Positions 1 through 64,000 of a stretch of DNA of 64,000 nucleotides are shown here, in pieces. The stretch is from Tubiluchus corallicola (Eukaryota > Priapulida > Priapulimorpha > Priapulimorphida > Tubiluchidae): positions 126,001 to 190,000 of the forward strand of contig JAQGDQ010000448.1 in NCBI GenBank assembly GCA_030141605.1, given 5' to 3'. How positions within the stretch are numbered: position 1 is the first letter of the stretch; every line of letters begins with the position of its first letter. A model generated the notes under the pieces. It was given only the letters and a program-made list of their open reading frames with translations. It had not been told where the DNA came from and made no database searches. The translations under genes and the position numbers were made by a program.

Positions 1-84
1 TAGAAATACTTTTCTATAAATTAGCTAAGTTTGCACTATTTGCTGAAGTCTATAACATAACCAAATGTTACCATCGGTTATACA

Positions 85-461
85 CAGTGCCGGATTATGA
101 TCTTTTGGGGTCCATACGCTAATGAAATTATAGACCTCACATCAGACGGAGCCACCCTGTAACTCGCCCGTGCCCCGTCTTGAATATTTTTTACTCGTGA
201 TATATTTTAGCAACATTTACATAGCCTCAAGTAAACTTATTACAAATTCTTTAAATAAACTAGAACAGCTAGTTTTGTTTGTCAATAAAAATATTCTTTG
301 AGATATATCACCATTTATTGCAAACCAAATCATCACATTTCAACACAACTGTAGTGAGAAAACTGATTTTTTTTACCAAATGTTATGAAAGTCTGAGGGC
401 CCCCAAGCTAAAGTGACCCTAGGTTGTAATCTATACTAGCCTATAGGATATATCAGCCCTG
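85..461. mobile_element. Non-autonomous hAT-type DNA transposon (MITE), 377 bp
   Basis: The element begins CAGTGCCGGAT and ends ATCAGCCCTG, so its ends are imperfect inverted repeats (CAGTGCCGGAT against CAGGGCTGATA read on the other strand). It is flanked by a perfect 8-bp direct repeat GTTATACA at 77-84 and 462-469. An 8-bp target duplication with CAG-type ends is the hallmark of the hAT superfamily. No transposase reading frame is present, so it could only have moved in trans. It lies in the PHKA intron immediately upstream of the first exon visible here. Confidence 0.8.
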
Positions 462-570
462 GTTATACAGTTTTAATTTTCAACCAACCAACAATTCCTT
501 TTCCTTATTTGCGACATTGTACACATCCATTTGCCAGAAAATTTTGAGCGGTGATGTGTTACTATTTCAG

Positions 571-3500
571 GATCCACATCGCTTGCATTATGAGCCATGG
601 GAATTACATGTGTTTGAGAATATTGAATGCGAATGGCCATTATTCTTCTGCTACTTACTACTAGACAGTCTTTTCAGGGGCGACAAGGAAATGGTAACGT
701 CAGAAATTTTTAATTCGTTTTTAATTTTTAATGACAAAGACTTCCTCAGTTCATGAATGTCACTACACATCACGTCATTTACCAATTTTATGGGATAAAT
801 TTACAGTGTAATTAAAATCCATATCATTTTGGTGTAACATTAATTTATTATTTGTTCTCAGTATGCCTAGCATTAGTTTCTGTGATAATTTTGAGAAATG
901 TTTAAAAATACCATAGTTCTGCATTCAACATTCAAGGTTCTGATTTCAAGCTTCACTTTGGTCATAAATTAATTTTGTTTTAATACTTCAGGCTGAAGAA
1001 TATTTTGAAGCTTTGGAAGAATTGGTTATTGTATCAGATAGTGGGATGAAATTATTACCTGAGATGTATGCTGTTCCACCAGATAAGGTAAATCGTTTAT
1101 TATAGTTTCACTGTTTTTTTTTTACTTTAAGTTAGATACGATTATTACTAAAGACATTGCTCTGCATTTATTTTCTATTTAGGTGGAAAATGAGAAAAAC
1201 GATCCACATAGTGAGCCCAGGATTGCTGTTGGGAAGATACCGCAAATGTGGGGTCAGTCTTTGTACATAACCAGCTGTCTGTTAAAAGAAGGCTTTATAG
1301 CTGTTGGCGAGATTGACCCCATGAATCGTCGTTTAGTTACAGAAAAAAAACCGGACTTGGTCGTGCAAGGTATGATGCTAGTATTGCCAGAAAAGAAAAA
1401 CGAATTTATTGTAGAGTTGTTTGTTTACTTGTAGAATTTAGATATTTTTTGTGCAGGCAGAGGTAATTCAATTAACATTTTGTGGCCAAAATTAAAAACT
1501 TTGCATAGATGGTGAAACTTGTTTATCCTACAGGTATTTTTTGATGTAATGACAGCTAAAAACCACTAGCTTCTCAGTCTAACAGTTTGCACATGTTTTT
1601 ATTTGTCCATGTGTTTATTTCAGTTGTTATCCTGGCAGAGGATCGGACAATACAAGCAAAATTAAAAGAATACGACTTTGATGTTGACTGTGCGGAGGAC
1701 GTTAAGCCTATTGAAGTCCTTCCAGCGAGGATACTCAGTGAAATATATGCACAACTAGGTGCAGTATTAGTACTGTGTACTATATTTTAGTGCTGTAGAC
1801 TATTATATATAATATGCTATGAATATACTATGTATATTATATAACATGTATAATATATGTATATTATTTTGTATTAGGTGCAGTATTATTTATCTGTATC
1901 ATTATTTAAGGTTTATAAATTGCTCATTCCATTAGGACAGTGAAACATTAGCTAAGTAACTGTATCAATGTTGGTCACAGATATTTTTAAAAGCTTATTT
2001 CATTTGCTCTAGGTAAAAATAAAAAGCTTGGTTTATCTGGTCGTCCATCACATGATGTAGGATTGCTGAGTACTAGTAAACTCTATATGTTAAAAGATAG
2101 GATATTTGCGTTTACTCCTCAGGTAAGGAATCATATGTATGTAGTTGTAATAAAATTGAAGTATAGTATAATTCTATATGTATATGACTGTGTTTAGGGC
2201 AGTGTAGTAACAGAGATACCCACACTACAGGCAATTAGTAGTGATGTAACTGTAGTCTGTTCGTAACTAAATTTGGGTCATTGATATGTTTAATGAGTTG
2301 TATACACCAATTTGTTTCATGTAATACTAACTACTTAAGTTACAGGGGCACTTGTTAAAAATATAAAAAAATACTGAGTTGAGTTTTAATGATAAAAGGT
2401 AATTAATCCCTGATCTATCCTTGTAACAAATGGCCAGCAATTAAGTTACTTATTAAATACCAGTTGATAGAGTGATACATACCTAAGATATAGCCTTGTT
2501 TTTAGAAGTAGGCCTCATTTAAAAATTGTGGCCTTTGTTTCACATGCACTTTTTTGTAGCGTGTGAATATCTTATGGTGAGAACAACAAGTTTGTTGAGG
2601 ACAACATGTTTGTTATGGGCATTTGAAAGCATACCCCTTTATAGTACATGAATAAGTTAATACAAGAAAAGAAACTAAGAAGTAATGTTGAGCACTTTGC
2701 AGTTAAAACACAGAAAACTACATAAATGCAGTTAGTTTTCATAAAGCTCAAAAACATTGCTAATAGGTTTCTCTAGGTGTTTTTACGGTACTTTTTTTAA
2801 GTCGTGCATTAGCACCTGTTAAGAGGGATATTTTAGTATTGCTAGGTACCAAAATGGTTTTGAGCTACAGATCTTATCTGATGCTAATTTGGGAACATGA
2901 ATATGTATTTTTTATATTGCATGAGAGTTAATTTATTTCTAGTACTTTGATCGCAGTAAATTCTACATATCTAGCGATGTCCTTCTGCTGCTGGACATGC
3001 TTCGAACTGACCTTTGGTACTTAAAGAGCTCGTGGCGGCAGCTCGGTCGACCACTTGTCCTTATACCACTTACCAAAATCATGCTAGGTGTGTTTTTTAT
3101 CCTGAACTTTTTTCATTATAGTTGTCGATACAATGCAATGCAGTTTTAGTAACTGGGTTGACCACTACTAACTGTCTTACTTTTGCAGTGTGTTAGCTAA
3201 TCTGTAGATACTGGTAAGGCATGAACTCATAAGCAATTACACAGTTATATTACACCTTTGTGTGTGCCTTTTTTAAAACCGCACAAATTTATTACTCTGA
3301 ATTTACTTTTCACTACAAACGAATCTTAGATTTCACGTACCCTTCATCGAGATAATAGCATTACATTTGCAACATACAGCTTAGACTTCACCTTGTACTA
3401 CACTGTGACATTGTTTTGCTTTTAGTTTTCAGATCCGCATGAATTCTATTTGGCTGCTGACACTAACTTACTGCTTAACATGTTTCATACTGACATAGCA

Positions 3501-6500
3501 TTTTTGAAAACATCCTGGAGGCAGTTAGGTCGACCCACTGTCACAATTATTCTGCATAAGCACATGTGGGGAGATATAGGTAAGAATGACCCACCTTAGT
3601 AATGCTGTTACACTTATTTACTTTTTTAATCATAACATTATATTTTCATAATTTGAATTATTCGTGATTTTGACATGAATATTCACATAAGCTGGCAATG
3701 TAGCTTATTTTAAGAAGTGTGTAGTAAAAATCACTAATACAGTTTAGTTTTGATTTTTTTGTATATCCACTCTGCTAATCAAATCTTCTCACGTGGTTTG
3801 GTCTGTTTTTGTGCATTACTACTAATTTCTAAACTAACTTTTGATGTGCTGTTGAGTTTTGTAAAAAAAAAAACTGATTCAAACATGGTTTAATGTTTCA
3901 GCCTAAATGTTTTGCATACCTCCGTTACCTAACAGTTTCAACTTATTAAACAGTTTACTATTTAGGCAGTTTGCTACTTTGAATTGTTTGCAAGGATTAC
4001 ACAGGATTTTCTTAAATTATCAGAAATGTGATCTGTTTCATCCACTTAAAAATATGATAGTTTTACAAGCAAATCTTTTGAAACATTGCTAAATATTAAG
4101 TTTTCTTACTTTTGTGAATATGAACAGTGCAACATTTTTGCTACATGCATATTAATAGCGTAAGTTTTTCTTTAGATTCCAAGAAGAGTTTGCCACCAGC
4201 CGTCATAGCTACAATTAAAAAGCTCAAAAGTGGTTATACAACGGGAGCTAGGTAAAATTCCTGTTGGCTTTGACTGTTGTACAAAAATAGATTAATTTTG
4301 TGTTGATTATATTTTATTATGTTGTATTAATAGATTAAATAGATTATCACACAAATAAGTACCCTATATGAGCATCATTAACATAATTGTGCCAGGTTCT
4401 GTCTGATAAACTTGAAAATATCGATGCTGTTTTTTAAGCAATGCTTAACACTAGAAAGACTGAATGTGCCAGTTGACCCATTTTTTTGCTTATATCTCTG
4501 AAGGATATGTTTGTATTTATTTATTACTTTTACTAGTTTAGTGCTAACTACTATTGTACAGAATTTCAGGACGGAAACGTTACTTTAACCTTGTTAAAAA
4601 TAGGGTACTGCCTAGATGGACCAGACAATTGACGCTGATACATATTGTACACTGTAAATTAATACAATGTACAGACATCACAGTAGTAAATGTGAATGTA
4701 AGTATGTGAATATACATAAGTGAATGTAAGTTAGCAAACTCTTTTAACATCTTACTACGAACTTCTTTGACTGACAACTCTTATGCAGGGGCGTATCAAG
4801 AGTTTACGATGCCCTGGGTTGATACTTCTGTCCCACCCATCTCAATTGTGAATTTATGGTTTTTTATTGAGCAAATTAAACAATTACTTGTGTATTAAAA
4901 AAACTCTTTACTTAGTTTCTACGTGGTCACTATTAATTACATGTATTTATACAGCTTTATCTTTAAGCAGGCTGCGCAACTGCTTGTTGTAAAAGCTGCA
5001 CTCAGTAACCGCCTGTGGTGTGTTATATACTGTACCATTTACGTGAATATGATACTTTTCCAACGAGAAAAAGAATTGTTTCTACAATGTGACGCCCTCA
5101 AACTTTGGCGCCCTAGGCTGTAGCCTAGTTAATCTATTAGTTAATGCTGTCATGGCTTGACTCAATATAGGTTCTCAAAGCATCTCAAAATCTACCATTA
5201 GATGAGTCATTATACTTGTATGTATAAATTGCTTCAATTTTTATATGGATTAATTTTCTGATGTATCGTTGAATTTTACTAAAATCTGACTGGTAAATAC
5301 CAGTTTTATTTTTGTGTAGGAATGAAATCTGTGATTGCGTCAGTTGATACATGCCTGTCCAAAGTAGTGAACTTTTCTGGTCATTTTAATGTTAACTTTA
5401 TTTAGTTTATATATAGTGCAATAATAATGGATTGTCATTAAGTAGTACTGTTGTAGTCCTGCTGCTGAGTATGATTTTATATGCATTTTGAAATTTAGGT
5501 TAATAATAATTTATATACGTACTTAAGGTAAAAATTTCTTATTAATCAGCATCAAACATTTTTTATCTTTCCTTTAGTAAGGATGATTGTAAAATGCATA
5601 CAAGATCCCAATAAAAAAGCTGGTAGTGTTTCATATGGTGGATCGTGATACAGGAATATAATGATTTATGTATTTCAATAGCAGTATTTACTGCCATATC
5701 CTTTCCATTACATTTGCCTTCTTACACCACATAAATTTTAAGTAACTATAGATCATGTTCGTATCTCACCTTTGCTGAACTCATCCGTGACCATTTATAA
5801 CTCGAAATATTGTTTTCTATTTTTTAGAGTGGAACTTGGTAAACTAACCGACTTTCTCAGCACATCGTGTGTTACACATTTGAATTTTCTTGCAAACACA
5901 GAATCCGGTGATGTAGAAGGTAATGCACTGATGAATATCTTCTCCTTCATTTAGCATCTCATATTTGTTTCCCGATGTTGTTTCCGTGTATTTATAATAA
6001 CTCGACACTGAACTTAGATAGTTTTTTTGACCTAATTATGTAATTTCTTTATGTAACCTGCATTACTTTGATGATTAAACAAGTGTTTCCAATTGGATAA
6101 TATGATGTCACCTTTACTTATGTAAAGCATGTAGTTTCCTTTTTCTCACTGGTTTAAGTATCTAGTTCTTGGTTTCTTTGAAACGGGCAACATGTTATTA
6201 ACAATGTAAAGAATTTTTTTATTATCTTGCTATAGGTACAGATGCATGTGTCTTGGATTTGCTTGACAAACTTACAAAACCTGAGCGGCATCTTCGTTCT
6301 CGGTTGCCTTCACACCAGGGCCGCAGACGAGCCCCATTTCGCCGTGAGTCATCAGTTCGTGGTATTGTGAAACGCACTAAGTCTATAGCAATAGACCCAG
6401 ATGATTCAGGTAAGTATTTATTTTAACTGTACTTTGTTAACTTAGCATGAATTATTTTATTCTCAGTTATAGCTGCTGCTGCTGTACCAAATCACTTGCT

Positions 6501-9500
6501 TTTATTCATGCGCTGATTACACACTCCTGCTGCAAACAATTACAGTTTTTTTGCTCAGCCGGCTTCTTCAGTAGGTGTTTTTTCGTACTTCACACATTAC
6601 CTTTTCTGAAGTGTGCAACTCATTGTGCATAATATTCTGCGTGCGAAATCGTGATAAGAGTGTAATTTTTATTTGCATAATTGAATGGCAATAATGCATG
6701 ATAAGCGGCTTTTTTAAAAACAGGAAAAATGTAGATTTCTGTTTTACCTTAATTCCATGCAACAAAGATGAGCCAATTATTTTGTAATAAGGAAAATTCG
6801 AGAAATATAAAGCAAATTTGAGTTTTACTAATATGAGCGATAGAGTTTTGTTTTATTTGGCAATGTTGATTAGATTTATGTTGGCCTTTCTCTTTCTGTT
6901 CTATCGCATTTTAATTGGAGTACCAATCATAGAAGGCACCTGGGTTATGTAACAGCTTTTCCACCTGTGCATGTATATTTCAAGATTTGAAACATTGTCA
7001 TGCAGAAATGTTTTAATTAATAACAGATGGATTGGTCAGTATGGAAAAGAAAATTTTGGCTGAAAAACCTCCAACAGGTTAGTCATGCGTGGGGTGCCAT
7101 AGGTTTTCTCTTCCTACGTTAATTTCTCTGAACAGAAATTTATTTATTTATTTATTTATGATTGCTGGTATCCTGTTTAACGTAATAGTAAACATGCACA
7201 TTTTATAGGAAACATCGCACAATATAGGTGATGGCACTAGTCATTTCCAATGATATTTTTCCTGAGTAGGCAAAGGGCTGAATAACAGCTGAATCTGAGC
7301 CCAAAAAATAGAAAGCAATAAAAAGTCCATTTAGCTATGGAAATACTAAATTTAACTTGATATTTAGCATTATGTTGAACAGTGTTCTCTCGGACAAACA
7401 TCAACATAATTTCTCGTATAAAAAATCAGTATATAGTTACCTTATGTAACAAACTGATATTATTTGCTTCACCGTTTTCCATTTTTTGTTGCACTAAAAA
7501 TATAACCTAAACAAATTTTCTCAAGTACATAAAGTTCTTTATGATGGCTAATCATTCTAATGAAATAATAGTATGCACTATGTTGTGATTTTAATTAACA
7601 CATTCAATAATTATTCTAATTTAACAGATCCTTCCAATGTTTTTGTAATGTCTGTGATGAATGCAATGCAATGTGTTTTTATGTGCATTTCATTAATAAT
7701 TTTAAAAGTGTAAAAGTGTGTGAGGTTTCTATTTTGTTTCACTAAACCTCAGTAGTAGTAGTGTTATAGGCTCTATGATTAATGGTATTGCTTAATTCAC
7801 AAAGAGGTCATTCCTAACACGCCCAATATGGAATTGATGTGTCCAAATATAGGTGTGCCATTTTACTTTAAAAGGCGTCCTCTAAAACATCACTGAGTAA
7901 CAATAACTATGTAACAGTTATATTGCTTATCTGGCTACTGTGCACGCCGTGCATGCGCAAGTAATGATCACATCACCTCCCTTCACTTTGTACGCTGTAC
8001 CTTCTTTGCCCCCATCCTGTTTGTTTTCTCCTTTCTCTCGTCTCTTTGGCTGTTGTCACCATGTCGCCTCACACTTGTTTCTGTTGTTTTTACTAACCGC
8101 ACTTCATTATAGGTCCAACTCGGAGACTGAAATATACTACAGAAGGTTAGTATTTGAAATTATTGGCGGAATGCTTTGTTAAATTAGGGTTAGTTGATAA
8201 TTTTCTATTCTTGATTAACCAGTTTCTGTAGATTAATTTGGCTGATTTTTATGGGGAATGTGGTAGGATGGTGCATCTTTGACAAACGTTCTTGCTGCAA
8301 ATACAGTCAGATTGTGTTTACCCACAGACAGTCAGTAACCGTTTTGGCACTTCCTTTTTCATGATTATCACAATTTTCTAACTATTCATATCTGATGCTT
8401 TTTTGTACATTTAAGGTGTATTGCCACGCAGAACATAAATTTAGTAAAATGATAAAAGACGATATGCTATTTTGTTCTCAGAGCCATAAATTCAGCAGCT
8501 TTTCACTATTGTAATATATGCAAACAGATGAGTAAAACAACTAATTAAACAGAACGAAGATTCATTAATTTTAATTTTGGTTTGCTGGTACCTTAGCTTG
8601 GCGCTTTCCTTCAGAGGTGCATTGAAAACCTAAAGATATTAAAAATGATATTGTTCTGCTAATTAATTCCTGTAACGAGTGATTTTGCTCTTGCTGTTAT
8701 GACAATCTATTGTCCGTGAAATCAACTGTAGCCTGTGCATCTTGTATCTGGTAAATGTTGATAAACATTTTCATTTAATTGACAGGCTGATCAGCTGAGG
8801 GTGGTAAGCTTTTTGTGTGTCGTTGTGGGTTAAACAGAATTTTATTGTATCTGTAGGTGTTTGAGAGTCAATTACACTAGAAAATTTGTGTAGCCTGATA
8901 GAGACTGGACTGAGGTCATTTGAATTCAGACTACAAAAAGTACATTGTTCACACAGCTCCTATTTTAAAGTGGAAAAATTAAATATAATGGCGACTGTCT
9001 GATATACCATTTTGTTTCAACTTGCAAAGTTAGTAGCCTGACAGATTAACTTTTGACGGATTACACAATACCAAAACCAGCCAACTGACCAATAATCCAT
9101 AATTAGTGATAATTGACCAAAAACATTAATAATGAATTTTATGGTTGTGTTGTCAGTAGTTTCAAAATTGGTGGTTTTTAGTATAAAATCTACAATATTT
9201 TAAAAAAGTTAGGTTATACAAAAGCTTTTATATACCTTTTCAATACATAAACGATTGTAGATTACTAATTAATAAACTGTCTCTTTTTTTATATCTTGTG
9301 AACAATGACATGATTTTAAAATGCCGTCACTTCATTTGATAGATGAGAAAAAACCCTGAAAAAATTCAGTTCTGTTATAATCAATTATTAAAATGCCTTT
9401 TCTAAATTACAAAGCATGGCATTGCAAATGTTATTCAAAATCTTTACAGCCTTTGGCTCTACTGCCAGGGTGAGTTGAAATCAGATTCAAAATTTAGGTT

Positions 9501-12500
9501 GCAAACTTATCAGCGGCTGGGTTTGTTTTATTAACTGTTTTTCATTCTAGTAGCTTAGGTACAATGTAGCCTAGAAGCAGCCACCAGACTGCCTGAGAAC
9601 AGTTTTGGCTAGAACCAAATTTATGTTTGTGTAAACAACTATAGAAACTTGGGCCAGTCTCTGTCTAGGTTAAATTTTCTAGCACATATTTGGTTATAAT
9701 CTTCGGTAAATGGCTGTCAAAGAAGACTATGACATGACTAAAATGGAGTTGATTGTTAATAGCTCTTGCTTGATTTATTTTTTAATGTTAAGTATTTTTG
9801 CTTGTTTTTGTGTCATATCCAAGCTTGAAAGTCCTCTGCTCTAATCATTTTCAGATTTTGCATTTTATTTGCTTTACTTATGCAAAAATTCTTTGCCTGA
9901 AATAGCTGTAATTTTAAAATGCTCATTCCTTTTTGTGTTTAACATTATATTGGACTTTTTCGTGATGTTATTTTATGTTTATCTTGCAAAAAGTGAAGAT
10001 ACCTACCAAAAATGTCTGTTAGGGTGATAGAAAGAAAAATAAAAATTGTGCTTTTGCATGTAGTTGTTGTTAATGCAGAAATTTTCTGAAATTTCATTTG
10101 AACTCTTCGGCTTTCTTTATCTGTAATTTGACAATAATAATTTGTTTGTTTCCAAATTCCTGGCTTTCAGTTCGAAATGAAAATGTGTCTTTAAGAATTC
10201 AGCATCGAAGCTGACGATATGCACTTTGACATTTTTCAAAATAATTTTGTAGAGATTTTTTATCTAAATACCTTTTCCAGAATATATTCAAGTGTACATA
10301 ATAAGGTTAATGGTTATAAAGAAAGCATTATATTTATAGATAGTTCATATATAGATAGTTTTGTAGAACTTAATGTGAAATGTGTTCATAGGTTAACAAT
10401 CTTGCGAATCTGCTTAAAATGCCTAAAAGGTTTTTTCAAAACATCCACATTCATTTTACGTCATTGTGTACACTGTTTACTTCTATTTGGTCTTTTCAGT
10501 TAAGGATAAGTATCAAATGTATGAAAAGATACATTTGCAAATAGTATCAAGTGACGATATAGCATACCTTGTGTTTCTTATCTATTATCTTTGTACAGAC
10601 CTGGTTGCACTCAGACAGCGATATGCAAGTGGCAGTGCACTGACAAGTACACCAATCAGCAGCACTGGTGGCAATTCATTTGATGATGACGATAAACCAC
10701 CACCTACATTTGATCTACGATCAACACGCGGCTCCATCTGTGAAGCACGGCGACAATCTTCAGATTATTATCCACATCTAGCAGCGTCTCCAAATATAGG
10801 CTCTCCAGTTAGCGGAACGCCACAGGTATTTTGTTTGTTTTATTTCAGCATACAACTGTGTTGTGCAGTACAAAGTCCATTTCAAATACGATGGACAGCG
10901 AATTAAAACCACTGAAAAAACTAAGCGTAATAATGTTTTTTTCTAACTGCTTCTATTGATAATAATTGGTATATATGTAATATATATTGCACTGATGTCA
11001 CATCAGTTAACGTGGTTGCTTCTTTTGTTGTTCTGTTACCAATTGCAAAATTTGGGAGCTTCTTGTGCCCGAGCCAAAAAAATATTGAAATTTTTGATTG
11101 CAGAACTCTGATATTGTTGCCTATTATCTGCTCATCTACAATAATTTGCTAACTTGTTGTAGATATATTAATTATAGTATGTGAAAGTGGACATTTTGCT
11201 CTTTATGTGCCATTTTGGCAGGTTTTTAAAATTGGTGTATGTAATTTTGCAATTAAAAAGCGATTTGTTTACATGGGCACAAGCCAGTATAAGTGTAGTG
11301 TTTCTGGTTAACTGATAAAACAGAGTATTGCTGCATTTGGATTTCAACACACATTTCATTTTTCTAGACTCCCCACAAGGATGTGGAGAATCTCTATCTA
11401 GGTATTAATGCAGAAGATTTATTGGACATGTTGAAAGATGCGGAAAGCCTTACTGAGCAAGCGGATATCATACACTATCTATATATCACACAGTTCGTAC
11501 TTTTAGTTGTATCGATATTTTTACCTAAACCCTAATTTTTCTAATAATTTTAATAAAATGTTAGCAATCACAATGTAGACTTATGTCTTAAATACACCAA
11601 AATTATTAGCATTAAGATGCCAAATATAAAATTCCATTTTGTTGCAAAGAAATGAAACACTGTTAAATTAGAAAAAGACTGAGGATATTCAAAGATACTT
11701 TTATATGTATAACTGCAATGCTTTGTTAATCATTAAATGAAGCTGTACGCATCCTTATCTTATTTACTCTTAATTTTACTATTAACCATTTTTGGATAAA
11801 AAATAGAATCTGGGCATCGCCTGGCATCTAGTAGTTAAGTAACTGACGTCTTTTTGCCTCGTGCTTGCATTGTAATTTTAATTGTTCACGTAAGAAAACT
11901 GATCTATATTTTGTGTTTCAGGGGTGCTGAGTGGGATACAATGATCAGTGGAAAGCCGGGTTGTAAAGTGGAAGACCTAATGCAAGAGTTATATGAAAAG
12001 GTGCACAAATTTCAAAATTTGTTTACCAATATATATTAATCCATTTAGCAGGATTGTGGGTCATAACCAGTTTCGCAGTAGGTCATTTTTCCATGTCTGA
12101 TATGTATTTCAAGCTTAATTAAAAAAAGTTACTTTGTTTAATTATACTAAGTAATTAGACGTCATCAGGTTTGACTTGGCCAGAGAACTCTCAGACTTGG
12201 CTGACATGTTACATGTGACCATCTCCTAGCCAATCATTTATATTTATCCCAATAAATAGTAAATGCAGTAACCTTCCTTAATTTTTCTTTTCTACAAATT
12301 TAATTTTGGGATAGCATTTCCTTTGAGATTTAGAATAATGAATTAATAATATATAGGAGCTTATAACCCAGTTACTGAACGTATGCCATCTTTTCTTTTA
12401 ATTTTAAAAACAATAGTGTATTGTTTTGTATACACTATACAAAAATAATACTGTCTCAATACACATTGTAAGAAAATGTAATGTATCTCAGTTGTATTTA

Positions 12501-15500
12501 ACACCCAACGCTACACTGGAGAATCTGAAAACTTAACTATAGCAAATCATACATTTGTTAAATATTTTTGTATCATACCTGCAATCAAACAAATATATGC
12601 AAACTGTACATTGTGCCAGCATTGCATTACTATCTTTTAAATCATCCTTCTTTAACTAATTAATTATCTAAGTAAATTATCTTACTAGTGCCAGCTGCAG
12701 AATTGCTCTAATAGCGAAAAATTTTATACTTACTGTTTGTGTTTTAGGCATGTCATGAGAAACATTGGTGGTTAGTGAGGCATACTGCTGGTGTATTAAA
12801 AAAGCGTGTTGAGGATTTGGCAAAGGTAGGAAATTTCATGGCTTGAACTATTTGTTTTTATAAGTTTTTATAGTAATCCAGGAATCTGTGATAACTTTTT
12901 TCAGATAATTCTCTCAGATGAGACATTGAAGTAGGCAGGTATTTTAATTGTGTCCATATACGTATTCGTCTTCCCCTAACAAGTTTTCTTAGTGGTCATC
13001 CATCCATGTATAAACCAACTCTAGCATTGATAACCTACTATTTTAGGTTTTTGGTAGGACAAAATAAGTTACTTCTGAAGTAGAGGAGACTCTAGACTGG
13101 CTTGATTTTTCTCTCCTGTCATCATGTTTTTCCACTCATCAACTGTGATGCTGGGATAAAATTGCCCCTAAAAATGAAAGGGAAACATTACTACAACAAC
13201 AGTATATTCAGAGCCTGCTAACACACAGAGCAGAAATAAATATAAGTCTTGTTTGTATAGTTTGACATTTTTTATATGATAGATAATGAAGATGCTTGAT
13301 ACATTTTATTGGTGCCGAGATTAAAAATGCACCCATTGTATCCTAATGGATATTGTAGTTCATGTTATGGATTAAGCACAAACAGTAAACACAGAAAATA
13401 TTTTTTTTATTTTTTGTAAGAAAATGACAACTGCTCATTCCTCAATTGCTCATGGCTTCAAAGCAACATGAAGAAATTTCACAAAAATGTTAGGAGTGTT
13501 TTTTTAATGTTAATGCTCTAGTTCTGGCCTATCTTACCTTACCTGGTGCTTTAAATACTTCCTAGTCAGGCAGCGCTGATGCTGAACATCTGAACAACTT
13601 CCTAGCCAGGTTGCTCAGATGCTGGCTTAAGAGGTGACTAATAAACATCTCATTTTTTAAAATTTATTGTACTGTTGTTAGGCTGTAACTGATCTCCTCG
13701 TCAGACAAAAGCAACTCACAGTTGGTATGCCACCCGAGCCACGAGAAAGAACTATTACTAGACCATTGCCACCTGAAGAACTGAGAGACATAATCAGTGA
13801 AGCATATGGAGAAGACAGTAGTACAGCTATGCTGACACAGGTAACTTGCTGTATGAAGTTTTTTACATTTCCATTTTTTTACTGTTTAGAATTTTTCTTC
13901 TTGAACGTATTTATACTACTACTGTTTAGAATTTTTCTTCTTGAACATATTTATATTGACCAATGTTTTATTTCGATTAACAGGAATTGATTATATATTT
14001 GGCAATGTTCATCAGAACGGAGCCAGAATTATTTCGATGTATGTTGAGATTACGCATTGGGCTTATTGTCCAAGTTATGGCCTCAGAACTGGCAAGGACA
14101 CTTAATTGCTCTGGTGAGTCTTGGACTCGTTTAATATTATTTGTTAAGCCACCATTCAAGTTTTCAAGTTTTTGCTTTAGCTGCAGGATTGTATAAAATC
14201 TGTTGCATAGTAGTCAGATGATTTAGAAATTATCTTTTAGTTGATTTTGTCTTAATGTGGGTTTGCTGCAGAAAAAACTTCAGTACTTTATCTTAGTAGT
14301 CAAAATATCAAAATCAGTTTTATTATTTCATTACTGTTGATGCGGATAATTCATTTTTTACTTTGTTTGTTCTGATATCTAAGTTAAAGCTGCACTTTAT
14401 TTATTTTGCTAAAAGTTTTATAATTTGCTCCATTTGCAGCATGTGATAGAATTAGTTTGAAAATGCTTAGTCACTTGGTGTTTCTTTCTAGTAATATAGT
14501 CTGTAAGACAATTGTAAAAGCCATAATTGTTTATTTCTGAAAATTGGCCAAACTTTTGCAAGCTGAGGCTTAATCACTCCTCTTTTTAAATGACTGTTTT
14601 TCATGCTTATATCAAAAGATGTAGAAAATGTGGGTGAGTAGCTTGTGCTTTCTCCAGTTCTGTTCATGTGTCCTACTGATATTTTGCTGTATGCATTGTG
14701 GTAAAATCTATAATTTAACGAATACCCTACTGTCTGCACTTTGGTTTGGCAAATGGCTCACACTTCAAAATTACTGTAATTCGACTATATGAAATTTTCT
14801 CATGCAAATAAAAGTCATGTCAGAAGTTGTATTATTGTGTTACTATTATGATGAAGTTGAAGTTTTAACTCTACATTATGAATCTTCCAACAGTTACAAA
14901 AAGGTTACGTGCTTGTTATTTGTAAGCCACTTAGTTCTGATTTAATTAGAAACTGGCACAACATACAGCAATGAATAAAATATTGCATTTAATATTTAAA
15001 GTGCTACTAGCTTATAAAGAGTTGTGCATTTCGTTATTGTTAGTTGTTCTGACCTGTCGATAGTTTATTCGTGATTTATGGAAACTAAAATGTGGAAAAT
15101 GTCTGCAGCAGTGTGAATAATGTGTTACACAATGTTGATGTAGTTTTGTTATTTCATGTCTGATGTGCTTTGAAATTGAAGATTGCTTCAAATATGATGT
15201 TTTACATTCAAATGAACAAACTGGTTGCTACATTTTAATTGAGCAGTGTGTGTTAAAAGCAGAAGTTTGTTTCTGTCTAGTGAATGTGAGGAAAAAGAGC
15301 TATGTGATGGATGATTACTCATGGCTTGAAACATTAGCATAAGTTGAATTAGCTAATCCAGAAGGTTGTAATTGTAAATTCATGTGCAATAAGATGCTTT
15401 ACTTAATATTTCTATATTTGTATGTAATACTTTATGTTATAAATGAAGTAAGTTGCTGTCGGCTTTTCCTGTTGTAATCATTGATGATGTTTTTAATTTT

Positions 15501-18500
15501 ATTGTTGCTAATAACAAGTGTTTGTGTTTATAGGTGAGAAAGCTACAGAAGATCTACTGAATTTGAGTCCATTTGAGTTGAAGACACTGCTGCATCACAT
15601 TCTTAGTGGCAAAGAATTACGAGTACACGTAGATGTTGGTACGTATTACTACATTGCCTTTTATATTTAAAACGTTTGATACATTTATGGAAATTGCAAT
15701 CTAAGACCTGGGGCTATAAACGTTTTTAGCTCACTCTTACAAATTTAAATATAATCTTCGTTTATTAATTTTACAAAGTGTGTTACACTTGCTGTAAACA
15801 GATATAGTTTCAGGCAAACAAATAAAATTCAAGTTGGATGCATTTGTACAAAATCTAAATTTTAGTAAATTACTTAGTGTAAGTGCTTATGACTGCAGCC
15901 TGATTTAACTGACTGTTATTTCACTGCATTGATTGCTGTGTAGAAGCAAATCCCGACGGTGATCAGATGACAGTGAAAGAGTGTGCTAAAGCAGAAGATT
16001 TGGGCATGACGCAAGTTGCAGAGGAAATTAAGGTCCAATATAATTAACACTGTGTGTTGTATTTTGTTTGCTGACGAAATTAACTAGATGTTTAGTCAGT
16101 AGTTTGCTGTGATATAAAATAGCTGCTTTGTTGGTTTTTACATGCAGTTGGAAATCACTAACAATGCTTGATAGAGCCATTTTCTTCCAACTTACAGTAG
16201 ATTCTAACTAGAAAGCAACTAGTAGTTGCTAAGTACAATGTATTTAGACTGCTGTAAGTGAAAGAAAATGGCTGTGGAGAAAGAAAAACAACTTATATTA
16301 CACAATATTATTATCAATACTCTATGTACTGTTCTTGCTTTGGTTTGCATCATAGATTTAAATGTCAGGCATGTGCAGATTGAGATTGCTAGACTTCTGC
16401 GAAAAAGTGAGGCAACAATGAGCACAATTCTACAGCCTGTTGTTTGGGAAGAAATGGGTGCCATGTTGTACAATAAACAGTCTGCATTTGACTGTATGGC
16501 AGAGACAACTCTTGAGCAATACACTTTTGAAATATTGTTTCATATGCCGGCTTAGCAATGTCTCTTTACATGTGCATGGCCTTTAAATTAGTGGCTTTAA
16601 GTATTGTTGCCTTTTGTATGTGTTGTTTTTACATGTTGCACTGTAGTTAATTATTTTAGATACTTACGTTGCTTGATGTAGCTGATGTCGTTATTTCTGC
16701 TTGTTTGCATGGTTATCTCATTCTTTGTTTGTTTAATGCTTGTTTGATTATTTGCATTTGATTAGTATCTGGACGAGATACAATTACAGACCGTGATCAT
16801 ACTATAGAGGAGATAATATTGCATCAGGTATGTAGATACCTATACGTGAAAAATGCATTCAAACCTTTTCTAATGTGGCATGACAGATCCTAGTGTATAC
16901 TGAAAGAATATTACTATAGATGCCGAATTTGGCCTGTTAAGTGTTTAATTTTGCTGGAATTTAATTTCTCGCATATTTTGTAGGCTGTGACTTTGTATGT
17001 AGGCCTACTGCACCCAAATGCATACTCAGAAAGTATTGTCTTCATGCTTTTGATTGCAATTTAAATTGTTTCTTTTGATAAATAAATGACTTCTTTTGAT
17101 AAATAAATGGCAGCTCAAATATCAGTACTTCATGATTAAGCGGTAAAGCTACAACATCTCTGGACATTCAGTGAAATTTCATCTTACCATGAGGTAGCAA
17201 ATGCAAGCAATTAATTACATCAACGAAGTTGTTTGCCATCATCTAGCTATTTATTATAAATAGTAGAGCAAATATATTCTCAGCAGATTTCCGTTAGTTT
17301 AGTCGATACTTTATAAATAGCTAATACAGTTTGTGAAATTTTGTGAAAGATATTGCCATTAAAACAATTGCTAAGTGCACAGTTGTAAGTAAGGACTTAC
17401 TGTACTGATTAGTACAGAATTCTGTGAGTAATAACAGTCTTAATTTGGGTATGATTCATGCCAGGGTCTTGGTTTATCACAAATCTCCCAGTTTGCAAAT
17501 TGCCAAACGGCATATAAAATCTCTGTATTAAATTGCGACAAAACAACTTAACAAATTGTTTGAACTGATATAATTAGATGGCTTCATGTCAATTTCATGC
17601 AAGTTTTTAAAATAAGAATTATTTGAATCTGTATCCAACTTTTGTTGTGACTGCTAAAAATCTAAATTTTTAGCTGTGTACATCACTACAGTCATCAAAC
17701 AGTACACTTTTATTTGTCTTGTACAGAATGGAAAATAAAAAAATGAATTCCAATTGAAATTAAATACATTTGTACTACCATTTCTTCCTTTTTGGTATTG
17801 ATTGCTACTGACTGCTTCCTTCCTCCACTAATCATGCATTTTAAACTTTATGCTCCTATGATCACAACAGGATTTGTAATTGCCTTTTTTAGAGTAGTAG
17901 CTATAGCACATGTTTTTCTTATTCTAGCATGCGCTGATTGTTAATATGGTAATGTCTTTTGTGTTACAGTCTAACTAGTAACTTTACATTACTTCTGTAA
18001 TAAGGTAATATGAGATGCAAGTTTATTCGAGAAAATTGTATTTAATAAGTATTAGAAACGTACTAAAAGAGTTCTTAGTTTAACAGTGTACTGATTGCAA
18101 TACTTAGATTAAGTGATCTTTGTCATAAGAAAATTATTGCTCTGCTCTACTGTAGAGAAACATATCAAAGTAGCCAATCTTTTACTAGCTATATCCAGTC
18201 GATCACTCAGAATATCGGTTTGTTAACAACTTAAGTCGATCAATCATAATAATTATTTGTTTTCAACTTAAGTTAGTGCTTAATATTTATTCTTTACTAA
18301 TAGTGGCTTATTAGATGTAAAAAAATGTATTATTCTCCATCACAGTTTTCACATCGAGACTCATTAGCGTCCGCTATTGAAGGAGGAAAATCTGTAAGAT
18401 CAGGCAACGGCTTTGCAGATGATGTGTCCAGACAGGGACAGTGGCTGCGGAGACGTCGCTTAGATGGCGCTCTGAACAGAGTACCAGTAGATTTCTATCC

Positions 18501-20698
18501 AAAGCTTTGGAATGTTCTAGAAAAGGTATTGTTTGGAATACCCGCATATTTTCTTCCGATCTTTCTCATTACTTTGTTTTTAATAATCGTTGCCAGTAGA
18601 TACTTTAATTGTTTTTTTAATCTATTTCTATTTGTATCTTGCAGTGTCATGGATTGTCTATACATGGTCATGTTTTACCACAAAGTTTAACCAGAGAGGT
18701 AAGTTTTCATGGGTGCTGTCAGGTAGAACTGTTGTATAACTGTCATAACTGGTAAATGTGCGCTTCATATTATTGTCTAGCAGGTTTTTGCACCTTTGCT
18801 CATTATGCCTTTTTGTTCATTCTAGATGACACCTGGTGAAACAAAATTTGCTTTGCAAGTTGAGGCGGTGCTAAATCGGATCCCACAACCTGAATATCGC
18901 CAGTTAATGGTCGAAGCACTCATGGTGCTCACCCTCGTGGTGGAAACAGACAAGAAATGCAACCTGGGTGGAATAATTCATGTGGAACATCTTGTTGCAG
19001 AAGCCAATAGATTATTTCTCATGGATCAGGTAGGGAAATCAGATAACATTAACTTTTTAACTTTTCAAAATTGTTAATGTTAAAATGTTTTTTTTTAATT
19101 TTGCTGCAAATTTATGCATGTGTTACTCAAAAGAGGACACAATCTCATGTCCATTTGCACATGACATGTTCTTTTCTAGTAAAGATTCCCATGCCTTAAG
19201 GGTAGAAAGGTAGAAGTTTTTACTTATGCATTTCGTAATAATTCTTGTACAACAGTTTTTACTGAATCTGGTGTAAGAGTTTTCCTGTAATTGCATTGTA
19301 TAAATTGTAGTGCACATAATGCATAGTGCATCATTCGAACAGCATTGAAATTTTTCCGATTCACACTGTGAAACAATATTTGTAATTATTTCGGTGACTT
19401 TCCACTTTTGCCAAATGCAAAACACTAACACTCGGCCACTAGAAATGGGCTGCAATGGGAATGAAGCTGCCTGTTTCTATTCTCTTTTGTGTTTAAATGG
19501 TTGTCTGTCTGCTATAAGGCTAAGCAGCTGTCATTGGACCTCTCGTACATCATTTACTTTTTTATAATATTAATTAAAACTCACTGGGGTGTGTAAATAA
19601 AAAAGTAAACAAATGCTAATTATGTTTATAGTACCTGTTAACTAGTACTAACTATGTGTTCTTGTTGTGGACAAATGGCCTATATTAGGCCTTGGAGGCC
19701 AAATTAAGATGTAATATATATAACTCGCCAATAAAAACATGCCTTCTGACAATATTCTTTTTACAATTTTCTGTGTGTATATTTAGTGCAGCTTTTACCA
19801 ATACAGCAAAATAGTCAAAGATATGACATAAGCTTGGTGGAAAATGGAAACGGTGCACAGTAACATTTCTTGTATATTTATGCACATTGTGAATTACTCC
19901 CCCCCTTTTCCAGCATTCACATGACCAAGAAATATTTTCTGTGGCTGAGGGTTAAACCCAAATTATAATAAAAAAATTTTGGTCAGATAAGATTGAAAAG
20001 ATCAGCATTCTCAAATGCTTGTATACTAAGAGTGGAAGTTTGCTGCAGTTTTGCAGTTTTTCTCAAATTTTAAGGAAAGACAATGGCTTCAGTTAATTTT
20101 TGTAACTAAGAATGATTCAAAGTGTGCTGATATGCTGTTGCACATACTTGCATAGGTCATGATGAGCTTATAGGAATAGTCAATACAGTTTATGAATCAT
20201 GCATTATTTTCACGCCATGTTATACATGTCAGACAATAAGCACACATCGACGACAAGACTCCATTTTTAGAAAATATACTTAACACATCTTTTCAAGACA
20301 TTTACAGACTTGCTAATTCTGTCACCCGCTATTTTCAATGTAAATAGTTGGTAATTTTTTTACAAATTGCATTTTAAATTTATGACATGGAAATTCTCAA
20401 AATCTGTAAAGCTCTGTGCCAAAGGTTGCAATAATTGCTGATTGTATTCATATTATTACTGTTTTAGTCTCGAGTTGGTGGTGATGCTACACTGTGTTGC
20501 GCTGGTGCCGCAGCTCCCATTGCTGTTCCGGGGAAAGTACCTGTTCTAAAATGTGGAGGAAAGGCTGGGGTTTGCCAATTATTCTACGACAGCGCTCCTA
20601 GTGGCAGGTTTGGAACTATGACGTACTTGTGCAAGGCCGTGGCACAGCTACTTAATATTTTCCCAGCAACTGGAGATTTGGAATGTGTGATTAGCTAG
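571..20698 (+). CDS. PHKA: Phosphorylase b kinase regulatory subunit alpha (5' end outside window)
   Basis: The alpha subunit regulates the hexadecameric kinase that activates glycogen phosphorylase. Exons read from conserved sequence and GT-AG sites: 571-693, 992-1087, 1183-1369, 1624-1758, 2013-2122, 2943-3087 or 3426-3579, 4176-4251, 5828-5919, 6236-6409, 7027-7077, 8113-8145, 10599-10825, 11368-11492, 11922-12000, 12748-12825, 13682-13840, 13984-14113, 15534-15638, 15944-16032 or 16766-16827, 18346-18525, 18645-18698, 18826-19029, 20468-20698. One from each pair gives 960 residues in frame. Vertebrate alpha subunits are about 1235 residues, so roughly the first quarter (most of the glucoamylase-like domain) is missing to the left. 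Landmarks typical of the family are [69 protein letters not shown] and [14 protein letters not shown]. The beta subunit is the alternative, but the C-terminal match and CaaX box favour alpha. Exon boundaries are predictions without RNA support. Confidence 0.95.
2943..3087 (+). other. PHKA: PHKA alternative exon, copy A of a duplicated pair
   Basis: 145 bp, entered in phase 0 from the exon ending at 2122 and left in phase 1. It encodes 48 residues beginning [12 protein letters not shown] and containing SSWRQLGRP. The vertebrate equivalent is the segment starting FYLALDN and containing SRWRMTGQP. Joined to the exon at 4176 it reads in frame ([10 protein letters not shown]). Confidence 0.88.
3426..3579 (+). 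other. PHKA: PHKA alternative exon, copy B of a duplicated pair
   Basis: 154 bp, entered in phase 0 with the acceptor AG at 3424-3425 and left in phase 1, exactly like copy A. It encodes [12 protein letters not shown] through TSWRQLGRP to MWGDI. About 25 of 48 aligned residues match copy A without gaps, and copy B carries three extra residues at the end. A second acceptor AG sits at 3431-3432. That one would put the exon in phase 1, so it could only follow copy A. Copy B spliced from 2122 via the second acceptor runs into a stop. Confidence 0.85.
4788..5125. mobile_element. hAT-like element remnant in PHKA intron
   Basis: Starts CAGGGGCGTATCAAGAG, typical of hAT-like terminal repeats. Toward its right side it has GACGCCCTC and GGCGCCCTAGGC, of the kind found at the opposite ends of such elements. 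No clean target duplication was found, so the right boundary is approximate. No transposase frame is present. Confidence 0.4.
6236..6409 (+). other. PHKA: PHKA phase 1-1 exon with basic, PKA-type sites
   Basis: 174 bp (58 codons), entered and left in phase 1, so it can be skipped without shifting the frame. It encodes a strongly basic stretch with [10 protein letters not shown] and KRTKSIAI, both containing Arg/Lys-x-x-Ser-like sites. This is the region where vertebrate alpha subunits carry poorly conserved regulatory sequence. The acceptor is TATAG|GT and the donor CAG|GTAAG. Confidence 0.7.
7027..7077 (+). other. PHKA: PHKA small phase 1-1 cassette exon (51 bp)
   Basis: A 51-bp open segment between TAACAG and AG|GTTAG, encoding [18 protein letters not shown]. 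It keeps the phase 1 to phase 1 pattern of its neighbours. Support comes only from splice sites, frame and position in the gene, since the sequence is not conserved in families I know. Confidence 0.5.
8113..8145 (+). other. PHKA: PHKA micro-exon candidate (33 bp)
   Basis: 33 bp between TTATAG and AG|GTTAG, phase 1 to phase 1, encoding [11 protein letters not shown]. It fits the chain of in-frame cassettes here, but it is short enough to be a chance arrangement. Confidence 0.4.
10599..10825 (+). other. PHKA: PHKA linker exon with acidic tract and RRQS site
   Basis: 227 bp, phase 1 to phase 0, encoding a serine- and proline-rich, probably disordered linker with an acidic DDDDK stretch and a PKA-type site [11 protein letters not shown]. 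It leads into the conserved helical segment starting at 11368. The linker itself is not conserved with vertebrate PHKA. Confidence 0.75.
13881..13957. repeat. Two-copy 40-bp tandem duplication in PHKA intron
   Basis: ACTGTTTAGAATTTTTCTTC begins one copy at 13881 and another at 13921, with nearly identical 37-bp cores. It sits just upstream of the exon at 13984, within the acceptor-side part of the intron. Confidence 0.8.
15944..16032 (+). other. PHKA: PHKA alternative exon (second pair, version 1)
   Basis: 89 bp, phase 1 to phase 0, following the [10 protein letters not shown] exon. It encodes 30 residues ending MTQVAEEIK, which resembles the vertebrate alpha segment ending MQLKSEIK. It then joins the exon at 18346 that leads to [14 protein letters not shown]. 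The donor is AAG|GTCCAA, an unusual form. Confidence 0.7.
16766..16827 (+). other. PHKA: PHKA alternative exon candidate (second pair, version 2)
   Basis: 62 bp with acceptor GATTAG and strong donor CAG|GTATGT. It is open only when entered in phase 1, and it leaves in phase 0, exactly as the 15944-16032 exon does. It encodes [20 protein letters not shown]. If spliced after 16032 it would be read in phase 0 and meet a TAG, so it could replace that exon but not follow it. No clear similarity between the two versions is visible. Confidence 0.5.
20684..20698 (+). other. PHKA: C-terminal CaaX prenylation motif (CVIS) and stop of PHKA
   Basis: The last codons read Glu-Cys-Val-Ile-Ser-stop. Cys-aliphatic-aliphatic-Ser is a classic farnesyl-transferase recognition motif. 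Vertebrate alpha subunits are known to be farnesylated at a C-terminal Cys-x-x-Gln motif, so the modification, though not the exact residues, appears conserved. Confidence 0.85.
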
Positions 20699-21108
20699 GA
20701 GTTTTACTAGTCATTTGTGAAGTTGTGCATACAGGTGTTTACTTTTGAGCACCTTGGTTTGTTAAAGTGTTTGAGCTTTAGTATTGTTGCTCACATTTCT
20801 GGTGTTGGTGCTGTATTGGTGCTTAGCATGTATTAGAATCTTTACTTCTAGTTTTTTTCATAAAAATTGTATTAACTTTTTTATTTTTTTATCGCGTTTT
20901 CATCAATTGCTGTAATATATCTTAAATAATGCCTTAAACTTGTATTTCAGCAGCTTGCTAGTTTCTGTATTTTGTATGGGTAGACTTCATTATTTGCAGA
21001 TATAACATTCCAGACTTAAATACCAGATACTGCATGTAATAACGTGTAAACAACTGTGCACGTAAAATGTAAAAAGAATTTGCATTACCATTAAAATTTT
21101 ATCATTAA

Positions 21109-21114
21109 AATAAA
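21109..21114 (+). terminator. Candidate polyadenylation signal AATAAA for PHKA
   Basis: AATAAA about 410 nt after the PHKA stop codon, in AT-rich sequence. The actual cleavage site cannot be seen from sequence alone. Confidence 0.4.
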
Positions 21115-22825
21115 TTAAAATAATGGTAAGATATGTTTTGTCTACCTTGAATACCGTGAATAATGAAGTGTACTTTTACGTCTTTTGGCATACTGTCCAA
21201 AGTGGCATGTATATTGCATTGATGCTTTACAGTTACTTTAGTTTGCAGACTATGACTATTTTATGCCTATTATAGCCGTTCTTTTCTACTTCATCTGTCC
21301 ATTTCATTTGTTTCATGATTTTGTTCATTAGTGTTATCCAAATACATATCAATGTGATAATACATGATAGCTCGTACTTGTGTTATACTCAACACTAATT
21401 TGTGCTTATGCTCATGACGTTCGTGGCCATGTAGATCACAGTGCCTATGCTTGCCGCCAAGTTGCTGGATCTCACGTATGCTAACTTAACATGTAACACA
21501 ATACTGTTTAAGAGACTATATCAATTAGTCCATAAAGGCATCCCTATTTTGCATTATTTATAAAAAAATAATGTGACAATTAGGAGAAAACTGTATGAAT
21601 TTGTTTTTTTATACATTTTGTTACAGTCGTACCATGGGGGAATATTGAAAACTTAATTATGTGAAAAGTTTGTGCCTTTATGAGTTGCATCCTCTGTCCA
21701 CCATTAAGTATGCATTGTCTCTGATACTGTTTCTTATAGGTCTTGCATGTATACGTACTAAAGCAGTTGTGTTCCTTAGTATATTTATTATGGCAACAGT
21801 CAAAGTTTGATAACAACTGGCACTCAAATTATGCCTTGTAACAATATTATGTACCATATAAGTATACAGTGTGTAAACTTATTAATCAGAATTTACAGAA
21901 TTTTGCAATACATGTAAAGACATCTAATCTGTATGACATTTCGAATTTGGACTGATCGATGGACAGAGTTTTACAGTATCTCATATACTAGGTGCGCTAC
22001 AGTTTAATTTTACACTTCTGCAACAGTTGAGTTAGCAAAACTATCTTGTTCTTCAGTGTCTGTTGCAGACTTACAGGTACAACTTTTAACTTTACTTTTT
22101 ACTCTTGTTTTTGAAAAGGTATAGTTGCCATTTTTATAGTTTTAGTTAACAAGTTAGAATGAGAATTGACTTAGAAAAGAATCATTTCTCGTATATTAGC
22201 AGATATGTGTTGAAACTAAACAATTTATAGTGCATGTTTGTTACTGTTGACAGTTTGTACAAATGGTACAAATTGAAACAGTTATAGTTTCGTGTAGATA
22301 ATGAATAGCATTTATTCTTTGAGCACAAATTGGTTAATTGCTCTACTTGTCAAATTGAAGTATTGAAATAGAAATTCACAGTTAGCAGGCATCAATGCTT
22401 TGAATATTTGATCTAAATTTGTTTACTGTCGAGTATCTACTTTAACTTATTATTTTGATTGTTTTTTGAATTGAGAGAAACTTGTTACTTGGAGCTGAAG
22501 TAAAACTTCGGCAGTTTGCATAATGTTGGTTAACATTGTATGGGTTGTTTGCAAAGCTATCATCATTTGCTCGATTTTCATTCTACTTTTGTGAGAATGT
22601 GTGTGTTTATGTACCATATGGTTTATAGATTCAATTTCTCCTCATTTGCATATGCACAAATATATGCAATACACAGTTCTGATTGTTGGAAAAGTCTGTT
22701 TATTATTGTTTTTTTGTTTTGCAAATTACAAATCTTCGCAGACAAGCTGTTACTCAAAGTTGTTCTAACACGCTACAATGCTACATCACTTTTTAAGTGT
22801 ACAAGAAGACGGTTTAGGTCCGTTT

Positions 22826-23395
22826 CCCCCCACAAAACTTTTTTCAAAGAAAAACCATTTCCAAGAAAAAATAACTTCCCAGAAAAAATTTGCCAGGAAT
22901 TTTTTCGCAGATAAACGTTGTTTTACAGAAAGTAGTTTTCATAAAAACCCATTTCACCGAAATATTTCCCAGAAAAATGTTTGACAAAAAAATCGTGGAT
23001 ACGTTTTCAAGTGCTAAATCTGCAATTTTAGTAGGTAACAAACCACACAGATTTATTAAACTATCTTTGAGTCACCATTTGCCCAATAAATTATGCTCCT
23101 GCGGAACACTTTTTTACAGGTCGTCTTATGACCAGATCCTTTCGAATCACAGCTATTAAAAATAATTGCCCAAGATTGATTTTCCTAGGCGGTTTTCAAA
23201 CAAATCAGTTGCCAGGCTTGGTATTGCTTAACTTTGATTAAAATAAACTAGTTTTTATTGTGCTTTGTTTAAAAAGATTTATTACATTTTAGGTGAATTT
23301 CATTTTCTATGAAATGACGGTATTGGGAAATGGCAATTCTGAGAAATATCTTTTCTGTGAAAATGTTTTTCTATAAAATAAAAAAGTTTACTGTG
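22826..23395. repeat. Degenerate repeat cluster built on TTTCC(C)AGAAAAA units
   Basis: From 22826 to about 22990, motifs such as CCAAGAAAAAA, CCCAGAAAAA and CACCGAAA recur about every 15-25 bp. From about 23295 to 23395 the complementary flavour appears (TTTTCTATGAAA, TTTTCTGTGAAAA, TTTTTCTATAAAA). The two blocks are roughly inverted relative to each other around an unrelated centre, as in a large decayed foldback element or an expanding AT-rich minisatellite. Confidence 0.5.
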
Positions 23396-23912
23396 AGTTG
23401 TGAGTTGAATTAATTTCTGGTGGATTTAAACTGTTTACAAAATGTTAACAACTTTTTCGATTCACTGGAACCACTGGGAATTCAGTTGATGCAGATGACA
23501 CACAGTACAGTTAAATGAAACAAATCCATTGTGGGGAATTTAATAGTCATCGGCACATAATAGTCACGTGTGTTAGCACACAGAAAGTAAAAGCCGATAG
23601 GGAAATTAAACACGTAATTTCCCTTCATAGATGCTGAGTTAGTTGGTCAAGTTCAGCTTATATAGACAAGGTGAATACCAAGAATCTGGGATGTTTTTGA
23701 TGTCGGTTTTACTTTTGCCAAGTTTGAAATGTATACGTACCATTTTATTTACATAATGTGCATTCTATACACATTCTACAATCCACTCGCCAGTTCCTTG
23801 CACTAGCACTGTTCATTGTACTAGTGGGAATGTGCCAATATGTAATTTCTGTAGATGTAATGAATGACAAAAGATTGTTCGAATAACTAACAGATCAGTT
23901 CAGTGACTTAGG

Positions 23913-23974
23913 TTGATTGAGTGACTGAGTAACTAGAGTGAGTGGACAGGTCGATTGAGTGACTGAGTAACTAG
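23913..23974. repeat. Minisatellite, two 38-bp units
   Basis: GATTGAGTGACTGAGTAACT occurs at about 23915 and 23953, with one mismatch in the wider 24-bp core. Flanking sequence (CAGTGACTTAGG, CTCAATGACTAGG) looks like further decayed units of the same GACT-rich theme. Confidence 0.75.
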
Positions 23975-24186
23975 CTCCTCAATGACTAGGCCGAGTGGCG
24001 CGATTCATTGCCAAGCTTGAAGCGAATGCAAAATTGCTAAAATTAATTATGATTTACATTTATAACTACATCAGTTACATCTCATTTTCTTTTCCACTAA
24101 TACATTTCTGCAACACAATACGCTTGTATTAGCGTTGTTTACTAACAGCAACTGGGGATTCCCCTAATTTGAAGGGCGTAGTTTGG

Positions 24187-24390
24187 GACGCGGGTGGACG
24201 TAATTTTGAGCGTTCATTCGCTAAATTGATGGACATATTCCAATGGACGTCCGTTAACTATTCAATGAACCTGTTGAACGTAATTTTGGAAACAATGGAC
24301 GAAAGTTGAGCGCCCTTTTACTAAACTTGTGGACCTACGTAATATTGAACATGATGGATGTAACTTTGAGCATTCGTCGTTATTTGCTGT
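24187..24390. repeat. Degenerate minisatellite of about 40-bp units
   Basis: Units share the pattern GGACGTAATTTTGAGCG, then a T/C-rich stretch, then CTAAA-TTG-TGGAC. Clear copies start near 24190 and 24297. More diverged ones lie between and after them, including AACGTAATTTTGGA and GGATGTAACTTTGAGCA. Confidence 0.6.
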
Positions 24391-25030
24391 ATCAGTTTCC
24401 TAGTAATAGCCGCCAAGAGTTTTACAGTTGAAGGCCATAACACGAACTGTTGGAGCGGGGTTCCCCGTTCAGCACTAAAGCAAACATTGAATAAGCAGTA
24501 ACTAAACTAACCACTCAGATTTCTTGTTAAAACGCCCAGCGTTGTGCCGTAACATTACTTGAACACTAACAAACTACATGATTAAATCATTGAATTTAAA
24601 CATATTTTCGCTTTGATAATATATACTACACGTTTTCGTGATATCGAAACAGCATTTGATCACTTTTTTAACGTTTGACAACGAATACTACAAGTATAAC
24701 ATTATATGTTTTTGTCTTATTGTGAAAACTGACGCTACAACTTTTATAATTATATCTATTGGGAAAGAAAATAAAAGACGGTAAGGTCATTTTCGTGAAT
24801 CTCGCACTTCACCACTGGAATTATTTAAATAATTTTGATTTGCAGGTTGTCAGGCATGCTTCAGTCGTTTTGCTTTTCATTTGTCTAATGTTTTACTTAT
24901 AACTAATATTATTTTCCGTAATAGAAGGATTATTTATAATCTTAATGTCAAGATTATTATTAATGATTGAACAAACCAACAATAATTAAATTTTGATACC
25001 AAATTCGCAAGATAGAAAATGTGTACAGTT

Positions 25031-25102
25031 GGAACGCAACTTGGATTTGAACCAAGGATCTTCAGCTTAGAAGGTCGACCCGCAAAAGCGTTCAAATCCA
25101 GG
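25031..25102 (-). repeat. tRNA-like/SINE-like fragment with 11-bp inverted repeat
   Basis: On the minus strand, 25040-25056 folds like a tRNA T-arm (CTTGG-TTCAAAT-CCAAG) and includes the box B-like GGTTCAAATCC. A second copy of the motif in opposite orientation at 25090-25100 makes a perfect 11-bp inverted repeat, TGGATTTGAAC with GTTCAAATCCA, 37 nt apart. I found no acceptor stem or well-paired anticodon arm, so this is not a functional tRNA. A SINE or tRNA relic is the best guess. Confidence 0.35.
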
Positions 25103-25302
25103 CTGCATTCAAAATTTTCACATTTACTGTTTTTCAAGTTTGATATGTATTAAAATTTAATTAATTGGGCGGTTTGTTTCGTCATTTCATCGTAGATTTT
25201 TATATTCACTGATCTCAATATCTGCAAAAGCTATTTGTTACCTTTTAGAAATTAACGATGGTGCTACTGGTCACCTTGAGATAAAAGCTTAACATTGTAA
25301 AT

Positions 25303-26574
25303 ATGCATAGAGGAGTGACAATACCAGCATCCCCAGTGTCACCAGCTGAGCTCATCGACCGTACAAGATCTGACATTAAACTCGTTAACCGTCTTCAGTC
25401 ACCCGTGACAGATTACTTTGATGACGAAGATAGTGATGATGATTACGAACCAGAGTACAGACAAATAGAACAGATGCATTTGGACTATGACTGTGATACT
25501 TTTAAACCGATAGTTGACACTAAAGATGCCACTGACAATCCTTTTGTAAAAATGTGCCTGATTGCCTACAGCCAACACCGGCCCATTGCAATTACACCCG
25601 ACTTATTATGGCATTATATTCGCAATGCAGTTGCCATACATGTAAATAAAAACTCTGAGGCATTACGCAGTGTATTTGTCAAACACAAAAGGAAAACTGT
25701 ATTAAATGTTCATCGAAAGGATTTTGTGAGATGTCAAAACAACAACTGGCCAAGTGTGTTTCAGGAATTTAGGCAACTGATTGAATTAAATTTGAAAGAA
25801 AGTGCAAAACCACTGATATGTGAACGGTTCAGCACGACATCGAAGACGTTATACGACATTTCATGTATTGCCTTGATGGACGTTATGCAGTCATATTTTG
25901 ACTATACCCTGTGTACAGAATGTGGAATACCAAGTGTGAGTTTGTTAGGCAAGTTGGATGACTGGAAAAAATTAAACAAAGTTACAGAAGATTTGTTAAA
26001 TATGTTTCAAGGCATGCCTAAAGGAACAGACCTGGAGTGGTGGAGATGTGGATTAAAGCCAGTTCTTGAAAAGCTTGTTCACTGTTACCAAAATCCGGAA
26101 GACCATTCATTACAGGATTGGATGGCAAGAATTTTCAAATATAATAAAGAGGCTGGATCTGGCGCTGTTGCTTATGTTACAGGCTGGATAAACGTGTTTT
26201 TTCCGTATATAGGCAGCGGTGAAAAGGAACAGAATCCTCTTGCACAAGTTTCCTCATATCCTAAACTAGAAAGGCATATTGGGAAAGCAGTTGGTGGAAT
26301 ATCTCACTTTTATGAACCAAACGACACACCTTCGATGTGGCAGGACGAGTATTTTGCTTGTCATTTTAAGAAAATCGAGCTGAAAGACTTTGCAATGGGT
26401 CTTTCTCAAGCTCCATTCATATGGATACATCACGGTCAAACATTGAAAATGGACTTTCTAGGTGGACCCTGTTGCATTACAGAACAAGTGAGAGAGGAAG
26501 GATCAGCAGCACCACTAGGTTCTTTACATGTTCAGTCAGGTTGGGCAGTTGCATACAGTGACCCAAAGAAATAA
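25303..26574 (+). CDS. DUF4419-family protein, single exon
   Basis: A 423-residue open frame from ATG to TAA without introns. The N-terminus VTIPASPVSPAELIDRT, an acidic tract (FDDEDSDDDYEPEY, about residues 39-53), and the core motifs FVKMCLIAYSQHRPIAITPD, LWHYIRNAVAIHVNKN, FSTTSKT, CGIPSVSLLGKLDDW and GWINVFFPYIG are those of DUF4419. This family has no known function and occurs mainly in fungi and invertebrates. No catalytic motif is evident, and there is no signal peptide or membrane segment. The start is the first ATG of the frame and sits just before the family's conserved N-terminus, so the protein looks complete. Base composition is less AT-biased than the flanks. The lack of introns contrasts with the neighbouring PHKA and FAM149 genes, so retroposition or lateral entry are possibilities, though many genomes encode DUF4419 in few exons. 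Confidence 0.9.
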   Translation: MHRGVTIPASPVSPAELIDRTRSDIKLVNRLQSPVTDYFDDEDSDDDYEPEYRQIEQMHLDYDCDTFKPIVDTKDATDNPFVKMCLIAYSQHRPIAITPDLLWHYIRNAVAIHVNKNSEALRSVFVKHKRKTVLNVHRKDFVRCQNNNWPSVFQEFRQLIELNLKESAKPLICERFSTTSKTLYDISCIALMDVMQSYFDYTLCTECGIPSVSLLGKLDDWKKLNKVTEDLLNMFQGMPKGTDLEWWRCGLKPVLEKLVHCYQNPEDHSLQDWMARIFKYNKEAGSGAVAYVTGWINVFFPYIGSGEKEQNPLAQVSSYPKLERHIGKAVGGISHFYEPNDTPSMWQDEYFACHFKKIELKDFAMGLSQAPFIWIHHGQTLKMDFLGGPCCITEQVREEGSAAPLGSLHVQSGWAVAYSDPKK

Positions 26575-26779
26575 TCAAGTTAATAATTTATAATCTGTTT
26601 TTATGACTGATCAGTCTAAAAACTAAAAAAAATTGAGAATACCCTTGACAGAAACAATGCTGGGAGTCGGTGTAGTACGTACATACAGAAATTGGTACAG
26701 ATGGTCTGCAATTCGATGTAGAATGAAGATGCAAGGAATAGATCATCTACAGCGGCTAAATGCAACCTGACTGCAGCTA

Positions 26780-26785
26780 AATAAA
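26780..26785 (+). terminator. Candidate polyadenylation signal for the DUF4419 gene
   Basis: AATAAA about 205 nt downstream of the stop codon. Confidence 0.4.
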
Positions 26786-28389
26786 GCTGCACTAGGCACG
26801 GACACAAGTGCAATAGGTGCTATGACACATGAGAGCTCTCAGGGGCAGCTAAAATGAGAAATGTTGAACTGGCATTAGTACGCTATCATTGGTTAGACAG
26901 AAATAGAAGAGGACTAATGATTTCGTGATTTCGTGACTAAAAATAAATTTTAGAATTTGCAACAAAGTTACCAAATAAATTGGCAAGATGATTACACATG
27001 CAGATGACAAAAATGACTAAAATTAATGCTATTTCACACTAATAATGTTTATGGTAAACCATTCTTCTAAAGATGGATGAATGAATGAAGAGATAATGTA
27101 TGTTTTTTACCTGCCCAACTGGTTAAAATATTTTTCAAGAGGTAAACATGCATCTAAACTCGGTGCACCAAACTTTGGTAGAAAGAAGTAGTTAGTTGGA
27201 TAAGGTCAAGTTTATGGCATGCATTAGTCAGTCACGTCATGTTTTTATTATCCAGAAAAAATAAATGCAACTAATTATTGTTACGAGATGTTTATATTAC
27301 ACAAGATTTCTGCAAACAATAAATGTTGCAAAATTATATGCCCGAGTTTAGCTAAACAGTAACTTAGTTAATCCTCATTTTTGAGCTTTAATGGCCTTTA
27401 TGCCATGCAAGCCGATACTGAATACAATTAAAAGTTGTTAAAGGTAACATTAATAGATGTATTATATATATATTAATTATAATATTAATATACATTATTT
27501 TAATAGCAACAAAAATATATTATCTATAATATGCACACACGCACGCACACAAACACACATGCATAAAATACACAGTACTATACTGACATAATACTGAGTT
27601 AAAATTCATTACTTTTTTAACAAAGAATAAATATACATGTACATTATTTTTACGTAACATTACATAATTAAAGAGTAAAAGCAATGGATGGCCATTGGAC
27701 GACAAGCCATGGTTACTAACAAAATGTGGCTTAAGACACAAGACAAAATTTAAAACACACAGTATAACACCATTCTAGCGGCCACAGTTTATTACGTACA
27801 TCACGGTAATGCGAATACGTAAAGAAAAAATGAATTTTCATCATTTACTTAACTAGCAGAATAGCTATGAAAACAACGTACATGGTTATTGTGTATTGCA
27901 GACTTTCTTTCGGGTCCCATTGTTTGCATTACAATGTATTTGTAAGTCTTTATTGCTTACGTTAGCTTTGACAGCTGTTTGTAAATTAATTTACAGTTAA
28001 ATTTAACCCGCTATTCCTTCTGCTGCAAAAAGGTTGTTGGGCTGGTAGCGCATTCCCAAGATGTTTTGTGCACACAAAATTGAATGACTATTGACTCTTA
28101 CTGACTTATCTGAACATGTCATGTAAATTTACAGCTCAAAGTGTACGTGCAGTTTAATAGAAAAATCATAAATCATTCATTAATTTTTAGTTTATCAAAG
28201 TGACAGAATAAATTTCATTGAATTTGAATAATGCTTCAAAATAGTTGATACTTGATAGCATCTTCTGAAGGTACTTTACATTCTCTATGAAGCTATACAG
28301 TGTGCACTATTTTTTATTAATACATGCTTGTTGATCTGGTAATCATATACGTACGGTTAGCCTCGTATGTTTCTAGAGTACTTAAATTG

Positions 28390-28435
28390 TTTTTCTGGGT
28401 CCCTAGCGGGTTCACTATAACGACATTATACCGTA
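28390..28435 (-). mobile_element. Tigger/pogo-like terminal repeat (one end)
   Basis: Read on the minus strand this begins TACGGTATAATGTCGTTATA and continues to GCTAGGGACCCAGAAAAA. It matches the segment at 61467-61510 at roughly four positions in five, so two copies of the same family are in this window. Ends starting with a TA dinucleotide and CAGT/CGGT resemble Tc1/mariner-Tigger type elements. Confidence 0.5.
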
Positions 28436-29946
28436 GTTTGCAGCACAACTGATTCGTCATTTCACAGGCATATAGCATGCATAGCAGTTACCTAAACACT
28501 GTTGTTAGGTCATACACTACGTGTCGAGGAGTATCATGGCAAAACTCACATATAATAATTATAGCAACTAATACTAAGTTAACATGATTATAGCAACTAA
28601 GTTAACACGTCAGCAGACTATGAAAGGACTGCATACAACAAAATGTTTTCAGTAGCCCTTTAACAACTGTGCAAGAACTGAACTTGTGTAATGTTGTGCC
28701 CAAACTGAGTTGCAAATATAATATAAACATGAGCAAATGGCTAGGTGTTAGCAGTTAAATGCAGATTCAACAGATAATAAGCTCTTTCTTTGAATGCCCA
28801 CATTAATGCACATCATGGCATGTTAGTTTCAACAAATTTGGTTAAGCTATAATGTATTTAAGCATTAATGATGATTGTTTTTTAAAATTCTCCTCAGTGC
28901 AACTACCAACCATGCACTAGCCTTTGGTTACATAGAAAGAAACCAGTGGCAGCAGGCTGATGGATAAAAGTTGTTTACAGATGAAAATGTTCTGCAATGG
29001 AACTTAATTGCCTCACTTGGCATATCTTTCTAGTGGCATTCAGTGGAAGATCCATTGTAAATGGTGAAGACCACTTTTCTAGTAGATGGCAACTGCTGGG
29101 CAATCCGCATTTCAACCTAGTTGTCACGTGATTTATTAGGTATTCAACTGGATTCTCGAACATGCAAGCCCTCCAGGCAGTGCCGCAAGTTGCTGATTCT
29201 TGGTACAATTTAAATTTACAGAAGGAGAGCATTTCTGAGTACTGTCTCGGAAAGTCTTCATCAGATTAATGAACCTGTAAATAATCCTATCCTGGTAGAT
29301 GTTCGGAGATGCAGTGACACTTGAGGCCATACAATAAACGGAAAATTTTGTATGGCCAACACTTGTAACAGGTATAGTGGATTCTAAAGTGTTGTTTGAA
29401 GAATAACCTTGACATAAATGTCAGTTTACACAATTCACATACCCAAAGTTGAGCTGCAAAGAAAAAAGAAGCAGATTAGCAAATGTTCAATGAGAAAAAC
29501 TCAATGATAATATCAATGATCACTAAGCAACCAGATTTGCCTTAACAAGCCAAAGTTTAGATTGTAACAATATTAGAAGCAAATATGCTACAAGTTGAAA
29601 TTTCACAGTGTGGCGTTACAGTAAATTAGCTTTAGGCTGCAGAAAGTTACGGGTTTATAGCTTTAATGGTTGTTAATACTATAGTCGAAAAGCTCTAGCA
29701 TGTCAGTTAATCATCAATTTAAAAACAGCCATGTTGGTGCCTAATAGATGGCAGCAAAATAAGAAAGAAATCACTTGATGGCAGTTTACATCACAGTTTT
29801 CACCACAGAAGATGAAGTACTGATAAAATTTATCAAGAAAAAACTGGTAAAACACAAATTTATAAAGACTTCCCCAGCAAAAGAGTAATACAAGGCTCAT
29901 GTGAATGGAATAATAAAAATAGTATGAAATAATAGCAAGACCTTTT

Positions 29947-29985
29947 AACATAGAAACAGTGTGGGATATACCCTGTTTCTATGTT
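29947..29985. repeat. Perfect 13-bp inverted repeat (hairpin)
   Basis: AACATAGAAACAG at 29947-29959 is exactly complementary to CTGTTTCTATGTT at 29973-29985, with a 13-nt loop. Immediately downstream is another inverted repeat, GCAGCCCC at 29992-29999 with GGGGCTGC at 30093-30100, which may mark the ends of a small element of about 110 bp. Confidence 0.7.
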
Positions 29986-32900
29986 AGGGAGGCAGCCCCC
30001 CCTCCGCATATATACGTTATGTTGTGAATCTATAGATATAAATATTCTATATATGGGTCAGCCCCCACATATACCACATGTAAGCCCACCCAGGGGCTGC
30101 ATTTTTGCAATACTATTATAGTTGGTCATTTTCCACGTTCAAAATTTCATTTTCGGCTTCATCAGTAACCTCATGTAGTAGCACTTAAGAGATGCTGGTA
30201 TTTAATGTACTGGCTATTCTTCAAAATTTTTAACACATCCGAACTCTTTGATGCCAAACTGTTTAGTCTTGATGCCGAACTACCATCTTATGTGAAAGTA
30301 ATTGTAGCAAAAAATAAATTTCTTCATAGGTTACTCAAAACACGTGTATTATTTGCATGTTAAGCACTTACGTACTGTTGGTTTTGCTGTACTATGTAAT
30401 GCTTTCAATTCACTTCAAAATCCATTTACTGTAAAAAATTACATCTCCACTATACATGAACGTAAGGTGTGCAAAGGAAATTTAATTAGACACTGGTTTT
30501 CAACTCATATTCGAATGAGAATTCAGTATGGTTGTGGTGGCGGTGGCGGCAAATATGTATATCTTAGGGGATATGTTTGTCAAAATCCAAAAAATTGCAT
30601 AAAAGTTATTCTCAAATAGTTTCAAACAGCTGCACAAGTGTTGGCCAGATATCCTTCTTTGGAACCTTGTTTCCTCATTACCTACCTGTATTTTTTACGT
30701 GCTGATTAAATCGTACAAGAACATGCGCAGCCCGGATGTGGCGGTCATCGCTTCTGATCAACTTTATTCGAGTCCTAAAAACGAAAGAGCTACATGATTT
30801 GAAATTGATGTAATTTTTATACAACAAACAACAGTACATGTTAATATGACCTTATATAACTAAATATTGTCAATAAAGAATTTTCAGAAAAGCCATGGAG
30901 TAATCAAGAAGTTTAAAGTACAAGCATAATCCATTATTTAATTGTTAGAGAAATTGTATAATAACAGTGTCTAATAACAGCTAATTTGCTAGCATTATTC
31001 TTGTTTACCACAGATTCCAGATGCAGAATGATATTAACGGCATGCAGCTGTAACCCAAAAACTACAAACAAGAATGTGGTACAAAATAATGCTAATGCCT
31101 TATTATCTAAAATAAAAGTTACAATTATTTGATACTTTATAAAAAAGAAAAAATAAGAGACATTAAAGAAACAACAATTACAGTTTGTTATACAGTCTAC
31201 AATTGAAATGGTTAAAGAATAGCAACGAATAGGCAAAAATGTTATTTATCTGCAGCATACTGCAAATAACAGGTTGCAAATGAGTTTCACATAAATTTTA
31301 GCCTGAGATTCTAACTCTAACACTAATGGCTAGCTAGACTCCACAATTTACTAAAAACAATAATAATATTTATTGCTAACTTAACACAATTCAAACCAAG
31401 CTACAATGATTATTAATGAGGCAGTCCATCAGATGAAAGTAAAATTAAGCTCGGACATTCCAGTTTGAATTTACTTTTACTAATTCGACTTTCAAATAAG
31501 TAATCACAAAGAGCATTAAATCCAATAAATTAGATTCTATGACTCTAGTCAAGACAGAATCGATTCCCAGAAGGATTCTGATTTGACATGAAGAGAATGA
31601 GAAATATTGAAATCTGATTTGGTTCGAATTCAAAAGCATTAACTTCTATTTGGATTTCGCTTGTAATTCAATTTTTAATAATAATGGGTACTGTTGATTA
31701 GGGTTGTTATTCAGGCAAGATAACACTGATAGTTTGGACAAGGTGCAAAAATAGTCACAAAAGCTGCAACAGATCTTTCCTATAATTTGCATCAGTAAAA
31801 TTGCTTTTTACTCATTGTTACACTTATCTATGTTTTGCTCTGATAAAATTCAAAGCATTTAAATAAAACTGCATTTTAATTGGTTACGATTAACTGGTTT
31901 AACTAATTAAGGAGTTCGATAGCTCATTTCAATTACAATTTTCTTTGACTATTGCTTAAACTAGTTACACCTAAACTCAAAAGATTAAAAAAATTTCCTT
32001 TTGTTGTCGTGGACAATTATTAACTCAAATTTAAAAAGTATATCTAGCATAGTACAAAAAACTTTGCAATAGACTAGCTTTTTTCAAAATTATGCAGTTG
32101 GCACTAAAAGAAGATATGCAGGTTCTGAAAATGGTGCTACCTTCTAGAAAGAAAAATTTTGAGGGGAAATCAAGATTACATTTAATATTATGGTAATAGG
32201 TGAGAATTGCGGTTGCCTTCTGCATAGAAAGATGTGACTTTGATACCGATCTCGAGTTAAATCAAAGATTGATCACATACAGAGTTTTATGTTACACCTA
32301 AGCATATGGATGCACCAAGCGTCATGTAATGTTGCCCAATTGAACAGTTAGCAGTTGGCTTGGCGACAAAAAGATCAGTGAGATAAGTTACAAGTAGTGG
32401 CAGCACATCTAATGAAAATCAGTAGCACCATTTGCTCACAAGACAGCTATAATGTAATGGATCTGTCGATTTTTACCAAAGAAGTTCAAATGAACGTTCG
32501 AGAATCAGCAGCAGCCTTTAGTAGAGCAAAAATAGAGGTCTTTTATTATAGCAGCTAGTCTAGTACCACTAAATAGCTACTGCTTAGGAGCTTAGTCCTA
32601 CTAATGCCTATACAGTACAATCATTGTTTAAAAACTCAATTTAGCGATGTTTTATTTTAACGATGCTGAACATGTGACACCTTCTTCTCACTTAATGATG
32701 CATGTTTAATTCAACAACAATTTTTTTACTTTGGCCAACCATATGAGAAAGAAAAAAATTTGTTGGCTATAGCAAAATTTAACATACTGCATTCTACCTT
32801 AGCAGTTAACCTCGCGATGAAACTTTTCACACATTACCAAGATATATATACATACTTAATTGCAATAAAATTATTTGCACAAACTAAACATATTTATAAA

Positions 32901-34624
32901 AGCACATTTGTAGTCTTTTGGTGCTTAAATTGGACTTTTAACATACCGTAGATGTAGCTGCATGTTATCTGCTCTGACTAGGCTAACAAAGCACCTGAAA
33001 ATAAAATTAGTTATACAGTGTTTTAACACAAATTTCAGTGCGCATTTTACAATACAAAACATAACATCACATGGCAAAGAAAAGTTGTTACGTATATTCG
33101 GCTTGCATAATTGTAAGTTTCGACCTAAGCCAGAAAGAGAAAAACTATAATAGTTTCACTGCATGCTAATTTTAGAAAATAACAAAACACGACAAACACA
33201 TCCACATTGTGATGCGGCAATTGCGAACCAACTGGAATTTCCTTTAAAAACATAGTTCAACAAATTTTATGATGTTAAAGTTTTGTTCATTTTACAATTA
33301 GAAGCATGCATTAGCTTATTATAGTGTTATAACATACGTTATACATGGCACAAAGACAGATGCAAAATCTATATGCAGATTCCACAAGTGCTGTTTCATT
33401 GACTTTATGGCACACAGACTTTTATTAAGAAAGCTTAATTTTCTGTCTCAGACAAAATCATCCTGCTCTTGTGTTCAAGCTCAGTACAAACACATTTGTT
33501 TGTATTTTAGACAAAACCGGATCAGAACAATAAAAAGCAATCGTTTAGTCAAGTATTATCTAATAATAATTGCTTACTGAGATTTACCCATGAGAATGTT
33601 TGCTTCATAGAAAAGCTGTCGTGCGCGGGCAAAATTCATCTGAGACAGAATGCAGCAGACAGTTTGTTCGCAGACAGACATTTTTACAGTGTGTAATTAG
33701 TGTTCTATTTTTTTAACCTTAAAAACTAAAGATGAACAAAAGCCAACAAAAATAGCTAAATCTTGCAGAAGTAGTTTCCCCAACAACGCTTCTTAAACAA
33801 ACTAAAAAGTGAGTTGCAGTTCATACTGTTCATTCATTACCTTCGTCCATTAAAGTAATCCTTTCCCATTGCATAGGCATAAAGGCGAATATTTGGCTCA
33901 CTAAAAAAGCAAAATGTCCAAATAAGGCAAAATGAAATGTTTCATGTAATATCACACATCTGTTCTAGTGATTATCATGACAGGGAAGACAACAGCGAGT
34001 TATTATACAACTTTATTCTAAAATGGCATTGACAACGAGAGGGAGATCTGTAAAGTATTTGGCCAACAGATGGTAGCACAATATACGAAAGGTAATTTAA
34101 GGCTTAGCCTTAAGTTCAGTTAATATTACGATTTGGAGAGAATTATACTAGACTTTCATAAGAATATTGGCTTCTTAAAGCATTATTCTTAAAGCCCTCA
34201 AGCTCACCTTAAAATGCAGACTGAGTATTATGCATACACAGTCAATAATTACGCTTCCACAAAATTTTTACAGAATTAGACATGAATGAAAGTTAAGTGG
34301 ATTAATAAAAACAATACAGCATTTGAAAGCCCTTGTAAATCTTTTGCCCACATCAGTGCAGAAGGTCAAGAATAATCACACTAAAACAGACTAACAGTAA
34401 TTACAAAATTAACCACAGTCCACAAACAAAGCTAATTGTAATAGAAGCGAAGGCTGACTGCTGGCGGCTGTCTGCTGAGCGAGCAATGTAATGTTAAAAA
34501 ACTTTGAATAAGTGACTGCGCGACCTACACGCACGCCAAATCAATTTATTTTCTCTCTAGCATTTCGGGAACGTAAAAATACATAAACATAAATGGTAAA
34601 AGTGTTAATTAAGGTAGAAAAAAT

Positions 34625-34690
34625 CAACGAGATAGGGCAGCGAATCGACTAAAGACTAAAAAGTCATCAAGTCAGCTACCCTTCATTTGG
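34625..34690 (-). mobile_element. Short dispersed repeat copy (RLDD-type tail)
   Basis: On the minus strand it reads, through a stop, as KGS-stop-LDDF. It is similar in sequence to the minus strand at 39450-39510 (KGGRLDDF) and more distantly to the plus strand at 53055-53111 (QGRRLDDP). The three look like copies of one family's terminal segment. Confidence 0.35.
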
Positions 34691-35064
34691 CAACAAAATA
34701 GATAATTTGGGTGCTGGTTAACATGGCTAATTAAATAATGATGCAAAGTTGTTTATTAAATAGTAAAACACAATTATGATCTATACACATCGTTAGTATA
34801 AAGTTGATGTTTTTTAGATATAATTATGCCTTGTCAAATTATTTACAGTAATCCAAATATATAAGTGAAACATATATTTAAAAAAGAATGAAACAAAAAA
34901 TGAACGTTTTTAAAAGACTCAGTACTAGACCTGTAGTAGAAACACAATGACATATTACTATAATGAAAATTATGATACTGATAATAATAACAATAATGAA
35001 AATAGAACATGAAACTGTAATGTGCTGTAGCAACATAACCTAGGCCTAGATACCAGTAACTACT

Positions 35065-35270
35065 GTTAGTGATGACAGTAGAACAAGAGGTCAGTCCAAA
35101 AAAATTGATGAAGAGATTTTCTAGACTTGAGTCACTTGATCTTAGGAAATATAGTTTTAGCCAAAGAGTTATTAATATTTGAAAGCAGTTAACTAAGGAA
35201 GGGGTGAACCCTGCCAGTGTAAATGTTTTCAAAGGTCACTTGGAGGAGTTCTTGAAGATGATTGGGGGCA
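35065..35270 (+). pseudogene. Decayed non-LTR retrotransposon (LINE) 3' coding end
   Basis: Reads DDSRTRGQSKK, then after a frameshift in an A-run near 35100 continues as RLESLDLRKYSFSQRVINI-stop-KQLTKEGVNPASVNVFK. This is the C-terminal pattern of many LINE reverse-transcriptase proteins (TRGHS...F..RV...WN.LP...V.A.SVN.FK). The expected Trp codon is a TGA at 35180-35182. The frameshift and the stop show it is dead. No upstream reverse-transcriptase domain was found, as expected for a 5'-truncated copy. Confidence 0.7.
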
Positions 35271-35658
35271 CAACACAAGCTTGTCTAAGCTTACAGCCCC
35301 AGTTACCATCGCCACCAATATTTACATTGCCATATAGATGAAGTTGGTGGGCGTCACTCGTCAGTAAGTAACAGTCGCGAGGATAGGAAGGCATTGCTAT
35401 AGGCCTCACTTTTTTAACATCGATGAGAATGAAATAGTGTGAATTTGGTGCAGCATGGGTTGTTTCGACGCAACGAGAGTTGTTTATTTTTGTTGAGTTT
35501 CTGGTGTTTGAAAATTTCATACTAATATTAGTAATAATAGTAAGTTTTGTTATTGTTGTGTATGAAATGCGTTACTAAAATGCACAAGAATTTAATGGTG
35601 CCAAAATGATTTTTTGTAAATTGCTGCTTTCGTATTTTGAACTATTTTCTCAGTAGCT

Positions 35659-35716
35659 TTTCTAAATATAGTAATACTATTACTAATACTAATAGACTAG
35701 TAGTACTAGTAATACT
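35659..35716. repeat. Palindromic ACT/AGT trinucleotide-rich tract
   Basis: Alternating TAGTAATACTATTACTAAT and ACTAGTAGTACTAGTAATAC sequences form several overlapping self-complementary stretches. Related text occurs at 35519-35545. Confidence 0.55.
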
Positions 35717-37458
35717 ATGGCTAGTTTCTGTAACTAAGGTGCAAACTTATTGCATAGTGTACTTTTGTAAAAGATATTGCTCCTTTTATATTGTTGCTAT
35801 TTGCTATAAATAAACATAAGCAAACAAACTGTTTGCGAGCAATAACAGAAACGCTTCAGGCAATGTCAAATCAAATCAATTAATGAATTATTCTTTATCT
35901 CAGTGCATAACATTAATTAAAATTAAGCATGATTTATAGCTAATCAAATAGGAAGAAGTGGCGAAAAATATACGTTATCGAGTCAGCCACCTCAGCTCAG
36001 TTCTATTTATAAATATTTCGCATGCAGTGCGGATGATCGCTGTTCAAATTTAATAATGTTGAATTAAGTACTTGTTTTCACCTATGTAACATCAAGCATG
36101 TATATGATAACAATGATGACACAGTCGTGAGAATCATGTAAAATCAGGAAAGATTTAGAAAATGAAAAATTGAACTAAGTTGACTTTCCCAACTGTCGAT
36201 TATTGGTGATCCTTATATGTTATTAATGAAAACAATGAAAGTAACAAAAACGGACCATTGTATTGCATGTGACTACATTTATCCTCTAGTGTTTTACTTT
36301 ATTTTTAGGTTCAATGCGATTAGTACACTTTTTAAATATATTTCAAGTCCAACAGTTTTTAGTTTTCATGAACTTTAAATCGTGTAAAATATAGCAAGAT
36401 ACCATGAGAACAATAATCACTTGTTTACAGCTACTATGTTGATATACCTTTTGTAAAAATTGCATTATTTGAAGCCTAATAACTAGTCTCAAGCCATTAG
36501 CTGTTAATCCCTGACTATAATGTTTTCAAGTAATGATAAAGAAATTTTATCAACCTGATGTTTCTGTTATGATTTAACGCTGACTCCCGAAATCATTGAT
36601 GAAAATCACCTGTATGGAAACTAGCCCAGCAGTTTCAGTTTTTGAATCGCATGTACTGTATTCGCAATTAACTTTATGTCTCTAAGATTTTAATCACTGT
36701 ATTATATAAAGTTTTTGTCTTGTGAACTCAATGGAGATGATGTGAATGGACGCTGATAACATGCAAGATCAATCTGTAACTGATACTGAACGTTATTGAA
36801 AGTACTGATAGCGAAAGATCAATTTCGGTGTCTCATTTTTAACAACAACAAAGAAAGTGGTGTTCCTAATTATCATATAATAGTATTGTGACGTACACGT
36901 ATGTCATCATGACATCATAGAAAAAAACTTCTGGAGCACTTTTTTGTCAGTCGGTAATATATATGGTATTAGAGGCTAGATGGTTTTAAAGATGTAACTG
37001 ATTTTTAATTCCAGTAGGCGCAGTCTTGGATTTATGCGTATATCTCAAATACTAATCTCGATTTTAACCAATTAATATATCAGGTTGCCTGAATACTAAC
37101 AGAATATGAAAGAGAAAAAATTCTATTACAGTTTGTTCTAGGTACCTCCCTACTATCAACTATCTTTACCCACCTGTATAATTTATTAACTTATATACTT
37201 TATATAAATTTTGTGGCATGACTGGCTTGAAATTTCCTGCATCAAGGCTAGTAAAGGTCACGTGAAATAATATCTGACTTGCACTTTTTAATATTGAAAA
37301 TTTAGGTCCAATCAGTTATAAATGACTTTTGATTTAAGCTTAAACATTGGCACAAAAATTTGCTTATCACCTAAAAATTATGTGAATGCTGAGCTTTTCT
37401 TATTTAGGTGTGAATGGAATTTTGAAAGTTTTTGACTGTGAATAAATTTCCTTGTGTG

Positions 37459-38040
37459 ATGACTTCTAATATTGAAGAAGTGGCAAGACAGTTAGTTCAG
37501 AAGATATTGAGTAGAGCAACAGAATTATTTGTTTTGGAAAATGAAAAGCAAATTGCTGAAGCTGAAAGCCTTTGTAGCAAAGCTTTAATCAATCTCGATG
37601 CACTTCTTCGATGGGAGAATGTAGTACGGGAAAATGATTTCGTTGTCCCAAACATTGATTGGCCTTCAGTTAAAAGCTTTAATGCCAAAATTGGTGAAGA
37701 AAAGATCGAAGATTTTATGAAGACATGGAATTTGAATGATAAGTGGCTCCACTTTACTGAATTTTTACGCATGGAGGCACATGCTTACAGTGACCACTAC
37801 ATGTACAGAGTCACCTGGAGCATTCCAACACAGGTGGAGCCAATTCCTCGTGTTACAGCTGCCGTTTATTTTACTCTGGAGGTGCCATTTCATAAGTCGG
37901 ACGATAACTTAATTAATGTGTACTACGTTTTTGAAAATAATCACCTCATTCACCGGCCAGGTTATTCCAGATTTCGAGAAAAGTGGTTGTCAGACATTCT
38001 GCAAAGCAAATTAATCTTGATTAAACGGTTGAAATTTTAA
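37459..38040 (+). CDS. AKAP14: AKAP14-like 28-kDa A-kinase anchor protein
   Basis: A 193-residue intronless frame, close to the 197 residues of human AKAP14. Residues 5-26 (IEEVARQLVQKILSRATELF) form an amphipathic helix with the spacing of a PKA RII-binding helix and lie where AKAP14 has its own. The C-terminal half carries the family pattern: YRVTWSIPTQ, PRVTAAVYFTLEV, VYYVFEN and HRPGYSRFREKWL (about 165-177). Vertebrate AKAP14 anchors PKA to the ciliary axoneme. I chose the ATG at 37459; the frame is open nine codons further upstream but has no ATG there. An acceptor-like TATTTAG at 37401-37407 suggests a 5' UTR intron. A polyA signal lies 80 nt past the stop. Overall similarity to human is modest, so a related AKAP28-domain protein is possible. 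Confidence 0.8.
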   Translation: MTSNIEEVARQLVQKILSRATELFVLENEKQIAEAESLCSKALINLDALLRWENVVRENDFVVPNIDWPSVKSFNAKIGEEKIEDFMKTWNLNDKWLHFTEFLRMEAHAYSDHYMYRVTWSIPTQVEPIPRVTAAVYFTLEVPFHKSDDNLINVYYVFENNHLIHRPGYSRFREKWLSDILQSKLILIKRLKF

Positions 38041-38119
38041 CAGACACCAGTCAATAGACAGCCTGTACATATTTTTAAATTGTTGTCATTTGGACTGCAC
38101 TTCATTTTGTTTTAATTTA

Positions 38120-38125
38120 AATAAA
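38120..38125 (+). terminator. Polyadenylation signal for the AKAP14-like gene
   Basis: AATAAA 80 nt after the stop codon. A second AATAAA lies at 38199-38204. Confidence 0.6.
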
Positions 38126-38204
38126 CTTGAATAACAATTGTATGTTAAGTTTTAGGTATACTAGGCTTACTGTATGCTTAGATTGTTTGTATGCACACAA
38201 TAAA

Positions 38205-40520
38205 GTGTACGCCCTCTTATTTAACCATACATTTTCTTACTATTTATTGACACATTTAAATGTTTTCTTTGTATCACATTTATACAGTGCTTTTTAATAT
38301 TGCATAATTGAATTATATGATGAATTACATAACCTTTGATTCAATTGATTACAATTATTGCATACATCTTGAAGTTACGAAATATTTATACATCTACCTT
38401 GTTTAAATTGGTTGATGATTGTATTGTAATAGTACTTCAGCTTTTAAATTCAATTAATTAAATTGCAATATAATGTACTGGTGTTTTTTACTTTTTTTAT
38501 AAGGATCATTATGCATAAATGCAAGGAGATAAGGAAAAACACGTCATTCAAAATTATTTTTCACACAAAGCTGAAAATTTATAGCTAATTAGATCTGCTT
38601 ATTATCATTTATTACTGTCCCAAAGTAATACTGCAGTTCGTGCATTCTGGCTAATTCTATTAAACATGTTAATATGTTTACCAATTACTCCCTATCATCA
38701 TGGCTCCTGTTCATATTGCTAAAAACAAATGTTCCATCATGGTTTACATGACAAATCTAATGAAAATGAGATAAAATGAACTTTCTCTTGTGGGTAATTC
38801 TAGGTCATATGTAAATTGCAAGCTGCGTCAAGCAAAACATTTTTAAGTGCACTTTGTGCACCAAAATCAGTAATTTAATGGCAACTTTTTTGTTGTCACA
38901 AAATCTTTAGTGGCCAAAATATTCAAGTGTTTTTTGTGGTGTGTTAGCTAATTGTATAAGACAGTTTCAGCTAATTAAAGGGCGATTTATTCCTTAGTTT
39001 AGTATAATGTTATGCTTGGATAATTGCTGTTTAGTTAATTGAGCTTCCACTTCAGCTTGCTATTTTAGCAATTCATTATGTACACAGAATAGCATTAATT
39101 TTAGTCAATGTAGAGTTGGCTCACTTGCCTGGTCTTATTAGTTTCTTCTCAGTGAGTCAGAACTTGGAACGTTACCAACATGCATTAGTCAGAGGCACAA
39201 GTGATTGAATAAATTTGATTAGTCAGTAGTCAATATTTGAAACTATGCACAAAAAAAACAATTAAATTTTAATAACCGCAGGTTTGTATTTTGTGAATAC
39301 ACCTAAACTCTGTACTGATACACGCAATGTTATTAGCTTTGCACAAAATTGAGCTTCTTTACAAATTCAGTTTTAAAATTTTTAAACCCAGATTTATTTG
39401 CAGACAACCAAATAATATTTTCGCACACGTACATAGCAAACAAGCAGCCAAGAGAGACGGGGTGGCGAAAAGACAAAAAGTCGTCTAGTCTGCCACCCTT
39501 TAACTGAAATGATAACAAAAGACAAATTTTCACTATGTGAGCTAGTTGAAAGTTTTGCTTCTGTTATACATAAGAGTATAAAATATTTTGTGTCTGAACA
39601 GAAATACTAAATGTCTTAGGCTTACACTCAATGAAAACTGTTTATGTAATTATCAATAGTCTTCCATCTGTTCATGTGAACTTTCCCATCTAGTTTGTAT
39701 AAAATCAATAATCTTTTTGAGCTATGTAAGTTTATAGGAAAGTATTCAGTAGAAGTTATTCAAGACGACTGCTGATTATTTTTCTAATATTGAAATTCAT
39801 AGAAAGTACTAGAAAATTAACATGCTTTACTCATAAAAGAAGATAAACACGTTTATGTATTAGTCAGTTCATTCATTTGCATTTGAGAATAAAGATAACT
39901 AGATTTTTGTTCTGATTTGATGTTATTATTAGATAATTTATCTTGAACAATAATATATCCAGCAAGTTGTTACTAGTTAGTAACACATGCATTTGTTATG
40001 CGTGCATAGTTCATGTGTTAGTTGAGCTACATTCATAAACATCAAGACAAGATCGCAATTATAGGTTCAGACTAAAAATGAAAGTTTAATATTTTTCTTT
40101 GATATGAGTGCAAGGCAGTTGATACTTAAATAATCAGTGCAAGTGTTAAATGCAATAGAATTACACTAATACAGTGTCAAAGGAAAAGATAAACAAAAAT
40201 AAAGTAGGAATTCAATGATGCAATGCAGTGCATTATTTTTGCTTGTAATGACAAAAGTTTGTGCACATGGTAAATTGGTAATTAGACAGTGCTTTGTGGT
40301 TAAAATTATGAAAACACAGTATTTTAGATCTTTTATAAACGTCCTCTTGGCTGTGGTAGAAAGTTGTTTGGTAAATTTTTTGTGTAAAAATGACAGCAAT
40401 ATGAACAAATCTCACGTGCGATTTCAGTGAATTGCTCCTTTTGAATTTAGAGAAACTTTGTGTTCAGCGTATTGCACATACTTTTGTATAGTGTTTATTT
40501 ATTTAGGTTGTGCTGCACAG
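38205..40520. other. Intergenic region without a recognised gene
   Basis: AT-rich sequence between the AKAP14-like gene and the first FAM149 exon. Apart from a repeat copy at 39450-39510 I see nothing interpretable. Confidence 0.6.
39450..39510 (-). mobile_element. Short dispersed repeat copy (RLDD-type tail)
   Basis: On the minus strand it encodes KGGRLDDFLSFRHPVSL. It shares KGxxLDDF and surrounding nucleotides with the minus strand at 34625-34690. Confidence 0.35.
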
Positions 40521-40546
40521 CTGAACATCACCTAGGTAAAGATAAA

Positions 40547-43500
40547 ATGACTGGTTTTGAAGAGCTAGACATAGCATGTCCAGATATATTCGCAAAACTC
40601 CAGAACCTGATGTGTAAGATAATAATTTTTAATCTTTTAGTCATCAACTTATCTACCCCATATATGTTTTTCTGTGATTCATACAGACATTGTCCAAACT
40701 GAAGCCATTTCAGGATGCAAGTTATTTATAACCAGAATTTGTGAATTAGATTTTTAATGAGGTTTCGGTTTTTGGCTCAGCCTTCTGTTACACCGTCAAT
40801 ATCAAAAATGCCCTGTGTTTGCAGTGATTTTAAGGCCTATTCCAAAGTTTATCTTGTTAATATAACAAACTTTTCTAATGGTGTTTGGATTTTGTGTGGT
40901 GTGTAAACAGTAACCCAGTCATAATATACAGGAAAAGGCAATGTTTACTTCTGAGTGCATAATTTGATGCTCGTTGTGAAACACTAACTATTCAAGTAAT
41001 TTTTGTTTAATGTATTTCAGTAAAGAACTGTTAAAAAAGAATGGTATGGTTTCATCTGATTTTCCTCATCCTGGGTCTGCAGTCGACGATGTACCATTTG
41101 AAAGGCCCTATGAAAATGGTGCACTTCCATCGCTGCACTTTGATAGAGAGACACCCATTTATACGGGCCCACAAGAAAAGGCTGACCGTTATTTAGATTA
41201 CGACACTATTGATGCAAATTATGGAAGCGAAAATTCCAGTGATGCTAATGGGTAATAATTTTTGTCTATAATTACGTAATTTTAAACTGCATTACATGGA
41301 TGGTTTTGCTAAAATGAGTGAGCTAAACAGGCTTATATTCATGTAATAAAGAGCTACACAACAGGGAGTAATCACCACTATAGTTACAATGGCTATATGT
41401 CTTGCAGTTCTACTGACAGAAAGTGCCCCACATAGAATTTGAAATTAAGTGGCCATCTTTGGTTCTGTTGGAGGCATTTCTAAAAGTGGTGCTATACATT
41501 TCTTTCAATTTTTTGTTTTTTCTCCAAAGAGTTGTCAATTTTTCTAAAGTGAATTTTGCAACACGTAAATTGTTGCATAAATACACATACATTGGCATGC
41601 TTGTGCAAAATTTTGGAAAAAATATTAGGAGAAAGAGCCTAAGAAATCACAGACTATTTTGTATGCCATTAGCTTTTCGTGAAATTTAAATAGACAGATA
41701 GCCCCTGACATTTAATAGGCTATTCAGTTGTTATTGGCTCGATTCTAGTCTTCTTTTATGTTTTTAAACTATTTAATAATGAATGTAGGTTTTTGCAAAA
41801 AACGCACCCACGAACAATACCAGAATAAGTGATATGTGTTAGATAACTACTGTGATGTTAGAAAAACCAAAGCATTTGAATACATGTCTAGTTCTCTTCT
41901 GCAGAAGTTTTGCATCGACATTTGGAGGTGAAAGTCTCAACTTTGCTGAAGTTTTTGGACAAGTGTACCCTGATGAATGGGACAGCATTGCATCGACTGA
42001 GCGCAGTAGTTTGTACTCGTGGGGCGATGAGGCAAGTTAAGTTCTATAAAGTTATATGGTAAAAGTATATTCTGTCATAGTTTCTGTGATATGGCATGTT
42101 AGATGAATTAGAGGAAATTGAGCTTTCTTTCTGTGACAAGTGAAAATCTTTTGTCATTGCCAGTGTAAAACGTACTTTCTTGCAGTTGTTTATTTTAATA
42201 TTTGCTTTTTGCATTAAGCAATTCTTTGCAATTAGGAATTTGAAAGTAAGACATCAGTGGTTGTACGGCAGCTCTTTGATGATATCGATGCCATGCTATA
42301 TGAGGGTTGCATTTCCAACAAGGAAGTTAGTCAGCAGGCAGAAGAGTGGTGTGTAAAGTATCCACACTTAAGGTATACTAACGTTTGTTCTTATTTAATA
42401 ATGTAGCCGGTAATAAGTAATATTTTGAATACACAATAAAGTACAGACCTTGCAGATGCAGAATTAGTGTCGTTAATCGATACTCATTGGGCGATATCGA
42501 TACGATACTTTTTCCCATCAATACGATATCGATACTAGCATTCTTGTGCTATGTGGTATGATACAATAAATTTTACATTTCAAAAAAAATTGATACATTT
42601 TTCTAGAAAAACAACTGGTATGAGTGAAAAAACCTGTTAAATCAAAGACTAACTTTACTGAGTAATACACTTTTGCCTGCACTGTGGCAATTTAGTAGAT
42701 CCTTTTTCTAGAAAGCAATTAGTTAGGATGTTACTTAAAAAAAAGAATTTCAAGCAGAAATATATGTAGATGAAGATGTTACATAGATCTGCGATTTGAG
42801 TACGATATTTCTTGATGTCAGTTCGATACAATATCGATACAATTCCTATACTTGGATAATAATATGGGATTTGCATAAATAATTATGAATTCAGTGTTGT
42901 TTAACAACACTACCAGGAGTGCTCATGTGTTAGAGGGGCCTGTGGTTGTTAAGAAGAGTCAGCATGAAATCATGAAGAATTAAAGGCAGGATGTGACATC
43001 TTATGATCGATTTTAAAGATTGTAGTATATCTGTAGGCCACAAGAATTTACCTTTGAATGAAAGTTCCTATCACATTATTTTGCAGATGGCCTCAAATAT
43101 ATAGTTATGCTACCTATAACCTTTATGAATAAATACAAATGCTAATATGTTTTTGTTTGTATCTATAAGATCATTATTACTTTTTTCTGAAATATAGAGT
43201 ATTGGGAAAGCAGATTTCTGCTTGCATGGACTTTGGGTATTCCTTTTACTCTACAAGTGGTGGGGAAGATTTGGAGTCAGTTCTCTTGGTGGCATCATCT
43301 CTGCCAAATTCGTTGAGCAGTCATATCAGTGCTGATGCAGTTGATCACTCTAGGTAGAATATTTTAACTGATTAGAATATGCTTCATAGATTGTATATCC
43401 TGGCCAAGTGGATAGATACACACCCATCAGGAGAGTGGCTTGTGGTAGCTGTGAGGGTTTGATACTTGCATTAGGTGGTTAAATCTGTAATATTTGGCTG

Positions 43501-46500
43501 TTTACCTCATTTTTTTAAAAGATGTGCATACATAGTGCAGTGGCTCATCTTTGAGAGATATATCTGTGATAGTGAGCCAGGCTCCAGTCAGGTCACAAAC
43601 TCTACATAATTAAGCCGTGCTTTGAATACTAATTTCCGGTATGCTCTGTGCCAAAGCTTATGAAAAAACATTATAATGAAGAGTTACGGTTATTGCCAGA
43701 ATTACTTTCCCTACAAATATGAGCTCATTGCAATGTAAATTTTACATTTTCAGTTTGGTTATTAGTGGCTCTCAGTTATTAGCTCAGTCTTTGACAGCAT
43801 CTTCAGAACTGAATAGCAGACATTCAGAGGAGGTATCTTTTGAAGAGGAAATAATTGAATCTCATGGCACTTATGAGGAGGTTTTAGCTATTGATTCTAG
43901 GTTTGTCATCGTTTATTAGAAGTGACTAATTTTTTTTACCTGTTTGTGCACATAGTTTTTGCTTTATTATTTTTCTGAAAGTTACATTGTGATATGCACA
44001 GTTAAACACTGAAAAAACTATTTTTTCCGTTTTAATTCTGCAACTAATTTTCAATATTGCATTCTTGTTCTTCGTCTAACCTGCTTGGAAAGAAGGTGAT
44101 ATTACTTTGCCTAGTAAAAGCTTTGCTATATTTAATGTATGGCTATAGTCTGTTCCTTCTTGTTTTTAATCATTTAATCGTTTACTCTCTGGTAGTAATT
44201 GATTATGTCCTACTAGCTGAGCCTGTGCTTGGTTTCTATTTAAATGTGCAAGCTGATGGTTACAGAAAAATACTGATTATTTATGATTGATAAACCCCAT
44301 GCTGAATCTTATTGGCAAATATTTAAGCCGTACATGAATTTCAGTAAAGGCTTAGTAAATTATGGTTAAGTTGGAGTAAACTATTAGCTCTGTTCTGCTC
44401 ATGCAACTTTACAATTTGGAATAATTTGTATGTAGGTTCTACTTGTTTTTCTTTCCATTAGGGAGTTTTCTTCTCATTCTCTTGCCTCATCATCGACATT
44501 CTCAGGCACCTTAACACTGCAGAGAAAAGGATTACCTCCTGTTTCTCCCAGTGCTGTTATGATGGATAGCATTCTTGCCAACTTATTTCAACATACTTGG
44601 GTCGACATCGTGTCTTGGTTAAAGCCACTGTTTCTTGCTTACTTACGAGCTTTGGATAGTAAAGGTAGCTGCCAAGTTATAGTTTAAACATGTCTCTAGA
44701 ATTTGTAAACAAAGTGAAATGAATTTCAAGGACATTGACTGCTTGTTCACTGCCAAAAGGAAACAATTTAGCAACTTTTTCTTAATTACGAAAATTCATA
44801 TATAAATGACAGTTTAGTTGAAGAGAGATGACACAACAAATTTTCTAATGACTGTGGAAAACTCAAATTTAATGACAGAAGTTTTAGTTTTTTTCCTATT
44901 CTTTCATATATGTAACATCATACTTACAGATTTTATTGCATTTTGCTGATACACTATGAGTAAGCTTAACCTTAGGCATTTTCATGCTGCAGCAAAGTCT
45001 AGTAACCAAAATTGCAGTTCTTTGTAGTATATATTGTGTTAACATTGTTACTTTTGTGCATGATTTGTTTGTTGTAGTTGCATTGTTTTGTTGCTTTTGT
45101 GAATGTCTTGTTTGTGGCAAAATAATAATAATAGTAATAATAATAATGATAATAATAATATGGTTTGTGCTATGGCCAGTGATGTTCACTTTATCAAAAA
45201 AATATTTTTTGTGCTCAAGGAACTTACCTATGTACGTTTCCAGTTTTATGTATTTTTTATGAAATTCTCCAAGTTTGTGTTGTTTCTCTACAAATCTGCT
45301 AGTTTAAATAGGAATGGATTCCAAATTGATCAAATGTGCTACGTGCAGTATGTGTTAGCAGGCTTTGCAATTAACTACTGCTGTCAAAGGAAGATGTGTA
45401 TTCGGTGTTGTAGGTCAAATTAAGTGAATTAGCTTGTTGTTATATGGAAAAACATGATTTCATAGTTTTCACATACTGTTCCCATGATTTCACTTATACA
45501 GCAAATGCTGTTGAAAAGTAGACATGAGTTAGGTAATAGACAAACAACCAACAGAAATGTTACAGTAGCATTATGTCTTTAATTATACATGTGGTGCAAA
45601 TGCTATTTTCAGCAGTGGTATTGACATGCGTGGGAAAAATTGCTAGTAAACTGAGAGGTCAAAAAGATTGATATAGTTTATATAATCAAGGTTTTTTATT
45701 CTTATTATTATTTTGCAATGATTTATCTCCCCAAATTTTTCCTCTGAAGGCAAAAACAGGGTATTGACAACAGCAGGCAATCTTCCCGTGCTGCAGTCAT
45801 CAAGTCGAAAAACGTCTCTCCCAACTCCTCGGACGGCACAGGTATCTCACACTGCACTGGCATTTTGTATTTAGTACTCAGTAGTTTCTCCTTAGAATGA
45901 AGATTTAGAAATGCTAAGGAGTGACAGTTTTTTTGTGAATTTTCTATATTTTGCCTAAATAAAATACTCAGCAAAACTTTCAAAGTTGATATTAGCAGCC
46001 GTGTGTGCATTTTTATGATCACATAACAAACACTTATGTTTGGTTTTTATTTTGATAGGCTGGATTCGAACGACCAAATGCATTACACGGATTACTTACT
46101 GTTTCTAGCAAAGCATTGCAAATGCGTCCAGAGAGAATATCGTATGTACTAAAATGCACTGTCTTCTGTTACAGCTCGAGAACGTAAAAAAATCAATACA
46201 ATATTTATGCAGCTGTTACATAATTTTAAAAAATGAGGTATTTTAATGGAGAGATTTCTTTTGGGTTATCATAAAACAACTGAGTTGTCTGAAAACAGCG
46301 TGTTTGATAGTGCTAACCCGCAGCAACAAAGAATTATTAAATAATTATAAACTTATTAAAGAGTCGTGTCTATAACCTTTTAGCCATCGCTTTTTAATAA
46401 GTTTGCAATTATTTAGAAGGTTTTAATAAAAGTACTACCATAAGATAAATGGAAAAAGATCACCATAATGCTATGTACCTAATCCATATTCAGTGTTAGT

Positions 46501-49500
46501 GAAAAAGTCATCTTAGATTTGACTAAATGTCTATATTGACTATATTGCAGCCATTTTAAAGTTGATACACTGCTCTTTACCTGTTCACAATAGATTAAAA
46601 TATGCACTATGTAAGTTATAATCAATTAGTAACCACTTACCAACTGCTGTGTATATTTTGGGATTATAAGTTTATATTTTACTAAGACTGCTGTCCGTTT
46701 ATAGATGATGAAAGTCTGAGTTGAGCACATACAAGAATTTACTGGTTTACAGTCTGTATTCGATTTTTGTTATTTGTTAAAATTCCCTCATAATTGAGGT
46801 TGCAGTCAGGCAGGCCTAATGACCACATGTTTTTGATTCTTTCTTTGTATTTTGTATGAATTTTGTTTGTTTTTAAATATCGAAATACTTACATAAATTC
46901 ACTAGCCCACAAACTTGCTACTGCTAATGCAATGGCACGCCTTCCAATTTTTTTAGCAGCGTGCAACTAAAGAATAGCTTTATCTGCACAAATAATGCAA
47001 ATATTGTTTTTACTACAGCCATTGTTTTTATTTTTAGCTTAAGTGAAAATCTAGACCATCAATTTTCATTTGAATCTCAGCAGAGGCAAGACAGCACTCA
47101 GCTGAAGCAAGACAGTGTGCCACGCAGACAGGAAAACATTCAATATAAATTAGACAGCAATGGCACACAAACTCAGTTGAGACAAGGTGTTTCTAGCATG
47201 GAACCAACATCTTCTAGTTCTTTTCCTATGAAGCATTTCCGACCTGTCAGCCATCAGAGCCGTATTCCAGGACGACGAAGAGGTCTTTTAGCTGAGTTGA
47301 AATTAGTAAGCATTTTAATAACAAATTTCTTTGTTCATCAGAATTTTAATTTAGAATTATGTGTGATTGATGTGTGTCTTCTTAGTTGTTAATTATTGGT
47401 ATTTTATGCAAAAACGAGAATCTTTAGCTTATTACATATTAGTATTGAGTGATGTAGGTGACTTGAAAAGATTTCTTTCTACAGTAGGCGTGGTTTCTGG
47501 GTTTCACGGTTAATAGACTCAATCGCTTAATTGACTCAAAAATGCCGGGTACAGGCCGGTTCTATTCAAATGTACATAAAAACTGTCGTTAATTGACTCA
47601 ACTAACTCCAAATAATTGACTCAATATTTTTACTTCACATGCTTCAATAAGACACTTTCAGGTGGTTAATAAGATTTTGTGATTTTTATATCATCTTAGT
47701 TCGCTTTTGTCCTATAACATACCTAGAAACAATCATGTTAAGTACCATTTTGTTTGTAAGTAGGAATGCTTAGCATATGCTAATATGCTAGGCTAATGGT
47801 TTGCTTTGACTCGCCCCTCTCTGGCTCTGGCTGTCTTTGCCTGAAAGCTTAATCAGTTAGATGTTGCTGTTATGTCAGGGATGCAGGTAAAGTCCAGTAA
47901 GTACGTCATGATAGCAAGCGGGAGTTTAGGCGGAGCTACAGACGAAGCTACTTGCCGTGAAACACGGGCACCACTAACAGTTTAAAATATTTTTTTCTAA
48001 TTTTTAACTGCACAAAGGAATTTAGGCAGTACTTCATTTCTAAAATTCATTAAAAACCTTTGCAGTGCATAGTAAGCTGGTGACTCATACTTCTGTACCA
48101 GTAATACTACACCCATCGGTTAATAGGTTCAGTCGGTTAATTGGGTCAAAAAACTTCCGTCCCAAAGTGGTCTATTAAGTGGTGCTTACTGTATTTCAAA
48201 AACCACTATGGTGCCTTGATTTACATTTTACATTGTTTTGGGGTATTGTTTGTCTTGCTTTTATATAGCACAATACTGAAATTATATGTCAAAGTAACAC
48301 ACTCGGCTTTCTGTTTTTAGGAAGACAATACAAAGGAAAACATGCAGTCAAAAGCAGTACCCGGTGGGCTTTCATCAATTTCTCTTTCTCCTAGAGATTT
48401 CACTCTGCCACCTATAGAGTTCTTCAGTGAAAAACAGGAAAAACAGGTTAATTTTCATTTATTAGTTCAGCAATCTTTATACCATCTGTAAAATGTACTA
48501 ATATAACAGTGGAAAAGTATTAGGATAAGAACAAAGAACAGAAAATAAAGAATGTTTTTTTTCTTAAATAAGATAACAAGCATAATAAATGATTATTTTG
48601 ACATTATGAACTAACAGAGAGCATAAAATCCACATTTTCTAATGCAGTTTTTGATATGACACATTGAAAGTTACTATTAACCGATGCTATTTTTTAAAAA
48701 TTTTTGGCAAAGGAAATTTTGTGTTTCACTGTGCATGAGCGTTTACGGAATTTTCGATTTTTGAAAAGTTTCACTGAACTAGATCCTAAAATTTACTGCT
48801 GTAGTTTTGATCTGTCTGCATCAAAATTGATCTGTGACTTGGCTGCTAGAAATATTGCATAAAACCAAATTTTATTAGATGCCATTTCATTTAATTCTGC
48901 CGCGTGTGAAGTTAGCGCACTGTTGTTCATTTTGCTGATGCTTTTGGTCTTTGACAGAAACCAGGTGTTTCATCTGTGAGTAAAAACTACTTTAGAGCTA
49001 CAACTGCACTTGGCAGTAAAGTTTCTTCCAACCAGGATAACAGACCCAGTACCACTTTGCATAGGGTAAGAACTCATTTAAATAATAACTTTTAACTTAA
49101 ATTTCCTTAAATTTTGACCGTGTTCGTGTGCATACCACGCTCCTAACTTGATGCCCAGAAGTGCCATGAATCATGCTAGGATCCAAAATATCTCTGTTAT
49201 TGTTTTAGGCTGTAATTAATTCTATCATGTGTTTGTTTTTTCAGATTAATAGCTATGGTGAATCGCATCCAAATACTCCAGCTACAAACAGCAGGTCATA
49301 TCTGCTAAATGGTATGCAATGTTGCATTTTTGGCCTTTCTTAGTTTCTACTGGAATTGCTATAAAAATTGAAGTTAGGCAACGTTTATCCTTGCAAAGTC
49401 AATGAGAGAGGAAGTAAACATATTAGAACTACAAGTATCAGTCCTAAGATTCATTTTTGGCTTTTATAATCCTTAGAGCATATAGATTTTGGTATATATT

Positions 49501-50321
49501 AGAGACCATTAAAAAAACAGAATCTTGGGCAGCTAAACTCCACTGAAAACAAAGGCCATACGACAAAAAGCTAATGCAGACTATACATGAATGTAAATTT
49601 TATTCTCTAACATGGGAAAATACAAAAATGTTATTAACCTATTAATAATCTAGGTTGAAGTAATTTCACATTACTAATTTCTATCTGCATTAGTGGCACT
49701 AGAAAATGACAAAAAATTCTAATTTCTGTACGCTAAATAAATGCAAAATTCTTCAAATTAATTCGCTGCAAATACATAACAAACACTAGCGGCTATTTGT
49801 CACTTTATTTTTTAGAATGACACACTGCAAGTTAGTATCTAGTTTCCTACTACTATTAGTAACAAGAATGGTTGTAGCAGGATCGGTATCTTACTAATCA
49901 TATATATATACATATATATATATATGTACTATAGTCTATAAATAAAGTTCTCATTTTTACAGATAAATTAATTGCTAGTGTTCATGGACGAAGTCTACAG
50001 CCTTCTGCTGCTGCTGCTGCACAGGCTTCTGGGTCGTTATCGACACTAAGTCACAGTTTTTTAAATAAACATCTTTCTGGCCCAGCCAATCGATATCCAT
50101 TTGGTCGCCCATCAAGAATGCCTATCCGCTCTTCAAGTATAAGAAATTCTACAACTGGTATAAGTCTCACATCTGCAGGGTATTTACATACAAGTAGTCA
50201 GCAGAGTAACAGTCGTCAGCTGCATCCTCGACTCCCTGCTATGTCATCAAAGCAACCTGTAAGAGGACAAGAGCTGGAACCACTTAAAGTTTATGAGAAA
50301 AAGAGCAAGCCATCTTGGTAA
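40547..50321 (+). CDS. FAM149B1: FAM149-family protein (DUF3719), FAM149B1-like
   Basis: Fourteen exons join in frame to 722 residues: 40547-40611, 41021-41251, 41905-42031, 42236-42372, 43198-43353, 43754-43900, 44462-44664, 45750-45841, 46059-46141, 47038-47305, 48321-48446, 48958-49065, 49245-49311, 49963-50321. Family signatures are YSWGDEEFES, VRQLFDDIDAMLYEG, PHLRVLGKQI (the DUF3719 core), the acidic EEEIIESHGTYEEVLAID, and GLPPVSPSAV followed by FQHTWVDIV. The last parts are serine-rich and basic (GRRRG, SRMPIRSSS), with a run of five alanines. Human FAM149B1 (582 residues) is needed for normal primary cilia and is a Joubert-syndrome gene; FAM149A is longer and also similar. The intron after 42031 appears to start with GC. 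The stop TAA lies inside a donor-like TG|GTAAGA. Small exons in the C-terminal half are the least certain. Confidence 0.9.
42032..42235 (+). other. GC-AG intron in the FAM149 gene
   Basis: The exon must end at GAT-GAG (42031), because the next exon is entered in phase 0 and the family sequence continues WGDE-EFES. The intron then begins GCAAGT, the usual consensus for the minor GC-AG class, and ends ATTAG. The nearby GTTAAG at 42036 would break the frame. Confidence 0.8.
42470..42860. repeat. Cluster of GATATCGATAC motifs in FAM149 intron, possible MITE
   Basis: Self-complementary CGATATCGATAC-like motifs recur at about 42494-42533 and again at 42822-42841, spaced by about 300 bp of AT-rich DNA. 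This is the pattern seen in several hAT-like non-autonomous elements. Ends and target duplication could not be fixed. Confidence 0.4.
45118..45162. repeat. (AAT)n microsatellite
   Basis: AATAATAATAATAGTAATAA and continuing, an interrupted trinucleotide array in a FAM149 intron. Confidence 0.9.
47480..48193. mobile_element. Tc1/mariner-superfamily (Tigger-like) MITE candidate, 714 bp
   Basis: Left end TACAGTAGGCGTGG. The right end GGTGCTTACTGTA reads TACAGTAAGCACC on the other strand, so the tips are inverted repeats that include a TA at each side. Internal text such as CGGTTAATAGACTCAATCG and TCGGTTAATAGGTTCAGTCGG is repeated near both ends. There is no transposase frame. It is inserted in the FAM149 intron between 47305 and 48321. 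Confidence 0.55.
49902..49926. repeat. (TA)n tract near the last FAM149 acceptor
   Basis: An interrupted TA dinucleotide run, 35 to 60 bp upstream of the acceptor at 49961-49962. Confidence 0.85.
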
Positions 50322-50344
50322 GAAATTGTCGCATGTTGTTTTGT

Positions 50345-50430
50345 AACTAACTTTGTTTGAGAGGGCATACAAAGGGTTAAAGAGTTATAATTTTATATAA
50401 AGCAAGTTTACTTCGTAAGTTAAGAGTGCT
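50345..50430. repeat. Duplicated segment, copy 1
   Basis: Shares GTAACTA, the GGGCAT...AGGGTTAAA block and ATATAAAGCAAG with 51970-52052, in the same order and orientation, at roughly three matches in four. It sits directly after the FAM149 stop codon. Confidence 0.5.
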
Positions 50431-51113
50431 TATAAGTTATGTGGTGTATGGGCTTAAATAGAATAAAGGTTTTTTTTTGCTTACTATCTTGGTAAGAACT
50501 GTGTGCTTGTAAGGGCACTATACAGGCTATATAGGCTTCAAACAAAATATTGCTTTTCTTATCTCAGTTTTGCTCTGATGCAGCATTACATGTAAGGGTC
50601 AAATTATTTCATAAAACAAGTCTGTTAACAGCTGTTCTTTATTGAAGTTCTTGTTACTACTGCCACACAATACTTACTTATACTGCATGTATTTTAATAC
50701 TGGTGATCATGATAAAGCAACAGGCATGAGCTAGTTGAATTGTTCAGCCATTGTAACAGACTCATGATGAACCTGGTCCTTTTTATACATTTAACCACAT
50801 TTATCGCATCATTCTTTTGGCAATATTTTTTTTATTAAATTTGTGTCAATGATTCATGATGAATTAATGAGCAAATAAATGCACTACTGACTTACTTTTA
50901 TTTTACCAGATACTAAGAGCGCTTCGATTTCCAGTAGAAATGTGGCAAAGAGTCTGCATAGACGTTACGTGTGTTTGATTTTAGTATGGACTACTTGGTG
51001 CCTTACTGAATTCAGCACCAACTCAATAAAAAAACTAGAACTGTTTTTATACCACATTATTATTACCTTACATAATTTGTTTGCCATTTTACTGTTAATA
51101 AGTAATATTGCTG

Positions 51114-51119
51114 AATAAA
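51114..51119 (+). terminator. Candidate polyadenylation signal for FAM149
   Basis: AATAAA in GCTGAATAAAGAAG, about 790 nt after the stop. Another AATAAA stands near 51027. Confidence 0.45.
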
Positions 51120-51969
51120 GAAGAAGAGACTGTAGTGAGACTAGTGTGTGTTTTCCATTTGTTCATTGTGTAATATTTGCTAATTATTGTACCAGTTCTT
51201 GACATTAAGAATTATTTCGATGTGAGGTTGTTTAGCATATTTGTATGAGTTCATGTTTGTTTACTAGAAGAAACTGCTGAACAGCAACTATTTATTTATC
51301 TCATTCTTAAAGTATGTAAATAGCAACAGCTTCAGTTACATTTATGCACATTCTGTTTTTTGTTAATGTTGCTTGACGCTCACACATTACTTATGTTTCA
51401 CGTGCATGCATGCCATAATCAACTGGTGGCTAATTATAATTCTGTAATTCATTTTGGAAAATTGAGCATAAAAAATACACGTAATTGTAATTTGTTTGCC
51501 ATACTATTCATGTCCCTTGTTGTGTCACAGCTCTGAATGACTGTACTTCACAACTTATTTACAGACATTTCATATTTCTGTTATTGTGCATATAACAAAA
51601 TTTAGCCATTGCAAAGTTACATGTAAGTTTTAAACTGGCAATGTATTTGCAGTTTTTGTTGACCAGCCTTCTCTGTGATACTGTGTTCTTCAACAAAAGG
51701 CCTGTCAAATTAATACATCTTTTGGAGGAGCAATTTAGGTTGACCTTGCATTTGGTGATATTGGTTTTATCCATTTTAGAGTTAACTTTCTTTGCCAAGC
51801 ATAATTACTGAGTCACTCATCTATCCTCCAGTCGTAACTATTGGAGTACTGTTGATAATTAAGTGAACGATGCTAGTTAATGATAAATTTGACTCAGTGC
51901 CTTGAATTTTAATAAAATGAATAAATAAAGATTTTGGATAAATAAATGATTCGATCTTATTTCATGTCG

Positions 51970-52052
51970 TCTTGTAACTAGCTTAGTTTTAAAGGGGCAT
52001 GCCTAGGGTTAAATTACATATAAAGCAAGGTTATTTTGTAAATTGAGTAACA
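51970..52052. repeat. Duplicated segment, copy 2
   Basis: Second copy of the segment at 50345-50430, about 1.6 kb downstream. Either a short local duplication or two copies of a dispersed repeat. Confidence 0.5.
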
Positions 52053-52331
52053 GTGCACCAACTTGCTGAAAGACATCAATAGATGTGTTTACTGCCAACT
52101 GTCATTCTTGTTCAACAGTAGGTTGAACATTTGGAAATATTGTGTTGGAAGAATTGCAATTGCAACTATGTGTATTGGCAGTGGTCACTGATAGCAACAT
52201 CATTAATTTTGCTGAACAACACTTGAAAAAACAAAACTAAGACTGAAATAAACAAACCAATGAAGTAGCCAATTATATGCTTCGATTTCACTTTGTACAG
52301 AGTAACACAACTTTTTCGCTAGGCATGTGGG

Positions 52332-52571
52332 ATGCCAAAGCATCACTTAAAAAAATTATCAAGCGTCAAAATATTGCTCGATCACGAATCTATCGCGCCG
52401 ATAATATTAAATTTACAATGTAGAAGCTTTGTGCACCTAGCACAGCCTGCAGATTTGAGATGCATGTGCTTGGTTGGAAAGGATGAAACTGAAACACTTG
52501 GAAGTTATCTGGACTTCAACCCGGCTGAACACATTGAAGTTAGGCAAAGTGGAGGTTATGATGATCAATAA
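52332..52571 (+). pseudogene. Unassigned open frame, possible exon or gene fragment
   Basis: 79 codons ending in TAA, with more balanced codon use than the surroundings and a hydrophilic end (GSYLDFNPAEHIEVRQSGGY). The frame is open upstream from an acceptor-like GCTAG at 52317-52321. A second overlapping frame just upstream (SNTTFSLGMWDAKASLKK) starts after a better acceptor, TTTGTACAG, and stops within it. The two together look like a frameshifted relic or a terminal exon of something unrecognised. I can assign no family. Confidence 0.25.
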
Positions 52572-52810
52572 ATATTCTGGGTGTACCAGTCAGATACAGG
52601 AAGTGTTAGACTATTTTAATTGGGTTTGAACAAGTCTCAAGTCAAAACGGTCTACCTACTCAAGATTGCAGGTTATGCGATACGAACGAATCTAGCACAC
52701 TAAAATAATTATTAAGAGTGTGACAGATTGTCAAATGTGTAAGCAATACTGTCTTCAGTCACAGTTCCGTGCAGTAAATGGCTCTGTGCTGGACTTATTT
52801 TATCTCTCCA

Positions 52811-53195
52811 TACAGTCAAAATCCCCTGTCAATAAGGCCCCTATTTGAAAAAATATATAATAATCATAATTACTTGTATTGTTTTGTTTAGATTTTGGTG
52901 TCATCTAACTTTATTATTTTTTGTTTTCACTTATACTGTTTTCATTTATACTTTGTTTTCATTTATACTGTTTATTATTATTATTTTTTTCCTATTTGAT
53001 TTTGTTATCCGCAGTCTCACCATTTACTTTTAATATACTAATTTAATTATTAGACAGGGCAGGAGACTAGATGACCCTATGGTCCTTCCCTGCCCTGCTC
53101 CACTACTATAATTAAGTAATATTTAAAAAAACTTGTCATGTCAAACAAATGGAGAAAATAAATGTTCTATGTCTATGTTCTATGTCTATGTGCTA
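52811..53195 (+). mobile_element. Composite repeat: Tigger-like end plus LINE-like 3' tail
   Basis: TACAGTCAAAATCCCCTGTC at 52811 resembles Tigger-type ends. It is followed by three 16-17-bp units of TTTTCATTTATACTG at about 52920-52970. Then comes a segment encoding QGRRLDDPMVLPCPAPLL-stop at 53055-53111, and finally AATAAA with two copies of TTCTATGTCTATG. A short tandem repeat as the very 3' end is typical of some LINE clades. The exact relation of the parts is unclear. Confidence 0.35.
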
Positions 53196-54933
53196 TTATT
53201 TATACTTCCCTATCACAAAACCTGTATGATCTTATTTTTGTGTATACGTGCGTCTGTCTCTAATTCAGTAATAGCTGTTTTATCTGTGTAAAATTACAAC
53301 TTCCAGAAAACGGGTAATTCGATCAGAGATAAATTACAATTGGCTTGTGTTTTGTAAAAATATGCGAAAAAATTCTTTTTAATGCTTTCAGTGCAATCTT
53401 CCCCCTCTCTTTGCCTTTCCTCTCTGTTTCTCCCGCACCTATTATTCTTTTCATTCTCCTGCTCTCTAATTTCCCCTGTCCCATTTTCTTTGGCCATATC
53501 TCTTTGCTTTTACTTATCTTTCAGTAACAGTCGGCCACGTAGCGAGAAATCATACTAAAGGTCGCAATTTTTGAAAGGTTTTTGGTATTGCTTATTATAT
53601 TTTTTGTTATTGTGTGGCGTAGTGGGTAGTGGTAAATTGGCTGTGAGCTTTCATAATTATTTTAATTGGAGGTAAAAATGGCGATTATTTGTAGAAGTAC
53701 TTGCGTTTAAAGCAATGTGTAATTAGCAATTTATGTTATAAAGCGCACTATAAGTGAAAAAAGCATGATTTGATAAAATTAAATTCACGTTGGATTGCTC
53801 GCAGTGCCTATACGTATAATTAAATTAAATTATTTTTAAAATAACCACGATCATGACATTTTATATATCGCAGTTAAAAGCAAAATATAAATTATTCAGA
53901 TACTGTATTGTAACTTACGTGAGAAGTTTGCTTAGTTTAGTTTAGTTTTATTTAGTTTATTTTTCCAAAATGTCATAATAATTAATATGTAAATTGTTAC
54001 ACTACATTACAATACATTAGAAAACACACTTTTCCTACAACAAACAAAGGAAAATTAAAAAATTTGCAGGATGTTCAGATATTGGCTCAGGCTAAGAAGG
54101 TAAACTTGTAAATACCTTTGCACTTCTTGCCTTGTACTCAATGGCATGTTGTGCCTCGCTGTGTACCACTGTCTTGCCATATACTGCCTTGTGGTACATT
54201 GCACTGCGGTAAATAGCAAATTTTTTTGTAGCATCATGGTACATGGTGAGAGAATACAAGGAGAGACAGTATGTGGCAATACCATGTAGTAACACTAATA
54301 TTCGTACTATTACTTAAGATGAAGTAAAATTAATTTCCATCAGATATTAATTATAAGTAATTATTAGTTGTCAATAGATAGACAATTAACAGATATGCTT
54401 GTAAAACAATTGACACCCATGAAGGTAACGTTAAGATGTTTAGGTAATAGTTGTCACAAAATTGATGGAGCACTCATGTGCAGTGAAAATTGCCTGTGAT
54501 TCAACCATGCTGACTCAGGATTTGCCACATTGCTTGAAAAGGCATCAGTATCAGTCTGGGTATTTCAGTCAGCTAGATTGGTTTTTAGTGGTACAGTATA
54601 GATTTGCTAGCTCCTGTTATGGCAACATCTGTATTTTTGTGACTTGTTGGCGCTAAATCTCCGCTTGCAGCTCTGTCCTTATAAATTAAATCATTTGGTG
54701 GTGTTGCACAATTTATCTTAAATATTGCTATCAAGAATCCAAAGTTGTCTCTCTCTTTCTCTCCAGATGTCTTTGTCTCTCTCTCTTTCTGTCTCTCTCT
54801 CACTCTCTTTTGCTCCATCTATATGTTTGATGTATCATTTAGTGCAAAATTGATAAAGTTTTGAATATTTAGCATCACAAATTTGTGTGTTTTTTGTAGT
54901 TTAATAAACAACACCATCTGTTAGAGGAATGCC

Positions 54934-57900
54934 ATGCCGCCTCCAGATAGGCCACTTCAGGCTAAAGAAGCGGCTTTTGTATACAATTTTACAGAGAATT
55001 CTAAAAAAGGAAGTAGCAATGAATTAAAGAATGGGCTTATGAATGGTAAAAATGAACTGGATGCATTGAAAGAGAGTGTGGCACCCAAAAGTGGACACAA
55101 GAATTATGTTGGCGCTGAGATACCGCATCATGATCCACATAGAGTTTTGCCCTTAGATTTAAATATGTGTAGTAATAATGAGATGTGCTCAGACTGTTGT
55201 ACAGAGCACGAGACTTGCGATGAACTACCTGTCGCTTTTAGGACTGTTGCTGACATTGAACAACGAGCTGATGTATGCAGTGATATAGATGATGATGAGC
55301 AACGTTTTAGTACTGGGCCTCAAACGTGGTCTGATGGTAATCAATTTAACAGGCAAAATGGTGTCTCTGTTGTGACAAATGGTATAGGTAATCACGACAT
55401 CATTAGTGATACTGTGGATAGTCTCAAGTCTAGTACATGTGGTAAGAATGAACCTTGGCGAGATAAGTGGATACTTGAATGTATTGATCACATGAACGCT
55501 TATTTGCTTAGCCAACAGGAGAGAGATGAAAGCCTAGCAAATGAAGTGAGCAAAGAAGAAGCTGAGAAGCATAGCAACCCATCCGTAGATGGTATGAATG
55601 AATATCTTCGTAACAATCGCCATCTTATTGCTGATGGTGATGCAGATTCTGATATCAGTAGTGCTAATGAGGAAGTGCCAGTAATATCTACTCATGTCCG
55701 CAAAGCGTCATCTGACCACTCTCCTGATTTTTTAGAGTTTGATTTTCAGGCTGCAGATGATGAAGAGCGCATTGATGCTGGTTGTGTTTCTGATGATGAA
55801 GGTTTGTTTGATTCTGATTTTGTAGAGACTTCGGTAAACCATGCATTTACCGAGCATGGTGATGAGGTTGATGATAAAGACATTCTACTTCAAAAACTGC
55901 ATGACTGTGATAACCATGATCGTGTTTTTTCTGATAAATCTGAAGGGATTAGTGCATCCAGTAAGATAAAGTGTACATCCTGTGGTGATACGTGTTGTTA
56001 TTCGTGTTGTGGTGAAGACTTAAAGGATGATGTAGTACTTTCTAAGTGCTGCGGTCAGCAGTCGTGTTCCGATCATGACTGTATAAAAAGCACTGTATGT
56101 TGTAATTCTAGTATTTGTCACAAAGGGGGTGATGCTTTTACTCTGTCTCCTTTGCAAGTGCCTTTATGTTCCAATCATTCTCCACTTCGTTGTGTTATTG
56201 TGAAAAGTCATAGTTTTGACGACGAGAGTGCAGTTACATCCACATTTGCACATGAGTTGCATAATGGCAAGAATGAAATCAAAAACACAACAGTTTCACA
56301 AAAGAAGCCCGATGAACTTCGAACACATTTTCGCTTGTATCCTATTAAGAGTCGTAGTTTCGACGAAGGAATGTTACTTAGAAACTTTAAGTTATCATTT
56401 CGCGGCGACTCTGGGCAAGAAAAAGAACATATTTATGAAGAACTTGATTCATATCTGAAGGAAGAGGAGGAGGATGAAGACTATGTAAGTCTTCAAGGTC
56501 CTGTGAAAAATGTCATGTTGTGGAGCGAAAGTGAAGCTTATGCTTTACAAGTGAATCAGATTGGAAAGTCATCATGTGGTGCAACAGCAGTAATTAATGT
56601 TCTTGTAAGTACCAAGAATTTTTACTATGCCATTATATTAGTATGAATATTATACAAACTTACAACAAGTGCATAGGTGCTAGACAGTTTGGTTTGTAGT
56701 TAAGTAAGTACTAAGTACATAGTAAGTTAGTACATTGTCATAGCTTAGAAGATTGATGCTGTGGATTTGTGTTTCTCATTCAAATTTCATTCTTGTACCT
56801 ATAAGATATTATTGTTAAAGCCTTCTTTATTTAAGACGGTATCAGAATTAATTTATTTACTAAAAAATTACAGAGAGTTCTTGGTTTTGATGTTTTGCCT
56901 GAGATTGCTGCAGCAGCTGTACATACTAACATGAGGGCAGAATTGTCACCTGTTCCAGAATATTTGTACTCACGTTCAGTTGCAGGTATGCTATTCTTTT
57001 GTGATATTTTAAAACAGTAACAATCATTATATGCATTTTAAGTACAGCTGCCAAAATAACTTTTTGGTAAGTTCTGTGAAGTAAAATTTGCGAAAAATAC
57101 TGAAATACTATAATCTACTTAAAATGGCAACCAAAGAAGCTAAACTTCTACTCAAGGCCGATTGTACAGAACCAAATTAGAATTATGAAAAAAGTACCAA
57201 CAATAAAGTTTTCATGAACACATTTTATTTACACTAAATTACACAAAGGAAAACATTTCAAAATCAGCTAATTTCATCAGAAATAAATGACTAAAATTTT
57301 GATGAAAAACAGTTTTTTAATTTTTCATACTGAAATCCAAATCAGAAAATCATTATTGTTATTAAACAAATCCAGTAATTTTAACGTTTTTCAAAAAAAA
57401 TCTGCTTTTTAATAAAATAGTTTAATAAATTTATGATTTGAACATTTCCAGTTGCAGTTTAAATAAATATAGTAATACTATGTCCAACAGATCCAATAAT
57501 TTTAAAAAGACATTGATCACCAAAAAGATTTTTGGTTATCCTGAATGTCAATTAATCTTCTGTGAAGAGTGAGACTTTATGTTCACAAATTCTAGTACAG
57601 TCAAACCTCCTTATGCTGCCCACTTTGGGACTCCATAAAAGTTGGTGTTAAGCGAGTTTGACATTATAACGAGGCCCATTAATACATACATGTCTATGCA
57701 ATATACAGTCATATACATGTCATATATAGGTATATGAAAAGGTATATATTTTTGCCAACATAGGACACATTGCAGTTTCCGCATGTAAATTTATATGCAT
57801 AAGTACTACACTAGATTTGAGAAATAGGGGAATATTGTTCTTAAATATAAAAAAATTGATAAATGGAGTGAGCAAGTGAGTGTTATGCAATTTGATTTGT

Positions 57901-60742
57901 GGAAACTGAATTAAACAAATGCATAGGACATGATGTAATTGACAACGAATTGGTAATAAGCTGCAACACTGCAGTGCAACATTAGGCTTTTATGTATAAA
58001 CATTATTTAAAGATAAGGGAGGCAGTTATTTTGTATTTTTTATGCTTTTATTCCCAGCTTATTTTGCAGATAAGGTTTCTAAGAATATCACACTTATTAA
58101 TTTGGTTTAGATGTAATAGACAATGCTCTAAAATTTTTGACCAAACTATATATAGCTAGTAGCCTGTCGAATTTCATCACTCTGATTTATATTTTTGTTT
58201 GCTAAAAGCATAAAACTACAGGTTAGGTAAAGTGTTTTACATGCCAATTTATTTTGATTGCCTGTTTTTAGGAGCAACGCATAAAGAGCTGATAGACGGC
58301 ATAGATGTATTAACTCAAGGAGCTGTTGCAGCCAAGTTTTTCCATCTGTATCCTGCCAGACAGCTAAACTTATCTCGTTGGTTAGGATACTGGATGACTC
58401 GAGGTAAGCTGTTCACCCTTTTTACTTGTCATTGTGAGTAAGGAAATAGTTTCAGACAAACAGTATGTTTATAAAATTCAAGTTACAAAATTTTAAATGT
58501 TCCTATTCAGAATAATGTTGCTGGAAATGTTTTTTTTTATGTTCTGGTGATTCTTTCAGATGTTACTGATGACATTATGTTTTCAGGTGTGGTACCCGTG
58601 GCTACACTAAATCTTCAGGTAGCTACACAACCAGGAGAACCTATACCTGATGCATGGCATCATCAAATGGTCCATGGTGTTTCTTCTAAAGGTACAATAC
58701 TTATCTGCCAGGAGGGTGCAAAATAAGTGGATTTACTTTGCAAGAAAACTGTCAAATTTCTTTTCAAGTTTTTGCTGAATTAGTTTCTAATAAAAGTCAA
58801 ACAAAGCAGGAATTTAGATACAAAAATGTTTGCAGTTTCGTTTACTAAATTATATCGAAAAAGTCTAAAATGATTCTTCTTAATATTTTGAATTCAAGAA
58901 GAGTTTTTTAAACATTTGAAAAACTGCTTTTCAGCTGTTCTCTGAACAAATTTCTGTCAATCTGCAGCTGCAGTTGAATCTATAATTCTGCAGGCAATCA
59001 CGGCGACCTGTTCACTGTGCGCTTTCATAGTTGTTCTACTGCCCCGTCACTTTGTTTACATAAAGAGGGCTATTAAAACCTCTGATTGCAAATATTAAGC
59101 TGGCCTGAATAGTAATGCCAGTTTATTTAATAAATTTGTAAAACAATTCAACTTAACTAACATTTGCTAACTTTCATTTGCGCTAAACAAAATTGTAATA
59201 TTATTGCTGATTTTTATATTTGACTAGTAGCTGGTGTTAGTCAAAACTTCGATACTATTTTTACCTGGTTTAATTTTCCCAAATATTTCGGATTAGGAAT
59301 TGTTCCTTCTGTTGCACTCTCTCTACCATTTTTAGTGCTTTGGCACTTTATAAATGCAATTTTTTACTTATGTAGGTATACATTTAACGAATCCTGTGGA
59401 ATGTGTCCCAGCAGAAGTTTTATCTCAACAGCTTTGTAGCCCTTCGGTTTTGCTTATAAGGCGAGAAGATATTTTAGCTCGCAACCGTGGAGACGGAAAT
59501 TTGTATCCACTCATTACTCATCCTGATCCTCGGTGGGCCCAGATGAATGTTCTAGGTAAGTAGTACATCCTTAATCTTAAATTATTATTATGTGTACTTG
59601 CAAACCATAACTCCTTACCCACTTTTCTGTCAAGAAACTAGTATTGCAATTGTAAAAAACTTCTATTTTCTGACTCCGATTGCAGCTCGTGGAAGCAGTC
59701 ATTTTGCTTCAGGTTTTTTCTGTTCACAAGACCAAATCTTCGTCAAGAAGAGCCAACTACTGGATTTAAACGTAACTTCAATTTGCTCTTGTAAAGTCCA
59801 CAGCAACTACACTTTCGTACGGTTGCTAAGTGTTTTGTAGAAACGTGACAAAAAAACAATGGCTAACTTTAACAGCGATTTTCTCGAGATTACGTTTTTC
59901 ACTGCATAACATGCACCTCAATTTCAACTCGGATTATGTCAGCTTAGGAGTAACATAGAGCAATGTGCTTGGTATCAAAATGATCCTCATGAAATAGAGA
60001 TACCGGATATGTGGATAACTAGAAAAGCTTAATTGCCGATTTATGGACGATTTTGCTATGCTTGCACACATATACTCTGTTGTACACTTTAGATATGTGG
60101 TGTGTTATATTCACTTCAGTTTTTATGTTTATCTTCTGTCTTTATTATTTATTTATGTTGCTTCTGAGCATTTCTTTGCACTTCCCGTCATTTCAGAAAT
60201 ATAAATCTGGCACAGTGATAAAAAGGCACCTGATCTCATGAAAATGATAAAAGTTGTAGTTTGAAGGATGTACTTTTGATCTGATTTCAATGTATGTCCA
60301 AACCTTAGGTGCTGCAACTTTTACCCCTTATTATTTCAACTTAAAGAAGAGAATGAATTGTGTTATGACCCAATTTGTTAAGGACCTGAACTAGTTGATT
60401 GTGTAGATTCTGTTGATTAATATTCCTACTTTTTAGTTAACTGTACTTTTGCATGCTACCATTTTAAATAACATTTTAAAAAAGAAACTGTAAATTCAAA
60501 TTGATTTTTTTGTTGCTATTGATGCAGGCCAGGTAGCAAACATACTTCGAGAAGATGAAGGCTACTGGGAAGCTAAAGAACGAAGGGAAATGTCTTCATC
60601 CTCTTATTTGACATCCCACATCAGAATTCCGGCTGCTTATAAATCGGGAATTACGTTATTTGCCCGGCGTGATTCACCCGGGTTTGATATTCTTCAGCGA
60701 TCAACGAGCCTGTCTTTATTATCCGAGAAAAAGGAGGACTAG
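54934..60742 (+). CDS. Uncharacterised protein with C-terminal papain-fold/C39-like cysteine peptidase domain
   Basis: Six exons (54934-56604, 56874-56985, 58272-58403, 58587-58691, 59376-59555, 60528-60742) give 804 residues. The first exon encodes 557 residues, mostly acidic and disordered. It includes two KS-x-SFD[DE] motifs (KSHSFDDES and KSRSFDEG, phosphosite-like) and a cysteine cluster at 347-395 with 13 Cys. The C-terminal domain starts near 530: Gln542 stands six residues before Cys548 in QIGKSSCGATAVINVL, matching the oxyanion Gln and nucleophile spacing of papain-like enzymes. AWHHQMVHG (His663/664) and GIHLTNPVE (Asn679-Pro680) fit the His and Asn/Asp-Pro steps of C39-like peptidases. 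No signal peptide or membrane segment is seen. I know no named family member, and activity and substrate are unknown. ATG 54934 has a good GCC context; an overlapping out-of-frame ATG lies at 54929. A 5' UTR acceptor is at 54898-54899. Confidence 0.85.
57596..57690 (+). mobile_element. Tigger/pogo-like terminal repeat (one end)
   Basis: TACAGTCAAACCTCCTTATG followed by CTGCCCACTTTGGGACTCC and GTTAAGCGAGTTTGACATTATAACGAGG. This is the well-known style of Tigger/pogo element ends (CAGTCAAACCTC). The partner end was not identified within the intron. Confidence 0.55.
59860..60320. repeat. Dispersed repeat copy in intron of the peptidase-like gene
   Basis: The segment around 60195-60255 (AAATCTGGCACAGTGATAAA, then CTCATGAAAATGATAAAAG) resembles 63128-63188 (AAATTTGGCACAGCAATAGG, then CTCACAAAATGGATAAAATG) in the same orientation, with pyrimidine-rich text before both. 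The outer limits are guesses. Confidence 0.4.
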
Positions 60743-61466
60743 TTTTACCAGAAAAAGAAGAAAGCTTTGCCTTCTCTATTGATTAGACTTTGTTTCATTT
60801 ATCAACCCTTGTTATGATTTCATTATATGAGCTGTTGTTGTTTATAAATTGCAGATTTTTTATATATATGTAAATGCTATTTTAAAATGGGTCAGTAAGC
60901 AGTTTTAGGTCAAACTTAGTTTAGAAGTAACTTTAACACTTTTTAACTTTTGTGTTTATTGTGACACTGTGTTATTAGCAGCTAAGTAAAGGGTATTAAG
61001 ACTTGTCTCCCGGTGAAGTGTCAAGTTGCCACCTAAATTTTAATATCTAGAATTTGTAACATGACTTATAAACCATAGAGAAATGTTTTAATATAATTGC
61101 CTTTAGGTGGTCTTAGCTTTAAATTGTGACTTACCATTGCTGTAGCTGTTCTGGCGAATGTAAACCCTGACATTGATAAATCTATAACTGTTTCTGTTGC
61201 TCCTTATGTGGGTACCTGCCATATATATATAGAGCTAATCTGTCTTGCATGTGTCATCAAGTAAATTTTTGTTAATTACCAACTCTAGCTGTTTGCTTCT
61301 TATGTAATTCTGTAATGAAATTCATTAGATATTTAGAAAGTGATTGATGAAATCTGAATGAAATTCTTTAGCTTTAGGAAGCTGATTGTGAATTAAATTT
61401 TATAGACTTAATGAAGTTGATTGAAGTATGTTACATGCATTGTGACACATCAACTCGGGAAGGCAT

Positions 61467-61510
61467 TACAGTATAACATCATTATAGCAAACCTGCTAGG
61501 GACCCAAAAA
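61467..61510 (+). mobile_element. Tigger/pogo-like terminal repeat, same family as 28390-28435
   Basis: TACAGTATAACATCATTATA then GCAAACCTGCTAGGGACCC. It is the same family as the minus strand at 28390-28435. Confidence 0.5.
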
Positions 61511-63049
61511 CTATTCTATAACCTAGGTATTCTATAAGCACACATGGTTAATGTATATAACTAATAGATGGACAAGCATATAATTAAGAATTGTCATGTG
61601 TAAATAATGTACAGATGTGGTTTCATCTTATGAGGATGTAAGCTCGTAAAAGCATTTTTAGAAGGTGCTATGTGTGAATACTTCGCTTGTGTGAACCACT
61701 TCAGCAATGCTTGATCAAGTTCTGGAAACACTAATAAACTTGTTCGTTTTCTTGTTGATGAAACGCTGCATTGACTTTCAAAAGCATCAATTATTTTTTA
61801 TCGATTAGTAATACTAACAGCACTTTTTGCCAAATTTCTATCATTGTGGACTAATGAAGGCTTTTTACCACAACTTCACATATAACTCCGTATTTCTCAG
61901 AAAGAGAAAATTGATCAGTTTTCTTTTCTTTGCTTGATGACAAACACATGATGTATACATTGCCTGACAGAGTTACAAATTATAGAACTAGCTGGTTGCT
62001 AACCACTGAATGACTCTTTAACTTAAAACTGATTGTTATTATACAGTAAACAAAAAAGGTGTTTTAAGGAATCAATCATTTTTACAACTCTGCATGCTGC
62101 AGGCCCAACAACTTTATCATTTTATTATCTGGAATGACAGGTTATCAGTGTTAAGTTTAACTGTAAATTATTGCAAATCGTGGGCAAAGGTAAAATATGC
62201 AATAAAAGCTTATAAATGCATAGTATTACAGACAATGGGCCTGGCAAAAAAGTCCACAATGTGCAACAAGCGAGTACGCTGCTAGTATACTAGCTATTCA
62301 AAGCTAGTATACTAGTTAAATGATTAATGTTGCATTACTTTTTGCAGTGTATGCAGTAAACCATGTTTCCTATAGTGGTGTTGTACTGTACTTTTAAAAA
62401 TAAAAAAATTTAGTTGGTGTCAAAATAACAAAGGCAATGATATAATTGTTGCTGACAGTATGATTAATTAAGATGTAGAGCTATGTAGGCTGTATTTGAT
62501 GGGTTCAAGTATAATTAGTGTAGTAATCATTAAGAAATTTTTTGACTAAAATATATTTTTGAGCTGACCTAACACTTTTTCTGTTAAGTGCTGAATACGA
62601 ATTGAATGATTATTTATTTGTAAATTGGAAAGTAGGTCTAAAGTTAAAATTGCATGACTTGGGATTTGCATAATGTTACTGATGATTTTATTTCTTCTTA
62701 GTTTATCTTGTTGGGTGCCAGATTAGAAACTATGAATTATATGCAAGTTTAAATCTCATCTTTGGAGAACAAAAGTAAGAGTCACATTTGTTGCTCTGGG
62801 ATCCGGAGTTTTGGATAATTATAGTTGATTTAGCCGTTTTGATGTTGTGTCGGCATGTTTATATGCTTATCATGCAGTTGTCTTTGTGTTCCTCTTATCC
62901 ACAAATGCATTTAGTTTTTATTTGATTTCTGCATGTCTAATATGTGCTTGACATCCTTTTTTATTTGCATGAAAATGTAAAATTAATATTTGGTGTTACT
63001 TGTATCACATACAACAGTGGAAATGTGTTGAATTTCCTATGGCTCGTTT

Positions 63050-63250
63050 CATATTTACTTTTCTCCTGTCATGGTTGCTTCTTTATCAATTTTATTGACA
63101 CTTTTTATTCCAAACCAAAACCTGAGAGATAAAATTTGGCACAGCAATAGGCAGTTCCCACGTCTCACAAAATGGATAAAATGAAAGCTGGATTTTCTGT
63201 TTCAATACAGAGTAGACATTTAGTGTTAACCAAGGCAGGCGAGCTAAAGA
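63050..63250. repeat. Dispersed repeat copy
   Basis: Second copy of the repeat described at 59860-60320, with the shared AAATYTGGCACAG core at about 63134. Confidence 0.4.
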
Positions 63251-64000
63251 TATTTAGGGTTTTAGCTTGACGAAATGGGCGCCACTTAAAAGTCACACCA
63301 GTTTCTAGTTTTCTAATAATGTTGAAATACTTCATACAGTGTTTCTGTATGTAGCAAAAATAGTGTTGTATAAAAAGCATCACGAAACTTTGATGGCACT
63401 GCAGTTTCGCACACTAGGGTCATGCAGAGGTGTGTACTGTGCAGATAAGAGCATCAGAACAATTTTGAGCAATATATGAAATGAAAACACAGAATACGCC
63501 TAATTTTGCTTAACTGGCTTATAACAATTGAATATATACATTAATGTGTTCTTGGAAGTGTAAAAGTACAGCACAATTAATGAGTAAAATAAACAGAATA
63601 AAATAACTGTTAATTTTACTGGTATTAACAAACTACATGTCTGGCATGTAATATTTGTCACTGTTCAAATTGCACTTTAGTTATTTATTGTGCTGACAGT
63701 CTGAAATCGATGTACGAACATGGTGTTGGTAATCTGGAAAATACGATATAGTATCTGTGAACAAAAAGATTAAATTTTGCAGGTTAATCTTTGCAGGGCC
63801 AGAGCTACGAAGTGCGGGACCCAAATTATAAAATTTTTAGTGGGGCACCTTCTACCCCACAAATGCTGCAGAACAGTATAAACACATTGGGCATATTTAA
63901 CAGACAACACAACTTTATATTCCAAGCTTCATATCATATAATTTTATTAGCACCATTCTTTGTGTTGAGGGTTTGAAATTCATCCAGATAATAATAAAAC

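Follow-up and report, generated by a model that had tools for sequence, protein, structure and literature searches.

A probable mutually exclusive exon pair swapping one segment of the phosphorylase kinase alpha subunit in the priapulid Tubiluchus corallicola

Results

The PHKA Gene

The window analyzed is a 64,000-nt stretch of the Tubiluchus corallicola genome (assembly GCA_030141605.1, contig JAQGDQ010000448.1, positions 126,001–190,000, forward strand). The part of a phosphorylase kinase alpha subunit gene (PHKA) that lies inside it extends from 571 to 20697 on the + strand; the 5′ exons, where the N-terminal glucoamylase-like domain with its two catalytic Glu would be expected, are upstream, and the coding capacity of the window is limited to later portions of the protein. 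Alpha is the largest regulatory subunit of phosphorylase kinase, which activates the breakdown of glycogen. The exon model is open throughout and gives a product of 951 or 963 residues. Its best protein match is PHKA of Priapulus (71% over 100% of the query), which bears out the identification made in an earlier note on this DNA. A 198-amino acid piece of the product scores 121 bits against human alpha and 53 against human beta. Judged by these sequence comparisons, the gene is PHKA and not PHKB. The 3′ end of the model codes for ...ECVIS-stop, a CaaX-like C terminus of the kind described for human alpha (PMC10978961). The motif is found in the beta subunit as well and does not discriminate between the two.

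Toward the 3′ end, candidate exon c1 (15944–16032, + strand) is entered in phase 1, left in phase 0, and open in the model; it may mark a second alternative site, and it compares with Priapulus at 56%, flank included. Candidate exon c2 (16766–16827, + strand) has the same phases and is also open in the model. On its own, c2 gave no convincing match to the fetched PHKA proteins (best E 3.8) and is unsupported elsewhere.

A Tandem Exon Pair

Two homologous exons lie between a constant exon at 2013–2122 (+ strand, phase 0, ending ...FAFTPQ) and the next constant exon at 4176–4251 (+ strand). Exon A (2943–3087, + strand) is 145 nt long and ends ...LTKIML; exon B (3426–3579, + strand) is 154 nt long and ends ...HKHMWGDI. 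Each is bounded by an AG acceptor and a GT donor, is entered in phase 0, and is left in phase 1. A gap-free protein alignment of the two shows 25 identities in 48 residues, and they represent versions of one segment of ~48 residues. The earlier note had described the pair in these terms, and its coordinates, identity, and phases were all confirmed. Chance similarity was rejected on the strength of profile matches (see below) and a shuffle control, in which exon A matched 2000 shuffles of the Priapulus B segment at 3.7 positions on average and never at more than 13. The two exons are 55% identical in nucleotides, which led us to reject a recent duplicate or an assembly duplicate as well.

Transcript models with A alone or B alone are open across the following exons, as had been proposed, and a model with neither exon runs into a stop. 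Being tandem, homologous, equal in phase, and in frame singly, A and B show the layout expected of a mutually exclusive exon cluster. Splicing A to B through the acceptor at 3426 reproduces the predicted premature stop (...IMLVFRSA-stop). The earlier note had gone further and credited the reading frame with enforcing the either/or choice, a claim that fails. An AG at 3431–3432, seven bases downstream, defines an alternative form of exon B (3433–3579, + strand) that is out of frame alone and in frame after A, and the resulting A+B model is open. Frame alone, therefore, does not forbid double inclusion.

Five profiles of the segment, built without priapulid rows, were run against the 1471 stop-to-stop frames of at least 25 amino acids in the window, and all five ranked the A and B copies on top. 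The 58-row profile (all rows) placed B at 3.5e-23, A at 2.3e-20, and the next frame at 0.33. Across all five, the best further frame was 28985–29128, which reached 0.036 on a profile drawn from nine other animals. There is no strong third match in the window, so a third copy is not apparent. The introns around A and B are linked by no direct repeats beyond 20-nt, 75% matches, which likewise weighs against a recent or assembly duplicate.

Docking/selector RNA pairing of the Dscam type (PMC6071210) is one possible enforcer of either/or choice. In this one genome, intron complementarity is at the level of shuffled sequence: the best helices in the flanking introns were equaled by 15, 5, and 7 of 30 shuffles, and intron duplexes gave z values of −0.05, −0.96, and 0.31 against 40 shuffles each.

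Exon B matches Priapulus caudatus P0003 at 46 of 51 residues. P0003, which represents a cluster with four further members, is the sole Priapulus protein seen, and it carries form B. A protein search with exon A plus short flanks returned 58 candidates and no relative of A at E 1e-3, a weak test with so short a query. Both observations would suit a pair in which one exon, likeliest A, is a decaying duplicate with little or no use, as would the long branch of exon A in the trees described below (0.64–0.71), for which B, with its close sister row, is not a fair comparison. We nevertheless consider such decay highly improbable: the splice sites and frame of A are intact, its profile score is near that of B (68.8 versus 77.8 bits), and it retains D, W, and GRP at positions where a 31-protein alignment shows no variation.

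The Segment Is Swapped in Other Protostomes

Annotated PHKA isoforms of related animals exchange the same segment. In 10 arthropod species the isoforms are 99.9%–100% identical outside it, and only 16–23 of 50 residues (32%–46%) are identical inside it; we refer to the upstream-type arthropod version as a and to the other as b. Given this near-identity elsewhere, we rejected the idea that the isoforms of these 10 species come from a pair of paralogous genes. The proteins of Tachypleus, at 89% identity outside the segment, do look like paralogues; those of Mytilus edulis are 98.4% identical there. The survey covered 24 hand-listed species with at least two proteins each, a subset of the species in our tables, with Crassostrea gigas records counted under Magallana gigas. 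Both a and b occur in 10 of 16 arthropods, two to four versions in 4 of 7 molluscs, and one version in the single hemichordate. The remaining six arthropods and three molluscs show no two clean alternative versions, possibly because the listed isoforms are lacking. Oysters have four versions of the segment and Biomphalaria has two.

The borders of the swap in these relatives are close to those of A and B. All 10 equal-length isoform pairs examined (seven arthropod, three mollusc) differ over 46–48 residues, beginning directly, or one residue, past the ...PQ that closes the upstream exon. Contigs labeled "lgn," of 3.9–5.0 kb, yield three a-type and six b-type proteins; since the full-length frame fills 73%–93% of each, we take these contigs to be spliced mRNA. 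Isoforms that swap the segment are already present in public protein databases as annotations. To judge from these sequences, the swap extends to insects, spiders, snails, and oysters, and the pair is not peculiar to the Tubiluchus genome.

Nephila P0008 and Lycorma P0011, both annotated arthropod proteins, include the two versions together, with a ahead of b, the order of A and B here. Together with the in-frame junction at 3433, they raise the prospect of an addable cassette, with transcripts holding A, B, or A+B. The two proteins may, however, be model errors. Clean either/or isoforms, almost identical elsewhere, in the 10 arthropods speak against routine addition, as does the absence of double segments among those extracted from further proteins (P0137 gave no segment), and we regard the cassette as quite improbable. 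Our preferred reading, to which the annotated isoforms lend support, is that A and B are mutually exclusive exons that exchange one stretch of ~48 residues in PHKA, with a probability of about 0.85.

Relationships of the Copies

For a 38-row tree we selected rows from a list of 120 proteins and added the human segment; a/b labels were assigned by eye before the tree was built. Of P0011, a fused protein, we kept the a part alone, and we excluded P0008 as well as P0119, which is truncated. P0113 lost one residue so that it would match the column layout, and rows with longer tails were shortened to 49 columns. In this tree, A groups with arthropod a (83/87) and B with b (94/88), although the Homarus b row falls among the outgroups and B/b is hence not one clade. 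In a 61-row tree, from which the long-branch rows Homarus b and P0113 were dropped, window A falls with eight a rows from crustaceans and insects (95/82), and B/b is a single clade (94/85). Arthropod profiles agree for A, which scores 61.7 bits on a and 48.4 on b; B scores 66.2 and 68.9 bits, nearly equal and not decisive. At the six columns that separate arthropod a from b, window A is a-like at four and b-like at two; the corresponding counts for window B are three and two, with one neither. The trees and the profile scores of A suggest orthology of A with a and of B with b, an assignment that the column states, among other points, leave soft.

The same data leave some room for independent duplications, in which priapulids, arthropods, and molluscs each doubled the same exon and the present pair is lineage specific, merely resembling that of arthropods. 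A single clade of window A, window B, and Priapulus B is compatible with the data (p-AU 0.206 on the 38-row tree, 0.44 in a further test), and in both trees window A has its highest identity, 52%, with Priapulus B. By pairwise score, a-type rows of spiders and mites are closer to window B than to window A (e.g., 117 to A, 149 to B), and spider forms of both types are nearer window B. The four oyster versions imply that the exon multiplied within molluscs too. Against this stand the best trees, the preference of A for the a profile, and the a-before-b order shared by the arthropod doubles and the window, and we judge separate origins to be unlikely, if a serious contender. The duplication most likely predates the priapulid–arthropod split, on the evidence of these comparisons, with protostomes having duplicated the site more than once. 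The earlier note had proposed seeking the pair in relatives and building a tree of both copies; the swap was found in arthropods and molluscs, exon A is absent from Priapulus P0003, and a clade of priapulid rows only also fits.

Position in the Enzyme

The segment aligns with human alpha residues 524–~571. The constant exon at 4176–4251 encodes KKLKSGY, which aligns with human residues 587–593, and the segment thus sits directly ahead of Lys588 and Tyr593. Both residues contact gamma in the human enzyme, and domain D2, which contains Tyr593, takes part in the alpha1/beta2 contact, one of two alpha/beta contacts (PMC10978961). Because Tyr593 is in D2, we infer that the segment falls within this domain; the source text gives no domain borders. 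Two isoforms from Megachile, P0050 and P0032, were modeled with AlphaFold; mean pLDDT values are 54.2 and 54.7, and both models are poor in the segment, with values below 50 over most of it.

Discussion

Mutually exclusive exons are best known from channels, muscle proteins, and adhesion molecules. In the cluster described here, we propose that T. corallicola would make both mRNAs, that the choice between A and B would be set by tissue or stage, and that the swap would change the grip of alpha on gamma, the catalytic subunit, and/or on a neighboring beta subunit. The last step is suggested by the position of the segment immediately ahead of the gamma-contact residues and by the part that D2 takes in an alpha/beta contact of the human enzyme. 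Tuning of holoenzyme contacts is the most likely role of the cluster, as far as its position allows one to predict.

In vertebrates, alpha differs between tissues through the PHKA1 and PHKA2 paralogues and through splicing elsewhere in alpha. The outcome there is tissue diversity of alpha, as may be true here, but two genes provide it. The earlier note's statement that vertebrate PHKA has a single version of the segment holds for the one solved human alpha, the sole vertebrate checked. In the Drosophila phosphorylase kinase gamma gene, mutually exclusive exons are annotated that are dissimilar in length and sequence (PMC3228551); the enzyme complex is the same, but the exons described here are homologous and belong to another subunit. 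A close parallel is with tandem duplicated exon substitutions (PMC9741552, PMC5740500), which also involve neighboring homologous exons, leave the proteins otherwise identical, and are often old. The host here differs in being a kinase regulatory subunit, and oysters have four versions. In the main texts of those two papers, as available, PHKA, PHKB, and phosphorylase have zero occurrences. No description of the A/B pair was found in the main text of the openly accessible papers searched, including the available text of PMC3228551, PMC3303723, PMC6071210, PMC8864734, PMC10888101, PMC11911633, PMC9741552, PMC3923563, PMC5740500, PMC7954323, and PMC10978961. The earlier note's remark that it knew of none is uncontradicted, apart from the annotated isoforms in protein databases.

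A broader reading makes this PHKA exon an ancient protostome swap point, with a duplication around the origin of Ecdysozoa or before it and an expansion in oysters to four versions; through it, a single gene would build holoenzymes with different alpha–gamma or alpha–beta contacts and so do the job of the separate muscle and liver alpha genes of vertebrates. We offer this tentatively, at less than even odds.

Among regulatory kinases, phosphorylase kinase is a classic. More than 80% of its mass lies in the large regulatory subunits (PMC10978961). A single alpha segment that is swapped as the rest stays constant marks a surface that may set enzyme behavior, and isoforms that differ by only about 48 residues offer a ready experiment in tractable insects. 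A metabolic enzyme would thereby gain an old, repeatedly expanded exon cluster, an apparently unstudied route by which one gene may give rise to different enzyme forms.

A Pair of Homologous Exons in the PHKA Gene

A phosphorylase kinase alpha (PHKA) gene lies with its 3' part on the plus strand of the window, from an exon at 571 to the stop at 20697, and the exon model is open from end to end. The best protein match is the PHKA of Priapulus caudatus, with 71% identity across the whole query. Exons A (2943–3087, plus strand) and B (3426–3579, plus strand) have the same phases (0 at entry, 1 at exit), and each encodes a version of the same segment of about 48 residues. The two share 25 of 48 residues; when A was compared with the Priapulus B segment shuffled 2000 times, the mean was 3.7 matching positions and the maximum 13. 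Five segment profiles, built without priapulid rows, were run on 1471 frames of the window and ranked both exons at the top. The profile of all 58 rows gave 3.5e-23 for B, 2.3e-20 for A and 0.33 for the next frame (best other frame over all five profiles, 0.036). Window B matches the Priapulus segment at 46 of 51 positions, compared with the 71% identity of the protein as a whole.

The pair was proposed in an earlier note, and it is real; the frame is open with A alone and likewise with B alone. Skipping both exons leads to a stop, and joining A to B through the acceptor at 3426 gives, as that note had claimed, a stop after VFRSA. Its further claim, that the frame enforces either/or use, is not supported. 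Exon B has a second AG acceptor at 3433, seven bases beyond 3426, which breaks the frame when B is used alone; the junction from A to 3433, which the note had listed for testing, yields an open, in-frame double. Either/or use is thus favored by the frame, yet unenforced. A and B most likely belong to a known kind of system, mutually exclusive homologous exons.

The introns around the pair measure 820, 338 and 596 bases, judged from the exon borders; with introns of these sizes, A and B are unlikely to exclude each other by simple steric hindrance. Competing intron pairings were sought around the two exons, and none was stronger than in shuffles. Complementary runs at 2199–2248, 3396–3406 and 3812–3827 link the intron before A with both sides of B; shuffles gave equally strong runs. 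The simplest view may be that wrong forms decay and trans-acting regulators choose the exon.

Candidate exons c1 (15944–16032; 56% resemblance to Priapulus, flank included) and c2 (16766–16827) lie between 15638 and 18346, both entered in phase 1 and left in phase 0, as a possible second alternative site in the gene. No convincing relative of c2 was found among the fetched PHKA proteins. The exon model encodes 951 residues with A and c2, and 963 with B and c1. Elsewhere in the window, open frames lie at 25285–26574 (429 residues; DUF4419 domain, 9.3e-67), 37426–38040 (AKAP28 domain, 8.2e-44) and 54925–56646 (573 residues; a Pfam search gave no match).

The Segment Swap in Other Animals

Among 120 PHKA homologues listed, insects and spiders carry the segment in two kinds (a-type and b-type). 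Isoform pairs from ten species (Megachile, Odontomachus, Vespula vulgaris, Vespa velutina, Athalia, Colias, Wasmannia, Ooceraea, Stegodyphus dumicola and Araneus) are 99.9–100% identical outside a 50-residue stretch and match at only 16–23 of 50 positions within it. In 10 of 10 equal-length pairs examined, three of them molluscan, the differing stretch is 46–48 residues long and starts immediately behind, or one residue further than that from, ...PQ, the end of the upstream exon in the window. A search with six spiralian proteins (best 120 listed) revealed the swap in molluscs as well. Among the matches listed, Crassostrea angulata (13 proteins) and Magallana gigas (23) each have four segment versions, and Biomphalaria (16) and Mytilus edulis (2) each have two, the Mytilus pair being only 98.4% identical outside the segment.

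A survey of 24 hand-listed species (16 arthropods, 7 molluscs and Ptychodera) found both kinds in 10 of the arthropods, one kind in five (Tachypleus among these), and an a-type plus a fused a+b form in Nephila; four of the seven molluscs have more than one version, and Ptychodera has one. Both a and b occur in short contigs labeled 'lgn', which we read as spliced transcripts because the full-length coding frame fills 72–99% of the 20 examined. Two Tachypleus proteins (P0015 and P0022), both b-type, are 89% identical outside the segment and come from contigs of unequal size; they appear to be paralogues rather than isoforms.

History of the Duplication

In a tree of 38 rows and 49 columns, window A grouped with crustacean and insect a-type rows (83/87) and window B plus Priapulus with b-type rows (94/88), the Homarus b row falling among the outgroups; every fork of the segment trees is limited by few columns and long branches. 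A second tree (61 rows) left out Homarus b and the PHKA protein P0113. There, B/b formed a single clade (94/85), A/a was one side of a branch (68/81), and window A joined eight a rows (95/82). A mollusc type (Haliotis, Lottia, Argopecten, Lymnaea, one oyster and one Biomphalaria version) was sister to the ecdysozoan rows (89/74), and other mollusc versions grouped with brachiopod, nemertean and human rows. On these positions, the first duplication would be older than the arthropod–priapulid split and perhaps older than the protostome radiation, a dating that falls short of proof. Forcing window A, window B and Priapulus B together cost 5.37 and 3.47 log units (p-AU 0.206 and 0.44) and was not rejected, nor was forcing together all 25 's' rows (p 0.306). 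By simple pairwise scores, spider and mite a-type rows are closer to window B than to window A.

Possible Function

The segment aligns with human alpha 524 to about 571, and the next constant exon holds the equivalents of human Lys588 and Tyr593. In a human cryo-EM study (PMC10978961), gamma is contacted by Lys588 and by Tyr593, a residue assigned to D2, and this domain participates in the alpha1/beta2 contact. Judged from its neighborhood, the swapped segment is probably part of D2. Since the segment immediately precedes the gamma contact, its exchange could change how gamma docks, the autoinhibition, or the contact between alpha and beta; two AlphaFold models were too poor over the segment to judge contacts of its exchanged residues with gamma or beta.

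The literature searched gave no description of this swap point in PHKA or, as the earlier note had supposed, of the pair itself. The value of the finding lies in the recurrent use of one swap point in protostome PHKA, more than in the single genome described here.
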